NCBI GenBank assembly: GCA_017849435.1
Contig: JAFIGY010000009.1
Span: 310,001-374,000 of the forward strand
Direction: 5' to 3'
Length of the DNA stretch: 64,000 bases
From: Chitinophaga niabensis
GTDB lineage: Bacteria; Bacteroidota; Bacteroidia; Chitinophagales; Chitinophagaceae
Program-made: the position numbers and the translations under genes
Notes under the pieces: model-generated
The model's input: only the letters and a program-made list of their open reading frames with translations
Told to the model about the DNA's origin: nothing
Database searches by the model: none
In this document: in pieces, positions 1 through 64,000 of the stretch
How positions within the stretch are numbered: position 1 is the first letter of the stretch
Layout: every line of letters starts with the position of its first letter

Positions 1-1168
1 CCATCTTCTGGATGCTTTCGATGGTGATCTCCTTGGAAGAAGTTTTCACGAAGGATTTCAGTACACGTTTGGCCAGTTCCAGGTCAATATCTTTCCGGTT
101 GAGGGAAGACTGTGCCAGGAGGGAGATCAATGCGCCTTCCAGTTCCCGGACGTTGCTCTGTATATTATAGGCAACATACTTTACAACTTCCTTGGGCATC
201 TCCAGACCGTCGTTCCGCATCTTCATTTCCAATATCTCCATACGGGTCTCGAAGTCGGGCATCTGAATGTCCGCACTGAGGCCCCAGCGGAAACGGCTTA
301 ACAGGCGTTCCTGCACACCGTCCAGATCCTTCGGCGGTTTGTCAGACGTAAGGATCAGTTGTTTACCGCTCTGGTGGAGATGATTGAAGATCGCGAAGAA
401 GGCGTCCTGTGATTTCTCGGCGCGGGCAAAGAACTGGATATCGTCTACGATCAACACATCGATCAATTGATAGAAATGTATGAAATCGTTGATGATATTA
501 TTCTTGGAGTGATCGATGAACTGATTGATAAATTTTTCGGCACTTACATATAATACAGCCTTATTCGGGCTTTGCCGTTTTACTTCATTGCCGATAGCCT
601 GTGCGAGGTGGGTTTTACCCAAACCTACACCGCCGTAGATCACGAGCGGGTTGAAGGAAGTACCGCCCGGCTTGTCAGACACGGTTTTGCCGGCCCTGCG
701 GGCTACACGGTTACAATCTCCTTCTATAAAGGATTCAAAGGTGTAGTTATGGTTTAGCTGGGAATCAATCTGCACGCGCTTAATGCCCGGTATCACGAAG
801 GGGTTCTTCACCGGGTTCTGTATCGTTAGCGGAAAATCAACTTCACTGTCCTTTTGCGGCTTCGTAAACTGCGTAGGCATATTCACAGTTTTAGGATGCT
901 GGTGGGGAGTGCCGTTTTCAACAACGATCCTGTATTCAAGCCTGGCTTCCTTTCCTAGTTCCCGTTTGATCGTTTTACCTAATAACCCTACATAATGCTC
1001 TTCCAGGTATTCATAGAAAAACTGACTCGGTACCTGGATGGTTAAAACATTGTTTTCAAGCTTTACGGGTTTTATCGGTTCAAACCATGTTTTGAATGGC
1101 TGCCATTCCACTATATCCCTGATTATATTCAGACACCTTTCCCAAACTTGTTCGCAAGTTTTATTCAT
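1..1168 (-). CDS. dnaA: Chromosomal replication initiator DnaA (partial, C-terminus beyond window)
   Basis: DnaA is the AAA+ ATPase that binds DnaA boxes at oriC, melts the origin and loads the helicase. The reading frame runs leftward from an ATG at 1166-1168 and is open to the window edge, giving the first 389 residues. Visible parts are an N-terminal domain I (starting MNKTCEQVWERC), a variable linker, and the AAA+ module with Walker A GGVGLGKT (about residues 179-186, Lys185) and Walker B LIVDDIQF (Asp242-Asp243), followed by the sensor region with SRFRWGLSADIQ. The DNA-binding domain IV lies outside the window. It is divergent from the DUF3127 gene at 1720. The family assignment is certain from motifs; completeness of the C-terminus cannot be judged. 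Confidence 0.97.
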   Translation of the reverse strand, partial: MNKTCEQVWERCLNIIRDIVEWQPFKTWFEPIKPVKLENNVLTIQVPSQFFYEYLEEHYVGLLGKTIKRELGKEARLEYRIVVENGTPHQHPKTVNMPTQFTKPQKDSEVDFPLTIQNPVKNPFVIPGIKRVQIDSQLNHNYTFESFIEGDCNRVARRAGKTVSDKPGGTSFNPLVIYGGVGLGKTHLAQAIGNEVKRQSPNKAVLYVSAEKFINQFIDHSKNNIINDFIHFYQLIDVLIVDDIQFFARAEKSQDAFFAIFNHLHQSGKQLILTSDKPPKDLDGVQERLLSRFRWGLSADIQMPDFETRMEILEMKMRNDGLEMPKEVVKYVAYNIQSNVRELEGALISLLAQSSLNRKDIDLELAKRVLKSFVKTSSKEITIESIQKM

Positions 1169-1719
1169 TTAGATAAAAAAAATTAATTCGTGTTTATAAT
1201 TTGGGTGTTCTCGAATACAAATTCCTCAATACGGGCAGTTGAAGAATTTTTTGACAGGATGACGAATATCTGTAGAAAATGTTGAAAAAAAAAATAAATC
1301 TGCCCTTGTTTAATTTCAAACAATTACAGAATGTCTCATCCTCTTTATTCAAGTAACTATCGGCTAAAACACCCGTTTAGCCTGCAATTCCATCACAATG
1401 AAAAGTGTTAAACCGTACAAGCATGATTAACAAGTAATTTGTAAAACTGTTTACTGGTTTGCATAAAAAAGACCAGCATCACAGGTAAAATAACATTGCT
1501 CATGTCCAGCTTTACAAACCTAATACCGGGGGCATTCGTTGGTTATATTCATGTATCACTTTTTTGGAAACTGCGCTCAGTCATTCTCAAATTCCGTGCA
1601 AATTTATGATATGGTTTGGAAAAAAGTAGAATAACTTGTGCAAAAGTAATTCAGCGCCCGTACATTGAAAAACTTATCTTTCTTATCTTTGGCGCAATTG
1701 TAATTTTAAACTATTATTT
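1169..1719. other. Intergenic region between dnaA and the DUF3127 gene
   Basis: This 551-bp AT-rich divergent spacer holds the promoters of dnaA and of the gene at 1720. I saw no convincing gene and no TTATCCACA-type DnaA box, so there is no direct support for an origin here even though dnaA is adjacent. The only clear signal is the promoter close to 1720. Confidence 0.6.
1664..1691 (+). promoter_or_regulatory. Putative Bacteroidota-type promoter for the DUF3127 gene
   Basis: TATCTTTG at 1684-1691 is an exact match to the -7 consensus TAnnTTTG. An ATTG at 1664-1667 lies 16 bp upstream as a weak -33 element, slightly closer than usual. The start codon at 1720 follows 28 bp downstream. Confidence 0.55.
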
Positions 1720-2109
1720 ATGAGTTTTGAAATAACCGGAAAGCTGATTGTGAAGTACAATACGGTTCAGCGCAGTGAATCCTTCAAGACCCGGGAGTTT
1801 GTGATTGAGAAGACCGATGATATCAATGGCCGGGTGATCACGAACTATATCAAGTTCCAGTCCGTACAGGATCGCACGAGCATTGTTGACCGTCACGCGG
1901 AAGGAGAAATGGTTAAAGTTTATTTTAATATAAAAGGTACACGCTGGGAGAAAGATGGCAAAGTGAATTACATCACCAACCTGGATGCATGGCGTATGGA
2001 AAGCATGATGCAGGCACAACCGGGAGCCGACCGTCAGCCTGATTACAACACTTCCCAGGAAACCCCTTTCAGCGGCGGCGCTAACAGCGGAGACGATCTT
2101 CCGTTCTAG
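1720..2109 (+). CDS. DUF3127 single-stranded-DNA-binding-like protein with SSB-type acidic tip
   Basis: A 129-residue protein of the DUF3127 family, small OB-fold-like proteins widespread in Bacteroidota. The body (about residues 3-95) contains ITGKLIVKY at the start and the family-like TNLDAWRME near the end of the fold. The last 35 residues are a flexible Gln/Ser/Gly-rich tail ending in DDLPF, the same kind of acidic-hydrophobic tip that SSB uses to recruit repair and replication proteins. From this I infer a role in single-stranded DNA metabolism; the family has no firm biochemical function that I know of. The start follows a good promoter and the gene ends in an intrinsic terminator, so it is probably monocistronic. 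It is the divergent neighbour of dnaA. Confidence 0.85.
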   Translation: MSFEITGKLIVKYNTVQRSESFKTREFVIEKTDDINGRVITNYIKFQSVQDRTSIVDRHAEGEMVKVYFNIKGTRWEKDGKVNYITNLDAWRMESMMQAQPGADRQPDYNTSQETPFSGGANSGDDLPF

Positions 2110-2129
2110 AACTGCTGACAAGATATGTG

Positions 2130-2159
2130 AAAGCCCCGGTGATGAAGCCGGGGCTTTTT
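2130..2159 (+). terminator. Intrinsic terminator after the DUF3127 gene
   Basis: Perfect 10-bp stem AAAGCCCCGG / CCGGGGCTTT with an 8-nt loop, followed by a T run, 20 bp after the stop codon. Confidence 0.85.
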
Positions 2160-2211
2160 ATATGTCGATTATTCGTAATTAAACAATGTTGTAGGATAAA
2201 TACCTCACCAC

Positions 2212-3768
2212 ATGGCTTACCAGATCTCCCTCAAACTGCTTCCCAAAGATGCAGCTCATCAACGCACCATCCTCACGCACGCCGCATCCGCACTGGGCGT
2301 GAAACCCCCGGCCATCAGCGGCTTCAACCTCCTCAAAAGATCCATCGACGCAAGATCAAAGCAGGTCTGTTACATGCTCACCCTCGAAGTGTTCGTCAAC
2401 GAACCTTACCAGCCCGCTGCAACTCCTGCCTTCCGTTATGATACACTCCGGCCTGACGCCGCAAGGGTGATCGTGATCGGGGCGGGACCGGCAGGATTGT
2501 TCGCTGCATTGCGGTTGATAGAGCTGGGCCTGCAACCCATCGTGCTGGAAAGAGGGAAGGATGTACGCGCCCGCCGCCGCGATCTGGCCGCACTGAACAA
2601 AACTGGCATCGTGAACCCTGAATCCAATTACTGCTTCGGAGAAGGAGGGGCCGGTACCTATTCAGACGGTAAATTATATACACGCTCCAACAAACGCGGC
2701 AGCATCCAGCGCATCCTGCAGATCTTCCGGCAGTTCGGCGCGGAAGAGGATATCCTGACCGATGCACATCCGCATATCGGTACCAACAAACTGCCGCATA
2801 TCATTACCGCCATGCGGGAACAAGTGATACACAGTGGCGGTGAAGTGCATTTTGAACAGAAGGTGACAGCACTGGTTAAGGAAGGCGACAGGATACGTGG
2901 GGTGCGAACGGCACAGGGTGAAACCTGGAACGCGGATCATGTGATCCTTGCCACAGGACACTCTGCCCGCGACATCTTTGAAATGCTCCACACACAGAAC
3001 ATCCTGATCGAAGCCAAACCTTTTGCCCTCGGTGTTCGTGTGGAACATCCACAAACACTGATCGACAGCGCGCAGTATCATTGTGCGCTCCGTGGCGATT
3101 ATCTCCCGCCGGCCAGCTATAGCCTGGTGGAACAGGTGGATGGACGCGGTGTGTTCTCGTTCTGTATGTGCCCGGGTGGCATCATCGCTCCGGCTGCCAC
3201 AGCGCCGGGTGAACTGGTCGTGAATGGCTGGTCGCCTTCCAAACGCAACAACCCTTACGCCAACTCCGGTATGGTGGTAACGGTAGATGAAACGGACTTT
3301 GCACCTTTCGCGGAACAGGGTCCGCTCGCAGCGATGTATTATCAGCAGGCGGTAGAACGTGCGGCCTATCAGGCCGGCGGCGGACAGTTTGTGGCGCCCG
3401 CGCAGCGTATGACAGATTTTGTAAAAGGGAAGGTCTCCGCTTCCCTGCCTGACTGCTCTTACATTCCCGGTGTGCGCAGTACCGATCTTCGCCATGTATT
3501 GCCTTACGCCGTACATAGCAGGCTGGGTGAGGCTTTCAAAGCTTTCGGCAGGAAGATCAGAGGGTATTATACGGAAGATGCGATACTCGTGGCTACCGAA
3601 TCCCGCACATCATCTCCTGTGCGGATACCGAGAGATGCGCACAGTCTCATGCATCCGCAGCTGACCGGTTTGTATCCTTGTGGTGAGGGGGCAGGTTATG
3701 CCGGAGGTATCGTTTCAGCGGCCATGGATGGTGAAAGGGTGGCAGAAGCGATCGCAGCCCGCAGCTGA
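2212..3768 (+). CDS. NAD(P)/FAD-dependent oxidoreductase (COG2509-type)
   Basis: A 518-residue flavoprotein of the uncharacterised FAD-dependent dehydrogenase group COG2509. An N-terminal domain of about 80 residues precedes the dinucleotide-binding loop VIVIGAGPAGLFAAL (about residues 86-100) and the ribose-binding acid in VLERG. The conserved FGEGGAGTYSDGKLYT segment (about 143-158) and a C-terminal FAD motif, LYPCGEGAGYAGGIVSAA, complete the fold. The substrate is unknown. The N-terminus matches the family starting at MAYQISLKLLP, so the ATG at 2212 is preferred. It stands alone between a terminator and the ABC operon at 3882. The general class is secure; a specific reaction is not inferable. 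Confidence 0.85.
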   Translation: MAYQISLKLLPKDAAHQRTILTHAASALGVKPPAISGFNLLKRSIDARSKQVCYMLTLEVFVNEPYQPAATPAFRYDTLRPDAARVIVIGAGPAGLFAALRLIELGLQPIVLERGKDVRARRRDLAALNKTGIVNPESNYCFGEGGAGTYSDGKLYTRSNKRGSIQRILQIFRQFGAEEDILTDAHPHIGTNKLPHIITAMREQVIHSGGEVHFEQKVTALVKEGDRIRGVRTAQGETWNADHVILATGHSARDIFEMLHTQNILIEAKPFALGVRVEHPQTLIDSAQYHCALRGDYLPPASYSLVEQVDGRGVFSFCMCPGGIIAPAATAPGELVVNGWSPSKRNNPYANSGMVVTVDETDFAPFAEQGPLAAMYYQQAVERAAYQAGGGQFVAPAQRMTDFVKGKVSASLPDCSYIPGVRSTDLRHVLPYAVHSRLGEAFKAFGRKIRGYYTEDAILVATESRTSSPVRIPRDAHSLMHPQLTGLYPCGEGAGYAGGIVSAAMDGERVAEAIAARS

Positions 3769-3881
3769 AAATACGCATTCGTCCATCGAATCTTGTCGTT
3801 GGTGTATTATTATGAAAATCTTATATGAATTCTTTGGCCCCGATGTACAGATGATGTAATTTGACACCGTCAATCACTGTT

Positions 3882-4799
3882 ATGAACGTACTTGAACTGC
3901 AAAACCTGCAAAAGCACTATGCAACGCACAAAGCTGTAGATGACATCAGCTTCTCGATCCCTAAAGGCAGCATTTTTGGTTTACTGGGACCCAATGGCGC
4001 AGGCAAAACCACCCTGCTCCGCATGATCACAGGGATCTTCTATCCCGATGGCGGAAATATCATCTTCGATGGCAGACGCTTTGATCCGCAGAACGATATC
4101 CGCTTTATCGGGTACATGCCGGAAGAACGCGGTTTGTATAAGAAGATGCGGGTAGGGGAACAAGCGCTCTACCTGGCGCAGCTGAAAGGACTCAGCAGGA
4201 AGGAGGCACAGGAGAAACTGAAATACTGGTTCCAGAAATTCGAGATCACTTCGTGGACGCACAAGAAAGTGGAAGAGCTGAGTAAAGGCATGCAACAAAA
4301 GGTGCAATTCATTTCCACCATCATGCATCAACCCAAACTGCTTATCCTCGATGAACCTTTCTCCGGTCTGGACCCGATCAACTCACAGCTGATCCAGGAC
4401 GAAATATTCGAAATGGCCCGCAACGGCACTACCGTTATCTTCTCCACACACCGGATGGAACAGGTGGAAGAGATCTGCGACCATATCGTACTGGTGAACA
4501 AAGGGAAGAAGGTGCTGGACGGCGCAGTGAAACAGATCAAGCAGGACTTCAAGGAACATCTCTTCCGCATCGGGCTGGATTCCCAGCCGAACCCCGCACA
4601 AATGGCCACGCATCATTTCACGATCATCCGGCAGCAGGAGAAAGCATACACCGTGAAGCTGAACGACCAGAGCAGAACGAATGATATCCTTTCCCACTTT
4701 ATCCATCATGGCATCCAGGTGAATTATTTCGAAGAAATATTACCTACGATCAATGAAGTATTTATCACACAAGTAAAGAATACCGGTTTCGATAATTGA
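3882..4799 (+). CDS. ABC transporter ATP-binding protein (NatA-like)
   Basis: The ATPase of an ABC-2 type exporter; it powers the permease encoded 38 bp downstream. Seen: Walker A GPNGAGKTT (about residues 38-46), signature LSKGMQQKV (about 135), Walker B LLILDEPFSGLD (about 155) and the H-loop STHRMEQ. A C-terminal extension of about 90 residues after the nucleotide-binding domain is typical of the NatA group. I chose the ATG at 3882, because the frame opens at a TTG 21 bp upstream but family members begin at MNVLELQNL. The pair resembles NatAB sodium/drug exporters, but the substrate cannot be read from sequence. Confidence 0.88.
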   Translation: MNVLELQNLQKHYATHKAVDDISFSIPKGSIFGLLGPNGAGKTTLLRMITGIFYPDGGNIIFDGRRFDPQNDIRFIGYMPEERGLYKKMRVGEQALYLAQLKGLSRKEAQEKLKYWFQKFEITSWTHKKVEELSKGMQQKVQFISTIMHQPKLLILDEPFSGLDPINSQLIQDEIFEMARNGTTVIFSTHRMEQVEEICDHIVLVNKGKKVLDGAVKQIKQDFKEHLFRIGLDSQPNPAQMATHHFTIIRQQEKAYTVKLNDQSRTNDILSHFIHHGIQVNYFEEILPTINEVFITQVKNTGFDN

Positions 4800-4837
4800 T
4801 CAACGTACCTGTACCTGAACAAGCATAATCCTTTTTT

Positions 4838-6142
4838 ATGAACAAGATATGGATCATCATTAAAAGAGAATACCTCACCCGTGTAAGAAAGAGGTCTTTT
4901 GTGATCTTCACCCTGTTGTTACCCGTGCTTTTTGTGGGGATGGTCTTCGTCCCTTTCTGGATCGCTGGAACAGGGGATAATGAGAAAGTGGCCGTAATTG
5001 ACGAAAGCAAATATTTTGAAGGGAAACTGGCAGACGGCGGCGGTGTGCATTACAAGTTCCTTCAGGCAAAGGTGGATACTTTAAAGAATACTTACCCGGA
5101 TCTCGGGTATACCGGCCTGCTGCACATCCCTGCGATGGATATCAACCGTCCCACCAGCATTGTCTACTACAGCAAAGGGCAGATGAACGTGATGCTGAAG
5201 AGCAATATGGAACGCAGGCTGAGCACAGTGATCGAAGACCTGCGGATGGAGGCGGCGGGAATTGACAAAGGGAAGCTGGAAAGTATCCGGACGGAAGTTG
5301 ACATTATCAACCTTTCCGGGAAAGAAGAAAAGAAGGGCAGTGCAGGCCTGGCTTATGTAGTGGGTTATGCCGCAGGGTTCCTGGTATATATTATCCTCCT
5401 GATCTTCGGCACCATGGTGATGCGGGGCGTGATGGAAGAAAAGATGAACCGCGTGGCGGAAGTGATGGTGTCCAGCGTAAAACCCTTCCAGCTGATGATG
5501 GGAAAGATCGTGGGAATTGCAGGCGTGGGTCTGACGCAGTTCATCATCTGGAGCGTACTGATCATCGGTTTGTATACTTTATTACCCCTGTTGCTCGGAC
5601 CGGAAATGGTACAGGCCGCAGCCTCCCAACAGGCAGCGTCCAACGCCAACAATGCCGCGGCGGTGGAAATGATCAACAAGATGAATTTCGTGCGGGACAG
5701 TGTGAACTGGTCGCTCGTGTTGAGCTGTTTTGTTTTTTACTTCCTGGGCGGTTACCTGTTTTACTCCGCGCTGTTCGCTGCTGTGGGTAGCCTGGTGAAT
5801 GAAGATCCCAACGAGGCGCAATCGCTCACCTTCCCGATCACACTGCCGGTGATCATCTCCATCTTTATCATGATGGCCGCAGTGCGTAACCCGAACAGCC
5901 AGCTGGCGGTATGGGGCAGCATCATTCCGTTCACTTCACCCGTGGTGATGATGGCGCGTATACCTTACGGAGTGCCGGGCACGGTGCCCTTCTGGCAGCT
6001 GGGATTGTCAGTAGTAGTGCTGATCGCAGGATTCCTGGGAACCACCTGGGCGGCGGCGAAGATTTATCGCACGGGGATATTGTTGTATGGCAAGAAGGTA
6101 ACGTTGAAAGAAGCGGTGAGATGGCTGACAAGAAAAAGCTGA
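4838..6142 (+). CDS. ABC-2 type transporter permease (NatB-like)
   Basis: A 434-residue inner-membrane permease partnered with the ATPase just upstream. The N-terminus has the usual KREYLTRVRKRSF cytoplasmic stretch, a first membrane helix (about residues 22-45), a large extracytoplasmic domain (about 46-170), then five or six helices to the C-terminus. The motif MRGVMEEKMNRVAEVMVSSVKP in the first cytoplasmic loop of the membrane block is characteristic of the NatB/YhaP group. The stop is followed by a strong terminator, so the operon is two genes. Export function is inferred; substrate unknown. Confidence 0.87.
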   Translation: MNKIWIIIKREYLTRVRKRSFVIFTLLLPVLFVGMVFVPFWIAGTGDNEKVAVIDESKYFEGKLADGGGVHYKFLQAKVDTLKNTYPDLGYTGLLHIPAMDINRPTSIVYYSKGQMNVMLKSNMERRLSTVIEDLRMEAAGIDKGKLESIRTEVDIINLSGKEEKKGSAGLAYVVGYAAGFLVYIILLIFGTMVMRGVMEEKMNRVAEVMVSSVKPFQLMMGKIVGIAGVGLTQFIIWSVLIIGLYTLLPLLLGPEMVQAAASQQAASNANNAAAVEMINKMNFVRDSVNWSLVLSCFVFYFLGGYLFYSALFAAVGSLVNEDPNEAQSLTFPITLPVIISIFIMMAAVRNPNSQLAVWGSIIPFTSPVVMMARIPYGVPGTVPFWQLGLSVVVLIAGFLGTTWAAAKIYRTGILLYGKKVTLKEAVRWLTRKS

Positions 6143-6154
6143 TCTATAGGAAAG

Positions 6155-6180
6155 CCGGAGCAACAAGCTCCGGTTTTTTT
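6155..6180. terminator. Intrinsic terminator shared by convergent genes
   Basis: Perfect 7-bp stem CCGGAGC / GCTCCGG with loop AACAA and seven T on the plus strand. It ends the ABC operon; the opposing gene stops at 6179, so it may also serve the minus strand, although its A run there is short. Confidence 0.85.
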
Positions 6181-7126
6181 ATTCTCCTAACCGCTTACGC
6201 ACCAGTTCAAACTCATCCCAGATATCATGCAGTACCTGTGCGGCGGGTTTGATATCCCTGATAAGGGCAGATACCTGGCCTATTTCGAGTTCTCCTTCAT
6301 CGAGGTTGCCTTCAAACATCCCTTTCTTTGCGCGCCCTCGCCCCAGCAAGTCCTGTAAAGCTTCCGGCGTTGCTCCTTCCAGTTCAGCCTTGCGTACCGC
6401 TTCAAAGAACGCGTTCTTCAATAAACGAACAGGCGTGAGTTTCTTCAGCGAAAGCATGGTATCTCCTTCGTCCGCTTGTACCACGGCTTCCTTGAAATGC
6501 AGATGGGAGGAGGCTTCTGGCGTGGCTACAAACCGGCTGCCAACCTGTACACCGGAGGCGCCCAGTGCAAAAGCTGCTGCCATGGCTCTTCCGGAGCCTA
6601 TGCCGCCGGCAGCGATCACGGGGATGGTTACTGCGTCTGATACAGCAGGAACCAGCACCATCGTGGTGGTTTCTTCGCGTCCGTTATGACCGCCTGCTTC
6701 AAACCCTTCGGCTACTACCGCATCCACGCCGGCTTCCTGGCTTTTGACCGCAAATTTCGAACTGGATACAACGTGTACTACGGTAATGCCTTGCTGTTTT
6801 AGTGTAGGCGTCCAGGTTTTGGGGTTGCCTGCGGAGGTGAACACAATGCGCACGCCTTCTTCGAGGATCACCTGCATATGCTTGTCGATATCCGGGTACA
6901 TGAGTGGTACGTTTACGCCGAAAGGCTGTGTGGTGGCCTGTTTACACTTTTGAATGTGTTCGCGGAGCACTTCCGGGTACATGCTGCCGGAGCCGATAAG
7001 GCCCAGTCCGCCTGCATTGCTGACTGCGCTGGCCAAACGCCAGCCGCTGGCCCATACCATGCCGGCCTGCACAATCGGGTATTGGATATGGAAAAGACGG
7101 GTAACACCGTTACTGAATGCAGCCAT
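6179..7126 (-). CDS. Nitronate monooxygenase / FabK-like FMN oxidoreductase
   Basis: A 315-residue FMN-dependent TIM barrel of the 2-nitropropane dioxygenase family, which covers nitronate monooxygenases and the enoyl-ACP reductase FabK. Seen: IQYPIVQAGM near the N-terminus, the glycine-rich NAGGLGLIG (about residues 38-46), EGFEAGGHNGREETTT (about 140-155, the flavin/phosphate region) and PVIAAGGIGSGRAMAAAFALGASGVQVGSRF. The frame is open to 7174, but MAAFSNGVTRLF at 7126 matches the family start and leaves 44 bp to the upstream gene. It is probably co-transcribed with the nucleotidyltransferase gene. Sequence alone does not separate nitronate oxidation from a FabK role. Confidence 0.82.
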   Translation of the reverse strand: MAAFSNGVTRLFHIQYPIVQAGMVWASGWRLASAVSNAGGLGLIGSGSMYPEVLREHIQKCKQATTQPFGVNVPLMYPDIDKHMQVILEEGVRIVFTSAGNPKTWTPTLKQQGITVVHVVSSSKFAVKSQEAGVDAVVAEGFEAGGHNGREETTTMVLVPAVSDAVTIPVIAAGGIGSGRAMAAAFALGASGVQVGSRFVATPEASSHLHFKEAVVQADEGDTMLSLKKLTPVRLLKNAFFEAVRKAELEGATPEALQDLLGRGRAKKGMFEGNLDEGELEIGQVSALIRDIKPAAQVLHDIWDEFELVRKRLGE

Positions 7127-7170
7127 GTACGAAAGATTGATTACAAAGCGGCAATTTAACGATAAAACGT

Positions 7171-8163
7171 TCAACCCAGATCAATCTCTGTATTATCGCC
7201 GATGTTGAGGCTCTGGCTCAGCCCGCGGATATTGGCGTCGCTGCCGATGAGAGAGGATTTTAGCACTACCTCGTACAGGTTGCTGAAAGATCCGATGATA
7301 GAATCTTTGACGATGGAATAACTGACAACGGTATTATCACCGATAGCCACATTCGGTCCGATGATACTGTTCTTGATATTGCAGCCCTCACCGATGCTTA
7401 CGGGCGGAATGATGATGGTATTTTCATACGGCAGCACCGGGTTGGTGGCCAGTTTGTATTTCTTCAGTAATGTGGCGTTGGTTTCCAGCAGGGTGTCTTT
7501 CCTGCCGCAATCGAACCAGTTGCTCACTTTGAAGGCATTCAGCTGCACCCCCGTCCCGATCATGCATTCAAGCGCGTCGGTAAGCTGGAACTCGTCGTGG
7601 GAACGGATCTGGCGCTGGATATTGTCTTCCAGGCACTGATACATCTGTGCTGTTTCACGGATCTTGTAAAGGCCCACCAGCGCGAGGTTGGACTTCGGTA
7701 TCTGCGGTTTTTCGATCACGCGGGTAATTACATTCGCCTCATTGATCTCCGCTACGCCGAAGTTGCGGGGATCGTCCACTTTCTTCACACCCAGCAGGGA
7801 ATGAGGGGCATTGATCACTTCCTGGAAATCGCATTCCACAATGGTATCACCCAATACGATCAGCACTTCATCATTCTTCACCACATCGCGTGTAAGCAGG
7901 ATGGCATGCCCTGTACCCTCACGGGCATTCTGCTGCACAAAATGCGTAGTAAGGTTGGGATACTTCTTTTCCACATAATGCTGGATCTTTTCACCGAGAT
8001 AACCAACCACGAATACGAACTCGCGGATGCCTGCATCTACCAGCTGATCAACGATGATGCTCAGGATGGTACGGCCTGCCAGCGGAATGAGTGCTTTGGG
8101 TTGCGTATATGTATGTGGCCGCAGCTTGGTTCCTGCTCCTGCGACTGGAATGATTGCCTTCAT
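7171..8163 (-). CDS. Sugar nucleotidyltransferase (glucose-1-phosphate thymidylyl/uridylyltransferase type)
   Basis: A 330-residue enzyme that joins a sugar-1-phosphate to an NTP to make an NDP-sugar. The N-terminal Rossmann-like domain has the signature MKAIIPVAGAGTKLRPHTYTQPKALIPLAG, including a G-x-G-T-x-L-R loop with alanine at one glycine position, and the metal-binding LGDTIVE (about residue 105). The C-terminal part (about 245-330) reads as left-handed beta-helix hexapeptide repeats (IGEGCNIKNSIIGPNVAIGDNTVV), the acyl/allosteric module seen in GlmU-like and RmlA-long members. The N-terminus is at the family start. Likely role is cell-wall, capsule or lipopolysaccharide precursor synthesis; the nucleotide and sugar are not assignable. 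Confidence 0.83.
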   Translation of the reverse strand: MKAIIPVAGAGTKLRPHTYTQPKALIPLAGRTILSIIVDQLVDAGIREFVFVVGYLGEKIQHYVEKKYPNLTTHFVQQNAREGTGHAILLTRDVVKNDEVLIVLGDTIVECDFQEVINAPHSLLGVKKVDDPRNFGVAEINEANVITRVIEKPQIPKSNLALVGLYKIRETAQMYQCLEDNIQRQIRSHDEFQLTDALECMIGTGVQLNAFKVSNWFDCGRKDTLLETNATLLKKYKLATNPVLPYENTIIIPPVSIGEGCNIKNSIIGPNVAIGDNTVVSYSIVKDSIIGSFSNLYEVVLKSSLIGSDANIRGLSQSLNIGDNTEIDLG

Positions 8164-8288
8164 GTAGTGTGTTTAGTGATGGGCACTAATTGCGGGCAAA
8201 TTACGGAATCAATCAGTAATAATGAACTTCTATTTACATTATGATTTTTTTATATGAATTTGCCGTTCTTATTTATGGGGAAGATGAT

Positions 8289-8296
8289 TAATTTTG
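8289..8296 (+). promoter_or_regulatory. Putative -7 element of the glyA promoter
   Basis: TAATTTTG matches TAnnTTTG exactly, 20 bp before the glyA start codon. A TTTG at 8259-8262 is upstream but 26 bp away, longer than the usual spacing, so only the -7 box is claimed. Confidence 0.45.
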
Positions 8297-8315
8297 CGTC
8301 TTAAAATTTCCTTCC

Positions 8316-9596
8316 ATGCAAAGAGACCAGCAGATATTTGATATCATTGGCCAGGAACTTGAAAGACAGCGCCATGGCATTGAGCTGATAGCTTCGGAGA
8401 ACTTCACGAGCCTGCAGGTGATGCAGGCCATGGGCAATGTAATGACCAACAAGTACGCAGAGGGCTACCCCGGCCGCCGCTATTACGGAGGCTGCGAGAT
8501 TGTGGACCTGAGCGAACAGCTGGCTATTGATCGTGCCAAAGCGATGTTCGGAGCTGCTTACGCCAATGTGCAGCCGCATTCCGGCGCACAGGCCAATGCC
8601 GCAGTGATGCTGGCCATCCTGCAGCCTGGTGACAAGATACTGGGCCTGGATCTGAGCATGGGCGGCCACCTCACCCACGGCTCTTCCGTAAACTTCTCCG
8701 GGAAACTTTACCAGCCGTTCTTCTACGGTGTGAATAAAGAGACCGGCCTCGTAGAATACGATAAAATGGAGGAAGTGGCTTTACAGGAAAAACCGAAACT
8801 GATCATCTGCGGGGCATCCGCATATAGCCGCGACTGGGATTACAAACGTATCCGCGAGATCGCAGACAAGGTTGGAGCTTTCGTAATGGCGGATATCGCA
8901 CACCCTGCGGGGCTGATCGCGAAAGGACTGCTGAATTCTCCCTTCGCGCATTGCCATTTCGTTACCACTACCACCCATAAAACCCTTCGCGGCCCCCGTG
9001 GCGGCATGATCCTGATGGGACAGGATTTCGAAAATCCCTTTGGACTGAAAACCCCGAAAGGCGAGGTGCGCATGATGAGCTCCCTGATTGACACGGCTGT
9101 TTTCCCCGGCCAGCAGGGAGGCCCCCTCGAACATGTGATCGCAGCGAAAGCAGTGTCTTTCTTCGAAGTGCTCTCCAATGATTATGATGTTTATGCCCGC
9201 CAGATCATCCGCAATGCGCAGGCGATGGCTAAAGCATACCTGGAGAAAGGCTACCAGATCGTTTCCGGCGGAACAGACAACCACCTCCTGCTTATCGACC
9301 TGCGGAACAAGAATATCAGCGGTAAGAAAGCAGAACAGGTGCTCGTGAAAGCAGATATCACGGTGAACAAGAATATGGTGCCGTTCGATGATAAATCACC
9401 TTTCATCACTTCCGGTATCCGCGTAGGTGTGCCGGCGATTACTACCCGCGGACTGAAAGAAGAGCATATGCCGCAGATCGTGGAGTGGATGGACAGGTTG
9501 CTGACGGATGCAGACAATGAAGCGTTGATCGCGAAGGTGCGTGGGGAAGTGAATGAGTTTATGAAGCAGTTCCCGTTGTATCCGGAGTTGGGATAG
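8316..9596 (+). CDS. glyA: Serine hydroxymethyltransferase
   Basis: GlyA converts serine and tetrahydrofolate to glycine and 5,10-methylene-tetrahydrofolate, the main cellular source of one-carbon units. The 426-residue protein has the full family length. Seen: [10 protein letters not shown] near the N-terminus, [17 protein letters not shown] (about residues 47-63), [12 protein letters not shown] (about 193-205), and the pyridoxal-phosphate lysine in [14 protein letters not shown] at Lys222. It ends at a strong terminator and is preceded by a divergent gene, so it is probably transcribed alone. Confidence 0.97.
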
Positions 9597-9622
9597 GTTG
9601 ATAATGAAATTTGAATGATAGA

Positions 9623-9652
9623 AAGGCCAGTCTGCAGGACTGGCCTTTTTTA
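9623..9652. terminator. Intrinsic terminator between glyA and fic
   Basis: Perfect 10-bp stem AAGGCCAGTC / GACTGGCCTT, 5-nt loop TGCAG, then a T run on the plus strand. It lies between two convergent genes and ends glyA transcription. Confidence 0.88.
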
Positions 9653-10966
9653 TTTTGTCTGGTTTTGTAATTCTTCCAATAATAATTTGCTGTTCTCTTT
9701 CACGAGGTCTTTGATCTCGTTGGGGGAGAGAAATTCGCCGTATTTCCTGGAAATGGACCTGACTTTGGATATAATTTCATAATCAAAATCCCTCAATACG
9801 ATCTGAAAATGAAGTTCTGTACTATAAGATGTGCTTTTCAGGTTTCGCAGAAAAGCAGTCATGGTGATCTCCGAAAATCTGTCTACATCTGACAATCTAT
9901 CAAAAAAAATATCAGCATCTCTTTTATCTTCAATCGATGAAGCGCTATATCCGGATTCAGCGAAAAGAACCTCGCTATTGGGATTGTCAAATAGCCCGGA
10001 AAATTTTTCGTAAGTAGTTAAATATTCATCAAATAAATATTGCAGGGAATTTTGCCAAAGCGTGATTAATCCCTTTCGCGATTTTCTGATCTTTCCCTCC
10101 ACCGGCTTCAAAGACCGCTTCAACAACTCCAGCTCCTTATCAAAATCATCCGCTTCCTCAACAGATTCCCCTTTTGCTGCTTTGATACTCACTTTGAGGC
10201 TCCAGGCCAGCTGCTCTCCGATATATTCCACAAACGCCTCCAGATCCCCGGTATCCGCCTGGTTCAAAGCGAACAAATAATTCTTTTTATCGTTCGATTT
10301 AATAATAACGGGCGGGAGATTGTTTTTTAATAAAACATAATTCATCATCAGCCGTGAAATCCTGCCATTCCCGTCGTCAAAAGGATGGATCAGTACAAAG
10401 CGATAATGGAATAATGCCGCCAAAGCAGCGGGATGTAGCTCCTTTTTTTCTTCTTCTGCCCTGAACCACTCCATCAACTCGCCCATTTTTATCGGTGTTT
10501 CGGCAGGAGAAGCGTAATGAAATATCTCTCCGTTCTGCAATCGCACAGAGTTTGGGAATTGTTTATAATCGCCTACTTTGATTTCCCTGCGCGTGGGTTG
10601 ACCATTATTTGTGATGGCATCTTTCCAGAATGGGCGTACGAGCAGTATCTTATTGAGATTTTTTATGTCGGCTTCCGTAATGGGCGTTTCTTTTTTGGCG
10701 GCCAGCTCCCTGATGAAATTGAAAGCAACATCATGTGCCTTCATTTCTTCGTATTCACGGAGATCATGATTGCCGGTGGTTTTGTCGAACAACAACAATA
10801 ACTCCGTTTCTCCATAGGTCAACGTATTGCCCTCGATGTGATTGGAGTTAAAATTGAACTCCAGTCGAAATTTTTTATCCAGCAAACGCTGATACTCCTC
10901 TTTCATCGGAAGAAGACGTTGCAGTTCTTCGGTCAGGAGATCAATTTTGCGGATACTATTGGCCAT
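9650..10966 (-). CDS. Fic family protein (AMP-transferase fold, class II inhibitory helix)
   Basis: Fic proteins usually transfer AMP or another phosphate-linked group from a nucleotide to target proteins. This 438-residue protein has the complete active-site motif HPFDDGNGR (His194 to Arg202). It also carries an N-terminal inhibitory motif SNHIEG (Ser41, Glu45, Gly46), which matches the S/T-x-x-x-E-G/N rule of class II, self-inhibited Fic enzymes. A C-terminal region of about 180 residues after the Fic core has no fold I recognise. The start MANSIRK at 10966 is chosen over an ATG 9 bp upstream. It begins 18 bp after the stop of the beta-helix gene on the same strand, so the two may be co-transcribed. 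No antitoxin-like partner is adjacent, in keeping with an internal inhibitory helix. Confidence 0.88.
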   Translation of the reverse strand: MANSIRKIDLLTEELQRLLPMKEEYQRLLDKKFRLEFNFNSNHIEGNTLTYGETELLLLFDKTTGNHDLREYEEMKAHDVAFNFIRELAAKKETPITEADIKNLNKILLVRPFWKDAITNNGQPTRREIKVGDYKQFPNSVRLQNGEIFHYASPAETPIKMGELMEWFRAEEEKKELHPAALAALFHYRFVLIHPFDDGNGRISRLMMNYVLLKNNLPPVIIKSNDKKNYLFALNQADTGDLEAFVEYIGEQLAWSLKVSIKAAKGESVEEADDFDKELELLKRSLKPVEGKIRKSRKGLITLWQNSLQYLFDEYLTTYEKFSGLFDNPNSEVLFAESGYSASSIEDKRDADIFFDRLSDVDRFSEITMTAFLRNLKSTSYSTELHFQIVLRDFDYEIISKVRSISRKYGEFLSPNEIKDLVKENSKLLLEELQNQTK

Positions 10967-10984
10967 ATGACCCAAATATAAAGA

Positions 10985-13336
10985 TTATTTCGCCAGCTTC
11001 AATTCCATCGCCTGCTGGTTCCTGAACACACTCACCTGCATGCTTTGCTTCCAGGCATGTTCCTGGTACTTCGAGAGAAAATCCTTCACATTCCTGATCT
11101 TCGCCGCTTCCACAGCGATCACCACATCGCCTGTTCTGAAACCCGCTTTGTAGGCTTCGCTGCCTTCGGGTACTTTCACGAGATAAGCGCCTTGCTCATC
11201 CGGCATCCCAGTGGCAGAACGCTCTCCCAATCCTTCAATGTTCTTGACCGTAGCGCCTTTCCAGTTCATAACGGTACCGGCTGTTGTTTTTTGCGCGTAC
11301 AGTTCTTTCGGCAACGGTATGGGCGCAGCCTTTGCTTTGAGTGAAGATACCCTTGTGCCGAATGCATCCATGGGGAAGTTTTTGAACCCGGTGGCGAGGG
11401 CTTTGCTGGCGGACTTTACGCGATAATCGCCGGCACTGAAGTGGATGAATTGCGGATCGCCGTACAGGGAGTGCCGGTCTGTGTTGTTCACCTGCGCTGC
11501 GTGCAGGGCTGCTTCATCGGGGAAGAAATTATAATCCACTTCCTGCCCCCATACTTTGACCTGTATCGGTTTGTAAGCTGCCGTCACAATATTATGCCGG
11601 AAAATATCTCCGCTGTTCCTGAACCATACATGGGGATGGAAGGAGTTGTTGATCATGATGTTATTTTCCACCGTGCGGAAGAAGCCTTCCCGCAGCTTGA
11701 GACCGCCGTTAAGGCAAACATTGTTATAGATGTGATAATTGGAAGAACCGTCGTCCAGGTCAATATCCCATCCATGATCACAGCGGAACCTGTTGTTCCG
11801 CAATACGGTGGTGGCAACGGCATCAAGGGTAACGATGGACGGGTTGGCGATGGTAATACTGTCCATGATCCGCCGGTTGGGGTGCCAGTAACGATCGCGG
11901 CCCCAGGAGTTGAATGCGCCGTGGTCGCCCGTTTCCAGCACGGTATTGTAAACGTCGTTGTATTCGATGACATGTCCGCCCCAGGTGCCCTCACTTACGT
12001 TGATGCCTGCACGCGGTACGTTATGGATGGTGTTGTGGGATACAAGGATGTTCATGGCCATGGAGATCTGCACGCCGGCGGATTGCTTCTCGGTCTCCCC
12101 GGAATACTGGATGAGATTGTCGCTGGCGCTGCAGGAAGATGGATAGTTATCATTACGGGGACCTTTCGTGTAGTCCATCTCGTTATATGGTACGAATTTA
12201 TTGTACTCGAAAGCGGGGGAGCGCACGGCATCCGGATTGCCTACGAAAGCGATACCGCTGGCGCCGGCTTTATAAATAAGGTTACTGTCCACCCGCACAT
12301 TCCGGTTATAGTTGCTGAGGAACACGGCATTACCGCCCGGTTCGTAGAATACACAATTGCTGACGGCGCAACGTTCCGCTCCGTCCAGCAGCAATGTGCC
12401 ACCGCGGTAGATGGTCCAATCACTGCGCAACAGTGGTTCTTTGGTGAGCATGAAGGTTCGGGCGGTTCCTTCAAAACGGAGATTCCGCAGCGTAATATCT
12501 TTCACCGGGTTTTCCGCTGTTCCTTTGAGCACGATCAATTCGTTCAGCACGGCATAACTGACCCTGGCCGGTTGGGTGTTCCCGGCGGGCATATAGTACA
12601 GCATATGTTCCTCCGCATCAAAATACCATTCATGCGGGGCATCCAGTTCTTCTTTCACATTTTCCACGAACCGGTATTCCGGATGCAATCCCATCTGGCG
12701 GTTGTTCTGCCAGCCCCCTTCAAGAATGGCTTCTCCCTTTTCATCCACCCCCGTGATCCGGTAATGATAGCCGCCCCATTCCGCACGATGCAATGCATGC
12801 ACGATGGTGCCTGCAGGATGTTTCCAGGTGCGGATACGGGTGGGGGAGAGCGCGTCTTTGGCAGTACCATGATAGAAACGCGCAGAAGAATCGTAATTAG
12901 GATAACGGGCGGGTATCTGCTGCTCGCCATCTACGAAAAGCCGGTCCATCGTTTGGACGGAAGATGGAACGCGGGTGCACAGGATGTTGCGGGAGGAGGG
13001 TTTCCAGTTCACCTGCAATGGTCTTGCCCCGCTGATGGTAACGGCTTCGCCGGGCCAGGCGCTGATCTCCAGCGAATGATCTTCCGGTGTAAGTATCAGG
13101 GTGCTGTCAGGATAATACACGCCTCGCCGTAACACCACCCTGATCTCTCTCGCCTTTCCCTGCGCCCGCGCCTGCCGCCAGAGTGCCTGCGCACGATGCA
13201 GACTCGCTACCGGCCGCTCTTTGGTGCCGTTGTTACGGTCACTGCCCGAAGGGGATATATAAATACGGCAGGATTGTCCCATCACCGGCAGAGCCATGGC
13301 AACAATGAAACAGCAGCAAGAGATCCATTTCAGCAT
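10985..13336 (-). CDS. Secreted right-handed beta-helix protein with C-terminal PDZ domain
   Basis: A 783-residue exported protein. Residues 1-20 form a signal peptide ending near VMGQ. Next comes the segment IYISPSGSDRNNGTKERPVASL, the usual opening of right-handed parallel beta-helix proteins related to polysaccharide lyases and glycosidases. Residues about 270-620 contain many N-x-I/V turns typical of the helix coils. The last 90 residues resemble a PDZ domain (KVPEGSEAYKAGFRTGDVVIAVEAAKIRNV), an unusual addition that could bind a C-terminal peptide or anchor the protein in a complex. Polysaccharide binding or cleavage is inferred from the fold only; no catalytic residues were assigned. 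The downstream fic gene follows closely. Confidence 0.8.
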   Translation of the reverse strand: MLKWISCCCFIVAMALPVMGQSCRIYISPSGSDRNNGTKERPVASLHRAQALWRQARAQGKAREIRVVLRRGVYYPDSTLILTPEDHSLEISAWPGEAVTISGARPLQVNWKPSSRNILCTRVPSSVQTMDRLFVDGEQQIPARYPNYDSSARFYHGTAKDALSPTRIRTWKHPAGTIVHALHRAEWGGYHYRITGVDEKGEAILEGGWQNNRQMGLHPEYRFVENVKEELDAPHEWYFDAEEHMLYYMPAGNTQPARVSYAVLNELIVLKGTAENPVKDITLRNLRFEGTARTFMLTKEPLLRSDWTIYRGGTLLLDGAERCAVSNCVFYEPGGNAVFLSNYNRNVRVDSNLIYKAGASGIAFVGNPDAVRSPAFEYNKFVPYNEMDYTKGPRNDNYPSSCSASDNLIQYSGETEKQSAGVQISMAMNILVSHNTIHNVPRAGINVSEGTWGGHVIEYNDVYNTVLETGDHGAFNSWGRDRYWHPNRRIMDSITIANPSIVTLDAVATTVLRNNRFRCDHGWDIDLDDGSSNYHIYNNVCLNGGLKLREGFFRTVENNIMINNSFHPHVWFRNSGDIFRHNIVTAAYKPIQVKVWGQEVDYNFFPDEAALHAAQVNNTDRHSLYGDPQFIHFSAGDYRVKSASKALATGFKNFPMDAFGTRVSSLKAKAAPIPLPKELYAQKTTAGTVMNWKGATVKNIEGLGERSATGMPDEQGAYLVKVPEGSEAYKAGFRTGDVVIAVEAAKIRNVKDFLSKYQEHAWKQSMQVSVFRNQQAMELKLAK

Positions 13337-13417
13337 ATTATGTAGATGTTGTCCGCCTAAATTAACCTCTTCCTGCTAACCGGAACGGTACTATTTGCTC
13401 AAATCCTTCCAGAAAAA

Positions 13418-13448
13418 TTTGGAGAATTGAAAAATTGATCTACTTTTG
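13418..13448 (+). promoter_or_regulatory. Bacteroidota-type promoter of the GntR/ABC operon
   Basis: TTTG at 13418-13421 and TACTTTTG at 13441-13448 match the -33 and -7 consensus, separated by 19 bp. The start codon of the first gene is 30 bp downstream and the GntR operator begins directly after the -7 box. Confidence 0.8.
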
Positions 13449-13474
13449 TAGTGTACTATATCACTAATACACTA
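13449..13474. promoter_or_regulatory. Putative operator of the YtrA-type GntR regulator
   Basis: TAGTGTA (13449-13455) and TACACTA (13468-13474) form a perfect 7-bp inverted repeat with a 12-bp spacer, lying between the -7 box and the start codon. From memory, the B. subtilis YtrA operator is AGTGTA and TACACT with a similar gap of about 13 bp. The GntR gene is the third gene of the operon, so self-repression is the natural inference. Confidence 0.7.
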
Positions 13475-13478
13475 ACGC

Positions 13479-14315
13479 ATGATATCCCTTCATCAACTTA
13501 CATTTCATTACCGGAAAGACAGTCCGGTGCTGGAGAAGGTGGATATGAACCTCCGGCCGGGCCGCATCTATGGCCTGTTGGGAAGGAATGGCGCCGGTAA
13601 AAGCAGTCTGCTCTATAATATCTGTGGCCTGCTTTTTCCCCAGGCAGGAGACTGCCAGGTACTCGGGCATACGCCCTCCCGTCGCAGTCCCGCTTTCCTG
13701 CAGCAGGTATACCTTCTGCCGGAAATATTCCAGCCGCCGGACGTGCATGTACGCGAATACCTTCACCTTTACGCTCCTTTCTATCCCGCATTTGACCAAC
13801 AGGCCTTTTACCGGCATATGCAGGCGCTGGAGATACCCGAAACACAAAGCCTCCAGGCGCTCAGTCATGGCCAGCAGAAGAAAGTGCTCATCGCGTTCGC
13901 ACTGGCTACCCGCTCAAAGGTGTTGCTGATGGACGAACCGACCAACGGGCTGGACATTCCTTCCAAACGCCAGTTCCGCAAAGTGATCGCCGGCTGCCTG
14001 GAGGAAGATCAATGCATGATCATCAGTACGCATCAGGTGAAGGACCTCGACAGCCTGATCGATGAAGTGCTGGTACTGGAGGATCATCACATCATCCTTC
14101 ATGAACCTGTTACCCGCATCACGGAAAAGCTCAGCTTCCGCCAGGTGATGAGCCTCGAGGAAACAGAGGCCCCGCTCTATAGTGAAGGTGCGCTGAAGGG
14201 GTACGCTGTAGTGGCTGTGAATCACCGGGCAGAACATTCCCGCCTGGATATGGAGATGTTCTTCAATGCCCTGATGGTAGAAAAAGAAAAGATACTTCCC
14301 TTGTTTAACCAATAA
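13479..14315 (+). CDS. ABC transporter ATP-binding protein (YtrB-like)
   Basis: ATPase subunit (278 residues) of an ABC-2 system. Seen: Walker A GRNGAGKSS (about residues 35-43), signature LSHGQQKKV (about 128), Walker B VLLMDEPTNGLD (about 148) and the H-loop STHQV. It is the first gene of an operon with a membrane protein, a GntR regulator and a membrane-anchored protein. In Gram-positive bacteria such YtrA-linked transporters respond to cell-envelope stress or antibiotics; that role is only an analogy here. Confidence 0.87.
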   Translation: MISLHQLTFHYRKDSPVLEKVDMNLRPGRIYGLLGRNGAGKSSLLYNICGLLFPQAGDCQVLGHTPSRRSPAFLQQVYLLPEIFQPPDVHVREYLHLYAPFYPAFDQQAFYRHMQALEIPETQSLQALSHGQQKKVLIAFALATRSKVLLMDEPTNGLDIPSKRQFRKVIAGCLEEDQCMIISTHQVKDLDSLIDEVLVLEDHHIILHEPVTRITEKLSFRQVMSLEETEAPLYSEGALKGYAVVAVNHRAEHSRLDMEMFFNALMVEKEKILPLFNQ

Positions 14316-14326
14316 AATATAAACCG

Positions 14327-15184
14327 ATGCAGTTCTCCTTCCGTCGTTTTTCGCATCTGCTCAGATTGCAGTTTGTCACCAACCGCAAAATATACCTCCT
14401 GGGAATATTAGCGATAGCGGGCATTCTGCTCTGCGTGATGTTGTACAATGTTTTTATGAGCGAAAAAGGATTTACGTATGATCAGCAGCAGATGTATTTT
14501 GCAATAGGCCTTATATTGACCTCCGTTGTTTTTGTATCGTTTGTTTTCCGCCAATACGGAGGAAAAAGCCAGCGGACGCAGTCGATATTATTGCCGGTGA
14601 GCAACCTGGAAGTATTAGCAGTAGCCATGCTGCAAAGCTGCATCCTTTTCCCGCTGGTTTTTACGGGGATCTTCCTCTGCTGTTCCTGGCTGGCGAATCA
14701 GGCGGATGTGCATATGATGGAACATTTCAACCTCTATTATTCCCTGGATGATAAAGACCTGCCGGGATTTTTCGCTGCGCACTTCCTCGTATTGTCCATT
14801 GCGTTGCTCTGCGCCGTCTGGTTCCGCAGGTATACGTTTGTTAAGACGGCCGCATTGATATGCCTGATATTTGTGGGTATCGGTGTACTGAACAATGTCT
14901 TCAGCCGGATGATCGTCGGAAATGCACAGCCCGCGGACTTTTCATCTGTTGAAATATTGAAGAGGAAGGATCAGCAGATGGTAAAGACCTTTATGCTGAC
15001 AGGGGACTCTCCCTTCTCTTCCCTGCACTTTGATGGTAAAACAGTGGAAGGGCTCAGGATGCAGTATTCTTATGTTGTCCGCCTTCCCGTGAGCCAGTCC
15101 ATTCCTTTCCTCGTTTTTTTTGCATTGACCCCGTTTTTTTTCCTTTTCCTGACCTGGTTGAAGCTGCAGGAGCAGGAACTATAA
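14327..15184 (+). CDS. Integral membrane protein, probable permease of the adjacent ABC system
   Basis: A 285-residue protein with about six hydrophobic segments: near residues 22-42, 55-75, 95-125, 145-165, 172-192 and 258-278. It has no strong family motif I recognise. Its position 11 bp after the ATPase gene and 17 bp before the GntR gene makes it the likely membrane partner of the ATPase. The large loop between the fifth and sixth helices (about 193-255) is extracytoplasmic or cytoplasmic; the sequence does not settle which. Confidence 0.75.
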   Translation: MQFSFRRFSHLLRLQFVTNRKIYLLGILAIAGILLCVMLYNVFMSEKGFTYDQQQMYFAIGLILTSVVFVSFVFRQYGGKSQRTQSILLPVSNLEVLAVAMLQSCILFPLVFTGIFLCCSWLANQADVHMMEHFNLYYSLDDKDLPGFFAAHFLVLSIALLCAVWFRRYTFVKTAALICLIFVGIGVLNNVFSRMIVGNAQPADFSSVEILKRKDQQMVKTFMLTGDSPFSSLHFDGKTVEGLRMQYSYVVRLPVSQSIPFLVFFALTPFFFLFLTWLKLQEQEL

Positions 15185-15201
15185 TATAAACAGCGCAAAT
15201 C

Positions 15202-15576
15202 ATGGAATTCAACAATACACAGGCTATTTACCTCCAGATCGCGGATCATGTATGCGACCAGGTGCAATTACAGCACTGGCCGCCGGAGGGCAAAGTGCCG
15301 TCTGTAAGGGAACTGGCGGTAACGCTCGAAGTAAATCCCAACACCGTCATGCGTTCTTACGACTATCTCCAGCAGCAGGGTATTATCTATACCAAACGGG
15401 GGCTCGGATATTATGTGAGTGAGGACGCGATCCGCAAGATAACAGCCCTCCGCCGGGAACAGTTCCTGCAGGAAGAACTGCCGCAGTTCTTCAAAAAAAT
15501 GTTCCTCCTAAGTATTGAACTGGATGAGCTGAAAGCACGATTTGAGAAGTTCAAATCACGGCAATCCAAAGTCTAA
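15202..15576 (+). CDS. GntR family transcriptional regulator, YtrA subfamily
   Basis: A 124-residue repressor-type protein. The N-terminal winged helix shows the GntR pattern: QIADHVCDQVQLQHW, then KVPSVRELAVTLEVNPNTVMRSYDYLQQQGIIYTKRGLGYYV (about residues 31-75). The short C-terminal region of about 45 residues is the minimal helical dimerisation tail of the YtrA subfamily, with no ligand-binding domain. It sits inside an ABC operon whose promoter carries a matching inverted repeat at 13449-13474. The likely role is autorepression of this operon, relieved by an unknown envelope-related signal. Confidence 0.9.
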   Translation: MEFNNTQAIYLQIADHVCDQVQLQHWPPEGKVPSVRELAVTLEVNPNTVMRSYDYLQQQGIIYTKRGLGYYVSEDAIRKITALRREQFLQEELPQFFKKMFLLSIELDELKARFEKFKSRQSKV

Positions 15577-15599
15577 TTATTTTTAAAACGATCGCCATA

Positions 15600-16328
15600 A
15601 TGAAAACAAGTAATAAACTGTTGATCGCTTTCTTTTTATTGATCCCGCTGGGCTTGTTGATCTTTAATGTACTGCTGAAAATGCAGTATGTGAAAGGGAA
15701 CCTGGTGTACGAGGAATATTCGCCGGAGGAAACAACGATCCCGCTGAAGCCCTTTCAACATGTGGTGTACGAAGGGCGTATGGTGACGGACAGTCTGAAG
15801 GTCACGACGCTATGGGTCGGCAAGTCCATGCATATTCATCAGGGGCAGGACTATAAAATGAAGCTATTGACAAGGGTCGCCCCCTTCCTGCGGTATGAGC
15901 AGCGCGGAGATACATTGTTTATTCACTACAGGAATGTAAAAACAAAGCTTTTTGACAAGAGCACCATCTTTGATTATACACCGCTGAACCTGTATGTGCC
16001 TGCCATTGCTTCTGTGACCGCACAATATGGAGAGATCAATATCGATCGCCTGGAACAGGCTGCGCCGCTTACTTTACATCTCCGTGATCTCGGCGCTACG
16101 CTGGATAGCGTGAAAACGTCGCTATTACAACTGCATGCAGGAGCCAGCAGGGTAAAGTTCACCGGGAACGTTACGTTGGATACACTGGCCTACCGGGTAA
16201 CCGGCATGAGCACACTGGATTTCGAAAAGCCCGTTCGGATAGGAACGCTTTCTCCGGAGATGATGGACAGTACGGTGAGGATTGGAATAGCGGGGCCTGC
16301 GAAGGAGCTTCAGGGGCTTATCAAATAG
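15600..16328 (+). CDS. Membrane-anchored protein of unknown function, GIN/DUF2807-like
   Basis: A 242-residue protein with one N-terminal membrane helix (about residues 6-25, LLIAFFLLIPLGLLIFNVLL) and an exported remainder. The second half (about 130-242) has short repeating strands (LNLYVPAIASVTAQYGEINID and similar) that recall the putative auto-transporter head GIN domain DUF2807, but the match is by pattern only. It is the last gene of the GntR/ABC operon, 23 bp after the regulator and before a strong terminator, so it probably works with that system at the envelope. No catalytic motif is visible. Confidence 0.65.
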   Translation: MKTSNKLLIAFFLLIPLGLLIFNVLLKMQYVKGNLVYEEYSPEETTIPLKPFQHVVYEGRMVTDSLKVTTLWVGKSMHIHQGQDYKMKLLTRVAPFLRYEQRGDTLFIHYRNVKTKLFDKSTIFDYTPLNLYVPAIASVTAQYGEINIDRLEQAAPLTLHLRDLGATLDSVKTSLLQLHAGASRVKFTGNVTLDTLAYRVTGMSTLDFEKPVRIGTLSPEMMDSTVRIGIAGPAKELQGLIK

Positions 16329-16353
16329 TTTTAGCTAGTCTCACTTATAAGTT

Positions 16354-16393
16354 AAACCCGTTCCGATGTCTATCGGAACGGGTTTGTTTTTTT
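16354..16393 (+). terminator. Intrinsic terminator of the GntR/ABC operon
   Basis: Perfect 14-bp stem AAACCCGTTCCGAT / ATCGGAACGGGTTT with loop GTCT and a G-then-seven-T tail. It lies between convergent genes and could act in both directions. Confidence 0.92.
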
Positions 16394-17567
16394 AAAATTG
16401 TGTGGCGAGATAGGCCATCGTACCACAGCCGATCTCCAGTGCATTTTCATCGATGTCGAACACAGGCGTGTGCACGCCGGCGGTGATGCCTCTTGCCTTG
16501 TTGCCGGTGCCGAGCCGGAAGAAGCAGGCCGGGATCACCTGTGAATAGAATGCGAAATCTTCCGCACCCATCCGTAGTTCCGTGTCTTCCACATTTGCTT
16601 TTCCCATGTATTCCTCTGCAAGTGTACGTGCAGTGGCTGTAATGGCTTCATTGTTGTAGAGCGTTGGATATCCCACCAGGATGTCCATATCGATCTCTCC
16701 GCCCATTGCATGTACAAGCTCTGTGGCCTGCTTGCGGATCAGTTCATGCGCTTTGAAACGCCAGGTTTCATCCATTGCACGGAAAGTGCCCATCAGCTTC
16801 ACTTCACTGGGGATCACGTTGGTAGTGAATCCGCCGTTGAAGGCGCAGATAGATAATACGGAGGGGGAGAAGGGATCGTTATTCCGGCTGATGATCTGCT
16901 GGAGGCTTACCACCAGGTGGGAGGCGATGAGAATGGTATCTGTTGTGAGATGTGGTGCAGCGGCATGTCCGCCTTTGCCTTTCACGGTGATGTAGATCTC
17001 ATCTGCGCTGGCCATATATTTCCCTGCGCGGAAGCCGAGTTTGCCGGTTTCCAGGGCAGGGAGCACATGGAGGCCGAGGATGGCCTGCGGCCTGGGGTTT
17101 TCCAGTGCGCCGTCTTTGATCATCAGGCTGGCGCCGCCGGGATGTTTTTCTTCTCCGGGCTGGAACAGTATCTTGATTGTGCCTTCAAATTCATCCCGTA
17201 CCTGTTGCAATATGCGTGCGGCGCCGAGTACAACGGTGGTATGTACATCGTGCCCGCAGGCATGCATCACGCCCGGGTTCTGAGATCTGTAAGACACTTC
17301 GTTGGCTTCCTGGATGGGCAGGGCATCGATGTCCGCCCGCAGGGCAATGATTTTCTTTTCCGGATTTTTTCCTTTGATGAGGGCTACGATGCCGGTTCCG
17401 GCAACGTGTGGGGTGTAGGAAATACCATATTCATCGAGCCTGGCCTGCAGGAACCGGGACGTTTCATATTCCTGAAAAGACAGCTCCGGATGGGAGTGTA
17501 AATGGTGTCTGCAAGCTATAAGGTCCGGGGCATATTCACGGGCCAGGGATTGTATCCGTTGCTTCAT
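16392..17567 (-). CDS. M20 family metallo-amidohydrolase (hippurate hydrolase-like)
   Basis: A 391-residue zinc peptidase/amidohydrolase of the M20D group, which removes acyl groups from amino acids. Metal and catalytic motifs seen: MHACGHDVHTT (about residues 100-110), LFQPGEEKHPGGA (about 134-146, with the catalytic Glu), and MGAEDFAFYSQ (about 352-362). A dimerisation insert (about 185-300) begins near ITVKGKGGHAAAPH. The start at 17567 overlaps the stop of the SPOR-like gene by four bases (ATGA), a sign of translational coupling. The natural substrate is not predictable. Confidence 0.9.
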   Translation of the reverse strand: MKQRIQSLAREYAPDLIACRHHLHSHPELSFQEYETSRFLQARLDEYGISYTPHVAGTGIVALIKGKNPEKKIIALRADIDALPIQEANEVSYRSQNPGVMHACGHDVHTTVVLGAARILQQVRDEFEGTIKILFQPGEEKHPGGASLMIKDGALENPRPQAILGLHVLPALETGKLGFRAGKYMASADEIYITVKGKGGHAAAPHLTTDTILIASHLVVSLQQIISRNNDPFSPSVLSICAFNGGFTTNVIPSEVKLMGTFRAMDETWRFKAHELIRKQATELVHAMGGEIDMDILVGYPTLYNNEAITATARTLAEEYMGKANVEDTELRMGAEDFAFYSQVIPACFFRLGTGNKARGITAGVHTPVFDIDENALEIGCGTMAYLATQF

Positions 17568-17983
17568 TCTGATTCTTTTTCCGGTGTTACATTGATGATG
17601 GCCGGCACTACAAATACGCCGCTGGGAAACAGGCCGGATAATTTGTCCCGCAATTCGGAGGCTTCTTCCCGGGTCCTGAAATCGCCGATCCGTACTTTGA
17701 AATAAGGTGCCTGGAAGTCCAGGTAACTGCGGTATTCCGGGAACTGCTGCATCACTTTCGCTTTTGCATCGTTGGCTTCGTTGCGTTTGTTGGTGGTGAT
17801 CACCTGCACGCGGAAGCCCGGCTGGTTGCGGATAGCAAGGGAATTGATATAGATCTGTTTTTTGATCAGGATGTCTATCCGGCTGTCTTTTGCCACGATA
17901 ACGTTCCCGGTAGTATTGTCCTGCGCCCGCAGTGTTACGGCGGTCAACATCAGGATAAATAAACAGCCTGTTCTGAGCATCAT
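17564..17983 (-). CDS. Exported SPOR-domain-like protein
   Basis: A small exported protein of about 139 residues. A signal peptide (LRTGCLFILMLTAVTLRAQ) is followed by a body in which GFRVQVITTNKRNEANDAKA, QAPYFKVRIGDFRTREEA and FVVPAIINV have the beta-alpha-beta spacing of a SPOR (peptidoglycan-binding) domain (about residues 55-130). SPOR domains bind denuded glycan strands at division sites. I chose the Met-Met start at 17983; the frame is also open from an ATG at 18025 that directly abuts the deoC stop. It overlaps the following amidohydrolase gene by four bases. Confidence 0.72.
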   Translation of the reverse strand: MMLRTGCLFILMLTAVTLRAQDNTTGNVIVAKDSRIDILIKKQIYINSLAIRNQPGFRVQVITTNKRNEANDAKAKVMQQFPEYRSYLDFQAPYFKVRIGDFRTREEASELRDKLSGLFPSGVFVVPAIINVTPEKESE

Positions 17984-18025
17984 ATAAAAATCGTTTGTTT
18001 TCAAAATCTGCATGGTACCTGCCAT

Positions 18026-18688
18026 TTATTGCAGGGCGGCAGCCGCCTGTTTCATGATCTCTACGCTTGCACTGGCCCCTATGCGGGTGGCGCCTGCGGC
18101 AATCAGCTCCTGCGCAAAGGCAAAGGTACGAATCCCTCCGGAAGCCTTGATCTGTATATTGGCGGGCAGATGTTTTCGCATGAGGGCCACCGCTTCCACA
18201 CTGGCGCCTTTTTCCGCATAGCCTGTAGAGGTTTTCACAAAATCCACCCCATACCTGGCGTACAGCTCACAACATCTGATGATCTCTTCCTCCAATAATA
18301 TGCCACTTTCAATGATGACCTTGATCAACCGTTGCCGGTTGCGGACCAGCGGCATGATGGTGGCAATTTCTTTTTCGAGGTAAGTCCAGTCCCCATTGCG
18401 GATAGCCAGGATATTAACCACCATATCCACCTCATCGGCTTCATCAATGATGGTCAGCACGGTTTCGGCCACTTTGGCCTCTATGGCGGAATATCCGAAA
18501 GGAAAACCTGTAACGGTGGCTACTTTGGTTGGTGTGCCGCCTACAAAGGTTTTGGCAATTTTTACAAAAGGCGGAGGAACGCAAACGGCCGCAAAATCAT
18601 ATTCCACGGCTTCCATGCAGCATTTTTTTATATCCTCCAGGGTAGTGGTAGGTTTCAGGATGGTATGGTCTATGTAACGGGAAAACAT
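18026..18688 (-). CDS. deoC: Deoxyribose-phosphate aldolase
   Basis: DeoC cleaves 2-deoxyribose-5-phosphate to glyceraldehyde-3-phosphate and acetaldehyde in deoxynucleoside salvage. The 220-residue protein has family length and the class I aldolase barrel. Seen: SRYIDHTILKPTTT at the N-terminus, AAVCVPPPFV (about residues 33-42), VDMVVNI (about 90), and the Schiff-base lysine in FVKTSTGY (about residue 150). I use the ATG at 18688; a TTG two codons upstream lies inside the flanking repeat. The first base of the 33-bp repeat of the S23 element is only 3 bp upstream, so any local translation signal comes from that repeat. Confidence 0.95.
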   Translation of the reverse strand: MFSRYIDHTILKPTTTLEDIKKCCMEAVEYDFAAVCVPPPFVKIAKTFVGGTPTKVATVTGFPFGYSAIEAKVAETVLTIIDEADEVDMVVNILAIRNGDWTYLEKEIATIMPLVRNRQRLIKVIIESGILLEEEIIRCCELYARYGVDFVKTSTGYAEKGASVEAVALMRKHLPANIQIKASGGIRTFAFAQELIAAGATRIGASASVEIMKQAAAALQ

Positions 18689-18690
18689 GA

Positions 18691-18723
18691 TCAATTACGA
18701 ATTGTCAATTACGAATTACGAAT
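18691..18723 (+). repeat. Left 33-bp inverted repeat of the S23 element
   Basis: Begins TCAATTACGAATTGTCAATT and is the exact reverse complement of 19162-19194. It is built from repeated ATTACGAA-like units and provides the last four codons and stop of the S23 frame. Confidence 0.9.
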
Positions 18724-19080
18724 GGTGGATGGCTTTTTCAATGTTGTCTGGATGGCGCCGATGATTTTAAGCAATTCTTCATTATCCATCAAAAAAGATG
18801 TTGCCATGCGTTCGGATAGGATATTGCTGTCTTTCAAAAGGCGCAGCCAGTATTTACATTCCCTTGCCTCTCTGTAAGCGATAGAAAGTTTTGCTTTGAA
18901 ATCCTTCTTTGAAGATCCGCCAACGGCCTCTTCAACATTAGCGCCAATAGAAGTACCCGCGCGCAACAGCTGCAAAAACAAAGGCTTATGCTGATTATCT
19001 TCTTTTAGTCAATATTGAAACAACTTCACGATCCGCAAAGAAAAATGATAGCTTTTCTCCAAAAGAACATTTTGTTTCAA
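18709..19080 (-). pseudogene. Four-helix-bundle protein (23S rRNA intervening-sequence S23 family), interrupted
   Basis: The frame read from 19080 encodes KQNVLLEKSYHFSLRIVKLF, then Gln-Tyr and an in-frame TGA (plus-strand 19009-19011). It continues LKEDNQHKPLFLQLLRAGT and SIGANVEEAVGGSSKKDFKA, to a stop at 18709. Both halves fit the S23 four-helix-bundle family end to end, about 124 codons in all. The expected start is TTG rather than ATG. The intact frame therefore carries a single nonsense change plus a weak start, which points to a decayed gene; a sequencing error or readthrough cannot be excluded. S23 proteins are found inside 23S rRNA genes of some bacteria and as free genes in Bacteroidota; their function is not established. 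Confidence 0.75.
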
Positions 19081-19109
19081 AGGCTAACAAAATAATTATC
19101 AATGACGAC

Positions 19110-19132
19110 TTACGAATTGTCAATTACGAATT
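19110..19132 (+). repeat. Inner 23-bp copy of the S23-element repeat
   Basis: Matches 18695-18717 base for base in the same orientation and is the inverted complement of part of 19162-19194. With the right terminal repeat it can form a 23-bp stem just downstream of secA. Confidence 0.85.
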
Positions 19133-19161
19133 TCCTCAACTTAATAACTATTTAATTATTC

Positions 19162-19194
19162 ATTCGTAATTCGTAATTGACAATTCGTAATTGA
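19162..19194 (-). repeat. Right 33-bp inverted repeat of the S23 element
   Basis: Begins ATTCGTAATTCGTAATTGAC and ends 1 bp before the secA stop codon complement at 19196. Exact reverse complement of 18691-18723. Confidence 0.9.
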
Positions 19195-19195
19195 C

Positions 19196-22100
19196 TCAAA
19201 GGTCTTTACCGTGGCAGTTCTTGAATTTCTTGCCGCTTCCACAAGGGCAGGGATCATTACGACCTACTTTCGGGCCTACGCGCACCGGCTCGGAACGTAC
19301 GGGCTCCTCCACAGGTGCATATTCCTGTTGACGCTGACCGCCGCCGTTACCATTCTCAAATTCCTGGTGAGAGGCGCGCATCCGGCTCATATCCGTTTTT
19401 TCTTCATGACCTTCGGTGATCTGTTCATTTTCTCCCTGGCTGCCGGGAATACCACATTTGCAGAGGAAGGAAACGATCTCCTTGCTGGTTTCCGTGTTCA
19501 TTTGCCTGAACAGCTCAAACGCTTCGAACTTGTAGATCAGCAAGGGGTCTTTCTGCTCGTATACGGCGCTTTGTACGGATTGTTTCAGGTCATCCATGGC
19601 GCGCAGGTGTTCTTTCCAGGCTTCATCGATCAAAGCGAGGGTGATGCTGCGTTCCAGGGCGGCTGTTGTTTCGCGGCCTTCGGTGTCCACTACTTTCTTC
19701 AGCGGCGCCAGCACGTTGATGCCTTTTTTGCCGTCTGTGAAAGGAATGGAGATGTTTTCGATCTGATGACCCTGTTCTTTATAAATATTCTGGATCACGG
19801 GCAGGGTGGCGTTCGTTACTTCCGCCGTTCTGCGGTGATAGTTGGCGGTGGCTTCTGCATATAACTTCTCCGCTACTTCCTGCACATTGCCTTTGTGTAA
19901 CTCTTCTTCGGTAACCGTTGTGTCGATCGCGAAGTTCAGGATCGCATCCAGTTTGAATGCTTCATAGTCGCCGTTCTCCCGTTGGGTGGTAACGATGTTC
20001 TCGGCCACTTCATAGAAGGAATTGTCGATGTCGATGGCGAGGCGTTCTCCGAAGAGGGCGTGGTTACGTTTGGAGTAGATCACGCTACGCTGCTTGTTCA
20101 TGACGTCATCATATTCCAGCAGCCGTTTACGGATACCGAAGTTATTTTCTTCCACTTTCTTCTGTGCTCTTTCGATGGAGCGGGTGATCATGCTGTGCTG
20201 GATCACTTCCCCTTCCTTGTAGCCCATACGGTCCATCAGCGCAGCGATACGGTCGGAACCGAACATACGCATCAGGTCGTCTTCGAGGGACACGAAGAAC
20301 TGGGAAGTGCCGGGATCGCCCTGGCGGCCGGCACGACCACGCAGCTGACGGTCCACACGGCGGCTTTCGTGACGTTCTGTGCCGATGATGGCCAGACCGC
20401 CGGCTTCTTTCACGCCGGGACCGAGCTTGATGTCTGTACCACGGCCGGCCATGTTGGTGGCGATGGTCACGGCGCCGGCCAGACCTGCTTCCGCAACGAT
20501 CTGTGCTTCACGGGCATGCTGTTTAGCGTTGAGTACGTTATGCGGGACCTTTTCGAAAGTGAGCATTTTGCTCAGCAATTCGGAAACTTCTACGGAGGTA
20601 GTACCTACCAGCACCGGGCGTCCGGCAGTTTTCATGCCCTTGATCTCCTCGATTACCGCTTTGAATTTGTCGCGTTTGGTTTTGTATACAAGGTCTTCCG
20701 CATCTTTCCTTACAATAGGAAGGTTGGTGGGAATGGTCACTACGTCCAGTTTGTAGATCTCCCAGAACTCACCGGCTTCGGTAACGGCCGTACCGGTCAT
20801 ACCTGCCAGCTTGTGATACATCCTGAAGTAGTTCTGCAGGGTAATGGTGGCGAAGGTTTGGGTAGCGGCTTCCACTTTCACGTTTTCTTTGGCTTCGATC
20901 GCCTGGTGGAGACCATCGGAATAGCGGCGTCCTTCGAGGATACGGCCGGTCTGTTCATCCACGATCTTCACTTTCCCATCCATCACTACGTATTCCACAT
21001 CTTTGTCAAACAGCGTATAGGCTTTGAGGAGCTGTTGTACGGAGTGGATACGTTCGGATTTGATCGCGAAATCCTGCAGCAGCTGGTCTTTCCTGGCCAG
21101 CCGTTCTTCCGCTGACAGATCCTGCTTTTCCAGTTCTGCGATCTCTGATCCTACATCGGGCATCAGGAAGAAGTTAGGATCTTCACCTGCACCGGTGATC
21201 AGGGCGATACCTTTTTCCGTCAGGTCTACGCTGTTGTTCTTTTCGTCGATGTGGAAGTAAAGTCCTTCATCCACTTTCGGCATTTCGCGTTGCTGATCCG
21301 CGATATAATAATTTTCCGCTTTTTGCTGGAGTACTTTGATCCCTGGTTCGCTGAGGTATTTAATGGTAGCGCTGTTCTTGGGAAGGCCGCGCCAGGCGCG
21401 CATCAGGGAGAGACCACCGGTTTTGGGGTCATCTTTTCCTTCCGCGATGAGTCGTTTCGCTTCAATAAGGTAGCCGTTCACCACTTTGCGTTGCTCTTCC
21501 ACAAGGCGCTGGATGCGGGGTTTCAGAGCATGGAACTCCTGCTCGTCACCGCGGGGGATGGGGCCTGAGATGATCAGCGGCGTACGCGCATCGTCGATCA
21601 ATACACTATCCACCTCATCCACCATGGCGAAATGGTGTTTACGTTGTACCATTTCTTCGGGGCTGTGCACCATGTTATCACGGAGGTAGTCAAAGCCGAA
21701 TTCGTTATTGGTACCGTAGGTAATGTCCGCCTGATAAGCTGCACGGCGTTCCGGGGAGTGCGGCTGATGTTTGTCGATGCAATCCACGGTGATACCGAGG
21801 AATTCAAAGAGAGGCCCGTTCCATTCGGAGTCACGGCGTGCCAGGTAGTCGTTCACGGTCACGATATGCACCCCTTCGCCCGCGAGGGCGTTGAGGTAGG
21901 CAGGGAGGGTGGAAACGAGGGTTTTACCTTCACCTGTGGCCATTTCCGATATCTTGCCCTGGTGGAGCACATTACCACCGATGAGCTGCACATCGTAGTG
22001 TATCATGTTCCAGGTTACCTCGGTGCCGCCTGCGATCCAGGAATTATTCCAGGCCACTTTGTCACCTTCAATGCGGAGATAGTCTTTTTTAACTGCCAGC

Positions 22101-22510
22101 TGACGGTCGAGTTCTGTGGCGCTGGCAGTGATCACGGGGCTTTCAGAGAGGCGGCGGGCGGTTTCCTTTACAACGGCAAAGGCTTCCGGCAGCAGCTGGT
22201 TCAATATTTCCTCGATCTTTTTATCACGGTCCTTGATGAGTTTATCAATATCCCGGTAAGTAAGATCTTTTATGTTCACGTCCTCTTCCTGTTCGGCACT
22301 GGCTTTTTTAGCGGCGATATCCCGGTCCATATCGGCCAGGTATTCCTTAATACGGGCGCGGAGTTCCTGCGTTTTCCGGCGCAGGTCATCGATAGGCAGG
22401 GATGAAAGTTTTTCGTACGCCTCATTGATCTGCTTCACAATGGGGAGGATCAGCCGGATGTCTCGTTCTGACTTGTTTCCTCCAAAAAGCTTTGTTAAAA
22501 AACCTAGCAT
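19196..22510 (-). CDS. secA: Preprotein translocase ATPase SecA
   Basis: SecA drives post-translational export of unfolded proteins through SecYEG. The 1104-residue protein is larger than the E. coli enzyme (901), as is usual in Bacteroidota, with insertions in the N-terminal motor region. Seen: Walker [10 protein letters not shown] (about residue 191), Walker [22 protein letters not shown] (about 297), the helicase motif [13 protein letters not shown] (about 690), and [15 protein letters not shown]. The C-terminus has the zinc-binding SEC-C tail [17 protein letters not shown], preceded by a flexible linker. The start [17 protein letters not shown] is the family N-terminus. The stop is 2 bp from the S23 element. 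Confidence 0.98.
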
Positions 22511-22693
22511 GTTAAAATTTCGATTAATGATAAATATAACCTTGTACCAGACGGAGTTTTATGTCAAATATTACGCCCGGATCAAGGTTGTGCCAAGGTG
22601 GCAGGAACGGTCCTTTTTTTACCGAGGCTCGTAAAATTAGGAATTTTTGGGGGATCGTGCGGATAAAATGATGCCAAATAGCAGTCAGAACTG

Positions 22694-22725
22694 AAAAAAA
22701 CAGGGCCGCCAGGAAAGGCAGCCCG
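22694..22725 (-). terminator. Intrinsic terminator at the end of the SusCD locus
   Basis: On the minus strand GGGCTGCC pairs with GGCGGCCC (one G-T pair, 6-nt loop) and is followed by TG and a seven-T run. It lies about 130 bp after the stop of the TlpA-like gene. Confidence 0.75.
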
Positions 22726-22799
22726 TTCTTTCTAGTAAATCAATCAAAATCTAACGCTTATGAGTAAAATGGTCGGTCGTTGATGGAATTTCATAAATA

Positions 22800-22819
22800 G
22801 GGCGGTGATAACACCGCCC
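22800..22819. other. GC-rich hairpin after the TlpA-like gene
   Basis: Perfect 8-bp stem GGGCGGTG / CACCGCCC with a 4-nt loop, but no T run on either side. It may stabilise the 3' end of the mRNA or act as a factor-dependent stop. Confidence 0.5.
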
Positions 22820-22855
22820 GTTAATAAAGAGTAGCATTTCCCTTAAAAGGATGAA

Positions 22856-23908
22856 TTATTTATCGAGTAGTTCTGCAATTTTTTTCTCCAGTTCTGCCCC
22901 GCGGAGGTCTTTGGCGATGATAACGCCTTTCTCATCCAGCAGGAAAGTGGCCGGTATAGATCTGATATTATACAGTTGTGCAATATCTGATTGCCAGAAT
23001 TTCAGGTCGGATACGTGATTCCAGATGAGGCCGTCTTTTTTGATCGCCTCTTTCCACTTATCCCCTTCGCCTTCCCTGTCGAGAGAAACGCCGATGATGT
23101 TGAAGCCCTTACTGTTGTATTTGTTGTAGATCCGTACCACGTTGGGGTTTTCGGCACGACAGGGACCGCACCAGCTGGCCCAGAAATCGATCATCGTGAT
23201 CTTGCCCTTCTTCACTACTTCCGCCAGGCTTTTTACACCCCCTTCCGGCGTAGCGGCCTTGAAATCCGGCGCTTTCCGGCCCGGCTCAACCGCGGTCATC
23301 TGGTCAATACGGGTCCGCACTTTCTTACCGAATTCGCTTTTCTTCACGTCATCCGTGAATTGCTTGTAGATCGCTTCCTGATCTTTCGCCAGCATGTATC
23401 CCAGGGGGATGTTCAGCAGATAGGCGGATACCACGGAATTCGTATTGTTGTTCAGGAAATCCTTCCGCTGGCTTTCCATCTGCATGCGCAGCTCGCCCAT
23501 TTTCTTCTGGATGGAACTTTCCGCTTCCTCATACTGCTGATAAGCTTTCTGGGCAGCGCCTCCGGCTATTTTCAGTTCTTTGGGATCACCCGTGATGGTG
23601 GTAGTGCCGCTTTCAAGGAAGAACATTTTCGGGCGCGCACCTTCTACCGCCACTGCGTAAGGATAAGGTTCCGAAATGTTACCGGTGAAACTGAATGTGC
23701 CGTTCTGAATGGTCTTATTGGCCAGCGTATCGGCTTTTATACCGCCAACTATCTTGAGCAGATAAACTTTCCTGCCTTCTGCTTCTGCCAGTTTCCCGTT
23801 GACGGTGTATTGTTGCGCATGAGCCTGTGTGGCGGCCATGACGGTGAGCGCTGCGACAGCGATCAGATTTTTGGTATTCATTTTTATGGTGTTTTTTATT
23901 TTTTTCAT
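22856..23908 (-). CDS. TlpA-like thioredoxin-fold disulfide reductase with N-terminal DUF4369-like domain
   Basis: An exported redox protein of 350 residues. A signal peptide (NLIAVAALTVMAATQAHAQ) is followed by a beta-rich DUF4369-like domain (about residues 33-130), a helical linker with many charged residues, and a C-terminal thioredoxin fold (about 205-350). The fold carries the active site WASWCGPCRAENP. The frame starts at 23908 in a TAATG overlap with the upstream gene stop; an internal ATG at 23881 is an alternative. Such proteins often end Bacteroidota SusCD loci and are thought to keep cysteines of exported partners reduced. The specific partner is unknown. Confidence 0.88.
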   Translation of the reverse strand: MKKIKNTIKMNTKNLIAVAALTVMAATQAHAQQYTVNGKLAEAEGRKVYLLKIVGGIKADTLANKTIQNGTFSFTGNISEPYPYAVAVEGARPKMFFLESGTTTITGDPKELKIAGGAAQKAYQQYEEAESSIQKKMGELRMQMESQRKDFLNNNTNSVVSAYLLNIPLGYMLAKDQEAIYKQFTDDVKKSEFGKKVRTRIDQMTAVEPGRKAPDFKAATPEGGVKSLAEVVKKGKITMIDFWASWCGPCRAENPNVVRIYNKYNSKGFNIIGVSLDREGEGDKWKEAIKKDGLIWNHVSDLKFWQSDIAQLYNIRSIPATFLLDEKGVIIAKDLRGAELEKKIAELLDK

Positions 23909-25419
23909 TAGCGGCGGCGGTATGTTACGTCCACGATCCTGCCGAATCCGTTGTATTCTTTGGTTAGTACCAGAGCCCCGTTCACGGTGGGTACATCATA
24001 CAAACGCATGGTTCCCTGCTCCGCCGCAGGTTTTGCCGGGGCGTAGGTACAAACGATGAGGGAGTTCTCCAGTTTGACATATTTGGATATACCGCCGAAG
24101 TTGTGACATTTAAGCAGGGAGATTTTTTCCGTTCCCATGTCCAGCATCAGCTTACTGCTTTTGTTGAACATATCGTACTCATATATTTTGCTGCCCACAT
24201 TGTAGAACACGTATCCGAACTGGTTGCTGACGGCGAACTGCTCTGCCTTATCCACATCCGTTCCCTGGATCGCATCGTAGAATGTTTGTGTAATACCGGA
24301 TGCAACGTTCATGCGATAGAGATAGGTTTTACCGTCTGTATCGTCTTTGAGAATAGCAAACACATCGTTGTTGCTGTAACGGGTATTGGCCATGAAGAGC
24401 ATACGGCGACCGGTGGTATAGCTGAAAAGCTTGGTGGCGGGGTCCTGCAGCGTATAGCTGTAGGTCTGCCCTGTTTTATAGCCAACGAACCTCTTTCCTG
24501 TGGCGTCATAGTACAGGATGTTGCCGGCGAAAAGATCAGAGAAACCGATGAAAGGAGCGGGTTTGAATTTTACATTTTCGGCCTGTACGATATTGATGGG
24601 CAGCGTATATCCTCCTCCGCCGCTTATGAAATTCTGGTAGTATATCTCATCGTCCGTTACCAGTACATGCTCTGCGGATCCATAGTTGGTGATAAATTGC
24701 GGAGCGAAGCCCGGAGGCATATTGCCCACCATTTCGTACTTGATATCATTGGTAGGCTGCCAGAGGAAAGTTTCGCCGTGAATACTGTTAGTGCCCGTTC
24801 CTGCGCTCAGGTAGATGCCTACTCCCTGGTTCTTGGTGGCGAAGGAGACATGCCGTGGATTCTTTTGCGGCGGCAGGGCGCTGCCTACCTGTTTTAGCAC
24901 ATCGATATAGGTCCTTTCCGTGGTTGCATCCAGCTTGGAGATCATATCCAGCCGCGCATCTGTATTTACGTCTGAATAGACGAGCCAGCCTTCATAGATG
25001 GTGGACTTTACCGTCAGCCGGAAAGTTTTGCTCCATTGTACGCCGGTAGCTTTGTCTTTCACACGGTAGGACATCGTGAAGCCAGCATTTGGTTTCAGGG
25101 TAACCTTGTAGCTGAGGTTCCGTGAACCGGCTACTTCAATCCTTTTTGCATCCGGGAATACCCGGTCCTTTTCATCCAGAATGGCCACCCATTCATACAG
25201 GTATTTACTGGTGTCATTTGATGCATCCTGTGTGAAGTTGAGTACGGGATTTATTTTCAGGGTGTCCAGCGCCAGTATGGTGTACTCGCTGTTAATGCCG
25301 TCGATACCCACTTCATTGATCGCCTGGTAATCGTAATTCCCCTTGTCTTTATAGCAACCGCTTGCCAGCAGTGTGGCAGCGAGGAGTGCCGTATATGGAA
25401 GATGTTTTTTTCTTTTCAT
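23908..25419 (-). CDS. PKD-like family lipoprotein
   Basis: A 503-residue surface or periplasmic lipoprotein. The N-terminus has a lipobox (LLASGCYKD), and the lysine/aspartate directly after the cysteine resembles the Bacteroidota surface-export signal. The first part (about residues 30-155) has Ig/PKD-like strands (ILALDTLKINPVLNFTQD and KTFRLTVKSTIYEGWLVYSD), and the rest resembles a beta-propeller-like set of repeats. I place the start at MKRKKHLPYT (25419) because the upstream extension to 25482 overlaps the preceding gene and lacks signal features. It is the fifth gene of the locus; its likely role is an accessory binding protein for the SusCD substrate, which is unknown. Confidence 0.75.
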   Translation of the reverse strand: MKRKKHLPYTALLAATLLASGCYKDKGNYDYQAINEVGIDGINSEYTILALDTLKINPVLNFTQDASNDTSKYLYEWVAILDEKDRVFPDAKRIEVAGSRNLSYKVTLKPNAGFTMSYRVKDKATGVQWSKTFRLTVKSTIYEGWLVYSDVNTDARLDMISKLDATTERTYIDVLKQVGSALPPQKNPRHVSFATKNQGVGIYLSAGTGTNSIHGETFLWQPTNDIKYEMVGNMPPGFAPQFITNYGSAEHVLVTDDEIYYQNFISGGGGYTLPINIVQAENVKFKPAPFIGFSDLFAGNILYYDATGKRFVGYKTGQTYSYTLQDPATKLFSYTTGRRMLFMANTRYSNNDVFAILKDDTDGKTYLYRMNVASGITQTFYDAIQGTDVDKAEQFAVSNQFGYVFYNVGSKIYEYDMFNKSSKLMLDMGTEKISLLKCHNFGGISKYVKLENSLIVCTYAPAKPAAEQGTMRLYDVPTVNGALVLTKEYNGFGRIVDVTYRRR

Positions 25420-25444
25420 GTCTGAAAATTTGCTTGTATGGATT

Positions 25445-26212
25445 TTATTGTGCACCGGCGCCCATGACCATCGGTAGACCATTTTCGTCCATGATCACGT
25501 TACCGGCGGCGGCCTGGTCGTTCAGATATTTTTGCGTGAATTTCCCCAGGTAAGTTTGCTTTGGAATGGTCAGCAGGGACGGATCGTTGAAGTTGGCCAA
25601 TGGCTCGCCGGCCAGCTCGGAGATGAATATGATCTTCCTGCGGCTGAAATTACCGAGCATGTAGTCCCACCAGGCCTTTGGTTTTGCCAGCACATCGCTT
25701 ACCTGAATGGTGTAGCGGATGAGGCTGACCTTTTGTTTGGTGGATGTGTTGATGATCTCGTCCGCCAGCTTTGTGTTGAAATTTTCATTTTCCAGCAACT
25801 CCAGTTGCAGCTGCACGGTATCCGTCAGCATGTTTGCCGTGCGGTGAAAGGTGATGGGCAGCAGGAACGAATTGGCTTTTGCTGGAATGATGTAAGTCTC
25901 CTGCAGGGCTTCATAATGTACGCCGGCTTTGGCGCTGGAACGATCGGCCACTGCTCTGACCCTGAAAGCTCTGTCCTTATCGCTCAACGGTCCCATAGTA
26001 CGCACCAGTAGTTTGAAAGTAGTGTCCTTCACGGAAGCGGCCGCGTAAGCGAAGGTGATCTTTGAACTGTCTGTTTTCGTGAGATCGCTGGTGCTGACCG
26101 TCATGCTAAAGTATACGCTGTTCGGCCCGCTGTAGGTAGCCAGTTCTTTTGTACAGCTCCCGAGGGCGAGGGCGCCGGAGCTGACGAGTATATATAAGAG
26201 AATCTTTTTCAT
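25445..26212 (-). CDS. DUF4843 domain lipoprotein
   Basis: A 255-residue lipoprotein with lipobox LALGSCTKE near residue 20 and a DUF4843-type body: YSGPNSVYFSMTV, then VSLIRYTIQVSDVLAKPKAWWDYMLGNFS near the C-terminus. This family is found almost only next to SusC/SusD pairs in Bacteroidota. The gene lies 14 bp after susD and 25 bp before the PKD-like gene start, so it is co-transcribed. Function within the uptake complex is unproven; a surface glycan- or metal-binding role is a guess. Confidence 0.78.
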   Translation of the reverse strand: MKKILLYILVSSGALALGSCTKELATYSGPNSVYFSMTVSTSDLTKTDSSKITFAYAAASVKDTTFKLLVRTMGPLSDKDRAFRVRAVADRSSAKAGVHYEALQETYIIPAKANSFLLPITFHRTANMLTDTVQLQLELLENENFNTKLADEIINTSTKQKVSLIRYTIQVSDVLAKPKAWWDYMLGNFSRRKIIFISELAGEPLANFNDPSLLTIPKQTYLGKFTQKYLNDQAAAGNVIMDENGLPMVMGAGAQ

Positions 26213-26226
26213 AATAGTAGCGCGAT

Positions 26227-27681
26227 TTAGTTCCTGTAAGCCAGTTCACTGTCAGGAATAGGTAATACATATTTGGCCGGCGTCATGCTTACGTTGCCGG
26301 AAGCAGCAGAGCCGTTGGGAATGGAAGTGTTGTTGGTGCGTTTGTAATAGAAGAACAACTGTCCTTCCCCGAAGAATTCTTTCATGTATTCTTTCCGGAT
26401 CTCGGTGACCACTGCGGCATTGGCCGCAAGATCCACCAGACCTCTTGCTTTGCGGACGGTGTTGAGATAATCCAGCGCCTTGGTGGTATTGGTCTCACAT
26501 TCGGCAGCGATGTAATAGAATTCCGTTTTGCGCATGAGGGGCAGCAGGAAACGGTAGTTCTTGTCTTTATTAATAATGTCTGAGTACTTGTAGTAGCATT
26601 TGTAGGTCACGGCATTATTGTCGGGAACGCGCCAGAATATGGATTTGTAGCGGTAATCGTTCTCGTTGCTTTCATACAGTGAGCTAAGCCGGGTGGCCTG
26701 GGATGTGAGGAGGCCAGCTTCGGGAACTACCGGAGAGAAGTACTTGTTATACATTTCGTATAACCTTGAATCAAACTGTCCGAAGATGAGTTCGGTAGAA
26801 AAAACCTTGTCCGGGTTCACATTGTCGGTGACGTTGTTCACATTCACAAAAGGGAACCATTTTTCTATATCGGGCAGCACGGCAGTGGTTACGGCAAGGG
26901 CGCCTGCTTTGTCTTCGCGGTATAGCAGCGCGCGGGCTTTCAGTAGTTCTACCGCATAATAGTTCATGGCCATGTTACGGAAGCGGAACTTGTTGGAACC
27001 ATTACCGGGTGCGGCGGAGAACAAGGGGCCGGAAGAGATCACCGGATCTGAAGCGGCCAGCAGGGTTTCTGCATCATTGATGTCCTGCATTACCTTGTTC
27101 ATGTAATCGTTGGCGGGAAGGAAAGGCTGGTATTCGATGGTATAATGATCGTAATAGGGAATGGATTTGGCGGTGGAATCGGCGGATTTATAGATCGGAC
27201 CGAAAAGCCGCAGCAGATCGAAGTGCAGAAAGGCGCGGAGACCGAGGGCCTGGCCTTTCAGGAGCTTGTAGCTCATCTCGCTGCCAAACACGCTTTTTTT
27301 AGTTTCGATCATATACAGCATCCGGTTGAGGTTGCTGATGTTGCGGTACAATCCTTTCCAGGCGTTATCCACTTTTGATTTCATCTTGCTGTCGCCATAA
27401 CTGTAACTGCTTACAACCTGCGCATAGTGATTGGTGACAGATGTATTATATCGTTGGGCAAGGAGCTCGAGCATTTCCATACTTAGCTGCGCGCCATACA
27501 GGCTTTCCGAGCAGAGATCCAGGTAAACGCCGTTGAGCGCGGTATAAAACCCGTCTTCTGTATTGTAGATCTGATCTTCGATCGTTCTGTCTTTCGGCTT
27601 CACATCCAGCCATTTATTGCAGGATGCAGCAAGCAGGGCGAGCGAGAGCAGGAGCGTGATATATGTCAGTTGTTTTTTCAT
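26227..27681 (-). CDS. SusD/RagB family nutrient-binding lipoprotein
   Basis: The surface lid of a SusCD uptake complex. The 484-residue lipoprotein has a signal peptide ending in the lipobox LAASCNKW and the family opening KWLDVKPKDRTIEDQIYNTEDGFYTALNGVY. Helical tetratricopeptide-like repeats follow (about residues 60-320), and the C-terminal SusD signature includes FYYIAAECETNTTKALDYLN and RKEYMKEFFGEGQLFFYYKR. It lies 18 bp downstream of the susC gene. The ligand cannot be told from sequence, since the binding face varies between paralogues. Confidence 0.92.
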   Translation of the reverse strand: MKKQLTYITLLLSLALLAASCNKWLDVKPKDRTIEDQIYNTEDGFYTALNGVYLDLCSESLYGAQLSMEMLELLAQRYNTSVTNHYAQVVSSYSYGDSKMKSKVDNAWKGLYRNISNLNRMLYMIETKKSVFGSEMSYKLLKGQALGLRAFLHFDLLRLFGPIYKSADSTAKSIPYYDHYTIEYQPFLPANDYMNKVMQDINDAETLLAASDPVISSGPLFSAAPGNGSNKFRFRNMAMNYYAVELLKARALLYREDKAGALAVTTAVLPDIEKWFPFVNVNNVTDNVNPDKVFSTELIFGQFDSRLYEMYNKYFSPVVPEAGLLTSQATRLSSLYESNENDYRYKSIFWRVPDNNAVTYKCYYKYSDIINKDKNYRFLLPLMRKTEFYYIAAECETNTTKALDYLNTVRKARGLVDLAANAAVVTEIRKEYMKEFFGEGQLFFYYKRTNNTSIPNGSAASGNVSMTPAKYVLPIPDSELAYRN

Positions 27682-27699
27682 GTCGTTAGATATTGATGG

Positions 27700-30600
27700 T
27701 TAGAAGCCTGCGCTGAGGGAGAAAGAAACGGAGCGGGAGAATGGATAGTCGATCCCTCTTTCGCTTTTGATCGTGGACAGGCGGAAGATGTCATTCATAT
27801 AGGCACTGAGGGTAATATAGGCCAGACCCAGTTTCCGGAGCTGATCGTTGTTCCACTCGTATCCGATGCGGAAGCTTTCGCCGGTGAGGATATTTTCCTT
27901 TTGCACGAAGCGGGAAGACGCGGGCGTAACATCGGTGGAGCTGATGTTCTTGAAGGTGGTGACGTCTCCCGGTTTCTGCCAGCGGTCGTACAGCGCGCGT
28001 TTATCCTGATTCACTTTCAGGCCATCCATGCTGATATTTTCCACTTTGTTCCACAGCGCTGTATTAAATACATCGCCACCGAGGCGGTACCGCAGGTACG
28101 CACTTGCGCTGAAACCATGGTAGGTAAAGGTGTTGCCGATTACGCCTTCGATATTCGGCCGCCGGTCGCCTACCACCACTTCATCATCATAACTGTGTTT
28201 GAAAGTGAGTGAACCGTCTTTACGGATGAACACTTCCTGCCCGGTAGAAGGGTCGATGCCCGCGGAGCGCACGGCCCAGATGGCGGTAGTGCTGCTGCCG
28301 TCCTTGTATCGCTCGAGGTTTTTGGAAATGTTGTTTTTGTTGAACGCATCCAGCCTGTTGCCGAGGTCTTCGAAAGTGGATACGGTTTTTCTGGCGTTCA
28401 GGCTCACCGTCCACACAATCCGCTGCTGCGGCCGGTAAACGGGTCTTACTGCGATATTACCATAGAATCCTTTATCCACCTGGCCGCCGAGGTTGGTGGT
28501 ATAGGTAGAAAGACCCACGGAGGAGGGAACATTGATGTCCATCACAAGCGGGTTGGTGATATTATTGAAGACGTCGAAGGAGAAGGAGAGGCGGTTATTC
28601 AGCAGGGTAGCGTCTATGCCCACGTTACGGTCCAGTTTCTTTTGCCATTGCAGGTCCGGATTACCTGCATCCTGGATAACAGCGCCGAGGTTGAAGAAAT
28701 TGTACAGCGCGGTGTTGTAGGAGTAAGTGGTGAAGTTGATGTAAGAGGCTACGTTCTGGTTACCCGGTTTGCCTACGCTGCCTCTCAGCCGGAGAATATT
28801 GATCCAGCGTTGTTGCCGGATGAATGATTCGTTCTGCAGGTTCCAGGCGAGGCCGAGGGACCAGGAGTTGCTGGAGCGGCGGTTAGCGCCGAACACGCTG
28901 CTACCGTCTATCCTGAAGCTGGCGTCTACGGCAAAACGGCGATCATACAAATATCCCGCGTTAACCAGGAAGCTGTTAGAGCGGATCGTTTGTTCATTAT
29001 AAAGCGGCCGGCCGAACTCTTCGTAGCCGGTGGCATAGTTGGGGGATTCAAAGCCCTGGATCGGGAACCCCTGCGCGATGTATCGTTCTCTTTCCGCCCG
29101 GCTCTGCCGCAGCTGCCATTGTGCCACGCCGTTGATATTGTGTTTGCCGAAATCCTTTCCATAGATCAGGGAGAGATCGCCGCTGAGCCCGAACTGGTTC
29201 GTCGTCATCTTTTTGTAGGCTCCTTTTTTCAGAAATTCCGTGCTCAGGAAAATGGAATTTTCACCGGGGATGAATATCTCGTTTTGCGTGGTCGTTTTGT
29301 TGGCCTGCATGCGCCCGCGGAAGAGGAGGCTTGGCATAAAACGGTATTCCGCCTGGAAATTGTTGATGATCTCGGTATAATCGGTCCGGTTCTTTCCATT
29401 CAGATGAGCATCCCACAGCGGGTTGGTCACATAGTAACTGCCAAAACCCGTACCGCCGTAGCTGCTGACTTCAAGATAGCGGAGGATGTTGCCGGTGGAG
29501 TCCGTTTTCCGGAAATACGGATTGGCTTCAGCGTAGTCGGAGAAGGAGCCGTAGGGCGACTCTGTGGCGGTGCTGAAGTTGATAAAGAGTTTGTTGGACA
29601 CGTTCCATTTGCCTTTGCGGTAGATCAGGTCCACATTCCCTCCACCCACGGTTTTCCCGGAACCTTTCATGACGCCGTTCACACGGTTGAAGCTGGCGCC
29701 CACACCATAACGCATCTGATCGTCCCCGCCGTCTGCATAAAGATTGTGCGCGGTGCTGTAGCCCATGCGCAACGGTGCGCTCAGCCAGTAGGTGTTCACG
29801 CCGCGTTTCACTTCGGCGAGGTGTGAGTTGTAAAGGGAATCCAGCCGCAACTGGGAATCCTGGTATATTTCAAACCTGGAGTTCAGTTTGTATCTGCCGG
29901 CCAGCCGTTCGAATTCCAGTTTCTCCGCAGCGTTCATCATGTTATAATCACTGAGGTCGGGGAATTCTATGCGGTTGTCTGTATTATAAGATATGCGCAG
30001 CGAGCCGGGCTTGGGTTTTTTGGTTTCGATCACCACTACTCCGTTAGAGGCCCTTGACCCATAGATCGCTGTGGAAGAGGCGTCTCTCAGTACCGTAATG
30101 GATTCTACGCGGTTGATGTTCATATCTACCACCGTTTGCAGGCTTACTTCAAAACCGTCCATGATGAAGAGCGGCTGGTTGGCGTTGGAGCCGAACTGGT
30201 CGCGGAGTGTGATGGTGGCGGTTTTTCCGCGGATCTCCATATCCGGGAGCGCATTCGGGTTAGAGCCCTGGAGATTGTTTTCCAGTACAGCGAATGCGGG
30301 GTCGAGGGTTTTAAGGCTCTGGATTACGTTCTGGTTACCGATCTGCTTGAGCTCTTTGGCATTATAAGTGGCGGTTGCGCCGGTGAAGCTTTCTTTCTTC
30401 CGCTCAAATATCCCGGTCACCACCACTTCCTTTATCTTTTCCACGTCTTCCTCCAGCGTGATATCGAGCGTGCCGACTATCCCGCCTTTCGCCATTTTCT
30501 CATCGATCGTTATTTCTTTTGTTTTATAACCGATATAGCTGACCACCAGTACTTCTTTGGAAGATATGGCAATGGCGTAGCGGCCGCCTGTACCGGTGGC

Positions 30601-31104
30601 TGCTCCCCTGTTGGTACCCTTCACCCGCAGTGTGATGCCCGGGATCTTTTGGATCTCCCCGTTGTTGCCGCGCAGGGATACGTGTCCAACGAGGGAGAAA
30701 GGTCTTTGCTGCTGCAGGGGATTGACAGGAGTAACAACCGTCATCGTGGTGGCTGCTCCCATTTTCTTCAGGATCACCTGGTTCCCGATCACCTTCACGC
30801 TGGCATGCCCTTCGAAGATCTTGTCCAGCACTTCTTTCAGGGATGTTGCCTTTGCATGGATGCTGACCATTTGCGACTTGTTCAATTCCGTGCCGTCATA
30901 TACGAAATTGAGCGCGGTCTGTTTTTCGATGTCTGACAGCACATTGGAGAGTGGCTTGTTCCTTGCTTTCACCGTCACTTTCCGGTTGAGAGCGAAGGTA
31001 TCCTGCGAGACTGCAGGCCGGGCGGATAGCATGAGGGCGATGAGCAGCCCGCATGCTATTCCACACCAGGAGGGATGGTTGGTTCTGTGAAATCTCATTA
31101 ACAT
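27700..31104 (-). CDS. SusC/RagA TonB-dependent outer-membrane receptor with STN domain
   Basis: A 1134-residue outer-membrane transporter. In order: signal peptide (about residues 1-33), STN secretin/TonB N-terminal domain (about 45-110) that can signal to an anti-sigma factor, a carboxypeptidase-D-like regulatory domain (about 135-220), then the TonB-box and plug region with KIKEVVVTGIF (about 225) and DASSTAIYGSRASNGVVVIETKK (about 345), and a 22-strand-type beta-barrel to the C-terminus. The STN domain and the upstream ECF sigma/FecR pair fit a surface-signalling circuit. It starts at MLMRF (31104), with MRF two codons in as an alternative. The substrate is unknown. Confidence 0.94.
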   Translation of the reverse strand: MLMRFHRTNHPSWCGIACGLLIALMLSARPAVSQDTFALNRKVTVKARNKPLSNVLSDIEKQTALNFVYDGTELNKSQMVSIHAKATSLKEVLDKIFEGHASVKVIGNQVILKKMGAATTMTVVTPVNPLQQQRPFSLVGHVSLRGNNGEIQKIPGITLRVKGTNRGAATGTGGRYAIAISSKEVLVVSYIGYKTKEITIDEKMAKGGIVGTLDITLEEDVEKIKEVVVTGIFERKKESFTGATATYNAKELKQIGNQNVIQSLKTLDPAFAVLENNLQGSNPNALPDMEIRGKTATITLRDQFGSNANQPLFIMDGFEVSLQTVVDMNINRVESITVLRDASSTAIYGSRASNGVVVIETKKPKPGSLRISYNTDNRIEFPDLSDYNMMNAAEKLEFERLAGRYKLNSRFEIYQDSQLRLDSLYNSHLAEVKRGVNTYWLSAPLRMGYSTAHNLYADGGDDQMRYGVGASFNRVNGVMKGSGKTVGGGNVDLIYRKGKWNVSNKLFINFSTATESPYGSFSDYAEANPYFRKTDSTGNILRYLEVSSYGGTGFGSYYVTNPLWDAHLNGKNRTDYTEIINNFQAEYRFMPSLLFRGRMQANKTTTQNEIFIPGENSIFLSTEFLKKGAYKKMTTNQFGLSGDLSLIYGKDFGKHNINGVAQWQLRQSRAERERYIAQGFPIQGFESPNYATGYEEFGRPLYNEQTIRSNSFLVNAGYLYDRRFAVDASFRIDGSSVFGANRRSSNSWSLGLAWNLQNESFIRQQRWINILRLRGSVGKPGNQNVASYINFTTYSYNTALYNFFNLGAVIQDAGNPDLQWQKKLDRNVGIDATLLNNRLSFSFDVFNNITNPLVMDINVPSSVGLSTYTTNLGGQVDKGFYGNIAVRPVYRPQQRIVWTVSLNARKTVSTFEDLGNRLDAFNKNNISKNLERYKDGSSTTAIWAVRSAGIDPSTGQEVFIRKDGSLTFKHSYDDEVVVGDRRPNIEGVIGNTFTYHGFSASAYLRYRLGGDVFNTALWNKVENISMDGLKVNQDKRALYDRWQKPGDVTTFKNISSTDVTPASSRFVQKENILTGESFRIGYEWNNDQLRKLGLAYITLSAYMNDIFRLSTIKSERGIDYPFSRSVSFSLSAGF

Positions 31105-31166
31105 AGTAAAAGCGAATTTTAGAATTTGGTCAGTTACAGTTCTGATTTTGTATTTGTATGAATGAT

Positions 31167-32141
31167 TCAGCGGATATAGATCGTGTCTCCGCGTTTTTCG
31201 AAGCGATAGTTATAGAGCGCATTGAGCGTTTCCAATATCTCATCGATGGTTTTATGGCTAAAGTTGGCATTGAGTTTCTGTGTCTTTCTGGCATCGTTTT
31301 CCAGGATGACTCTCACCTGGTAATGTTCTGACAGTACAGCGCAAACCTCCTCCATCGGAGTGTCCCGGAAATACAGCTCCCTCGTTCTCCAGGCCAGCTG
31401 GTTGTAATCCACATCAGCATCCATGCCGAGCTGCCCCGTCTTTTTGTGGAAAGACGCGCCGCTGCCGGCTTTCAGCCGAATAGGCGAAGCCGTGGAAGTA
31501 TTGCTGCCGAAAGCTACTTCGCCGCTCAGCACATAGAGTTTGATCTCTTCCTGTCCGCTGGCGAGGTTGAAAGCCGTGCCCAGTACGGATACTTTCGTGT
31601 CTCCCGCCGTTACGGCAAAGGGATGTACAGCACTGGCCTGTACTTCAAAGAAGGCGGTACCGGAATCGAGGAACACCTGGCGGGAACGACTGCCGAAAGC
31701 GGCCGGGTAACGCAGGCTGGAATGCTTGTTCAGGATCACTTTTGAGCCGTCGGATAGCAGGAGCGAGTCGATCCGGGAAGTAGTGGTAAAGGTGTTGTAA
31801 CGCACCTGCGTGGGACGCAGGAGCCACCAGGCAAGTGCGGCTGCGGCAATAGTGGCGGCGGCTGCGGAATACCTCCACCAGCGCTTGTTGCGCGGCAGTG
31901 CTGCCACCGTAGCGGGATAATGCTGATGCAGCAATGCTGCGAATCTTTCTGTAGCCGCCGTAGCGTCTACTCCCTCATAAGTGGCGGCTGCGGCGGATTG
32001 CTCCCAGAGCATGCGCAGCTCTTCATAGAACGCTTTGTTGGCATCGCTCTTCTTAAGCCAGTTTTCGAATTCCGCTTTATGGACGGCATGATCCGGCTCG
32101 TCCAGATATCGGAGCACAATAGAATAATCGGTTGGCTGCAT
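31167..32141 (-). CDS. FecR family anti-sigma factor
   Basis: A 324-residue inner-membrane regulator that passes the SusC STN signal to the sigma factor. The cytoplasmic N-terminus (about residues 1-85) starts with ILRYLDEPDH-like helical sequence (IVLRYLDEPDH) and holds ENWLKKSDANKAFYEELRMLWEQ. One membrane helix covers about 87-107 (WWRYSAAAATIAAAALAWWLL). The periplasmic FecR domain follows (DSLLLSDGSKVILNKHSSLRYPAAF), and the end carries a STN-like DUF4974 domain. It lies between the sigma factor and susC genes on the same strand, as in most Bacteroidota systems of this type. Confidence 0.93.
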   Translation of the reverse strand: MQPTDYSIVLRYLDEPDHAVHKAEFENWLKKSDANKAFYEELRMLWEQSAAAATYEGVDATAATERFAALLHQHYPATVAALPRNKRWWRYSAAAATIAAAALAWWLLRPTQVRYNTFTTTSRIDSLLLSDGSKVILNKHSSLRYPAAFGSRSRQVFLDSGTAFFEVQASAVHPFAVTAGDTKVSVLGTAFNLASGQEEIKLYVLSGEVAFGSNTSTASPIRLKAGSGASFHKKTGQLGMDADVDYNQLAWRTRELYFRDTPMEEVCAVLSEHYQVRVILENDARKTQKLNANFSHKTIDEILETLNALYNYRFEKRGDTIYIR

Positions 32142-32285
32142 GTAGATTTTGATATTGGCTATAGTTGCTAAGACAAGCCAGGCCCGTTAAGCCCCCAAAA
32201 GGCAAATAAATTTTTTTTCGGTTCCTGGATGAGTACCAAATAATGGAGAGATGACGTGCAAAAGAGTAGCGGGTACTATATATAA

Positions 32286-32894
32286 TTAAATACCGCCCAT
32301 AAGGAACAATAAGATCTTCAGCCTGGCTGTAGGTGTAAGCTTGTATTCGTCGTCGTTCAATAAAGAATTTCTTAACTGCCTTAACGCAATGGTCATCTGG
32401 TTTTCGACGGTTTTTACGGAAAGGTTCAGTTGTTCCGCGATCTGCTGATTCCGGAGCCCTTCAAAGCGGCTCAGTTTAAAGATGCGTTTGCATTGTGCAG
32501 GCAGGGCTTCGATGGCTTTATGGATATTTTCCCGCAGCTCCTGTTCTTCAATGAAATTGCAGAGATAGCTCTCTTCCTGGAGATTTTGCAGGGTCTCATG
32601 ATGATGACGCTGCATTTTTTCCCGCTGGAAGTGATTCATGACCCGGTTGATCACGGCCCGGAAAAGGTAGCTTTTCAATGCCGCAGGATGTTCCAGCTGG
32701 AAATCCTTTTCCCATATCCTCAAAAAAACATCCTGGATCACCTCTTCCGCCTGAACTTTGTCACCCAGGTATTTGAAGGCGGTGGCATACAGAAGCGGGA
32801 AATACTGGCGGTAAACCTCCGCAAATGTCTCCGGGTCCCGCGCTTTTAGCGCACGGAGAGCTTCTTCCGTATGTAAATAACCACTCATCAGCAA
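32286..32894 (-). CDS. ECF-type RNA polymerase sigma factor
   Basis: A 202-residue sigma-70 family protein of the ECF class controlling the downstream SusCD locus. Region 2 includes EVYRQYFPLLYATAFKYLGDKVQAEEVIQDVFLRIWEK (about residues 26-63). Region 4 includes LPAQCKRIFKLSRFEGLRNQQIAEQLNLSVKTVENQMTIALRQLR (about 133-178). It starts at 32894 or at an ATG two codons later. The adjacent FecR gene 144 bp downstream is the expected anti-sigma partner. Confidence 0.94.
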   Translation of the reverse strand: MLMSGYLHTEEALRALKARDPETFAEVYRQYFPLLYATAFKYLGDKVQAEEVIQDVFLRIWEKDFQLEHPAALKSYLFRAVINRVMNHFQREKMQRHHHETLQNLQEESYLCNFIEEQELRENIHKAIEALPAQCKRIFKLSRFEGLRNQQIAEQLNLSVKTVENQMTIALRQLRNSLLNDDEYKLTPTARLKILLFLMGGI

Positions 32895-33093
32895 AAAAAG
32901 TACAGTGGGGCCGCCAAGGCTTCAGGTCAATTTAAGGATAAAACCGTTAAATTAACGGGGTCAGAACGATCCTGGATGATAAACTGTTCACTTTCCGGCT
33001 AAAAGCCGTCATAAAAAGATAAAAATATGTAAATACTTTTTATAAATTTAAAGGTTTTAAATACACTGTTGAATATTTTACAAAATCACGTCT

Positions 33094-34323
33094 ATGAAGC
33101 AGATACAGCCTAAAAAGCTCTTTTACACCAGTTGTCTTTCATTAATAGTGACAGCCATGACCTTTGCTATCCGTGCGGAAATCATGCCGCTATGGGGAAA
33201 GGATTTTACATTATCGAATGAGCAGGTAGGCCTGATCGCAGGTACGGCTTTCTGGGGCTTTACGCTTGCCCAGATCATCGGCGGGCCTTTGATCGATGTT
33301 ATCGGAATGAAAAAGATATTGTACGTGGCCTTCTTCGGGCATATTGCCGGGGTATTGATCACCATCACTTCCGTAAGTTTCTGGCCGTTGTTCATAGGCA
33401 CGCTGCTGATAGGGATCGCGAACGGAAGTGTGGAAGCAGCTTGTAATCCACTGGTGGCCACTATTTACTCCGGGGAAAAAACCAAAATGCTGAACCGCTT
33501 CCATATGTGGTTTCCCGGCGGGATTGTAATAGGGGGACTAATTTCCTTCCTGGTGATTGAACAATTACATATGTCATGGCAATGGCTGATGGGTATTCTG
33601 CTCGTTCCTGCCCTGCTGTACGGTATCCTGTTCTTCTCTGTAAAATTCCCGGAAACAGAACGCGTTTCTTCCGGCGTTTCCTATAAAGCGATGCTGAAAG
33701 CCTGTGTAGGTCCGCTGTTTCTGTTTATGGTGCTGTGTATGTTACTGACGGCTTCCACAGAGCTGGGAACAGGGCAATGGATCAGTACTTTGCTGGGTCA
33801 GGTAGGTGTACCGGCCATTTTGCTCCTTGTATTCATTAACGGTATTATGGCGATCGGCCGGTTGTTTGCAGGGCCTGTAGTGCATCGTCTGAATCCCGCC
33901 GGAATGCTGCTTTGCTCCGCCATCTTTGCTACCATCGGTCTTTACTGGCTGAGCATTGCAACAGGATATGTAACATTTGCCGCTGCTTTCGTATTTGCCA
34001 TCGGCGTATGCTACTTCTGGCCTACTATGCTGGGTTTTGTTTCCGAATATATTCCCAAAACCGGCGCCATTGGCCTGAATATCATGGGCGGAGCCGGGAT
34101 GTTATCTGTTTCTATCATTTTGCCTTTTATGGGAAGCTGGTACGACAGTAATAAGGCAAAAGCGCTGCAAGCCGGAGCTGATGCCGCCGCTGCAGAATTG
34201 CAGGCCGGCCGGGACACCCTCACCACCGTGGCTATCATGCCGATCGTATTAATCGTTGCCTTTATATTCCTCTTTTTGAAATTCAGGAATAAAGCCAAAG
34301 AAGAGCTGGTACAGGCGGCGTAA
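33094..34323 (+). CDS. MFS transporter (probable sugar/sugar-acid permease)
   Basis: A 409-residue major facilitator with about 12 membrane helices and a long loop in the middle (about residues 180-210). Seen: the FTLAQIIGGPLIDVIGMKKILY stretch after helix 2, in which GGPLIDVIGMKK occupies the position of the MFS DRxGRR motif. Its place as the first gene of a sugar-oxidation cluster suggests it brings in the sugar or an oxidised sugar derivative. Substrate is inferred from context only. The gene has a 199-bp AT-rich upstream region without a convincing promoter match. Confidence 0.85.
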   Translation: MKQIQPKKLFYTSCLSLIVTAMTFAIRAEIMPLWGKDFTLSNEQVGLIAGTAFWGFTLAQIIGGPLIDVIGMKKILYVAFFGHIAGVLITITSVSFWPLFIGTLLIGIANGSVEAACNPLVATIYSGEKTKMLNRFHMWFPGGIVIGGLISFLVIEQLHMSWQWLMGILLVPALLYGILFFSVKFPETERVSSGVSYKAMLKACVGPLFLFMVLCMLLTASTELGTGQWISTLLGQVGVPAILLLVFINGIMAIGRLFAGPVVHRLNPAGMLLCSAIFATIGLYWLSIATGYVTFAAAFVFAIGVCYFWPTMLGFVSEYIPKTGAIGLNIMGGAGMLSVSIILPFMGSWYDSNKAKALQAGADAAAAELQAGRDTLTTVAIMPIVLIVAFIFLFLKFRNKAKEELVQAA

Positions 34324-34329
34324 TTGTTG

Positions 34330-34341
34330 ATTCGTAATTGA
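34330..34341 (+). repeat. Short match to the S23-element repeat
   Basis: ATTCGTAATTGA is identical to 12 bases of the 33-bp repeat at 19162-19194. It sits in the short gap between two operon genes. Given its length, it may be a remnant or chance. Confidence 0.3.
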
Positions 34342-34362
34342 TTAAGGTAATTGAAACATACT

Positions 34363-35526
34363 ATGAACAGGAAATTAAGAATGGGCATGATCGGAGGTGG
34401 TAAAGACGCCTTCATCGGAGCTATCCACCGCATCGCGGCCAATATGGACGGATTGATCGAACTGAAAGCAGGGGCGCTGAGCATCAACCCGGAAATCGCG
34501 AAGGATTCAGGGCAGTCGCTCTTCCTGGAGCCGGACCGCATCTACACCGATTTCAAAGCAATGTTGGAGAAAGAAGCGGCCATGCCTGCGGATAAGAGAC
34601 TGGATTTTATAACGATCGTTACTCCCAACTTCGCACACTTTGAACCCGCCATGATGGCGCTCGATAAGGGCTTTCACGTAGTGATCGAAAAGCCGATCAC
34701 CTTTACCCTCGACGAAGCGAAACAGCTGAAAGCTAAAGTAGAACAAACCGGCCTCACCCTGCTGCTCACGCACACCTATACCGGCTACCCGATGGTGAAA
34801 CAGGCCCGGCAGATGGTGAAGAACGGACTGCTCGGCAAGATTCGCAAAGTATGGGTGGAATACCCGCAGGGCTGGCTTAGCAAACTCAGCGAGCGCGAAG
34901 GCAATGCCCAGGCTGCCTGGCGTACGGATCCCAAACGGTCAGGGAAAAGCGGCTGTATGGGAGATATTGGTACCCATGCCGCTAATCTTGCAGAGTATAT
35001 TTCCGGCCAGAAAATCGATAAATTGTGTGCCGATCTGAATATCATGGTGGAAGGAAGGATGCTGGACGATGACGGCGCTGTATTGCTTCGCTTCGATAAC
35101 GGTGCTGCAGGTGTGCTGATGGCTTCCCAGGTGGCGGCGGGTGAAGAGAATGCGCTGAAGATCCGCATCTATGGCGAGAAAGGTGGCCTCGAATGGGCGC
35201 AACAGGAGCCGAACACTTTGCTGGTGAAGTGGCTGGATAAACCTACCGAGATCCTCCGTGCAGGTGGCGGTAATCCGCATCTCAGCAGCTATGCCACGCA
35301 TAACTGCCGCACTCCGGGCGGTCATCCGGAAGGATACCTGGAGGCATTCGGCAACCTCTACCGCAACTTCGCCCTTACCCTTCAGGCGAAGATCGATGGT
35401 ACTACGCCGGCGCCGGAGGCACTGGATTTCCCCGGGCCGGACGAAGGTATCCGCGGGATGGCATTCATCGACATGGTAGTGAAGTCTTCCGCCAGTGAAC
35501 AAAAATGGACGAAATTCGAGATCTGA
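34363..35526 (+). CDS. Gfo/Idh/MocA family NAD-dependent oxidoreductase
   Basis: A 387-residue dehydrogenase acting on a sugar or inositol-type polyol. The Rossmann loop GMIGGGKDAFIGAIHR lies at the N-terminus, the conserved EKP motif appears as HVVIEKPITFTLDEAKQLK (about residues 104-122), and the C-terminal substrate domain contains SGCMGDIGTHAANLAEY (about 198-214), with the usual catalytic histidine. I place the start at the ATG at 34363, the family N-terminus MNRKLRMGMIGG; an upstream extension adds only four residues. It lies 39 bp after the MFS gene and 28 bp before the isomerase gene. In related clusters such enzymes make or use 3-keto sugars. Confidence 0.9.
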   Translation: MNRKLRMGMIGGGKDAFIGAIHRIAANMDGLIELKAGALSINPEIAKDSGQSLFLEPDRIYTDFKAMLEKEAAMPADKRLDFITIVTPNFAHFEPAMMALDKGFHVVIEKPITFTLDEAKQLKAKVEQTGLTLLLTHTYTGYPMVKQARQMVKNGLLGKIRKVWVEYPQGWLSKLSEREGNAQAAWRTDPKRSGKSGCMGDIGTHAANLAEYISGQKIDKLCADLNIMVEGRMLDDDGAVLLRFDNGAAGVLMASQVAAGEENALKIRIYGEKGGLEWAQQEPNTLLVKWLDKPTEILRAGGGNPHLSSYATHNCRTPGGHPEGYLEAFGNLYRNFALTLQAKIDGTTPAPEALDFPGPDEGIRGMAFIDMVVKSSASEQKWTKFEI

Positions 35527-35554
35527 GTTTTTTAATGATAAGGAAACAGTAATT

Positions 35555-36607
35555 ATGAGAACGATCAAAGGGCCAGGGATCTTCCTGGCGCAGTTCCTGG
35601 ACGATAAAGCCCCCTTCAACAGCCTGGAGAGCATTTGTAAATGGGCGGCAGGATTGGGTTTCAAAGGGGTGCAGATACCCACCTGGGACCCTCGCTGTAT
35701 AGACCTTCAGAAAGCCGCAGAAAGTAAAACCTACGCGGATGAAATAAAAGGGATCGTACAATCTGCCGGGATGGAGATCACAGAACTTTCCACACACCTG
35801 CAGGGACAACTCGTAGCCACGCATCCCGCATATAATGAACTGTTCGACGGCTTTGCACCGGAAGCACTGCGTGGTAACGCCAAAGCACGTACGGAATGGG
35901 CCGTGAACCAGCTGAAATACGCCGCCAAAGCCAGCCGTAACCTGGGCCTTAATGCACACGCTACTTTCAGTGGCGCACTGCTCTGGCATACGGTATATCC
36001 CTGGCCGCAACGGCCGGCAGGGCTCGTGGAAACCGGCTTCAAAGAACTGGCCGGCCGCTGGCTGCCCATCCTCAACGAAATGGATGCCAACGGCATCGAT
36101 CTTTGTTATGAGATACATCCGGGTGAAGACCTGCATGACGGCGCCAGTTATGAGCAGTTCCTCGAAGCGACCAATAATCACGCCCGGGCCTGTCTCCTTT
36201 ACGATCCCAGCCACTTTGTGCTGCAATGCCTGGATTATCTGTCTTACATCGATATTTACCACGAGAGGATTAAGATGTTCCATGTGAAAGACGCGGAATT
36301 CAATCCCACCGGCCGCTCCGGCGTATACGGCGGTTACCAGTCCTGGATCAACCGCCCCGGCAGGTTCCGTTCCCTTGGAGACGGACAGGTGAATTTCAAA
36401 GCCGTGTTCAGCAAGCTCACACAGTATGATTATGCAGGATGGGCTGTGATGGAATGGGAATGCTGCATGAAACATCCGGAAGACGGCGCCCGCGAAGGTG
36501 CTCCGTTTATCAAAGATCACATCATCCGTGTAACGGAAAAAGCGTTTGATGATTTTGCCGGTACAGGTGCGGATGAAAATCTGAACAGACGGATACTCGG
36601 TTTATAA
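35555..36607 (+). CDS. Sugar phosphate isomerase/epimerase (IolE/xylose-isomerase-like TIM barrel)
   Basis: A 350-residue TIM-barrel enzyme of the AP endonuclease 2/xylose isomerase-like fold. Metal-site acids and histidines are suggested by ELSTHLQGQLVATHPAYNE (about residues 78-96), NGIDLCYEIHPGEDLHDG (about 180-197), YDPSHFVLQCLDYL (about 217-230), FHVKDAEFNP (about 243) and the late Glu in GWAVMEWECCMKHP (about 298). Start MRTIKGPG (35555) follows the family N-terminus. It is paired with the dehydrogenase upstream, as in inositol- and keto-sugar-degrading clusters. The precise reaction is not assignable. Confidence 0.88.
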   Translation: MRTIKGPGIFLAQFLDDKAPFNSLESICKWAAGLGFKGVQIPTWDPRCIDLQKAAESKTYADEIKGIVQSAGMEITELSTHLQGQLVATHPAYNELFDGFAPEALRGNAKARTEWAVNQLKYAAKASRNLGLNAHATFSGALLWHTVYPWPQRPAGLVETGFKELAGRWLPILNEMDANGIDLCYEIHPGEDLHDGASYEQFLEATNNHARACLLYDPSHFVLQCLDYLSYIDIYHERIKMFHVKDAEFNPTGRSGVYGGYQSWINRPGRFRSLGDGQVNFKAVFSKLTQYDYAGWAVMEWECCMKHPEDGAREGAPFIKDHIIRVTEKAFDDFAGTGADENLNRRILGL

Positions 36608-36657
36608 TTTTTTTAAGATTGCTAAAACGATTTCTCAATTATATTAAACACAAAAAA

Positions 36658-37065
36658 ATGAAGAAGACAATATGGGGGCCGATATGTATCAGTGCGGCCG
36701 TTGTACTGCTGGCAGCTTGCGGCGGTGGTGACAAGAAAGCAGAGCAAAAATCCGAACAAAAATCCGAGACGCCTGCTGTGAAAGACAATTCTATGGTGAC
36801 CAGCGTAGCCGGAAAAGGCAAAGAGCTGATCGCGTCAAAGGATTGCAAAACCTGCCATACCGAGGAGACCAAACTGGTAGGGCCCGCTTTCAAGGAAATT
36901 GCGGCAAAGTATCCGGCCAGCGACGAGAATATCGAATTACTGGCAGGCAAAGTGATCAAAGGCGGCGCCGGTAACTGGGGTGAAGTGCCCATGGCTCCTC
37001 ACGCCGATATCCCGAAAGACGATGCCAAAGAAATGGTGAAATACATCCTTTCCGTTGGAAAATAA
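36658..37065 (+). CDS. Lipoprotein c-type cytochrome
   Basis: A 135-residue exported lipoprotein. A signal peptide with lipobox LLAACGG is followed by a Lys/Glu-rich linker (about residues 24-45) and a single-heme cytochrome c domain with CKTCH (about residue 61) and a distal Met region (EVPMAPH, about 109). The distal stretch KVIKGGAGNWGEVPMAPHAD is close to the cytochrome module fused into the gene at 38675 (IIRGGGGVWGETAMSAHPG), so the two are paralogues. It likely accepts electrons from periplasmic sugar oxidation. Start MKKTIWGP at 36658 is preferred over an upstream ATG. Confidence 0.88.
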   Translation: MKKTIWGPICISAAVVLLAACGGGDKKAEQKSEQKSETPAVKDNSMVTSVAGKGKELIASKDCKTCHTEETKLVGPAFKEIAAKYPASDENIELLAGKVIKGGAGNWGEVPMAPHADIPKDDAKEMVKYILSVGK

Positions 37066-37112
37066 ACTGAAAAAGACATTTTAAAATTCACACGGTAAAA
37101 CAACAACAACAG

Positions 37113-37835
37113 ATGAAACGTCTTATCATGTCCACATTGCTGCTCGGCTTCCTTTCAGGTGCCACAGCTACTTACGCCCAAAGCGGTCCTTCCCTCTCCA
37201 AGAAAGAAAAGAAAGAAGGCTGGAAATTGCTGTTCGATGGCAAAACCACTAACGGATGGCGTGGTTATCTGAAACAGGACGCTCCCGGTGCCTGGAAGGT
37301 ACAGGACGGTGCGCTTTTCCTCGATACAGATGCTAAAAAAGCCGGCGCTTCCGGTGGCGACCTTATTACGGCTGATGAGTATGAGAACTACGAACTGGAA
37401 CTGGAATGGAAGATATCCGAAGGCGGTAACAGCGGCATCATCTTCAGCGTGCACGAAGATCCCAAGTTCCGCGCTACCTACGCCACCGGTCCTGAAATGC
37501 AGGTGCTGGACGATGCCAGGCATTCAGACGGAAAGATCCATAAACACAATTCCGGTGATCTGTATGATCTGATCGCTTCTCCGGCCCGCTACGCAAAACC
37601 GGTAGGAGAGTGGAACACTGCGAAGATCATCAAGAAAAACAACAAGCTGACCCTCATCTTCAATGGTCAAAAAACCGCTGAAACTACTATGGGTACAGAC
37701 GAATGGAAGAAACTGGTAGGCGAAAGCAAGTTCAAAACCTGGGAAGGCTTCGGCGCTTACGCCAAAGGCCATATCGCCCTGCAGGACCATGGTGATAAAG
37801 TTTGGTACCGCAATATCAAGATCCGCCAATTATAG
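37113..37835 (+). CDS. DUF1080 protein (3-keto-disaccharide hydrolase family)
   Basis: A 240-residue exported protein: signal peptide to about residue 23, then one DUF1080 jelly-roll domain (GWKLLFDGKTTNGWRGYLKQD to the C-terminal WYRNIKIRQL). Core features include ELEWKISEGGNSGIIFSVHED (about residues 90-110) and GPEMQVLDD (about 128). Members of this family cleave 3-keto-glycosides formed by C3 oxidation. It lies between a cytochrome and a ThuA gene; the latter starts 9 bp after its stop. Activity is inferred from family and context. Confidence 0.88.
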   Translation: MKRLIMSTLLLGFLSGATATYAQSGPSLSKKEKKEGWKLLFDGKTTNGWRGYLKQDAPGAWKVQDGALFLDTDAKKAGASGGDLITADEYENYELELEWKISEGGNSGIIFSVHEDPKFRATYATGPEMQVLDDARHSDGKIHKHNSGDLYDLIASPARYAKPVGEWNTAKIIKKNNKLTLIFNGQKTAETTMGTDEWKKLVGESKFKTWEGFGAYAKGHIALQDHGDKVWYRNIKIRQL

Positions 37836-37844
37836 TAACAGTAT

Positions 37845-38576
37845 ATGACCTGGAAAAAATACTTCCTCCTGCTGCTCGTACTGAGCGTTGCCATCGGCGC
37901 TTATGCTTTCAAAAAAGCAAAGCCCCGCATCCTCGTTTTCACTAAAACCGCAGCCTTCCGCCACGACGCTATTCCCGCCGGGAAACTGGCGATCATGAAG
38001 CTCGGCGCTGAAAACGGATTTGATGTGGATACAACAGAAGATGCTTCCCTCTTCACAGAGAAGAATCTGAAGAAATACAAAACCATTGTATTCCTCAGCA
38101 CCACCGGCAACATACTCAATGATGAACAGCAGGCCGCCATGGAATCGTATATCCATAAGGGTGGCGGTTTCGTGGGGATTCATGCGGCAACGGATACGGA
38201 ATACGACTGGCCCTGGTACAACCAGCTGGTAGGCGCGTATTTCCTCAGCCATCCGCAACAACAAACCGCTACCCTGCGGGTGGTGGACCGCAATCATCCC
38301 GCTACCCGGCATCTGGACTCTACCTGGATACGGAGAGACGAATGGTATAATTTCAAGAGCATCGTTCCCGGCCTGCATGTACTGATCAAAATAGATGAAA
38401 GCACGTATAAAGGCGGAAAGAACGGGGACGATCACCCGATGAGCTGGTACCGTGAGTTTGACGGAGGCCGCATGTTCTATACCGAACTGGGGCATACCAA
38501 AGAGTCCTACCAGGAAGAAGCTTTTCTGAAACATGTGCTCGGCGGGATCGAATACGCAATGGGAAGGAAGAAATGA
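37845..38576 (+). CDS. ThuA family protein
   Basis: A 243-residue protein with an N-terminal membrane anchor or signal (about residues 6-22) and one ThuA-like glutamine-amidotransferase-fold domain. Seen: ILVFTKTAAFRHDAIPAG (about 30-47), DTTEDASLF, GGGFVGIHAATDTEYDWPWYNQLVGAYF (about 106-133), and MSWYREFDGGRMFYTELGHTKESY. ThuA is associated with trehalose/3-keto-sugar use; its reaction is unsettled. The segment 38178-38219 is identical at the DNA level to 39011-39052 in the neighbouring ThuA fusion. Confidence 0.88.
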   Translation: MTWKKYFLLLLVLSVAIGAYAFKKAKPRILVFTKTAAFRHDAIPAGKLAIMKLGAENGFDVDTTEDASLFTEKNLKKYKTIVFLSTTGNILNDEQQAAMESYIHKGGGFVGIHAATDTEYDWPWYNQLVGAYFLSHPQQQTATLRVVDRNHPATRHLDSTWIRRDEWYNFKSIVPGLHVLIKIDESTYKGGKNGDDHPMSWYREFDGGRMFYTELGHTKESYQEEAFLKHVLGGIEYAMGRKK

Positions 38577-38598
38577 GCGGCAGGACATCAAATATTTT

Positions 38599-38630
38599 TC
38601 GTAGAGACGCAGCAGCCTGCGTCTCTACGA
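38599..38630. repeat. 14-bp-arm palindrome (TCGTAGAGACGCAG type)
   Basis: A perfect inverted repeat TCGTAGAGACGCAG / CTGCGTCTCTACGA with loop CAGC, in the 98-bp gap between the two ThuA genes. No T run follows, so it is not a standard intrinsic terminator. It resembles dispersed palindromes with GTAGAGACGC arms that I recall from Bacteroidota and cyanobacterial genomes. Confidence 0.8.
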
Positions 38631-38674
38631 GCTTTAACAACCGCCACGTTTACATTCATTACAAATAACCACTA

Positions 38675-41600
38675 ATGAAACAACTTTTTATTATCCTGAT
38701 CCTCGGCGCAATGGGCCTCACCATTGCCAGTTGCAGCAAATCGCGCACTGGCAACCCCAAAGTGCTGGTGTTCACCAAAACTGCAGGGTTCCGCCACAGC
38801 TCTATCTCCGCAGGTATCAAAGCCATTGAGCAACTGGGTAAAACAAACGGCTTTGATGTAGATACTACCGAAGATGCCGGCCGTTTTACAGAAGATTCCC
38901 TGCAGCAATATGCCGCTGTGATCTTCCTCAATACCACCGGTGATGTGCTGAACAACCGCCAGGAAGCCGACTTTGAACGCTATATTCAGGCAGGCGGTGG
39001 TTTTGTGGGCATTCATGCGGCAACGGATACGGAATACGACTGGCCCTGGTACGGAAAGCTGGTAGGCGCCTACTTCAGCAATCATCCGGAAGGTACTGCC
39101 AAAGCCAAACTCATCGTAAAAGATAAAAGCCATCCCTCCACGCAACAACTCCCGGCTACCTGGGAGCACACAGATGAATGGTACAATTTCAAGAACGTGA
39201 GCAAAGACACAAAAGTGCTCATGACCGTGGATGAGAGCTCTTACAAAGGCGGTAGCATGGGGAACGATCATCCGATCAGCTGGTATCACAATTATGACGG
39301 AGGCCGCGCATTCTATACCGAACTCGGTCACACGGAAGAATCCTATACCGAACAGCCTTTTCTTCAACATATTCTTGGCGGTATCCAGTATGCTATCGGC
39401 AAGAACCTGCTGCTGGATTACTCGAAGGCCACATCACAACGTGTTCCGGATGAAGACCGCTTCACTAAACAGGTATTGAGCAGCGGCAGCTTCTTTGAAC
39501 CAACGGAAATGACCATCCTGCCCAATCTCGATGTTCTCGTGGCACAACGCCGCGGAGAGATCATGTTCTATAACAACACCACCAAAACGCTTTCCCAGGT
39601 GGGCTTCCTGAACGTCTACCACAAAACGGACGTGCCCAAAGTGAATGCGGAAGAAGGAGTGATGGGGCTTGCAGCCGATCCCAATTTTGAAAAAAACAAC
39701 TACATCTATATTTTCTATTCACCCATCGATACATCCGTGAACCGGCTGAGCCGCTTTGTTTTCAAGGATAACAAAGTAGTGCCGGAAAGCGAGAAAATCA
39801 TCCTGCAATTTTATTCCCAGCGCCAGATCTGTTGCCACACCGGCGGCTCTATCGCGTTTGGTCCGGATGGTCTGCTCTACCTTTCCACCGGTGATAACAC
39901 CACGCCTTTCGACGAGCCCAATCAGCCTTATGTCAGCAAAGGCTACGGCCCCACGGATGACCGTCCGGGTCACCTGCAATACGATGGACGCAGAACTTCT
40001 TCCAATACGAACGATCTTCGCGGAAAGGTCCTGCGCATCCGCCTGAAAGCAGACGGCAGCTACGAAATCCCTGATGGCAACCTCTTCCAGAAATCTGATA
40101 AGACCAAACCGGAGATCTATGTAATGGGTACCCGCAACCCTTACCGTATTTCCATCGACCGTAAAACGAATTACCTGTATTGGGGTGAAGTAGGACCGGA
40201 TGCGCCCAAAGACGACTCCACCCGCGGCCCCATGGGTTACGACGAGGTGAACCAGGCGAAGAAAGCGGGCTACTATGGCTATCCGCTGTTCATTGCCAAT
40301 AACAAACCATATCGGGCCTATAATTACGAAACAGGAGAATCCGGTCCGTATTTCGATCCGGCAAAACCCGTGAACAATTCCCGCAACAATACCGGCCTTG
40401 TAAACCTGCCCCCCGCGCAGCCTGCATTCATCTGGTACCCTTACGGCAAATCGGAAGAGTTCCCGCTGGTGGGCAGCGGTGGACGGAATGCGGAAGCCGG
40501 ACCGGTGTACTATAGCGAGTACTATCCGAAAACGACCCGCTTCCCGGATTATTATAACGGCAAGCTGTTCATTTACGACTGGATACGCGGCTGGATCATG
40601 GCCGTGACGATGGATAAGGACGGTAATTATCAGAAGATGGAACGCTTTATGCCCGGTACAAGATTCAATGCGCCGATCGATATGGAAATGGGTCCTGACG
40701 GATGTTTATACGTACTGGAATACGGGAACGGATGGTTCAGCAAGAACCCTGACGCAGCGCTCTCCCGCATCGACTATAACGGCGGCAACCGCGCGCCGAA
40801 AACAGGATTGAAGGTGGATAAACTCACCGGCGCCCTCCCCTTCAAAGTCAAACTGACCGCTGAAGGCGCTAAAGATCCGGATGGTGATCCCATCACTTTC
40901 ATCTGGAATTTTGGAAACGGCGTGAAGGCGGAAACCAAAGAACCTTCCATAGAACATACATTCACTGTTCCCGGCGAATATCCGGTATTTGTGGATGTGT
41001 ATGACGATAAAGGCGCCAGTGTGAGGAGCAAAATGATCAATGTATACGCCGGTAACGAAACGCCGAACGTTTCGATCGATCTTATCGGCAACAAGATGTT
41101 CTATTTCCCCGGCAAACCGGTGAAATACGCCGTATCCGTTACCGATAAGGAAGACGGTAGTACGGCGACCGGAACCCTCGACCCAACGAACATCTATATC
41201 AAGGCCATGTATATGGAGGGGCGCGACAAGGCGGCCTTGCCGCAAGGGCACCAGATTATCTCCGGCGCCATCGCAGGAAAGAACATCATGGAAAGCTCCG
41301 ATTGCAAGACCTGCCACAAACCCAACGAGAAATCCATCGGTCCGAGTTTCATGGAGGTAGCCGGCAAGTACAAGGATGATCCTAAATCCCCGCAATACCT
41401 CGCGGAAAAGATCATCCGTGGCGGCGGCGGTGTATGGGGCGAAACAGCCATGTCCGCCCACCCCGGTATTTCCATCGGGGAGGCGAAACAGATCGTGGAA
41501 TATATTTTCTCGCTGGCAGGCGGCGCCAAACAGGAACCTTCATTACCGATTACAGGTTCCGTGGATCCGTCCGTAGGGAACGAAGTGAAAGACCGCGGGG

Positions 41601-42082
41601 TGTTCTATCTCGTGGCAAGTTATACGGATAAAGGCGGCCCGGGCATCCGGCCGATCACCGGCGCGGCAAACGCAGAGTTGCGCAATCCCAAAATACAGGC
41701 GGAAAGCTATAAGCTGTCGGACGGCATGGCCACCGTGGAAACCAATGGCATGAAACTCCTGATCCCTACGGCTAACTCCTGGGCGGCGTATAAGGATCTG
41801 GACCTGGCGGAAGTGAGCGGCATTGAGCTGACCTACTTCGTGCAGGAAACTCTGCAGCACGGATACACCGTGTCCGCGCACCTGGATAGTCCTCAGGGAC
41901 AGGAACTGGGCAGGGCAGCCATGGGCGCAGGTGCTGTGAAAGAAATCGCTGCAACAGCCACTATCCGGTTCCCGGCGCTCTCAGGGAATGAGAAGCATAC
42001 ACTCTACCTCGTGTTCAAAGCAGAAGATCCTGCAGAGAAAACACAGGTAGGGATCGATTTCCTGAAACTCTTAGCGAAATAA
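38675..42082 (+). CDS. Multi-domain lipoprotein: ThuA + sorbosone-dehydrogenase propeller + PKD + cytochrome c + C-terminal sandwich
   Basis: An exported 1135-residue fusion. Order: lipoprotein signal (IASCSK, about residue 20), ThuA domain (about 28-245), a glucose/sorbosone-dehydrogenase-type beta-propeller (about 265-690, with EEGVMGLAADPNF and CCHTGGSIAFGPDGLLYLSTGD), a PKD domain (about 715-790), a single-heme cytochrome c (CKTCH at about 877-881, distal EKIIRGGGGVWGETAMSAHP), then a beta-sandwich of about 145 residues resembling a carbohydrate-binding module. The joined propeller and heme domains suggest a PQQ- or calcium-dependent sugar oxidation with direct electron transfer. PQQ use is inferred; no pqq genes lie in this window. 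The distance from the preceding gene is 98 bp, including a palindrome. Confidence 0.9.
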   Translation: MKQLFIILILGAMGLTIASCSKSRTGNPKVLVFTKTAGFRHSSISAGIKAIEQLGKTNGFDVDTTEDAGRFTEDSLQQYAAVIFLNTTGDVLNNRQEADFERYIQAGGGFVGIHAATDTEYDWPWYGKLVGAYFSNHPEGTAKAKLIVKDKSHPSTQQLPATWEHTDEWYNFKNVSKDTKVLMTVDESSYKGGSMGNDHPISWYHNYDGGRAFYTELGHTEESYTEQPFLQHILGGIQYAIGKNLLLDYSKATSQRVPDEDRFTKQVLSSGSFFEPTEMTILPNLDVLVAQRRGEIMFYNNTTKTLSQVGFLNVYHKTDVPKVNAEEGVMGLAADPNFEKNNYIYIFYSPIDTSVNRLSRFVFKDNKVVPESEKIILQFYSQRQICCHTGGSIAFGPDGLLYLSTGDNTTPFDEPNQPYVSKGYGPTDDRPGHLQYDGRRTSSNTNDLRGKVLRIRLKADGSYEIPDGNLFQKSDKTKPEIYVMGTRNPYRISIDRKTNYLYWGEVGPDAPKDDSTRGPMGYDEVNQAKKAGYYGYPLFIANNKPYRAYNYETGESGPYFDPAKPVNNSRNNTGLVNLPPAQPAFIWYPYGKSEEFPLVGSGGRNAEAGPVYYSEYYPKTTRFPDYYNGKLFIYDWIRGWIMAVTMDKDGNYQKMERFMPGTRFNAPIDMEMGPDGCLYVLEYGNGWFSKNPDAALSRIDYNGGNRAPKTGLKVDKLTGALPFKVKLTAEGAKDPDGDPITFIWNFGNGVKAETKEPSIEHTFTVPGEYPVFVDVYDDKGASVRSKMINVYAGNETPNVSIDLIGNKMFYFPGKPVKYAVSVTDKEDGSTATGTLDPTNIYIKAMYMEGRDKAALPQGHQIISGAIAGKNIMESSDCKTCHKPNEKSIGPSFMEVAGKYKDDPKSPQYLAEKIIRGGGGVWGETAMSAHPGISIGEAKQIVEYIFSLAGGAKQEPSLPITGSVDPSVGNEVKDRGVFYLVASYTDKGGPGIRPITGAANAELRNPKIQAESYKLSDGMATVETNGMKLLIPTANSWAAYKDLDLAEVSGIELTYFVQETLQHGYTVSAHLDSPQGQELGRAAMGAGAVKEIAATATIRFPALSGNEKHTLYLVFKAEDPAEKTQVGIDFLKLLAK

Positions 42083-42099
42083 GTGAACGGATACGCATA

Positions 42100-42132
42100 A
42101 AAAAAAAGAGGCCCCCCGGGCCTCTTTTTTTT
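42100..42132. terminator. Bidirectional intrinsic terminator
   Basis: AGAGGCCC / GGGCCTCT stem with a CCC loop, preceded by a run of A and followed by eight T. It separates convergent genes and fits termination in both directions. Confidence 0.9.
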
Positions 42133-42154
42133 ATCATAGCAGATACTAAAAAGA

Positions 42155-42562
42155 TCATCCTATCTTCATCATCTTCTTCCGCATTTTCTTCGCCTTTTTT
42201 TGACTGGCATGCACAAAATTGATCAGCAGTACCACAATCACGATGAACAACCCAAAGAACTCCCGCGTTTCCTCGATCCAGGGCTTGGTCGCTTTCATGG
42301 TCTCCGCAATGTTTTCCGCATGATGGTCCGTCATCCAGCTTAACACGCCGTCTTTGGCGAAAAAGAGATAAATGGCATAGCCCAGGCACACCAGTATCCA
42401 GAAAAGGTACCAGCCCCGGTAATATTTGCGAATGGCCGCCAGTGCGCAGAAAACGGCGGGATAAAGGTAGATCGGCATCCATATGTAAGGGTCCGGATCA
42501 TTCCACTGAAGCGCCGCGAACAGCACAAATAATACACAAAAAATAACGTTGAAGATCTTCAT
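42155..42562 (-). CDS. TMEM220-family membrane protein
   Basis: A 135-residue integral membrane protein of the TMEM220 family. It has four hydrophobic helices (about residues 4-20, 27-42, 50-68, 105-122) and the characteristic ALQWNDPDPYIWMPIYLYPAVF after the first. The C-terminus is strongly basic (KKAKKMRKKMMKIG), presumably cytoplasmic. The family is conserved from Bacteroidota to vertebrates, and no function is established. It is transcribed alone, towards the shared terminator. Confidence 0.85.
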   Translation of the reverse strand: MKIFNVIFCVLFVLFAALQWNDPDPYIWMPIYLYPAVFCALAAIRKYYRGWYLFWILVCLGYAIYLFFAKDGVLSWMTDHHAENIAETMKATKPWIEETREFFGLFIVIVVLLINFVHASQKKAKKMRKKMMKIG

Positions 42563-43134
42563 GATAAAAAAATGAAAATGAATCAGGTAAATTAGTTAAA
42601 CTTACATAAAAATTACTATACAAACAGCAGTTATCATAGCCCGAAACTTTTTTGAAAAAAAAGGGTGAGAAAGTTTGGGGTGTTAAAATATTGTTATAAT
42701 TTTAGAACAGAAGGACAACAAGCATCATAAACGACAATGCATGAGGAACATCTACATCTGACCGGTTATCCAATAAACATATTTTTGCCTTTATAAATTC
42801 CACCATATGAACAGGCATATTTGTTGTAATACAGCCTGATATGGATAACCGACGCGTATTCTTCTCAGCAAAATCGTTTTTTCAGAAAGAAATGTTAAAT
42901 TTTCACACCTTTAGGTGAGCGTTGAACAATTTTTAATGCTTATATTGCATACGAAACATGGTACATGAAAACAACCCGGTACCATGAAAATGTTACCCCG
43001 TAAGATATTGGAGCTTTGCTCTGAAGTTTTCCTGGTTACTAATCAGGTTTTAGAATGGCGGAAGGAGAGGCACTTGTTGCCTCTCTTTTATTTTATCCAT
43101 ACCCTATTCCTTTGAAAATTATTATTTTAGCCTC
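42563..43134. other. Long AT-rich intergenic region ahead of the ebo operon
   Basis: No protein gene is supported in these 572 bp. The first 390 bp hold the start region of the TMEM220 gene and AT-rich DNA. The last 180 bp contain the hairpin-rich, terminator-ended stretch described separately, then 40 bp without clear signals before eboA. Confidence 0.6.
42950..43096 (+). ncRNA. Candidate structured RNA or leader upstream of eboA
   Basis: Consecutive hairpins lie in one short stretch: CATGGTAC (42957-42964) with GTACCATG (42979-42986); GGAGC-TTT-GCTCT near 43010-43022; CCTGGTT-ACT-AATCAGG (43031-43047, one G-T pair); and a final GAGAGGCA/TGCCTCTC stem (43065-43085) followed by a T-rich tail. 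A TATATTG box at 42941-42947 with a TTG about 20 bp upstream resembles a weak promoter. The terminator lies about 40 bp before the eboA ATG, so this may be an independent small RNA or a transcription attenuator of the operon. No known RNA family was recognised. Confidence 0.5.
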
Positions 43135-44028
43135 ATGGGATATGCGTACGACGAGCCAAAGATTTCTGCCCGGTTATACCAGATCATCCATCGCCATGCT
43201 TCAGACAAAGTCATGCAATGGATAGCGACACGCCTCAACGCCTGGCGGGAACAACATGCCATGCAGCAGTTCAACCTGGCATTTTCCGCTGCCCCGCGCT
43301 TTGTGGGCCGTGATGAGGTTACCTTAACCCCGGAAGAAACAGCCGCTCTTCAGCCTTTTACCGTGAACGGCTACACGCTGGATCGCCTGTTTCGCGTCTG
43401 GTGGCTGTTACAGCTGCCCATCGGCCAACAGGAAAAATATGTCTCCTCCATCGAGAACCTCTTCCATGCCGCAGAGATGAATGAACAAGTGGCCCTGTAT
43501 GGCGCCCTGCCACTGCTGGCCTTTCCTGAAGCCTGGAAGCTCCGCACCGCGGAAGGTATCCGCTCCAACATCGGGGTGGTACTGGAAGCGATCATGCTAC
43601 GGAACCCTTATCCCGCGGCGCAACTGGATGAACCCGCCTGGAACCAGCTGGTACTGAAGGCTTTCTTTACCGAGAAACCGGTGCATCTGATAACCGGATT
43701 GGATCAGCGGGCAAATCCCACACTGGCAAGGATACTCTGCGATTACGCACATGAACGCAGAGCCGCCGGGAGAACGGTGCATCCGATGTTGTGGCGACTG
43801 GTAGGGCCTTTCATCAATGAAAATAACTTTGCGGATATTGAACGGACCTGGCATTCGGAATATCATGCGGACCGGGAAGCCGCTGCTCTGGCCTGTTCCA
43901 TGTCCGCCTACCCGCCCGCGAAGGCCCTTTTGGCCCAACGCCCTGAAATGGGAACGGATATTACGACCGGCAAATTAACCTGGGACACGGTAGCCGCACG
44001 CCTCAACGGCGCACAAATGGCCCATTGA
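43135..44028 (+). CDS. eboA: EboA domain-containing protein
   Basis: A 297-residue protein of the EboA family, recognised mainly by its place at the head of a full ebo operon. It is soluble and helical, without signal peptide or membrane segments. Stretches such as PAQLDEPAWNQLVLKAFFTEK (about residues 161-181) and LARILCDYAHERRAAGR (about 199-215) are HEAT-like in look. No catalytic motif is visible, and the biochemical role of EboA is unknown. The gene begins 40 bp after the putative terminator. Confidence 0.8.
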   Translation: MGYAYDEPKISARLYQIIHRHASDKVMQWIATRLNAWREQHAMQQFNLAFSAAPRFVGRDEVTLTPEETAALQPFTVNGYTLDRLFRVWWLLQLPIGQQEKYVSSIENLFHAAEMNEQVALYGALPLLAFPEAWKLRTAEGIRSNIGVVLEAIMLRNPYPAAQLDEPAWNQLVLKAFFTEKPVHLITGLDQRANPTLARILCDYAHERRAAGRTVHPMLWRLVGPFINENNFADIERTWHSEYHADREAAALACSMSAYPPAKALLAQRPEMGTDITTGKLTWDTVAARLNGAQMAH

Positions 44029-44087
44029 TGCTATTGTGTGGAATTGCCCTTATTATTAATTTAAACTCAATTGTAATCTGAATTTAT

Positions 44088-45074
44088 ATGTGTTGCAGTG
44101 CTCAGCTGACGGAAAAAGATCTTACCCCCCAATCCTTTCATCCTGCTTACCTGGACGCCATTAAAGGCATGCGTTTCTTTGACCCGCATGTGCATATGAC
44201 CTCCCGTACCACAGACGATTATCAGGCGATGGCCGATGCAGGCGTGGTAGCAATCATCGAACCTGCTTTCTGGCTTGGCCAGCCGCGTACCGGTGTGGAT
44301 ACCTTCCGGGATTATTACAGCAGCCTTGTAGGATGGGAGCGTTTCCGTTCCTCTCAGTTCGGGATCAAACATTACTGTACCATCGGGCTTAATTCCAAAG
44401 AAGCCAATAATGAAAAGCTCAGCGAACAGGTCATGGAGATATTGCCGCTGTTCATCTATAAAGAAGGAGTTGTAGGTGTAGGCGAGATCGGGTTTGATGA
44501 TCAGACCGCGCTGGAAGAAAAATATTATCGCGCACAGCTGCAACTGGCCAAGGATGCAGGTTTGCCGGTGCAGATACACACTCCGCACCGCGATAAGAAG
44601 CAGGGGACGCAGCGTAGTATGGACATTGCCATCGAAATGGGACTGGATCCCTACATGGTGATTGTGGATCACAACAATGAAGAAACCGTGAAAGAAGTAC
44701 TGGACCGTGGTTTCTGGGCCGCATTCACGATCTATCCCTTTACCAAGATGGGAAATGAAAGGATGGTAGAGGTCGTGAAACAATACGGTACGGAAAGAGT
44801 GATGGTGAACTCCGCGGCAGACTGGGGCATCAGCGATCCGCTCGCCGTGCCCAAAACAGCGGCCCTGATGCTGGAGCGCGGCATCAGCAAAGCAGATGTG
44901 GAACTGGTGACCTATCGCAACGCCATCACTGCATTTGCACAAAGCGGCCAGATCAATGAAGCAGATTTTGATACTGTACAGGAAATAGACCAAAGTCTCA
45001 AGTTCAATGGCAGCACCGTTTTACGCGGTGGCCAACAGCCCAGACCCAATAAGCAATCCACTATTATCCGGTAG
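44088..45074 (+). CDS. eboB: EboB, TatD-family metal-dependent hydrolase
   Basis: A 328-residue TIM-barrel hydrolase of the TatD type. The metal-binding FFDPHVHMTSRTTDDYQAM lies at about residues 29-47. The metal-bridging acid follows in VGVGEIGFDDQTALEEKYYR (about 128-147), then LPVQIHTPHRDK (about 160) and the strand VIVDHNNEETV (about 190). It is longer than E. coli TatD (260). The gene is second in the ebo operon, 59 bp after eboA. Its substrate in ebo pathways is not known to me. Confidence 0.9.
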   Translation: MCCSAQLTEKDLTPQSFHPAYLDAIKGMRFFDPHVHMTSRTTDDYQAMADAGVVAIIEPAFWLGQPRTGVDTFRDYYSSLVGWERFRSSQFGIKHYCTIGLNSKEANNEKLSEQVMEILPLFIYKEGVVGVGEIGFDDQTALEEKYYRAQLQLAKDAGLPVQIHTPHRDKKQGTQRSMDIAIEMGLDPYMVIVDHNNEETVKEVLDRGFWAAFTIYPFTKMGNERMVEVVKQYGTERVMVNSAADWGISDPLAVPKTAALMLERGISKADVELVTYRNAITAFAQSGQINEADFDTVQEIDQSLKFNGSTVLRGGQQPRPNKQSTIIR

Positions 45075-45120
45075 TTACAAAAAATAACCATTTCTTCCAG
45101 CTTGAAAACCTGCACAAAAA

Positions 45121-46023
45121 GTGAACTATATCCTTACCAAACTGACCGGCTACCTGCGGCTGATGCGGCCGGCTAACATATTGACCGCTATCACCGATAT
45201 CCTGGCCGGTATTGCCATCACCGGTTTCCTGGCATCCGGCATGCCTGACGTTCAGGCTGCCCTGCAGATTGTTTGCCTGGCCATTGCTACTATCGGGTTG
45301 TATGGCGGCGGCGTGGTTTTCAATGATGTGTTCGATGCTTCCCTCGATAAAACAGAACGCCCGGAACGCCCTATTCCCAGTGGTGTGATCTCCCGCACGG
45401 AAGCGGTGGTGTTGGGAGTATATCTTCTGTTACTCGGCATCCTGGCCGCTTTTACAATCAGCGAACAATCCGGCTTCATCGCCATTGCTACAGCATTGGC
45501 TGCGCTCGTTTATAATCGCTGGGGCAAACATCATGCACTGGCAGGCCCGCTGAACATGGGGCTTTGCAGGGGACTGAACCTGTTGCTGGGCATGAGCATC
45601 CTGCCGGATGGCCCCTTGCGCCACGGATGGCTGGGATTGGTACCGGTATTGTACATTGCAGCGATCACGATGATCAGTCGGGATGAAGTGCACGGCGGCA
45701 AAACCCGCACCCTGCGGATCGCTGCGCTGGGGTACGGTGTCGTCTACACGATCATTTTCGTGCATGCAGGATGGAATCACCGCATACTGGAAGTATTGCC
45801 TTTTCTCCTCATCTTCGTCTGGCTCATCATGCAACCGCTCGTCCGCGCCATGAAAGATCCCATTGGTCCCAATATCGGGAAAGCGGTAAAGGGCGGGATC
45901 ATCGGGTTGATAGCCATGAACGCCGCCTGGACGGCCGCTTTTGCGCCTTTTCCCTATGCATTGCTGGTACTCGCTTTTCTCCCTTTATCCATGCTGCTCT
46001 CCAGAGCTTTTGCAGTCACCTGA
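45121..46023 (+). CDS. eboC: EboC, UbiA-family prenyltransferase
   Basis: A 300-residue inner-membrane prenyltransferase with about eight helices. The first Asp-rich motif NDVFDASLDKTERPERPIPSG (about residues 68-88) is the diphosphate/magnesium site; a second Asp/Glu loop appears around ISRDEVHGGKTRTL (about 184-197). It begins with GTG at 45121, in register with the family start MNYILTKLTGYLRLMRPAN; no ATG lies nearby. UbiA enzymes join a prenyl chain to an aromatic or sugar-like acceptor, and here the acceptor may be the product of EboD. Both substrates are unknown. Confidence 0.9.
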   Translation: MNYILTKLTGYLRLMRPANILTAITDILAGIAITGFLASGMPDVQAALQIVCLAIATIGLYGGGVVFNDVFDASLDKTERPERPIPSGVISRTEAVVLGVYLLLLGILAAFTISEQSGFIAIATALAALVYNRWGKHHALAGPLNMGLCRGLNLLLGMSILPDGPLRHGWLGLVPVLYIAAITMISRDEVHGGKTRTLRIAALGYGVVYTIIFVHAGWNHRILEVLPFLLIFVWLIMQPLVRAMKDPIGPNIGKAVKGGIIGLIAMNAAWTAAFAPFPYALLVLAFLPLSMLLSRAFAVT

Positions 46024-46115
46024 CCGCTGGCCATTTTTAACAATTTATTCCGCCCCATTATTCCCCTTTTTTGTACATTTAACCGCTTAAAAATTCACAG
46101 ATACCGGGCAGGAAG

Positions 46116-47273
46116 ATGGCTACGTCGTACATACAGCAATCGTTTAACATTCAGTTCGAATACAAGGTCTTTTTTACGGAAAAGTTATTCGACCCTTCAA
46201 ATCCCTGTTTCGCAGACTTCCTCAGATCGCGGGCAGAGAAAGATATCCGCAAGAAATTATTATTCATTGTAGACGATGGTGTTACCAAACATCACGAATA
46301 TCTGCAGGAACAGATCTCCATATACTGCGAACAGCTGGAGCATTTTGAACTGGTAAGCGATATCGTGATCGTACCCGGCGGCGAAGCCGCCAAGAATGAT
46401 CTGCAGCTGTTCCATTGGCTCGTGAACGCCATCGATGAACATGCCATCGATCGTCATTCCTACGTGATCGGCATCGGCGGCGGTTCTGTACTGGATCTTG
46501 TAGGGTATGTGGCCGCGGTAAGCCATCGCGGGGTAAAACATATCCGCATCCCCACCACCGTTCTCTCACAGAACGACTCCGGAGTAGGTGTGAAGAACGG
46601 GATCAATTTCCATGGCAAGAAAAATTTCCTGGGCACTTTTGCGCCACCGTCAGCCGTGTTCAACGACGCGCATTTTTTACAAACGCTGGATGAACGCGAT
46701 TGGCGCTCAGGTATGATAGAAGCCGTGAAAGTAGCGCTGATCCGGGATGCCGGGTTCTTTGACTGGATGGAAGCACATGGGCAGCAACTTTCACAGGGAG
46801 AACCACAAAGTCTGCAATATCTGATCCGCCGTTGTGCGGAACTGCATATGGCGCATATCGGCGGAGCCGGCGACCCTTTCGAGAGCGGCTCTTCCCGTCC
46901 GCTCGACTTCGGCCACTGGAGCGCACACAAGCTGGAGCAACTGACGGACTTTGAACTGCGGCATGGCGAGGCTGTGTCTATCGGGATCGCGCTGGATAGC
47001 GTGTACTCCTGGCTTACAGGGCTCCTCGATGAGCCATCGCTCGAACGTATCATTCAACTCATCAAACAGCTGCGGCTGCCCTTATACCATCCATTGCTGG
47101 AAATAGAAGATGATCAGTCTCCCATCCTGGCCGGTCTCGAAGAGTTCCGGGAACACCTCGGAGGAAGGCTTACCATCTCCCTGCTCCGCGCCATCGGCCA
47201 GGGACAGGAAGTGCATTCCATAGACCCCGCCATCCTGCGCAAAGCCACAGGAATGCTGCGGGACAAATGGTAG
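46116..47273 (+). CDS. eboD: EboD, 3-dehydroquinate synthase-like sugar-phosphate cyclase
   Basis: A 385-residue member of the sugar phosphate cyclase superfamily, which includes dehydroquinate synthase and sedulose cyclases making valiolone and related carbasugars. Seen: the NAD-binding GIGGGSVLDLVGYVAA (about residues 118-133), IPTTVLSQNDSGVGVKNGINFHGKKNFLG (about 149-177), and metal histidines in LDFGHWSAHKLE (about 269-280) and LRHGEAVSIGIALD (about 286-299). It probably uses a sugar phosphate to form a cyclitol. The true product of EboD-type cyclases is, as far as I know, not settled. Confidence 0.92.
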   Translation: MATSYIQQSFNIQFEYKVFFTEKLFDPSNPCFADFLRSRAEKDIRKKLLFIVDDGVTKHHEYLQEQISIYCEQLEHFELVSDIVIVPGGEAAKNDLQLFHWLVNAIDEHAIDRHSYVIGIGGGSVLDLVGYVAAVSHRGVKHIRIPTTVLSQNDSGVGVKNGINFHGKKNFLGTFAPPSAVFNDAHFLQTLDERDWRSGMIEAVKVALIRDAGFFDWMEAHGQQLSQGEPQSLQYLIRRCAELHMAHIGGAGDPFESGSSRPLDFGHWSAHKLEQLTDFELRHGEAVSIGIALDSVYSWLTGLLDEPSLERIIQLIKQLRLPLYHPLLEIEDDQSPILAGLEEFREHLGGRLTISLLRAIGQGQEVHSIDPAILRKATGMLRDKW

Positions 47274-47321
47274 TGCCGCCGCCGTTACCCCGTTATACTG
47301 TCAGAATAATCCAAATTAACC

Positions 47322-48536
47322 ATGCATACTTCATACGGACAGCTCACGTATTGTACCAACATTCATGCAGGGGAAAGCTGGAAAGAACATTTTGCCCAGT
47401 TGCAGCAGCACATCCCCGCCGTTAAGGCCCAGGTAGGTGCCGGAGCGGCTTTTGGCATCGGTTTGCGGTTAAGCAACCTCGCCAGCCTGGAACTCTCCAA
47501 AGAAACGGCGCTGGAAGAATTTCGGCAGTGGCTGAAGGCAAACGATTGCTACGTGTTCACGATGAACGGCTTTCCTTATGGCGGCTTTCACGGAGAACGG
47601 GTGAAAGATCAGGTGCATGTGCCGGACTGGGCTACTGCGGAAAGAACAGCCTATACCATCCGCCTCTTCCGCATCCTTGCAGCACTGCTGCCTGAAGGCA
47701 TGGAAGGCGGCGTTTCCACTTCCCCTTTATCCTACAAGCATTGGCATCGTTGTGAAGAGGAACATAAATCCGTGATGGAAAGCGCCACGCTTAACATGTT
47801 ACTGGTAGTGGAACAGCTGATCCACATTCACCGGAATGGCGGGCCGCTCCTGCATCTGGATGTGGAGCCTGAGCCGGATGGCATGCTGGAGAATTCGAAG
47901 GAGTATATCGACTGGTATTTTCAACATCTGTTACCTGCGGGTGTGATCATGCTGGGCGATAAATTCGGGATAAGCGAAGAAGAAGCCATCCTTGCCATCA
48001 AACAGCATGTGCAGCTCTGTTACGATGTATGCCACTTTGCCGTGTCTTACGAAGATCCGCTGGTGGTGCTGGAGCGCTTGCATTATTTCGGATTGAAGGT
48101 AGGGAAAGTGCAGATCAGCGCGGCTTTGAAAGGGGTTTTTCCGAAAGAAGGATCGCGGGAGGCCGTCATCGCTGCGTTCCGTGAGTTCAATGAATCTACT
48201 TACCTCCACCAGGTGATCGCACGTACATCGGAGGATAAAAAAATACATTACCCGGATCTGCCGCCGGCGCTGGAGGACGCGCACAACCCGGATGTGGAGG
48301 AATGGCGAGCGCATTTTCATGTGCCTGTTTTTGTGCAGGACTTCGGGGTGCTGCGCTCCACAAGGGATGATATTGTGCGGGTGCTGGCACTGCAAACGTC
48401 TAAACCCTTTACCCGGCATCTCGAAATAGAAACGTATACCTGGGAGGTTTTGCCGCAGGGATTGAAGCAGGAGATCAGCGCTTCTATTGCAAGAGAAATA
48501 AAGTGGGTACTTCAACAGTTGGAATTATCCGTATAG
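47322..48536 (+). CDS. eboE: EboE, xylose-isomerase-like TIM-barrel protein
   Basis: A 404-residue protein with a sugar phosphate isomerase/epimerase-like barrel. The N-terminus is the ebo-specific TYCTNIHAGESWKEHFAQLQ (about residues 9-28). Metal-type acids appear in LLHLDVEPEPDGMLENSKEYIDWY (about 182-205), YDVCHFAVSYEDP (about 233-245) and KVQISAALKG. It follows eboD by 48 bp. It probably works on the cyclitol or sugar-like intermediate of the operon; the exact step is unknown. Confidence 0.88.
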   Translation: MHTSYGQLTYCTNIHAGESWKEHFAQLQQHIPAVKAQVGAGAAFGIGLRLSNLASLELSKETALEEFRQWLKANDCYVFTMNGFPYGGFHGERVKDQVHVPDWATAERTAYTIRLFRILAALLPEGMEGGVSTSPLSYKHWHRCEEEHKSVMESATLNMLLVVEQLIHIHRNGGPLLHLDVEPEPDGMLENSKEYIDWYFQHLLPAGVIMLGDKFGISEEEAILAIKQHVQLCYDVCHFAVSYEDPLVVLERLHYFGLKVGKVQISAALKGVFPKEGSREAVIAAFREFNESTYLHQVIARTSEDKKIHYPDLPPALEDAHNPDVEEWRAHFHVPVFVQDFGVLRSTRDDIVRVLALQTSKPFTRHLEIETYTWEVLPQGLKQEISASIAREIKWVLQQLELSV

Positions 48537-48581
48537 CGCGCTAGCTTTGAAGCGTTTTGTAATGGAGATCGATATCTATCT

Positions 48582-49949
<1,368 letters not shown>

Positions 49950-49985
49950 ATAAGTTCCCACACACATAATTATGAAGCGTTCACT

Positions 49986-50018
49986 AAAAAAAAAGACATC
50001 CCGAAGAGTCGGGATGTC
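49986..50018 (-). terminator. Intrinsic terminator for the two-domain DUF1080 gene
   Basis: Perfect 10-bp stem GACATCCCGA / TCGGGATGTC with a 4-nt loop. The T run of nine lies on the minus strand, so it terminates the gene at 50068-51429. It may also slow transcription leaving the ebo operon. Confidence 0.88.
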
Positions 50019-50067
50019 GGTTGAAAAACAGTGAACAATGAAATAGTCGCTGACTATCTCAAAATCT

Positions 50068-51429
50068 TTATTTCAAGGTTTTTATCTTGATGCTGCGGAA
50101 GCTTACGGCGTTTCCGTGGTCCTGCAGCAGAATGTGACCTTTCGGTGCGAGGCCGAAGTCTTCATACTTTTGGTATTTGCTTCTGGCCACGAGGGCTTTA
50201 AAGATATTATCGCCACGCACATAGCTCACCACTTTATGCCCGTTCAGCCAGTGTTCCACGCGGTTATCCGGGTACACTACCAGGCGGCCGTGGTTCCATT
50301 CCCCGATCTTTTTGTGGGAATTCCCGAACCGGTAAGCCGGGATCAGGTCATACAGGGAACCGAGTTTGCGGTTACCTGCCGCGCCCAGTTTAGCATCGGG
50401 ATGCTTGTCATCGTCCAGTATCTGGAATTCCAGTCCAATTGCAGAACCTGTGTTGTTTTCCTTTTCCGTAACAAAGTATTTCACGCCACTGTTGGCTCCT
50501 TCCGTCAACTTGAAATCAAACTCCAGGTCAAAGGCGGAAAATTCTTCATCCGTTACAATATCGCCGCCGTTGGTAGATTCTTTACCGTCAGCCGGTGCTA
50601 CGTTCAGCGTACCATCCATGATGGTCCAGCCTTTAGTAGGGAAGGCCGGTTTGTAAGCCCCGCGCCATCCTTTGGAGGTAGCGCCATCCCACAGCAGGCG
50701 TACGCCGTTCTTTTTTTCCTGGCCTGACAGGTTGTTCGGGATATTATTCACCACATAGATCGTATCATACGGTGAATACTGCGATGTAGAAGGATTTTCC
50801 AGGATGCGGATATTCTTCCAGCGGATCGATTTGCCCACATCTTCCTGCCGTTTACCGATGCCATGCACCTGCAGGGCAATGAAGCCGCTGGGCAGTTCTG
50901 CATCTATCACATGCGCCGCCGCTATACCGTTGATCCAGGTACGCAGCTCAGATCCGCGGCACTCGATGCGGTATTTGTTCCAGTCATGCGCTTTGTAGGC
51001 CTTTTGCGCTACAGGGTTCAGATCCAGCGGATAGAACCATCCCCGGCGGCCTTCTTCATAGATACCACCGCTCCAGCGGCGTTCAGACGGATCAATTTCC
51101 ATCTGGTATCCGAAAACGCGCCCGTTGTTGTATTCCTGTTTACTCTGGCTGCGGAACTGGATGCCGGAGTTAAAATCCTGGTCCAGCTTGAATTCCAGCT
51201 CCAGGATAAAATCCCCGTAATCCTTCTCCGTGGCCAGAAAAGAATTGGGTTCCGCCAGTACGGTGGTACCAATGATCTCTCCATTCTTCACGTCATACTT
51301 TGCTTTACCATTGAGCTGTTTCCAGCCTTTCAGATCTTTGCCGTTGAAAAGGTTCTGCCATTTGCCGCCCTGAGCGTAGGTAGCTGTCATCCATAGCAAT
51401 CCGCAACCAAGTAGGATATACTTCTTCAT
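50068..51429 (-). CDS. Exported protein with two DUF1080 domains
   Basis: A 453-residue exported protein: signal peptide (about residues 1-19, ending in ATYAQ), first DUF1080 domain (about 25-205, GKWQNLFNGKDLKGWKQLNGK), linker of about 30 residues, second DUF1080 domain (about 240-453, GVRLLWDGATSKGWRGAYKP). Each ends with a strand like IRWKNIRIL or VSFRSIKIKTL. The second domain resembles the single-domain protein at 37113 (KLGSLYDLIPAYRF and EWNHGRLVVY). Likely function is hydrolysis or binding of keto-glycosides. A LacI-type operator lies 173 bp upstream. Confidence 0.88.
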   Translation of the reverse strand: MKKYILLGCGLLWMTATYAQGGKWQNLFNGKDLKGWKQLNGKAKYDVKNGEIIGTTVLAEPNSFLATEKDYGDFILELEFKLDQDFNSGIQFRSQSKQEYNNGRVFGYQMEIDPSERRWSGGIYEEGRRGWFYPLDLNPVAQKAYKAHDWNKYRIECRGSELRTWINGIAAAHVIDAELPSGFIALQVHGIGKRQEDVGKSIRWKNIRILENPSTSQYSPYDTIYVVNNIPNNLSGQEKKNGVRLLWDGATSKGWRGAYKPAFPTKGWTIMDGTLNVAPADGKESTNGGDIVTDEEFSAFDLEFDFKLTEGANSGVKYFVTEKENNTGSAIGLEFQILDDDKHPDAKLGAAGNRKLGSLYDLIPAYRFGNSHKKIGEWNHGRLVVYPDNRVEHWLNGHKVVSYVRGDNIFKALVARSKYQKYEDFGLAPKGHILLQDHGNAVSFRSIKIKTLK

Positions 51430-51601
51430 GGAAGTTGTTTTGTATCAGTAAAGCCGCCGTTTGCAATACGGGCGCTTTGCATCTGCTGCTTTTCTTTTTT
51501 AAAATTGACCGATTTGCGCACGCTGCCCGCCGCGTCGCCCCGAGGTTTTGTCGCATAATGACCCTCAGACGGGAAACAAGATAGAGATAATCACCGAATT
51601 T

Positions 51602-51615
51602 TGCAATCGTTTGCA
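51602..51615. promoter_or_regulatory. LacI-family-type operator
   Basis: TGCAATCGTTTGCA has the central CG and inverted TGCAA/TTGCA arms of LacI-family operators (only the two bases beside CG break symmetry). A half-site-like GTTTGCAAT recurs at 51461. No lacI-type gene is in this window, so the regulator would be encoded elsewhere. Confidence 0.5.
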
Positions 51616-51855
51616 ATAATCTTCTTTTTCCGGTTTCCCTTCAAGGCGATGGCCGGGTGCTGCTGCAAGTGCTCTCATCCTTTCATGGCATAGTCCTGTC
51701 GTTGGTTGCACGATTTCCGCCTGCAAGATACTGGAATTCTGCTTTGGTGGGTATACCTTTCATCCCAAAATGAACATATTTAGGCAATTATACATATATG
51801 ATCAGGATCAGGAGAAATATCGGGAGCCGGATTTCCTATTTATATGGCCATTACT

Positions 51856-51863
51856 TACCTTTG
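51856..51863 (+). promoter_or_regulatory. Putative -7 element of the atpG promoter
   Basis: TACCTTTG matches TAnnTTTG exactly, 51 bp before the start codon. No TTTG at the proper distance upstream was seen. Confidence 0.5.
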
Positions 51864-51914
51864 CAGCCGAAAACAAAAGGGCGGTTGCCTTTTCATATAA
51901 ACCATTTATATAAT

Positions 51915-52802
51915 ATGTCTGGACAGCTTAAAGAAGTTCGTAACCGTATTAAATCCATCCAGTCTACCCAGCAGATCACCAAAGCCATGAAAATGGTGAG
52001 TGCTGCCAAGTTGCGCCGTGCGCAGGATGCCATTGTTCAAATGCGTCCTTATGCCGAGCAGCTCCAGGAAATGCTGCAGAACATCGTCAGCAACACTGAA
52101 GGCGACATCGATATGGCGCTGGCTGCCAACCGCCAGGTAGAGAAGGTACTGATCGTAGCGATCACATCCGATCGTGGATTGTGCGGGGCCTATAACTCCA
52201 ACATCATCAAGCTGGCTAAACAGACCATTCGTGAAAAATATGCTGCCCAGTTTGCCGCCGGTCATGTTGAAGTGTTGCCGATCGGTAAGAAAGCCTACGA
52301 GCATTTTTCAAAGAACGGCTACAAGGTGAACGACCAGTTCTGGCATCTGTTTGCCGGCCTGTCCTTTGACAACGTAAAAGCCGCTGCCGCCGTGGCACTG
52401 GAAGGCTTTATCAAAGGCGCGTACGATGCGGTGGATATTATATATAGTGAATTCAAAAATGCCGCTACCCAGCGTTTCAAAGTAGAGCAGTTCCTGCCCA
52501 TCGCAAAGGTGGAGCGTAAAGAAGGTGATAAAGCTCACAAAGCGGATTACATCTTTGAACCCGAAAAGGCTACCCTGATCGCGGAACTGATGCCCAAGAT
52601 ACTCAACACCCAGTTCTTCAAAGCTGTGCTGGATGCGCACGCTTCCGAACATGGCGCTCGTATGACGGCGATGGACAAGGCTTCCGAGAACGCCGGCGAA
52701 CTGCTTCGCAACCTGAAGATCGAATACAACCGTGCCCGCCAGGCGGCCATTACTACGGAGCTGACCGAGATCGTGAGTGGTGCGGCGGCTTTGATGGGTT
52801 GA
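51915..52802 (+). CDS. atpG: ATP synthase F1 subunit gamma
   Basis: The rotating central stalk of the F1F0 ATP synthase. The 295-residue protein has the family N-terminus MSGQLKEVRNRIKSIQSTQQITKAMKMVSAAKLR and the C-terminal helix signature MDKASENAGELLRNLKIEYNRARQAAITTELTEIVSGAAAL. An upstream in-frame extension to 51798 is rejected because it lies ahead of the -7 box. No other atp genes flank it, so it is separated here from atpA and atpD. An intrinsic terminator follows 46 bp after the stop. Confidence 0.96.
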   Translation: MSGQLKEVRNRIKSIQSTQQITKAMKMVSAAKLRRAQDAIVQMRPYAEQLQEMLQNIVSNTEGDIDMALAANRQVEKVLIVAITSDRGLCGAYNSNIIKLAKQTIREKYAAQFAAGHVEVLPIGKKAYEHFSKNGYKVNDQFWHLFAGLSFDNVKAAAAVALEGFIKGAYDAVDIIYSEFKNAATQRFKVEQFLPIAKVERKEGDKAHKADYIFEPEKATLIAELMPKILNTQFFKAVLDAHASEHGARMTAMDKASENAGELLRNLKIEYNRARQAAITTELTEIVSGAAALMG

Positions 52803-52848
52803 TCTTATACACAAATAATCAACAGCAGTTTTTTTATATTTCTGAAAG

Positions 52849-52887
52849 AATGTCAAAGGTCTTATTTTCGGCCTTTGACATTTTTGT
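52849..52887 (+). terminator. Intrinsic terminator after atpG
   Basis: Perfect 11-bp stem AATGTCAAAGG / CCTTTGACATT with a 12-nt loop and a T-rich tail. It argues against the in-frame ATG at 52850 as a scpB start. Confidence 0.8.
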
Positions 52888-52927
52888 TATAGCACCGGGG
52901 CCAACGGCTCCGGCCAAATTGAAAGCC

Positions 52928-53890
52928 ATGGAAATCTCCCAGCTTATCCCGCATGTAGAAGCACTGATCTTTGCTGCAGACCGCCCGCTCCCGGTAGCGG
53001 ATATCGTGGAGCTGCTTAACAATGCCCTGGCCTTCCTGGAAGACCGCGCTACGCAGGAACAGGTGCAAGCCGCCATTGAAGCCATACAGGAAAAATATAA
53101 TTCCGAATTCTATGCTTTCAGCGTACGGCAGAGCGGAGGTGGATACCAGTTTCTCACAAAGAAAGATTACTATCAGACTGTGGCGCAACTGAATGGGGAG
53201 AAATTCCTCAAACGCTTGTCCACCGCAGCGCTCGAAACACTTGCCATCATTGCCTACAAACAGCCGATCTCCAAGGGAGAGATCGAGCATATCAGGGGCG
53301 TGAGCACGGATTACTCCATCACCAAACTGCTGGAAAAAGAGCTCATTGTGATCTCCGGCCGTAGCGAAGAGCTGCCCGGAAAGCCTTTGCTGTATTCCAC
53401 TTCAAAGGCTTTTATGGATTACTTCGGGCTGAATTCCCCGGCGGATCTGCCGAAGCTGAAAGAGGTGTTTGAAGAGGACTTTGTGCCACCTACGCAACTG
53501 ACATTGACGGAAGTGGAGGATGAAGGGCATTTGGTGGTTTCGGAGAACGGAGAGTTGACGGAAACAACCACGATCATCATGGAAGATGAGGAATCGGAAG
53601 AACATGTTACCGGAGATGTTAATGAACAAGGGCCTGAAGCTGGGGTGGAAACGTTTGCGGACGTTAACGAAAAGGAGGAGGAACCGGAGGACGTGCATGG
53701 TCCGGATGATGAGGAAGATGAAGACGACGATGAAGATGATGATGAGGAAGATGACGATGAAGAAGAAGATGAAGATGATGATGATAACGAGGATGATGAC
53801 GAGGATGATGATGACGAAGACGATGATGAAGACTTTGATCAATACAGCGGAGATGAGGATGACGATGATGATGAGAAGCCTGAGAAATAA
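52928..53890 (+). CDS. scpB: Segregation and condensation protein ScpB with hyperacidic tail
   Basis: ScpB dimerises and binds ScpA at the SMC heads in chromosome condensation. The core (about residues 1-180) has two winged-helix units: SQLIPHVEALIFAADRPLP at the start and the family segment RLSTAALETLAIIAYKQPISKGEIEHIRGV (about 97-126). The remaining 140 residues are disordered and increasingly acidic; residues about 258-318 are almost all Asp and Glu. The family is usually 180-200 residues, so the tail is an addition. I chose the start MEISQLIPHV (52928) since the upstream frame passes through the atpG terminator. Confidence 0.93.
   Translation: MEISQLIPHVEALIFAADRPLPVADIVELLNNALAFLEDRATQEQVQAAIEAIQEKYNSEFYAFSVRQSGGGYQFLTKKDYYQTVAQLNGEKFLKRLSTAALETLAIIAYKQPISKGEIEHIRGVSTDYSITKLLEKELIVISGRSEELPGKPLLYSTSKAFMDYFGLNSPADLPKLKEVFEEDFVPPTQLTLTEVEDEGHLVVSENGELTETTTIIMEDEESEEHVTGDVNEQGPEAGVETFADVNEKEEEPEDVHGPDDEEDEDDDEDDDEEDDDEEEDEDDDDNEDDDEDDDDEDDDEDFDQYSGDEDDDDDEKPEK
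53700..53880 (+). repeat. GAT/GAA-rich low-complexity tract in scpB
   Basis: A purine-rich run of GATGAN-like triplets encoding the Asp/Glu tail of ScpB. Such triplet tracts tend to change length by slippage; the frame is kept throughout. Confidence 0.75.
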
Positions 53891-53896
53891 AATTGC

Positions 53897-53925
53897 AGCA
53901 CTGCCTCGCGGCGGTGCTTTTATTT
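53897..53925 (+). terminator. Intrinsic terminator after scpB
   Basis: AGCACTGCC / GGCGGTGCT stem (one G-T pair) with loop TCGC and a TTTATTTT tail, seven bases after the scpB stop. Confidence 0.8.
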
Positions 53926-54034
53926 TACACATCTCACAATTGTTAATGAATGTATTTATGAATGTTAATAAGTGTAAAAAATTGTATAAGCATTAATTTT
54001 TATTCTATTTTTCTGCCTTTAAATAGACATTTAA

Positions 54035-54859
54035 ATGCAGTTGAAATCAGTATCTGTCAACAACCTATCCCTCGCTTATTACGAACAGAACGAAGACGCA
54101 GATCACACCATTTTTTTTGTTCACGGCAATTCCGCTTCCGGGAAAGCGTGGGCCAAACAATTTCAGGGCAGTCATCTTTTACCTTACAGGTTAATTGCCT
54201 TCGATCTTCCTGCACACGGTCAATCTGATCCGCTTAATGGTTCTGCGTTTAACTACAGCTTTCCTGACCTTGGTAAAGTTTTGCATGATGCCGTGAAAGT
54301 GCTGAGCGGGAATAAACCATATATCCTCGCAGGCGTTTCTATCGGCACCAATATCGTAACGGAATCGGTGGCGCATGGCTTAACACCTGCCGGTGTAGTG
54401 CTGGTAGGGGCTTGCGTATTGGGCGGTGAATACACCGTGGAAAAAGTGACACATGACGATCCTTTGATCGGAATAGGTTTTTCAGATAAGATATCGGAGG
54501 ACGATCTGAAAGCATATTCGAAACTTGGATTTGATTCTGTGGATGGGGATGACTGGAAAGCTTTTGAAACAGATTTCCGTAAAGTGAAGGATGGCTTCAG
54601 AGGGAAAATGGCTACCAGCTTCATGTCGGGGGACTACAACGATGAAGTGAAACTATTGCGGGAACAGCCTGCGTTGTTGCTGGTGATCTTCGGGGAGAAT
54701 GAACGTGTTTGCCGGATCGATTACCTGGATGATGCGCGGTTGAATCTGTGGAAAGGACAAATATACAAGATCCCTGCGGCAGGGCATTTTGTGCAAACGG
54801 ACCAGCCCCTGGTCTTTAACAAGATGGTGGCCGCTTTCGCGGGAGACGTGTTTAAATGA
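54035..54859 (+). CDS. Alpha/beta-hydrolase fold protein
   Basis: A 274-residue serine hydrolase-like protein. The oxyanion segment FFVHGNSASGKAWAKQF lies at about residues 27-43, the nucleophile elbow is GVSIGTN with Ser102, a late acid is probably within LLVIFGENERVCRIDYLDD (about 211-229), and the catalytic His is in PAAGHFVQTDQP (about 247-258). It has no signal peptide. The substrate is not predictable. Its last 8 bases overlap the end of the convergent regulator gene. Confidence 0.85.
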   Translation: MQLKSVSVNNLSLAYYEQNEDADHTIFFVHGNSASGKAWAKQFQGSHLLPYRLIAFDLPAHGQSDPLNGSAFNYSFPDLGKVLHDAVKVLSGNKPYILAGVSIGTNIVTESVAHGLTPAGVVLVGACVLGGEYTVEKVTHDDPLIGIGFSDKISEDDLKAYSKLGFDSVDGDDWKAFETDFRKVKDGFRGKMATSFMSGDYNDEVKLLREQPALLLVIFGENERVCRIDYLDDARLNLWKGQIYKIPAAGHFVQTDQPLVFNKMVAAFAGDVFK

Positions 54860-55661
54860 CACGGTTCCTGATGGCATAGGAAACCAGCTCCATCGCATTA
54901 CGCGCGTTACATTTTTCCATCATATTGCGGCGGTGATTGATCACGGTGTATTCGCTGATGTATAATTTATCGGCGATCTCCTTGCTGGTCAACCCCTCTG
55001 CCATATGCAACAGCAATTCTTTCTGGCGCCTGCTGAAAAGCGCATCTTCTTTGTGGATATGATAGACCTTCTTCTCCACAGCTTCCCCGGAAGCCAGCAC
55101 GGCGCCTTCGGAAACTTTCTCCACTAATTGTATCACGATATCCCCATTCGTATAGTGATTCACGTTAGTGATCACGCCAAAGCTTAATAAAGGATTACCG
55201 GCCGCGTCTGACTTCACAAAACAGTTGCGTTGCAGGAGGTTTACATACTCGCCGGATTTTGCCTTGATCTGCATGTTATAACTGAAAACATAATTCGGAT
55301 GTTCCGCAGGCGGAATCTTTTTGAGCACTTCCAGCCGGTCCGGGAAAATATCCTCGTTGAAAAGGCGCAGGTGATCCTTCTGGTATTTTTGGAGTGTGAG
55401 GTCGAGGCCGCCCTGTTCCCAATATTTCGAATCATACCCCATCATCAGCTTCATGGATTTGGATATCATCAGGTATTTGCCGGATGTATAATCCAGCAGA
55501 TATATCCAGGGAACACTATGGCTGAAAGCATCGTGAATGGTTTCATTGAGTGCCATAATGCGCTCGAGGCCTGCGGTGGCCAATTGCTCGGGACCGAAGG
55601 CTTGTTCCTTCATGTAGTTGATATAACTCATCCAGGAAACAGCCGCTTTATTCCTGATCAT
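54852..55661 (-). CDS. PAS-domain LuxR-type transcriptional regulator
   Basis: A 269-residue one-component regulator. A PAS-like sensor domain (about residues 40-165) includes SVPWIYLLDYTSGKYLMIS and YVFSYNMQIKAKSGEYVNLL. A C-terminal LuxR helix-turn-helix (about 205-265) reads FSRRQKELLLHMAEGLTSKEIADKLYISEYTVINHRRNMMEK. It lacks a membrane anchor. It is divergent from the cluster of unrecognised exported proteins starting at 55893 and could control it; that link is inference. Its ligand or signal is unknown. Confidence 0.88.
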   Translation of the reverse strand: MIRNKAAVSWMSYINYMKEQAFGPEQLATAGLERIMALNETIHDAFSHSVPWIYLLDYTSGKYLMISKSMKLMMGYDSKYWEQGGLDLTLQKYQKDHLRLFNEDIFPDRLEVLKKIPPAEHPNYVFSYNMQIKAKSGEYVNLLQRNCFVKSDAAGNPLLSFGVITNVNHYTNGDIVIQLVEKVSEGAVLASGEAVEKKVYHIHKEDALFSRRQKELLLHMAEGLTSKEIADKLYISEYTVINHRRNMMEKCNARNAMELVSYAIRNRVI

Positions 55662-55730
55662 AGGTGATAATTTAGGAGATTGCCGATGGTATGAAAACCC
55701 GTTCTGAAAGTACTCATTCTTTTGTCATTC

Positions 55731-55738
55731 CAAAGTTA
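55731..55738 (-). promoter_or_regulatory. Putative -7 element of the PAS-LuxR gene
   Basis: On the minus strand TAACTTTG matches TAnnTTTG exactly, 70 bp ahead of the start codon. No proper -33 element was seen. Confidence 0.4.
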
Positions 55739-55892
55739 AAAAAGGCAAGAAGTTGCTATTGCCGGCCGGCCGGCAGCAGGATAATTTTGTAGAAACAAAA
55801 TGACCAGCTGACGGGCAGACGATACCATTGCCGTCAAGGTTGCCTTCTATTTATGTACTGGAAGCATAATGCTTTCCCCAAAGTTCGCTCAA

Positions 55893-56864
55893 ATGAAGTA
55901 TCGGCGATACGGGATTTTTCCCGGTATGTGGCTGGCAGGATTTGCCGTCCTGCTTTCTTTTGCCTGCTCCAAAGAAAATGGAAAAGGGCCGGAGGCGGGA
56001 ACGCCGGGTAAGGATTCGGGATATGTGGTGGTATACACCGTTACCGGAATGACTGACAGCATCAATATCTCAACTCCCAATAATGTACTGGGGAAAATAA
56101 AACCGGGATTGGCGGACAAGGCCGGAACTCCTGCGTATGGCGCTTCATGGGCGCTTTCATTTAAATACCCCGTTGGCGATATCGTCATCAATGCTGCTTC
56201 TACGAATAATACAAACAGATCTGCACAGGCAACGGTAAAAAAGAATGATACGATCTATATCGCATTGAATTATGCTTATGTGGATGCGGAAAAGGACAAT
56301 TATTTTATTGAATACGATTTGGTGCGGACAGAGAATAATGTCAGATACCCGGCCACACACGAAAGAATAAAACTGGATCCTTTAAAAAGCAGGTGGCGCT
56401 TCTCACTCAATACACCTAATTATCCGAATACACAAAGCTGTTCAGCGCCAAACCCTGCGCTTTTCTACGACGGCATCAGGCTGATACCGGATATTATAAC
56501 GGTACCCTCCACCAGCAAAACTTTTATATGGAAACGCGGCAATATGCAGGCGTTGCCTGCCGTGGCCACTTACAGGAATGCTCAGGGCTTTTCCTACGAT
56601 CCGGTCATAGCTCTTGGGCATACCGGCGATTGCGATATCAACATCAATGATTTTGGCATGACCTGCCACACGGTTTATAATGGATCACTTTCATCGATAT
56701 GGATAACGAATGTAACAGTGGTTGAAAATCTTGGCCTGGAAAAAAGAGGGTATTATGAGGGCGGCTTCCAGGCACATTTATACAAGTTTACCCTGGGAGT
56801 TGCCAAACCGGTGGAAATAGATGTAACCGGCAGGTTTAAAGCGCCGATGGGCGGGCATGATTAA
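55893..56864 (+). CDS. Exported lipoprotein of unknown family
   Basis: A 323-residue lipoprotein with a signal peptide and lipobox VLLSFACSKE (Cys about residue 25). The remainder is beta-rich, with aromatic strands such as IFIWKRGNMQALPAVATYRN-like stretches (seen as TFIWKRGNMQALPAVATYR), and has no fold I recognise. The start MKYRRYGIF (55893) is taken over an ATG 24 bp upstream because it opens the signal peptide properly. It is the first of four adjacent genes encoding exported proteins. Confidence 0.7.
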   Translation: MKYRRYGIFPGMWLAGFAVLLSFACSKENGKGPEAGTPGKDSGYVVVYTVTGMTDSINISTPNNVLGKIKPGLADKAGTPAYGASWALSFKYPVGDIVINAASTNNTNRSAQATVKKNDTIYIALNYAYVDAEKDNYFIEYDLVRTENNVRYPATHERIKLDPLKSRWRFSLNTPNYPNTQSCSAPNPALFYDGIRLIPDIITVPSTSKTFIWKRGNMQALPAVATYRNAQGFSYDPVIALGHTGDCDININDFGMTCHTVYNGSLSSIWITNVTVVENLGLEKRGYYEGGFQAHLYKFTLGVAKPVEIDVTGRFKAPMGGHD

Positions 56865-56883
56865 CGTAAAAAATATTCGTTTT

Positions 56884-57531
56884 ATGAAGCTGGATTCTTT
56901 TTTTAAAGTGTTGTCAGCGGCCATGTTGCTTGTTGCCTGTGCAAAGCCGAAGGACGATAACGCCAGTGTAAATACAGGGAATTATACGATCTGGGCAAAA
57001 AGCGACCTGGGCTTCGGAAAGATCAGCGTTTACATTGATAATGCCTTTTCGGGTACGATCAGTCACTATCACGCACAGGGTATTACCTGCGGAAGCGGCG
57101 ATGTCAACATTAAGAAAAGCGAAGGCACATATGCATTCAGCGCGAAAGGTGAAACCGGCGGGAACTGGAATGGAACGATCTCCTTTGAAAATGGGCAATG
57201 CAAAACGCTGGAGCTGACGGGAACCAATCCCGGAACATCCGGCTGCAATTATAATATGACCGGCACCTGGGTGCGGCAGAATGACGGAGGATGTACGAAT
57301 TGCAGTGGTATGCAGATCGTTTTCTCCGGCGGGCAGGGCGTGATCCAGAATGTTTCATCGAATAATTCGCAGAAGTTTTATACCGGTCAGGTGAAGTGGA
57401 AGAATTTTAACCCGTCCAACTGCACGATGGATGACCTGTTCATGCCCAACCCGGCCTATAACAATGTACAAATCAGCTTTACCAACAGTACAACATTGAA
57501 TATCGGATCCATCGTGTATAAGAAACAATAA
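56884..57531 (+). CDS. Small exported lipoprotein of unknown family
   Basis: A 215-residue lipoprotein, lipobox MLLVACAKP. The body is rich in Gly, Asn, Thr and Cys (for example the MTGTWVRQNDGGCTNCSGMQ segment, about residues 125-144) and looks beta-structured. The several cysteines may form disulfides. It starts 20 bp after the stop of the previous gene, and an in-frame ATG at 56857 would overlap that gene. No function is assigned. Confidence 0.68.
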   Translation: MKLDSFFKVLSAAMLLVACAKPKDDNASVNTGNYTIWAKSDLGFGKISVYIDNAFSGTISHYHAQGITCGSGDVNIKKSEGTYAFSAKGETGGNWNGTISFENGQCKTLELTGTNPGTSGCNYNMTGTWVRQNDGGCTNCSGMQIVFSGGQGVIQNVSSNNSQKFYTGQVKWKNFNPSNCTMDDLFMPNPAYNNVQISFTNSTTLNIGSIVYKKQ

Positions 57532-57538
57532 TAACGGT

Positions 57539-59464
57539 ATGTATCAGACAATTCTAAACAGGATGATCAGGACGGTTTTATTTTTTGTTATCCTCCTGCC
57601 AGCGGGCAGAGCGTCCTGCCAGCATATTATCCATCGATATTACGATGAAAAGGAAGGGCCGAAAAATTGGTCGCAATGGATACCCGTTCTCGACAGAAAC
57701 GAGAACAAGGTGCAGGTGAGCATTACCTTCGCCAGTCTCAGCCCGATCGGCTACGTTGATGATAAAAAAAAGATCCCGACATTCTTTTATAAGATTAGGA
57801 ACAAATACAGCGAACCTGTTTCCGGTCGCATACTCTTTCGCTGCAGGAATACGGATGGGGATGAAATTGAAACGAACTGTATTATTTATAAGCTGGAACC
57901 CAACCAGGAGTACCTGAACGAACTTCAATCTTTACGAAATGTAGTCAGTGCCGGTGATTTCAGATTTGTTGAATTTGCCTCCGGGAATAAAAATTCCCCT
58001 CTTCTATCCTATACTGCGAGCGATTCCACCATTTTCAAGATCTACATGGCGGCAAAGCAATCGTCCATTGCAACAATGGCTGCATCTGCAAATGCATCGG
58101 GTACGGACAATACGGTGAAATATACCGGAAAGAATGAAGTGGTCATCCGTTCGGTGTTATCTAAAGTGAAAGGCTGGAAAACCAATTCCGGTATGGATGT
58201 AAAGGATGGGGTGCCTCCACAGGTGCCCATCACTTATGCCTGTCAGCGGGATCAATATGCTTACAGCGCTTTATTGTATGCCTGGGCGGCGGAAAGTTAC
58301 TATCGCCTGGGTAAGGCCACCGAAGCCGGCAGTGCCGCGGACAAAGTGGGAGAGATGTACAACATTATCCTTGAATTATGTAAAGGCAGTATCGCGTTTG
58401 ATGCCGGGAAATGCCAGACTATGGATCTCATTCCTTGTTCTTCAGGGGTAACGACAGCAGCAGTTACAGGTAGTTTATCATCACCCCCGTCTTCAGTGGA
58501 ACGAAAAGAGGATTTCTCGAAAGAGAAGGAACTTTTCTCAGGATTGATACCGGTATTATCATCTCTCAGCACGGACAACTATGCGCAGCAGGCTACTTCC
58601 ATTTCCGGCTTCATGGATAAGCTTTCAAGCTATTCAGACAATAACGCGGCTGTTGGCCCGATCGTCAATATCTGCATGAAACTGGCAGCATTAAGTGCGA
58701 AAGTGCAGGCAGAGGAAATAGCCGGAACGAATAACGGATTCCTGAGTGCTTTGTCGGCGGGAGGCGGGAGCAGCACGCCCGGCGCAAGACCGGCATTCAG
58801 TCTCGGTTATGGCCAGCAAAGCATTTATCAGCAGGACCTGGCAGTGAGAAATAGTATCAACGCATTTGCCGAACAGATGAACAGCTGGATCAATCCGGAT
58901 GGGCCTACCAATAGCCAGCTGCGGAGAAAAACGAAGCTTGGAGAAGTGATCTATAATAGGAGTACGGACTATCGCGCGAAGTATGGATATACCGTGCAGG
59001 AATTCACAGACGCGATTAAGAATTTTGAATATCAGAAGCTGGACAAGATACTGGCGACCGGCTTCCCGGCAGATACAAAAGTGATACATGATAACCCTTC
59101 TACAGAAGTGCAATCAGGAGACTATTATGGATCGGATTACTATCTGAATGGTCTTCATTATGCATGTATTTACGGGAATGAATATGCTATCAAAAAGTTC
59201 CTGGAAAAAGGGTTAGATATCAATGGAGAAGCAAGGGGTTTCAAGGGATTCAACTGGTATACACAGGCATTAACGTGGTGCCGGCCCATAGATATTGCCA
59301 TCCTGTTTCATCAGAGAAAGATCGTGGAACTGTTGTTGGCAGGGCACGCCGAAACGAGCCATAGAGGGATGGCATATTATGGCAACTATGGATCGGCATA
59401 CAGCCTGGCAAAACAGCTTGGTTTTTTTGATCTGGCAAAGATGCTGGAATCCTATCCAAGATGA
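57539..59464 (+). CDS. Large exported protein with C-terminal ankyrin-like repeats
   Basis: A 641-residue protein. A signal peptide (about residues 9-27, RTVLFFVILLPAGRASC) opens the frame. Residues about 45-150 are beta-rich. A long low-complexity, Ala/Ser/Gly-rich helical middle (about 170-440) follows. The last 110 residues read as ankyrin-like repeats: NGLHYACIYGNEYAIKKFLEKGLDINGEARGF and RPIDIAILFHQRKIVELLLAGHAE. Ankyrin repeats outside the cytoplasm are unusual in Bacteroidota and suggest protein-protein binding. It starts 7 bp after the previous gene, so the genes are co-transcribed. Not recognised beyond this. Confidence 0.7.
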   Translation: MYQTILNRMIRTVLFFVILLPAGRASCQHIIHRYYDEKEGPKNWSQWIPVLDRNENKVQVSITFASLSPIGYVDDKKKIPTFFYKIRNKYSEPVSGRILFRCRNTDGDEIETNCIIYKLEPNQEYLNELQSLRNVVSAGDFRFVEFASGNKNSPLLSYTASDSTIFKIYMAAKQSSIATMAASANASGTDNTVKYTGKNEVVIRSVLSKVKGWKTNSGMDVKDGVPPQVPITYACQRDQYAYSALLYAWAAESYYRLGKATEAGSAADKVGEMYNIILELCKGSIAFDAGKCQTMDLIPCSSGVTTAAVTGSLSSPPSSVERKEDFSKEKELFSGLIPVLSSLSTDNYAQQATSISGFMDKLSSYSDNNAAVGPIVNICMKLAALSAKVQAEEIAGTNNGFLSALSAGGGSSTPGARPAFSLGYGQQSIYQQDLAVRNSINAFAEQMNSWINPDGPTNSQLRRKTKLGEVIYNRSTDYRAKYGYTVQEFTDAIKNFEYQKLDKILATGFPADTKVIHDNPSTEVQSGDYYGSDYYLNGLHYACIYGNEYAIKKFLEKGLDINGEARGFKGFNWYTQALTWCRPIDIAILFHQRKIVELLLAGHAETSHRGMAYYGNYGSAYSLAKQLGFFDLAKMLESYPR

Positions 59465-59482
59465 TCAACTTAAATCAGTAAC

Positions 59483-59770
59483 ATGCGCACATACCTGGTC
59501 AGAACATTCATGGCATGTTTGGCACTGGCCGTCACGGTGATCATGTGTAATGTTTATATGCTAACAGGCCGTAATGGGCAGTTAATTGCAGAGTACAGCA
59601 CGTATGTAAGTCCATCCGGAACAACCGACAGTTATTCATGGCTTTCGGTTGAAAAAATAGAAAATGGCAAAGCTACAGGTTCTTTCCATCTGGCGTTTTC
59701 CTGTGAACCCAATAACAGGATGATCAATGTGACAGATGGGATATTCAACAAGGCGCCCATCACACAGTAA
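59483..59770 (+). CDS. Small membrane-anchored or exported protein
   Basis: A 95-residue protein with one N-terminal hydrophobic segment (about residues 8-28, TFMACLALAVTVIMCNVYMLT) and a short beta-rich exported part. No family is recognised. It is the fourth gene of the run, 18 bp after the ankyrin-like gene, and the last before the promoter of the next operon. Confidence 0.55.
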   Translation: MRTYLVRTFMACLALAVTVIMCNVYMLTGRNGQLIAEYSTYVSPSGTTDSYSWLSVEKIENGKATGSFHLAFSCEPNNRMINVTDGIFNKAPITQ

Positions 59771-59820
59771 GTTTTTATTCCCTTCATAATAGTTGTCGGA
59801 AACATTATTAGTCTATCAAA

Positions 59821-59852
59821 TTTGTAGACAATAATAAAATTTACTAGCTTTG
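59821..59852 (+). promoter_or_regulatory. Bacteroidota-type promoter of the ECF sigma operon
   Basis: TTTG at 59821-59824 and TAGCTTTG at 59845-59852, with 20 bp between them, match both consensus boxes. A GTCTA / TAGAC inverted repeat (59811-59815 and 59825-59829) overlaps the -33 box and could be a regulator site. Confidence 0.78.
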
Positions 59853-59946
59853 TTATGCTAAATGATTATTTTTAGCTACAGACATGACCACTTTATTGAT
59901 CATCTGATGTTTCACCCCGCTTTTACCAACCATTATCAGTATTCGC

Positions 59947-60573
59947 ATGACGGAGGGAATAGATACAGGAACATACTGGCAACAACTGAAAGAGGGCAAC
60001 GCCGACGCCCTGTCTGCCTTGTACCGCTTGCATTACGTGGGTCTCATGAATTTTGGTGTAAAACTCGTTGGGGATAAAGACCTCGTGAATGATGCCATCA
60101 CGGCGGTATTGCTGGAGTTATGGGATAAAAGGCTTCAGCTTCCGGTTGTATATAATGTGCGGGCGTACCTGATTACCTGCCTGCATCATCGCCTGCTGCT
60201 GGAGATCAGGCAGGAGAAGAAACGCAACGATACGCATCTTGCCGCCCACAAATGGTTGAACGGTAATGAAGACCCTCGCGAAGTATACCTGATCCGCCGC
60301 GAAACGGAACATCAGTTTGGAAGGCAGTTTGCGACGGCTTTCGAAAAACTTAGTGAGCGCCAGCAGCAGCTGTTACGCATGAAATTCGAGGAGAACTATG
60401 ATTATGACAGGATAGCGGCGGCCTGCGGGATCACTAAAAGAACCGCTTACAACATCATTTACGATGCAATCCGCCAGCTGAAAGAAGAGCTGAAAGGCAA
60501 TGCCGCCGTGCCGGCCACGGGGTCGCTGGCCCTGCTGGGAATGGTGCTGGCGCTCTGGATGGCGGAATTTTAA
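59947..60573 (+). CDS. ECF-type RNA polymerase sigma factor
   Basis: A 208-residue sigma-70 family protein. Region 2 includes ALYRLHYVGLMNFGVKLVGDKDLVNDAITAVLLELWDK (about residues 24-61). Region 4 includes LSERQQQLLRMKFEENYDYDRIAAACGITKRTAYNIIYDAIRQLK (about 135-179). A short hydrophobic C-terminal segment (SLALLGMVLALWMAEF) is odd for a sigma factor and might tether it to the membrane. The FecR gene follows after 62 bp. Confidence 0.9.
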   Translation: MTEGIDTGTYWQQLKEGNADALSALYRLHYVGLMNFGVKLVGDKDLVNDAITAVLLELWDKRLQLPVVYNVRAYLITCLHHRLLLEIRQEKKRNDTHLAAHKWLNGNEDPREVYLIRRETEHQFGRQFATAFEKLSERQQQLLRMKFEENYDYDRIAAACGITKRTAYNIIYDAIRQLKEELKGNAAVPATGSLALLGMVLALWMAEF

Positions 60574-60635
60574 AAAAAAATCTCATTTCGATAGTAAATC
60601 CTTCCGGTAACGGACTCTATAGATAAAACGAGAGA

Positions 60636-61730
60636 ATGAATTACCTCCGTTACCAGGCAGAAGATTTCATCATGGACGAATCCTTCCGGCAATATTGCTC
60701 CGGCACTGATCCGGTGGCAGTATCTTTCTGGGAGCAATGGCTGGCGGAGCATCCTGAGCGGAAAGAGTGGGTGCAGGCCGCAAAGGAACTATATCTGCAA
60801 CTGAATGGCGGTAATGATGCTGCGCAGTTTTCAATGCACCTGGCCCGGTTCAACAAAGTGCTGGAGGAAAGGGGGATTCACACGCAGGTTCCCGCCCGGC
60901 CCCGCCGGATACACCGTGCGGTGAACGTAAAATGGTGGTCTGTTGCGGCGGCGGCACTTCTGGCGGGGATAGCTGTCATCTATTTTTACCGTTCTGCAAA
61001 AAAGACCGTAATTCCTGATATACTTGAAAAAGGGCTGGTCTATTCCAGCGATGCCGGCGAACGGAAATCCTTCCGCCTCCCTGACGGCTCCCGCGTGCAG
61101 CTCAATGCCGGAAGCACGCTTACCCTGGAAAAGAAATTCAATAAAACCGCACGGCATCTCGCGCTGCAAGGGGAAGCTTATTTCGATGTAACTCCCGATG
61201 CGTCAAAGCCCTTTGTACTCCAAACAGCTTCTATGGAGATCAGGGTACTGGGGACTGCATTTAATGTGAGAGCATATCCGGAGGATAAGATCAGCGAAAC
61301 TTCCCTGATACGGGGACTGATAGAGGTGTCTGTAAAAGGCTCCTCACCCCATAAAGTCCTCCTGCACCCCTCCGAGAAACTGACCATTAACTCCCTTCCT
61401 CATACACCCGAACACAAAACTACTGCAACGCCGGTTCAATACCGTGTTGCTCCGCTGGTACCGCGTATGGTGGCAGACAGCTCACTGACCGAGACAGCCT
61501 GGATCAGCGACAAGCTCAGCTTTTCCGATGAAACGCTGGAAGAGATCGCCAGAAAACTCGAGCGATGGTATAAAGTGAAAATCAGCATTGAGCCGGGAAA
61601 TATCGCTCAATACAGGTTCACCGGTACTTTCAGCAGAGAGAATGTGGACAGAGTGCTGGAGATCATGCAGGTATCAAGGGCATTTAATTTTAAATATGTC
61701 AGCGATCATCACATCCTGATCAGTAAATAA
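60636..61730 (+). CDS. FecR family anti-sigma factor
   Basis: A 364-residue inner-membrane anti-sigma factor. The cytoplasmic N-terminus has FWEQWLAEHPERKEWVQAAKELYLQL (about residues 30-55), then one membrane helix (about 98-117, WWSVAAAALLAGIAVIYFY). The periplasmic FecR domain (RKSFRLPDGSRVQLNAGSTLTLEKKF) and a C-terminal DUF4974/STN-like end (FSDETLEEIARKLERWYKVKISIEP) follow. It is the partner of the sigma factor upstream and of the SusC-type receptor downstream. Confidence 0.93.
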   Translation: MNYLRYQAEDFIMDESFRQYCSGTDPVAVSFWEQWLAEHPERKEWVQAAKELYLQLNGGNDAAQFSMHLARFNKVLEERGIHTQVPARPRRIHRAVNVKWWSVAAAALLAGIAVIYFYRSAKKTVIPDILEKGLVYSSDAGERKSFRLPDGSRVQLNAGSTLTLEKKFNKTARHLALQGEAYFDVTPDASKPFVLQTASMEIRVLGTAFNVRAYPEDKISETSLIRGLIEVSVKGSSPHKVLLHPSEKLTINSLPHTPEHKTTATPVQYRVAPLVPRMVADSSLTETAWISDKLSFSDETLEEIARKLERWYKVKISIEPGNIAQYRFTGTFSRENVDRVLEIMQVSRAFNFKYVSDHHILISK

Positions 61731-61739
61731 GAACAAAGA

Positions 61740-61759
61740 GGGAATGTTGACGCATTCCC
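61740..61759 (+). other. Weak hairpin between FecR and SusC genes
   Basis: GGGAATG / CATTCCC stem (7 bp, 6-nt loop) directly after the FecR gene, without a good T run. It could partly attenuate transcription into the receptor gene. Confidence 0.35.
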
Positions 61760-61839
61760 CCTTGATTTAAAGTTGGAAACAGGTCTGTTTGGACGCGGAT
61801 CCTGTTTCATTTTTAAAAACTATAAACCTGTACGAAAGT

Positions 61840-64000
61840 ATGCAAAAAAACCAACTTCTATGTCGGGGGAAGGGATTCCCGTGGAGGCCGACCAATGTGT
61901 TTTTGATCATGAGACTTACAGCTTACTTCACACTCTTTACTTGCCTGCATGTTGCAGCCAACGGGTATTCACAGGATGCCCGCGTGAGTCTGAAACTCAA
62001 TGGCGCATCGGTTCAGTCCCTTTTCAGGGCTATTGAGAAAAGAACATCCTATCGCTTCGTATACAGCAATGATATTATTCCTGAAGGCCTTAATGTGAGC
62101 ATTGACGTGCAGAATACGGCGGTGTCTGAAGTGCTGGGTCATACGCTGGACCGCTTTAACCTTGATTTCCGGATGATGGACAAGGAGGTGATCGTGGTGG
62201 CGGATCGGGCAACTATTCGTACCATCGCCGCTATCCGCGGAAAAGTGGCAGATGCGAACGGGGCGCCGCTGGAAGGGGTGAGCATTACAATCAAAGGCGC
62301 CAGTGGCGGCGCTTTTTCAGATGCAGAAGGTAATTTTTCTATCAATATACCGGGCAAGACCGCTACGCTGGTGTTCAGTTATATTGGACTGGAAACACAG
62401 TTGGTACCGGTGCGGGCGGAACAGAAAGATCCCCTGCAGGTTATCATGAAAGGGGCGCGGCAGTTAAGCACGGTAACAGTAGTGAACACCGGTTACCAGG
62501 TGCTGAACAAAGAACGGGCCACCGGAGCATTCGGATATGTTAGCAGGGAACAGCTGGATAAACCCACTTCCAATATCGCCACCCGCATCATCGGAACCAA
62601 TGCCGGTGTACAAGCGAAACTGGACGTAGACGGGAATCCTACTTTCGAGATACGCGGGCAGACCAGCCTGAATACTGTCGGCTCCGCCGCCGCACCACTG
62701 GTGATCGTAGACGGTTTCCCCATCCAGGGAGATTTCAGTTCCATCAACCCGAATGATGTGGAAAGCATCACCATCCTGAAAGACGCGGCTGCAGCTTCCA
62801 TTTGGGGAGCACGCTCGGGCAACGGAGTGATTGTGGTGGTAACAAAGAACGCCCGGCGCGGTACGCCGCTGCGCGTGGAATTTTCCGCCTTCACAAAGAT
62901 CGGCAGCAAGTTTGATCTGGATTACGTGAATCCCCTTGCTACATCGGCTGAAACAGTGGACTACGAGAAAAGGGCGTTCAACAAATGGAGCGCGCAGACC
63001 AACTCCGGCTCCCTTACCGGGAACGTGGGCAAATCCTGGTCTCTGGCAACGATGGCGATGAGCGAACAATATCTTGGTTTTATTACCGCCGCGCAAAGGG
63101 ATGCTATCCTGGAGAAACTGAAAACACAAAGCAACAAACAGCAGATCAAAGACCTGCTGCTGGCTAACCCTGCTACGCAACAATACAATCTGAACATCTC
63201 CGGTTCTTCCGGCCGCATGAGTAATATACTTTCTCTGCTGTACGAAAGCAACCAAAGCAATTTCAAGGAAAGCCATGATAAAAAATACATGGCCAACCTG
63301 AAATCCATTGCCAATATCTTCCCCTGGCTGGATCTGCATTTTTCAAGCATGGTACAGTACAGGGATGTATGGAATAACGGCGTAAGTCTGCAGGACATCC
63401 AGAGCCTCTCGCCCTACGAACTCCTCAAGAACCCCGACGGGTCTCTGACCAACATCTATCAGTATTATACCCCCATCCTCGACAGGCTGGTGCCCACGCA
63501 GCTGTTCCCGTACAAGGACTGGACGTACAATCCTTTGCAGGAGATCGCGAACCGGGAGATCAGGACGAATTACCTGAACACCCGCCTGCAGGCAGGGCTT
63601 ACTTTCAAACTGATGAAAGGTCTCGCTTTCGACAGCAAGGTGCAATACGAGCTGTTCAATACATCTGATAAACAGTTCAATAACGAGAATACTTTTTACG
63701 TCAGGAATATCATCAATACATCCACCTCCTGGAACCAGGCTACGAACGTGATGACGCCTAATCTTCCCAAAGGCGGCATACTGGCACAGTCCCGTTCCAA
63801 AACACAGTCCTGGAACTTTCGTAACCAGTTGAGTTTTTCCCGCCGTTTTGGAAAGGATCATGAAGTGAACGCTACCGCAGGTATGGAAGCGAACAACCGG
63901 GTGTTGGAAGGCTTCGCTAACCCGAATACTTACGGATATAATGATCAGACACTTTCTGTAGGGCTCTTCCCCAACGGTCCCGGTGGTACGTTCAAAACCA
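61840..64000 (+). CDS. SusC/RagA TonB-dependent receptor with STN domain (partial, C-terminus beyond window)
   Basis: The first 720 residues of an outer-membrane receptor. A long signal region starts at MQKNQLLCRGKGFPW, with the hydrophobic core at FLIMRLTAYFTLFTCLHVA (the ATG at 61909 is a second option). Then come an STN domain (about residues 48-100), a carboxypeptidase-D-like domain (about 125-205), VTVVNTGYQVLNKERATGAFGYV near the TonB-box/plug start, the plug signature VIVDGFPIQGDFSSINPNDVESITILKDAAAASIWGARSGNGVIVVVTK (about 285-335), and the start of the barrel. The barrel continues past the window edge. Its substrate is unknown. Confidence 0.92.
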   Translation, partial: MQKNQLLCRGKGFPWRPTNVFLIMRLTAYFTLFTCLHVAANGYSQDARVSLKLNGASVQSLFRAIEKRTSYRFVYSNDIIPEGLNVSIDVQNTAVSEVLGHTLDRFNLDFRMMDKEVIVVADRATIRTIAAIRGKVADANGAPLEGVSITIKGASGGAFSDAEGNFSINIPGKTATLVFSYIGLETQLVPVRAEQKDPLQVIMKGARQLSTVTVVNTGYQVLNKERATGAFGYVSREQLDKPTSNIATRIIGTNAGVQAKLDVDGNPTFEIRGQTSLNTVGSAAAPLVIVDGFPIQGDFSSINPNDVESITILKDAAAASIWGARSGNGVIVVVTKNARRGTPLRVEFSAFTKIGSKFDLDYVNPLATSAETVDYEKRAFNKWSAQTNSGSLTGNVGKSWSLATMAMSEQYLGFITAAQRDAILEKLKTQSNKQQIKDLLLANPATQQYNLNISGSSGRMSNILSLLYESNQSNFKESHDKKYMANLKSIANIFPWLDLHFSSMVQYRDVWNNGVSLQDIQSLSPYELLKNPDGSLTNIYQYYTPILDRLVPTQLFPYKDWTYNPLQEIANREIRTNYLNTRLQAGLTFKLMKGLAFDSKVQYELFNTSDKQFNNENTFYVRNIINTSTSWNQATNVMTPNLPKGGILAQSRSKTQSWNFRNQLSFSRRFGKDHEVNATAGMEANNRVLEGFANPNTYGYNDQTLSVGLFPNGPGGTFKT

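What the first reader, a model, noticed from the sequence alone, without database searches (positions are those of the whole stretch)
18691..19194. Inverted-repeat unit carrying a four-helix-bundle (S23) gene fills the secA-deoC gap
The ends (18691-18723 and 19162-19194) are a perfect 33-bp inverted pair, a third 23-bp copy lies inside, and the whole unit sits 1-3 bp from each neighbouring gene. There is no transposase. The S23 family is otherwise known from intervening sequences in 23S rRNA genes and from free copies in Bacteroidota. This looks like a small non-autonomous element, perhaps moved by a trans-acting enzyme, with the left repeat also supplying the S23 stop codon.
Basis: partly seen in the sequence, partly recalled or inferred. 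Interest (0 to 1): 0.72.

Follow-up and report, generated by a model that had tools for sequence, protein, structure and literature searches.

The report
S23 genes with matching dispersed repeats
A small gene of unknown function, so far best known from inserts in ribosomal RNA genes, sits between mirror-image blocks of 7-letter repeats, and in this bacterial genus each version of the gene tends to come with many copies of its own repeat around the genome, which suggests an undescribed kind of mobile DNA of which the copy found here is a decayed member.

Summary
The inverted repeat is real: 34 bp, perfect, with a third copy inside. It is a 7-bp tandem array (AATTACG type). The S23 gene between the arms is broken: an in-frame TGA and no usual start codon. 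No other S23 gene was found in this Chitinophaga genome, but its array is dispersed; 13 of 20 distinct places read are inverted pairs. The pattern is general: 63% of 79 S23 loci from many phyla have inverted flanking repeats of at least 12 bp, against 2.1% of 719 other ORFs. The heptamer follows the S23 subfamily: 72 of 73 type-B arms contain AATT, 0 of 24 type-A and type-C arms do. Within Chitinophaga the resident S23's heptamer is usually the one dispersed; permuted unit labels never reached the observed match (0 of 20,000). In one species 7 of 12 short copies replaced intergenic DNA that two relatives still share. RAYT (Y1) transposases are not associated. Best reading: an S23-dependent system of dispersed heptamer elements, analogous to RAYT-REPIN with an unrelated protein. 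The movement chemistry is not shown; S23 as passenger is not excluded.

The parts
18691..18724 (.). Terminal arm downstream of the S23 ORF: heptamer array (TCAATTACG AATTGTC AATTACG AATTACG AATG); 2 bp from the deoC ATG; holds the S23 stop codon
19161..19194 (.). Terminal arm upstream of S23, perfect inverted copy of 18691-18724, 1 bp from the secA stop codon
19110..19132 (.). Third array copy; complementary to 19168-19190. Minus-strand RNA of 19085-19200 folds at -35.5 kcal/mol (z -5.97), like a small solo palindrome beside the S23 gene
18709..19071 (-). Decayed S23 / four-helix bundle gene (PF05635, TIGR02436), type B; in-frame TGA at 19009-19011, no usual start codon; open remnant 18709-18981 (90 aa)
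19196..22510 (-). secA, upstream neighbour
   Evidence: ORF; name from its sequence, recalled
18026..18694 (-). deoC, downstream neighbour (probable ATG at 18686-18688)
   Evidence: name from its sequence, recalled

Best explanation
The unit is a decayed copy of an 'S23 heptamer element': an S23 (four-helix bundle) gene between two mirror-image arrays of a 7-bp unit. Shown: S23 subfamilies are tied to heptamer families across phyla; in Chitinophaga the heptamer of the resident S23 gene is usually the one dispersed genome-wide; dispersed arrays form S23-less inverted pairs (all adjacent pairs in the G050 and G030 stretches are forward-reverse; in the window's genome 13 of 20 places, with one forward-forward case); in G050 they lie between genes, mostly next to stop codons; in G030 most have replaced the former intergenic DNA. 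Inferred: the S23 protein (probably a pentamer, like a solved homologue) recognises the heptamer array or the hairpin it forms and promotes spread of the short elements in trans, as RAYT proteins are thought to do for REPINs, possibly by capture at broken or hairpin-prone intergenic DNA with loss of the old sequence. The gene itself seems to move rarely, stays at a few safe sites (secA-deoC, argG-argC, metG-fadB) and decays, leaving remnants such as this window's.
For: Inverted flanks of at least 12 bp: 50 of 79 S23 genes against 15 of 719 other ORFs on the same contigs; same-strand (direct) matches of that length 19.0% against 2.8%. Arms with AATT: 72 of 73 type B, 0 of 18 type A, 0 of 6 type C. 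Own-unit match in 79 Chitinophaga genomes: TTAGCTN S23 in 4 genomes (one of them a broken gene), which hold the 4 highest TTAGCTN counts (428-715; next 170); AATTATG S23 only in G008, 301 hits against at most 14 elsewhere; AAAGCAK 4 of 5 S23 genomes at 40 hits or more against 4 of 74; AATTACG 6 of 6 against 13 of 73; 0 of 20,000 permutations of unit labels among the 16 S23 loci reach the observed sum (arms of nine type-A loci rechecked). G050: 29 forward-reverse pairs in 400 kb, no array inside an ORF; inner arms 92% alike within an element, 68% between elements; inner ends of the G050 S23 element score 16.1 and 21.8 against short-element arms, shuffled 11.0 +/- 0.7 and 11.1 +/- 0.6. Replacement: at 7 of 12 sites G013 and G077 share array-free intergenic DNA (71-92% identical) while G030 has an element instead, with identity at shuffle level. 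No Y1 transposase match in the richest genome, and the Y1 loci fetched lack the array. Solved homologue 2rld, one entry with five chains of that sequence.
Against: No movement was seen and no catalytic residues are known in S23; all evidence is association. Of 19 AATTACG-rich genomes (40 or more hits), 11 lack a type-B S23 and 3 lack any S23 hit (G018, G019, G068). G058, G014 and G039 are AAAGCAK-rich with no S23 hit, and G038 has the S23 but only 7 hits. G043 and G061 have 170 and 144 TTAGCTN hits with no such S23 seen. Remnants after S23 loss would explain most of these; not tested on a tree. In the window's own genome the cores of 12 distinct pairs are unrelated and not palindromic (shuffle level), and arms match no better within than between pairs (p 0.66), so copying of whole elements is not visible there. 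In G030 the core of the short elements differs by eye from that of its S23 element. Type-A loci show weaker arms: 18 of 44 have arms of 11 bp or more. Genomes are related, so the permutation tests are not independent of phylogeny.
Confidence: 0.6

Rival explanations
1. Passenger: the heptamer palindromes are spread by another (host or unidentified) machinery, and S23 genes are cargo that settles inside such elements or needs the arrays as regulatory or RNA-processing ends.
For: Array-rich genomes without any S23 hit exist (G018, G019, G068); S23 at secA-deoC is broken in 4 of 7 copies (G000, G077, G013, G076) while arrays persist; in G000 cores are unrelated.
Against: It does not explain why the S23 subfamily predicts the heptamer across phyla, nor why the resident S23 predicts which of four heptamers is dispersed.
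Confidence: 0.22
2. REPIN-RAYT: the repeats are REPs moved by a Y1 tyrosine transposase.
For: Same architecture: inverted pairs, intergenic, many copies. Y1_Tnp matches occur in 19 of 79 genomes, including array-rich G030, G077, G076, G013, G018, G019, G060, G078.
Against: No Y1_Tnp match in G050 (the richest), G065, G028, G059, G043, G034, G023, G000; counts not associated (p 0.20); the 10 Y1 loci fetched (of 28 matches; one partly masked) have no AATTACGAATT within about 1.5 kb, and several have a GC-rich palindrome of their own.
Confidence: 0.04
3. No mobility: arrays arise by replication slippage and template switching at hairpins, are kept because the palindromes act as bidirectional terminators or mRNA 3' ends, and S23 is an unrelated neighbour.
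For: In G050 elements abut stop codons (38 of 43 stop-side ends within 10 bp); they are palindromes and in G030 sit where relatives have terminator-like hairpins (by eye); tandem arrays vary in length.
Against: G030 and G050 copies share arm-plus-core sequences at unrelated sites; subfamily-heptamer pairing and own-unit match.
Confidence: 0.1
4. A reverse transcriptase drives spread, with S23 as an Avd-like helper (as in diversity-generating retroelements).
For: PF05635 is described as resembling Avd (PMC10053308, passages); 63 of 79 genomes have an RT match; RNA copying would suit hairpin elements.
Against: No RT match in array-rich G043 and G078; RT presence is general in the genus; no template or variable repeats were sought.
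Confidence: 0.08

Closest known systems
RAYT-REPIN systems (REP-associated tyrosine transposase with inverted REP pairs)
   Same: A gene in few copies flanked by repeats of the kind dispersed in the genome; dispersed units are extragenic inverted pairs; each gene goes with its own repeat (compare PMC3116915, passages).
   Different: The protein is S23 (four-helix bundle, PF05635), not a Y1/HUH transposase; the repeats are AT-rich heptamer tandem arrays; new copies can replace the old intergenic DNA; Chitinophaga has separate Y1 genes, several with palindromes of their own.
23S rRNA intervening sequences (IVS) encoding S23
   Same: S23 ORF inside a unit with terminal inverted repeats that form a stem; the IVS is described as replacing the small tetraloop of an rRNA helix (PMC4990558, passages).
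   Different: Here in intergenic DNA, with heptamer arrays as ends, and with S23-less copies dispersed.
Heptamer direct repeats (TAACTGA) of Beggiatoaceae, Cyanobacteria and Bacteroidetes
   Same: Seven-bp tandem repeats, mostly between genes, also in some Bacteroidetes, with a suggested horizontal origin (PMC4679880, abstract and passages).
   Different: Reported there as direct repeats with one indirect repeat in the focal genome; 'S23', 'four helix' and 'four-helix' do not occur in the main text; another heptamer.
MITEs and cyanobacterial small dispersed repeats / STRRs (recalled)
   Same: Short, non-coding, repeated, palindromic or heptameric.
   Different: No known transposase ends recognised here (not searched beyond Y1); a single protein family pairs with the repeat.
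Avd of diversity-generating retroelements
   Same: The window S23 remnant matches bAvd (PF22296) only weakly, E 0.11; a resemblance between PF05635 and Avd is stated in PMC10053308 (passages).
   Different: No DGR was looked for here; not tested further.

Membership tests
S23 / 23S_rRNA_IVP (PF05635, TIGR02436) | Protein match over the curated cut-off | tested here: met
   90-aa remnant: PF05635 69.8 bits (cut-off 33.8), TIGR02436 77.1 bits (cut-off 24); genome-level match 78.7 bits with 1 TGA inside
S23 / 23S_rRNA_IVP (PF05635, TIGR02436) | Intact gene | tested here: not met
   In-frame TGA, no usual ATG
23S rRNA intervening sequence | Location in a 23S rRNA gene | tested here: not met
   Lies between secA and deoC; no Rfam match in 18500-19400 reached a gathering score
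23S rRNA intervening sequence | Terminal inverted repeats able to form a stem | tested here: met
   34-bp perfect inverted repeat
23S rRNA intervening sequence | RNase III processing | not testable with these tools
   Needs RNA experiments
RAYT-REPIN | Cognate Y1 tyrosine transposase | tested here: not met
   No PF01797 match in G000 or G050; 10 of 10 Y1 loci fetched (28 matches in all) lack the heptamer array
RAYT-REPIN | Inverted-pair, extragenic, high-copy repeats matching the gene's flanks | tested here: met
   G050: 29 forward-reverse pairs among 63 arrays, 0 in ORFs; unit match
MITE | Terminal inverted repeats | tested here: met
MITE | Target-site duplication | tested here: inconclusive
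   None obvious by eye in printed flanks; at 7 of 12 G030 sites the target was replaced
MITE | Ends shared with an autonomous element | tested here: inconclusive
   Similar to the S23 element in G050; the core differs by eye in G030

The most novel reading that the evidence does not exclude
S23 proteins are the mobility factors of an undescribed class of mobile DNA: each S23 lineage recognises its own 7-bp unit and spreads hairpin elements made of that unit, which install themselves by replacing hairpin-prone sequence. The well-known 23S rRNA intervening sequences, which replaced an rRNA hairpin loop, would be the same element in an RNA-gene target, which would give an answer to the open question of where IVSs come from.
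Probability: 0.38. Interest if true: 0.93.

Novelty: categorically new. Interest (0 to 1): 0.84.

Why it matters
S23 genes are widespread (298 of 395 genomes sampled in this phylum, many at 11 matches, which is the most the search scored per genome) and their function is not known (PMC4990558, passages). Tying each subfamily to a heptamer array, and each genome's dispersed arrays to its resident S23, gives a function that can be tested: repeat recognition and spread. If true, it would add a second, unrelated protein family to the RAYT-REPIN way of life, give a source for AT-rich heptamer repeats in Bacteroidota, offer an origin for 23S rRNA intervening sequences, and show mobile DNA that swaps out the DNA behind a gene instead of merely inserting.

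Tried and rejected
Y1/RAYT transposase as mover: rejected. Reverse transcriptase as a required partner: two array-rich genomes show no RT match; no statistical test was made. Simple MITE copying in the window's own genome: cores of 12 pairs unrelated, arms not matched within pairs, so not supported there. Known RNA family: 11 matches, mostly to microRNA families, none at its gathering score. A blastn 'one alignment spans the region' control was uninformative, because 7 of 12 element sites passed it against G013; it was replaced by direct identity against shuffles. The two other stretches of the window folded were no more stable than shuffles. The exact 33-bp repeat as a single conserved unit: rejected, it is one composition of a variable array. 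Literature: eight searches, read as listings, and passages of PMC4679880, PMC4990558, PMC11270868, PMC10053308, PMC3116915, PMC10910872 showed no report of S23 genes with heptamer arrays; only open-licence papers are held.

At secA-deoC the secA terminator lies inside the framed unit in several species (by eye), which a clean single insertion does not explain; left open.

Full report
What is there. The stretch 18691-19194 lies between secA and deoC, both on the minus strand. Its ends are a 34-bp perfect inverted repeat; a third, inner copy of 23 bp lies at 19110-19132. The repeat is a period-7 array of AATTACG-type units (AATTCGT AATTCGT AATTGAC AATTCGT AATTGA on the plus strand at the right arm). 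The core 26-mer with up to 3 mismatches occurs only here in the window (3 matches, 0 in 100 shuffles). The S23 frame matches PF05635 (78.7 bits) but holds a TGA in frame and has no usual start codon. The window's copy therefore reads as a pseudogene, and it is the only S23 match that the search found in this 5.0-Mb genome.

The repeat is a family. The 25-mer core with up to 3 mismatches has 33 hits in the genome, 3 of them here, and 0 in the reversed-pattern control. Of the 30 hits elsewhere, 27 were fetched; they fall in 20 distinct places: 13 with a forward-reverse pair, one forward-forward (L014), six single arrays; no reverse-forward pair was seen. Twelve distinct pairs have a core of at least 15 bp; those cores resemble each other no more than shuffled sequence does, and are not palindromic. 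By eye the arms are variants of one consensus of about 34 bp, close to the S23 arms; arms match no better within pairs than between pairs (p 0.66).

Relatives at the same site. The genus is Chitinophaga: the G013 contig with S23 at secA-deoC was met again by length and place as Chitinophaga eiseniae, L169. I fetched the secA-deoC region from 75 of 79 genomes and could read the gap in 59; in 16 the secA end or the deoC start was not found in the fetched stretch. Seven carry S23 (G000, G013, G030, G050, G065, G076, G077), four carry arrays without S23 (G043, G061, G023, and G073 on one side only), and 48 show no array in a script; three gaps are only 23 bp. S23 is broken in G000, G077, G013 and G076 and open in G030, G050 and G065. 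The nearby relative G019 (about 93% identical to G077 here) has neither S23 nor arrays. In several species the secA terminator lies between the arms (by eye), which a clean single insertion does not explain.

General across bacteria. In 79 of them (one dropped for a short flank) the longest exact inverted match between flanks of up to 250 bp is 12 bp or more in 50, against 15 of 719 other ORFs on the same contigs; at 16 bp or more, 28 against 7. Classifying 141 S23 loci (32 from Chitinophaga, two fragments left out; 30 from a phylum sample; 79 named), arms of at least 11 bp contain AATT in 72 of 73 type-B cases (counting 8 that my motif rule left unclassed and that read as type B by eye), 0 of 18 type-A and 0 of 6 type-C cases. 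Only 18 of 44 type-A loci have arms that long; where a unit can be read it is another short repeat such as TAGCTTT, AAAGCAT or GTCCATG, and ATTT-containing in 5 of 6 type-C arms. In 48 genomes reached from 50 of the named loci, the pattern AATTANNAATTANNAATTA has 2308 hits against 604 for its reversed control; it exceeds the control in 44, falls below in 3, equals it in 1. A tree of 84 type-B proteins puts the G008 protein apart from the secA-deoC group, which would make its array unit come with a separate lineage; but that row is a long branch of unsure place, and the tree has few columns and many open forks.

The resident S23 predicts the dispersed unit. Four patterns were counted in all 79 Chitinophaga genomes. 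AATTACG (one mismatch allowed): G050 1995, G030 743, G077 453, G076 295, median 2 in genomes without an S23 hit. AATTATG: 301 in G008, the only genome whose S23 has those arms, at most 14 elsewhere. TTAGCTN: 715, 656, 430 and 428 in G023, G010, G059 and G028, the four genomes whose S23 has those arms on both sides (G010's gene is broken), next 170. AAAGCAK: 1053, 406, 224 and 153 in four of the five genomes with that S23, but 7 in the fifth (G038), and 269, 156 and 137 in three genomes without an S23 hit. Permuting genome labels, or unit labels among the 16 S23 loci, never reached the observed match in 20,000 tries each. These permutations ignore phylogeny, and the S23's own arms add a few hits each. 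G065 and G034, whose arms are variant units, were left out of the own-unit test, as were S23 loci with no clear unit. Against a strict rule, 11 of 19 AATTACG-rich genomes have no type-B S23, and 3 have no S23 hit at all.

Anatomy of the short copies. In 400 kb of G050 there are 63 arrays: 29 adjacent pairs, all forward-reverse, 5 single, none inside an ORF of 80 codons or more. The pairs are palindromes with an inner layer whose two halves agree 92% within an element and 68% between elements. The S23 element of the same genome has a similar inner layer (scores 16.1 and 21.8 against 11.0 and 11.1 for shuffled queries). Of 43 ends facing a stop codon, 38 lie within 10 bp and 17 overlap it; 15 of 29 are between convergent genes and 1 between divergent genes, against 42 and 52 of 215 intergenic gaps.

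Replacement. G030 and G013 are about 93% identical, G077 about 89% to both (at secA-deoC). Over 400 kb, G030 has 12 short pairs. At 7 of them G013 and G077 share array-free intergenic DNA (71-92% identical; shuffles 42-51%), while the G030 stretch resembles it no more than shuffles do. So G030 swapped 62-149 bp (7-8 bp in one case), by eye usually with a terminator-like hairpin, for an element. At two sites all three genomes have arrays, at one G030 and G077 have an element and G013 does not, and two are unclear.

Mechanism. Shown: pairing of S23 subfamily and heptamer, pairing of resident S23 and dispersed unit, palindromic intergenic copies in G050 and G030, replacement of old intergenic DNA in G030. 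Inferred: S23 binds its heptamer or its hairpin and promotes spread. The forward-reverse orientation and the loss of old DNA are what one expects if the same sequence is added or captured at both ends of a break in a hairpin-prone gap, but no step of this is shown. The Y1 transposase, the usual mover of such repeats, does not fit. A reverse transcriptase is common in the genus but gives no match in array-rich G043 and G078. The S23 protein profile matches PDB 2rld (E 5.6e-42), an entry with five chains of that one sequence, and weakly 2gsc, XCC0516 (E 0.26), whose structure is described as a pentamer of four-helix bundles (PMC4990558, passages).

Compared with the known. It works like RAYT-REPIN, but fails that family's defining test, the Y1 transposase. 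It resembles 23S rRNA intervening sequences in gene and inverted ends, but is not in an rRNA gene. Heptamer repeats have been described in Beggiatoaceae, Cyanobacteria and some Bacteroidetes (PMC4679880) without a link to S23 in the text. Within eight searches of the held library I found no report of this pairing. If S23 proves to be only a passenger, the finding falls back to a new variety of small dispersed repeat with an unexplained passenger gene.

Noticed in passing
L265-L272 (Y1_Tnp loci of G030, G077, G019, G018, G060, G078, G076, G013): Several Chitinophaga Y1 (RAYT-like) genes have a different, GC-rich palindrome nearby (CCCAGGGCTGAAGCCCTGGGC type): a second repeat system in the same genomes.
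   Followed up: partly
L270 (G078:C4:220700-223900): The Y1 gene of G078 is flanked by long runs of a unit of several tens of bp (with ggtagc...aatgt and cgccccatagggg-like parts), unlike the other loci.
   Followed up: no
L275 (G008:C15:1-95) and G008:C10, C11 contig starts: Contigs of G008 start inside AATTATG arrays, so the draft probably breaks at them and the true array number may be higher.
   Followed up: no
G064: Nine Y1_Tnp matches with the same or nearly the same score in one genome, perhaps an active IS200-like element; the AATTACG pattern has no hit there (genome 65% complete).
   Followed up: no
L046, L048-L050, L057-L059 (type-C S23): A third S23 subfamily (SVGANYRA motif), with ATTT-containing arms in several; its presence also goes with AATTACG-rich genomes, so it may be a second partner.
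   Followed up: partly
L148 (G453:C2): Both flanks of this S23 gene carry long period-9 arrays instead of period 7.
   Followed up: no
PMC10910872, figure legend (passage): A CRISPR-discovery paper lists '23S rRNA IVP' among the domain abbreviations of a figure. A guess: heptamer arrays beside S23 genes could have been picked up as repeats.
   Followed up: no
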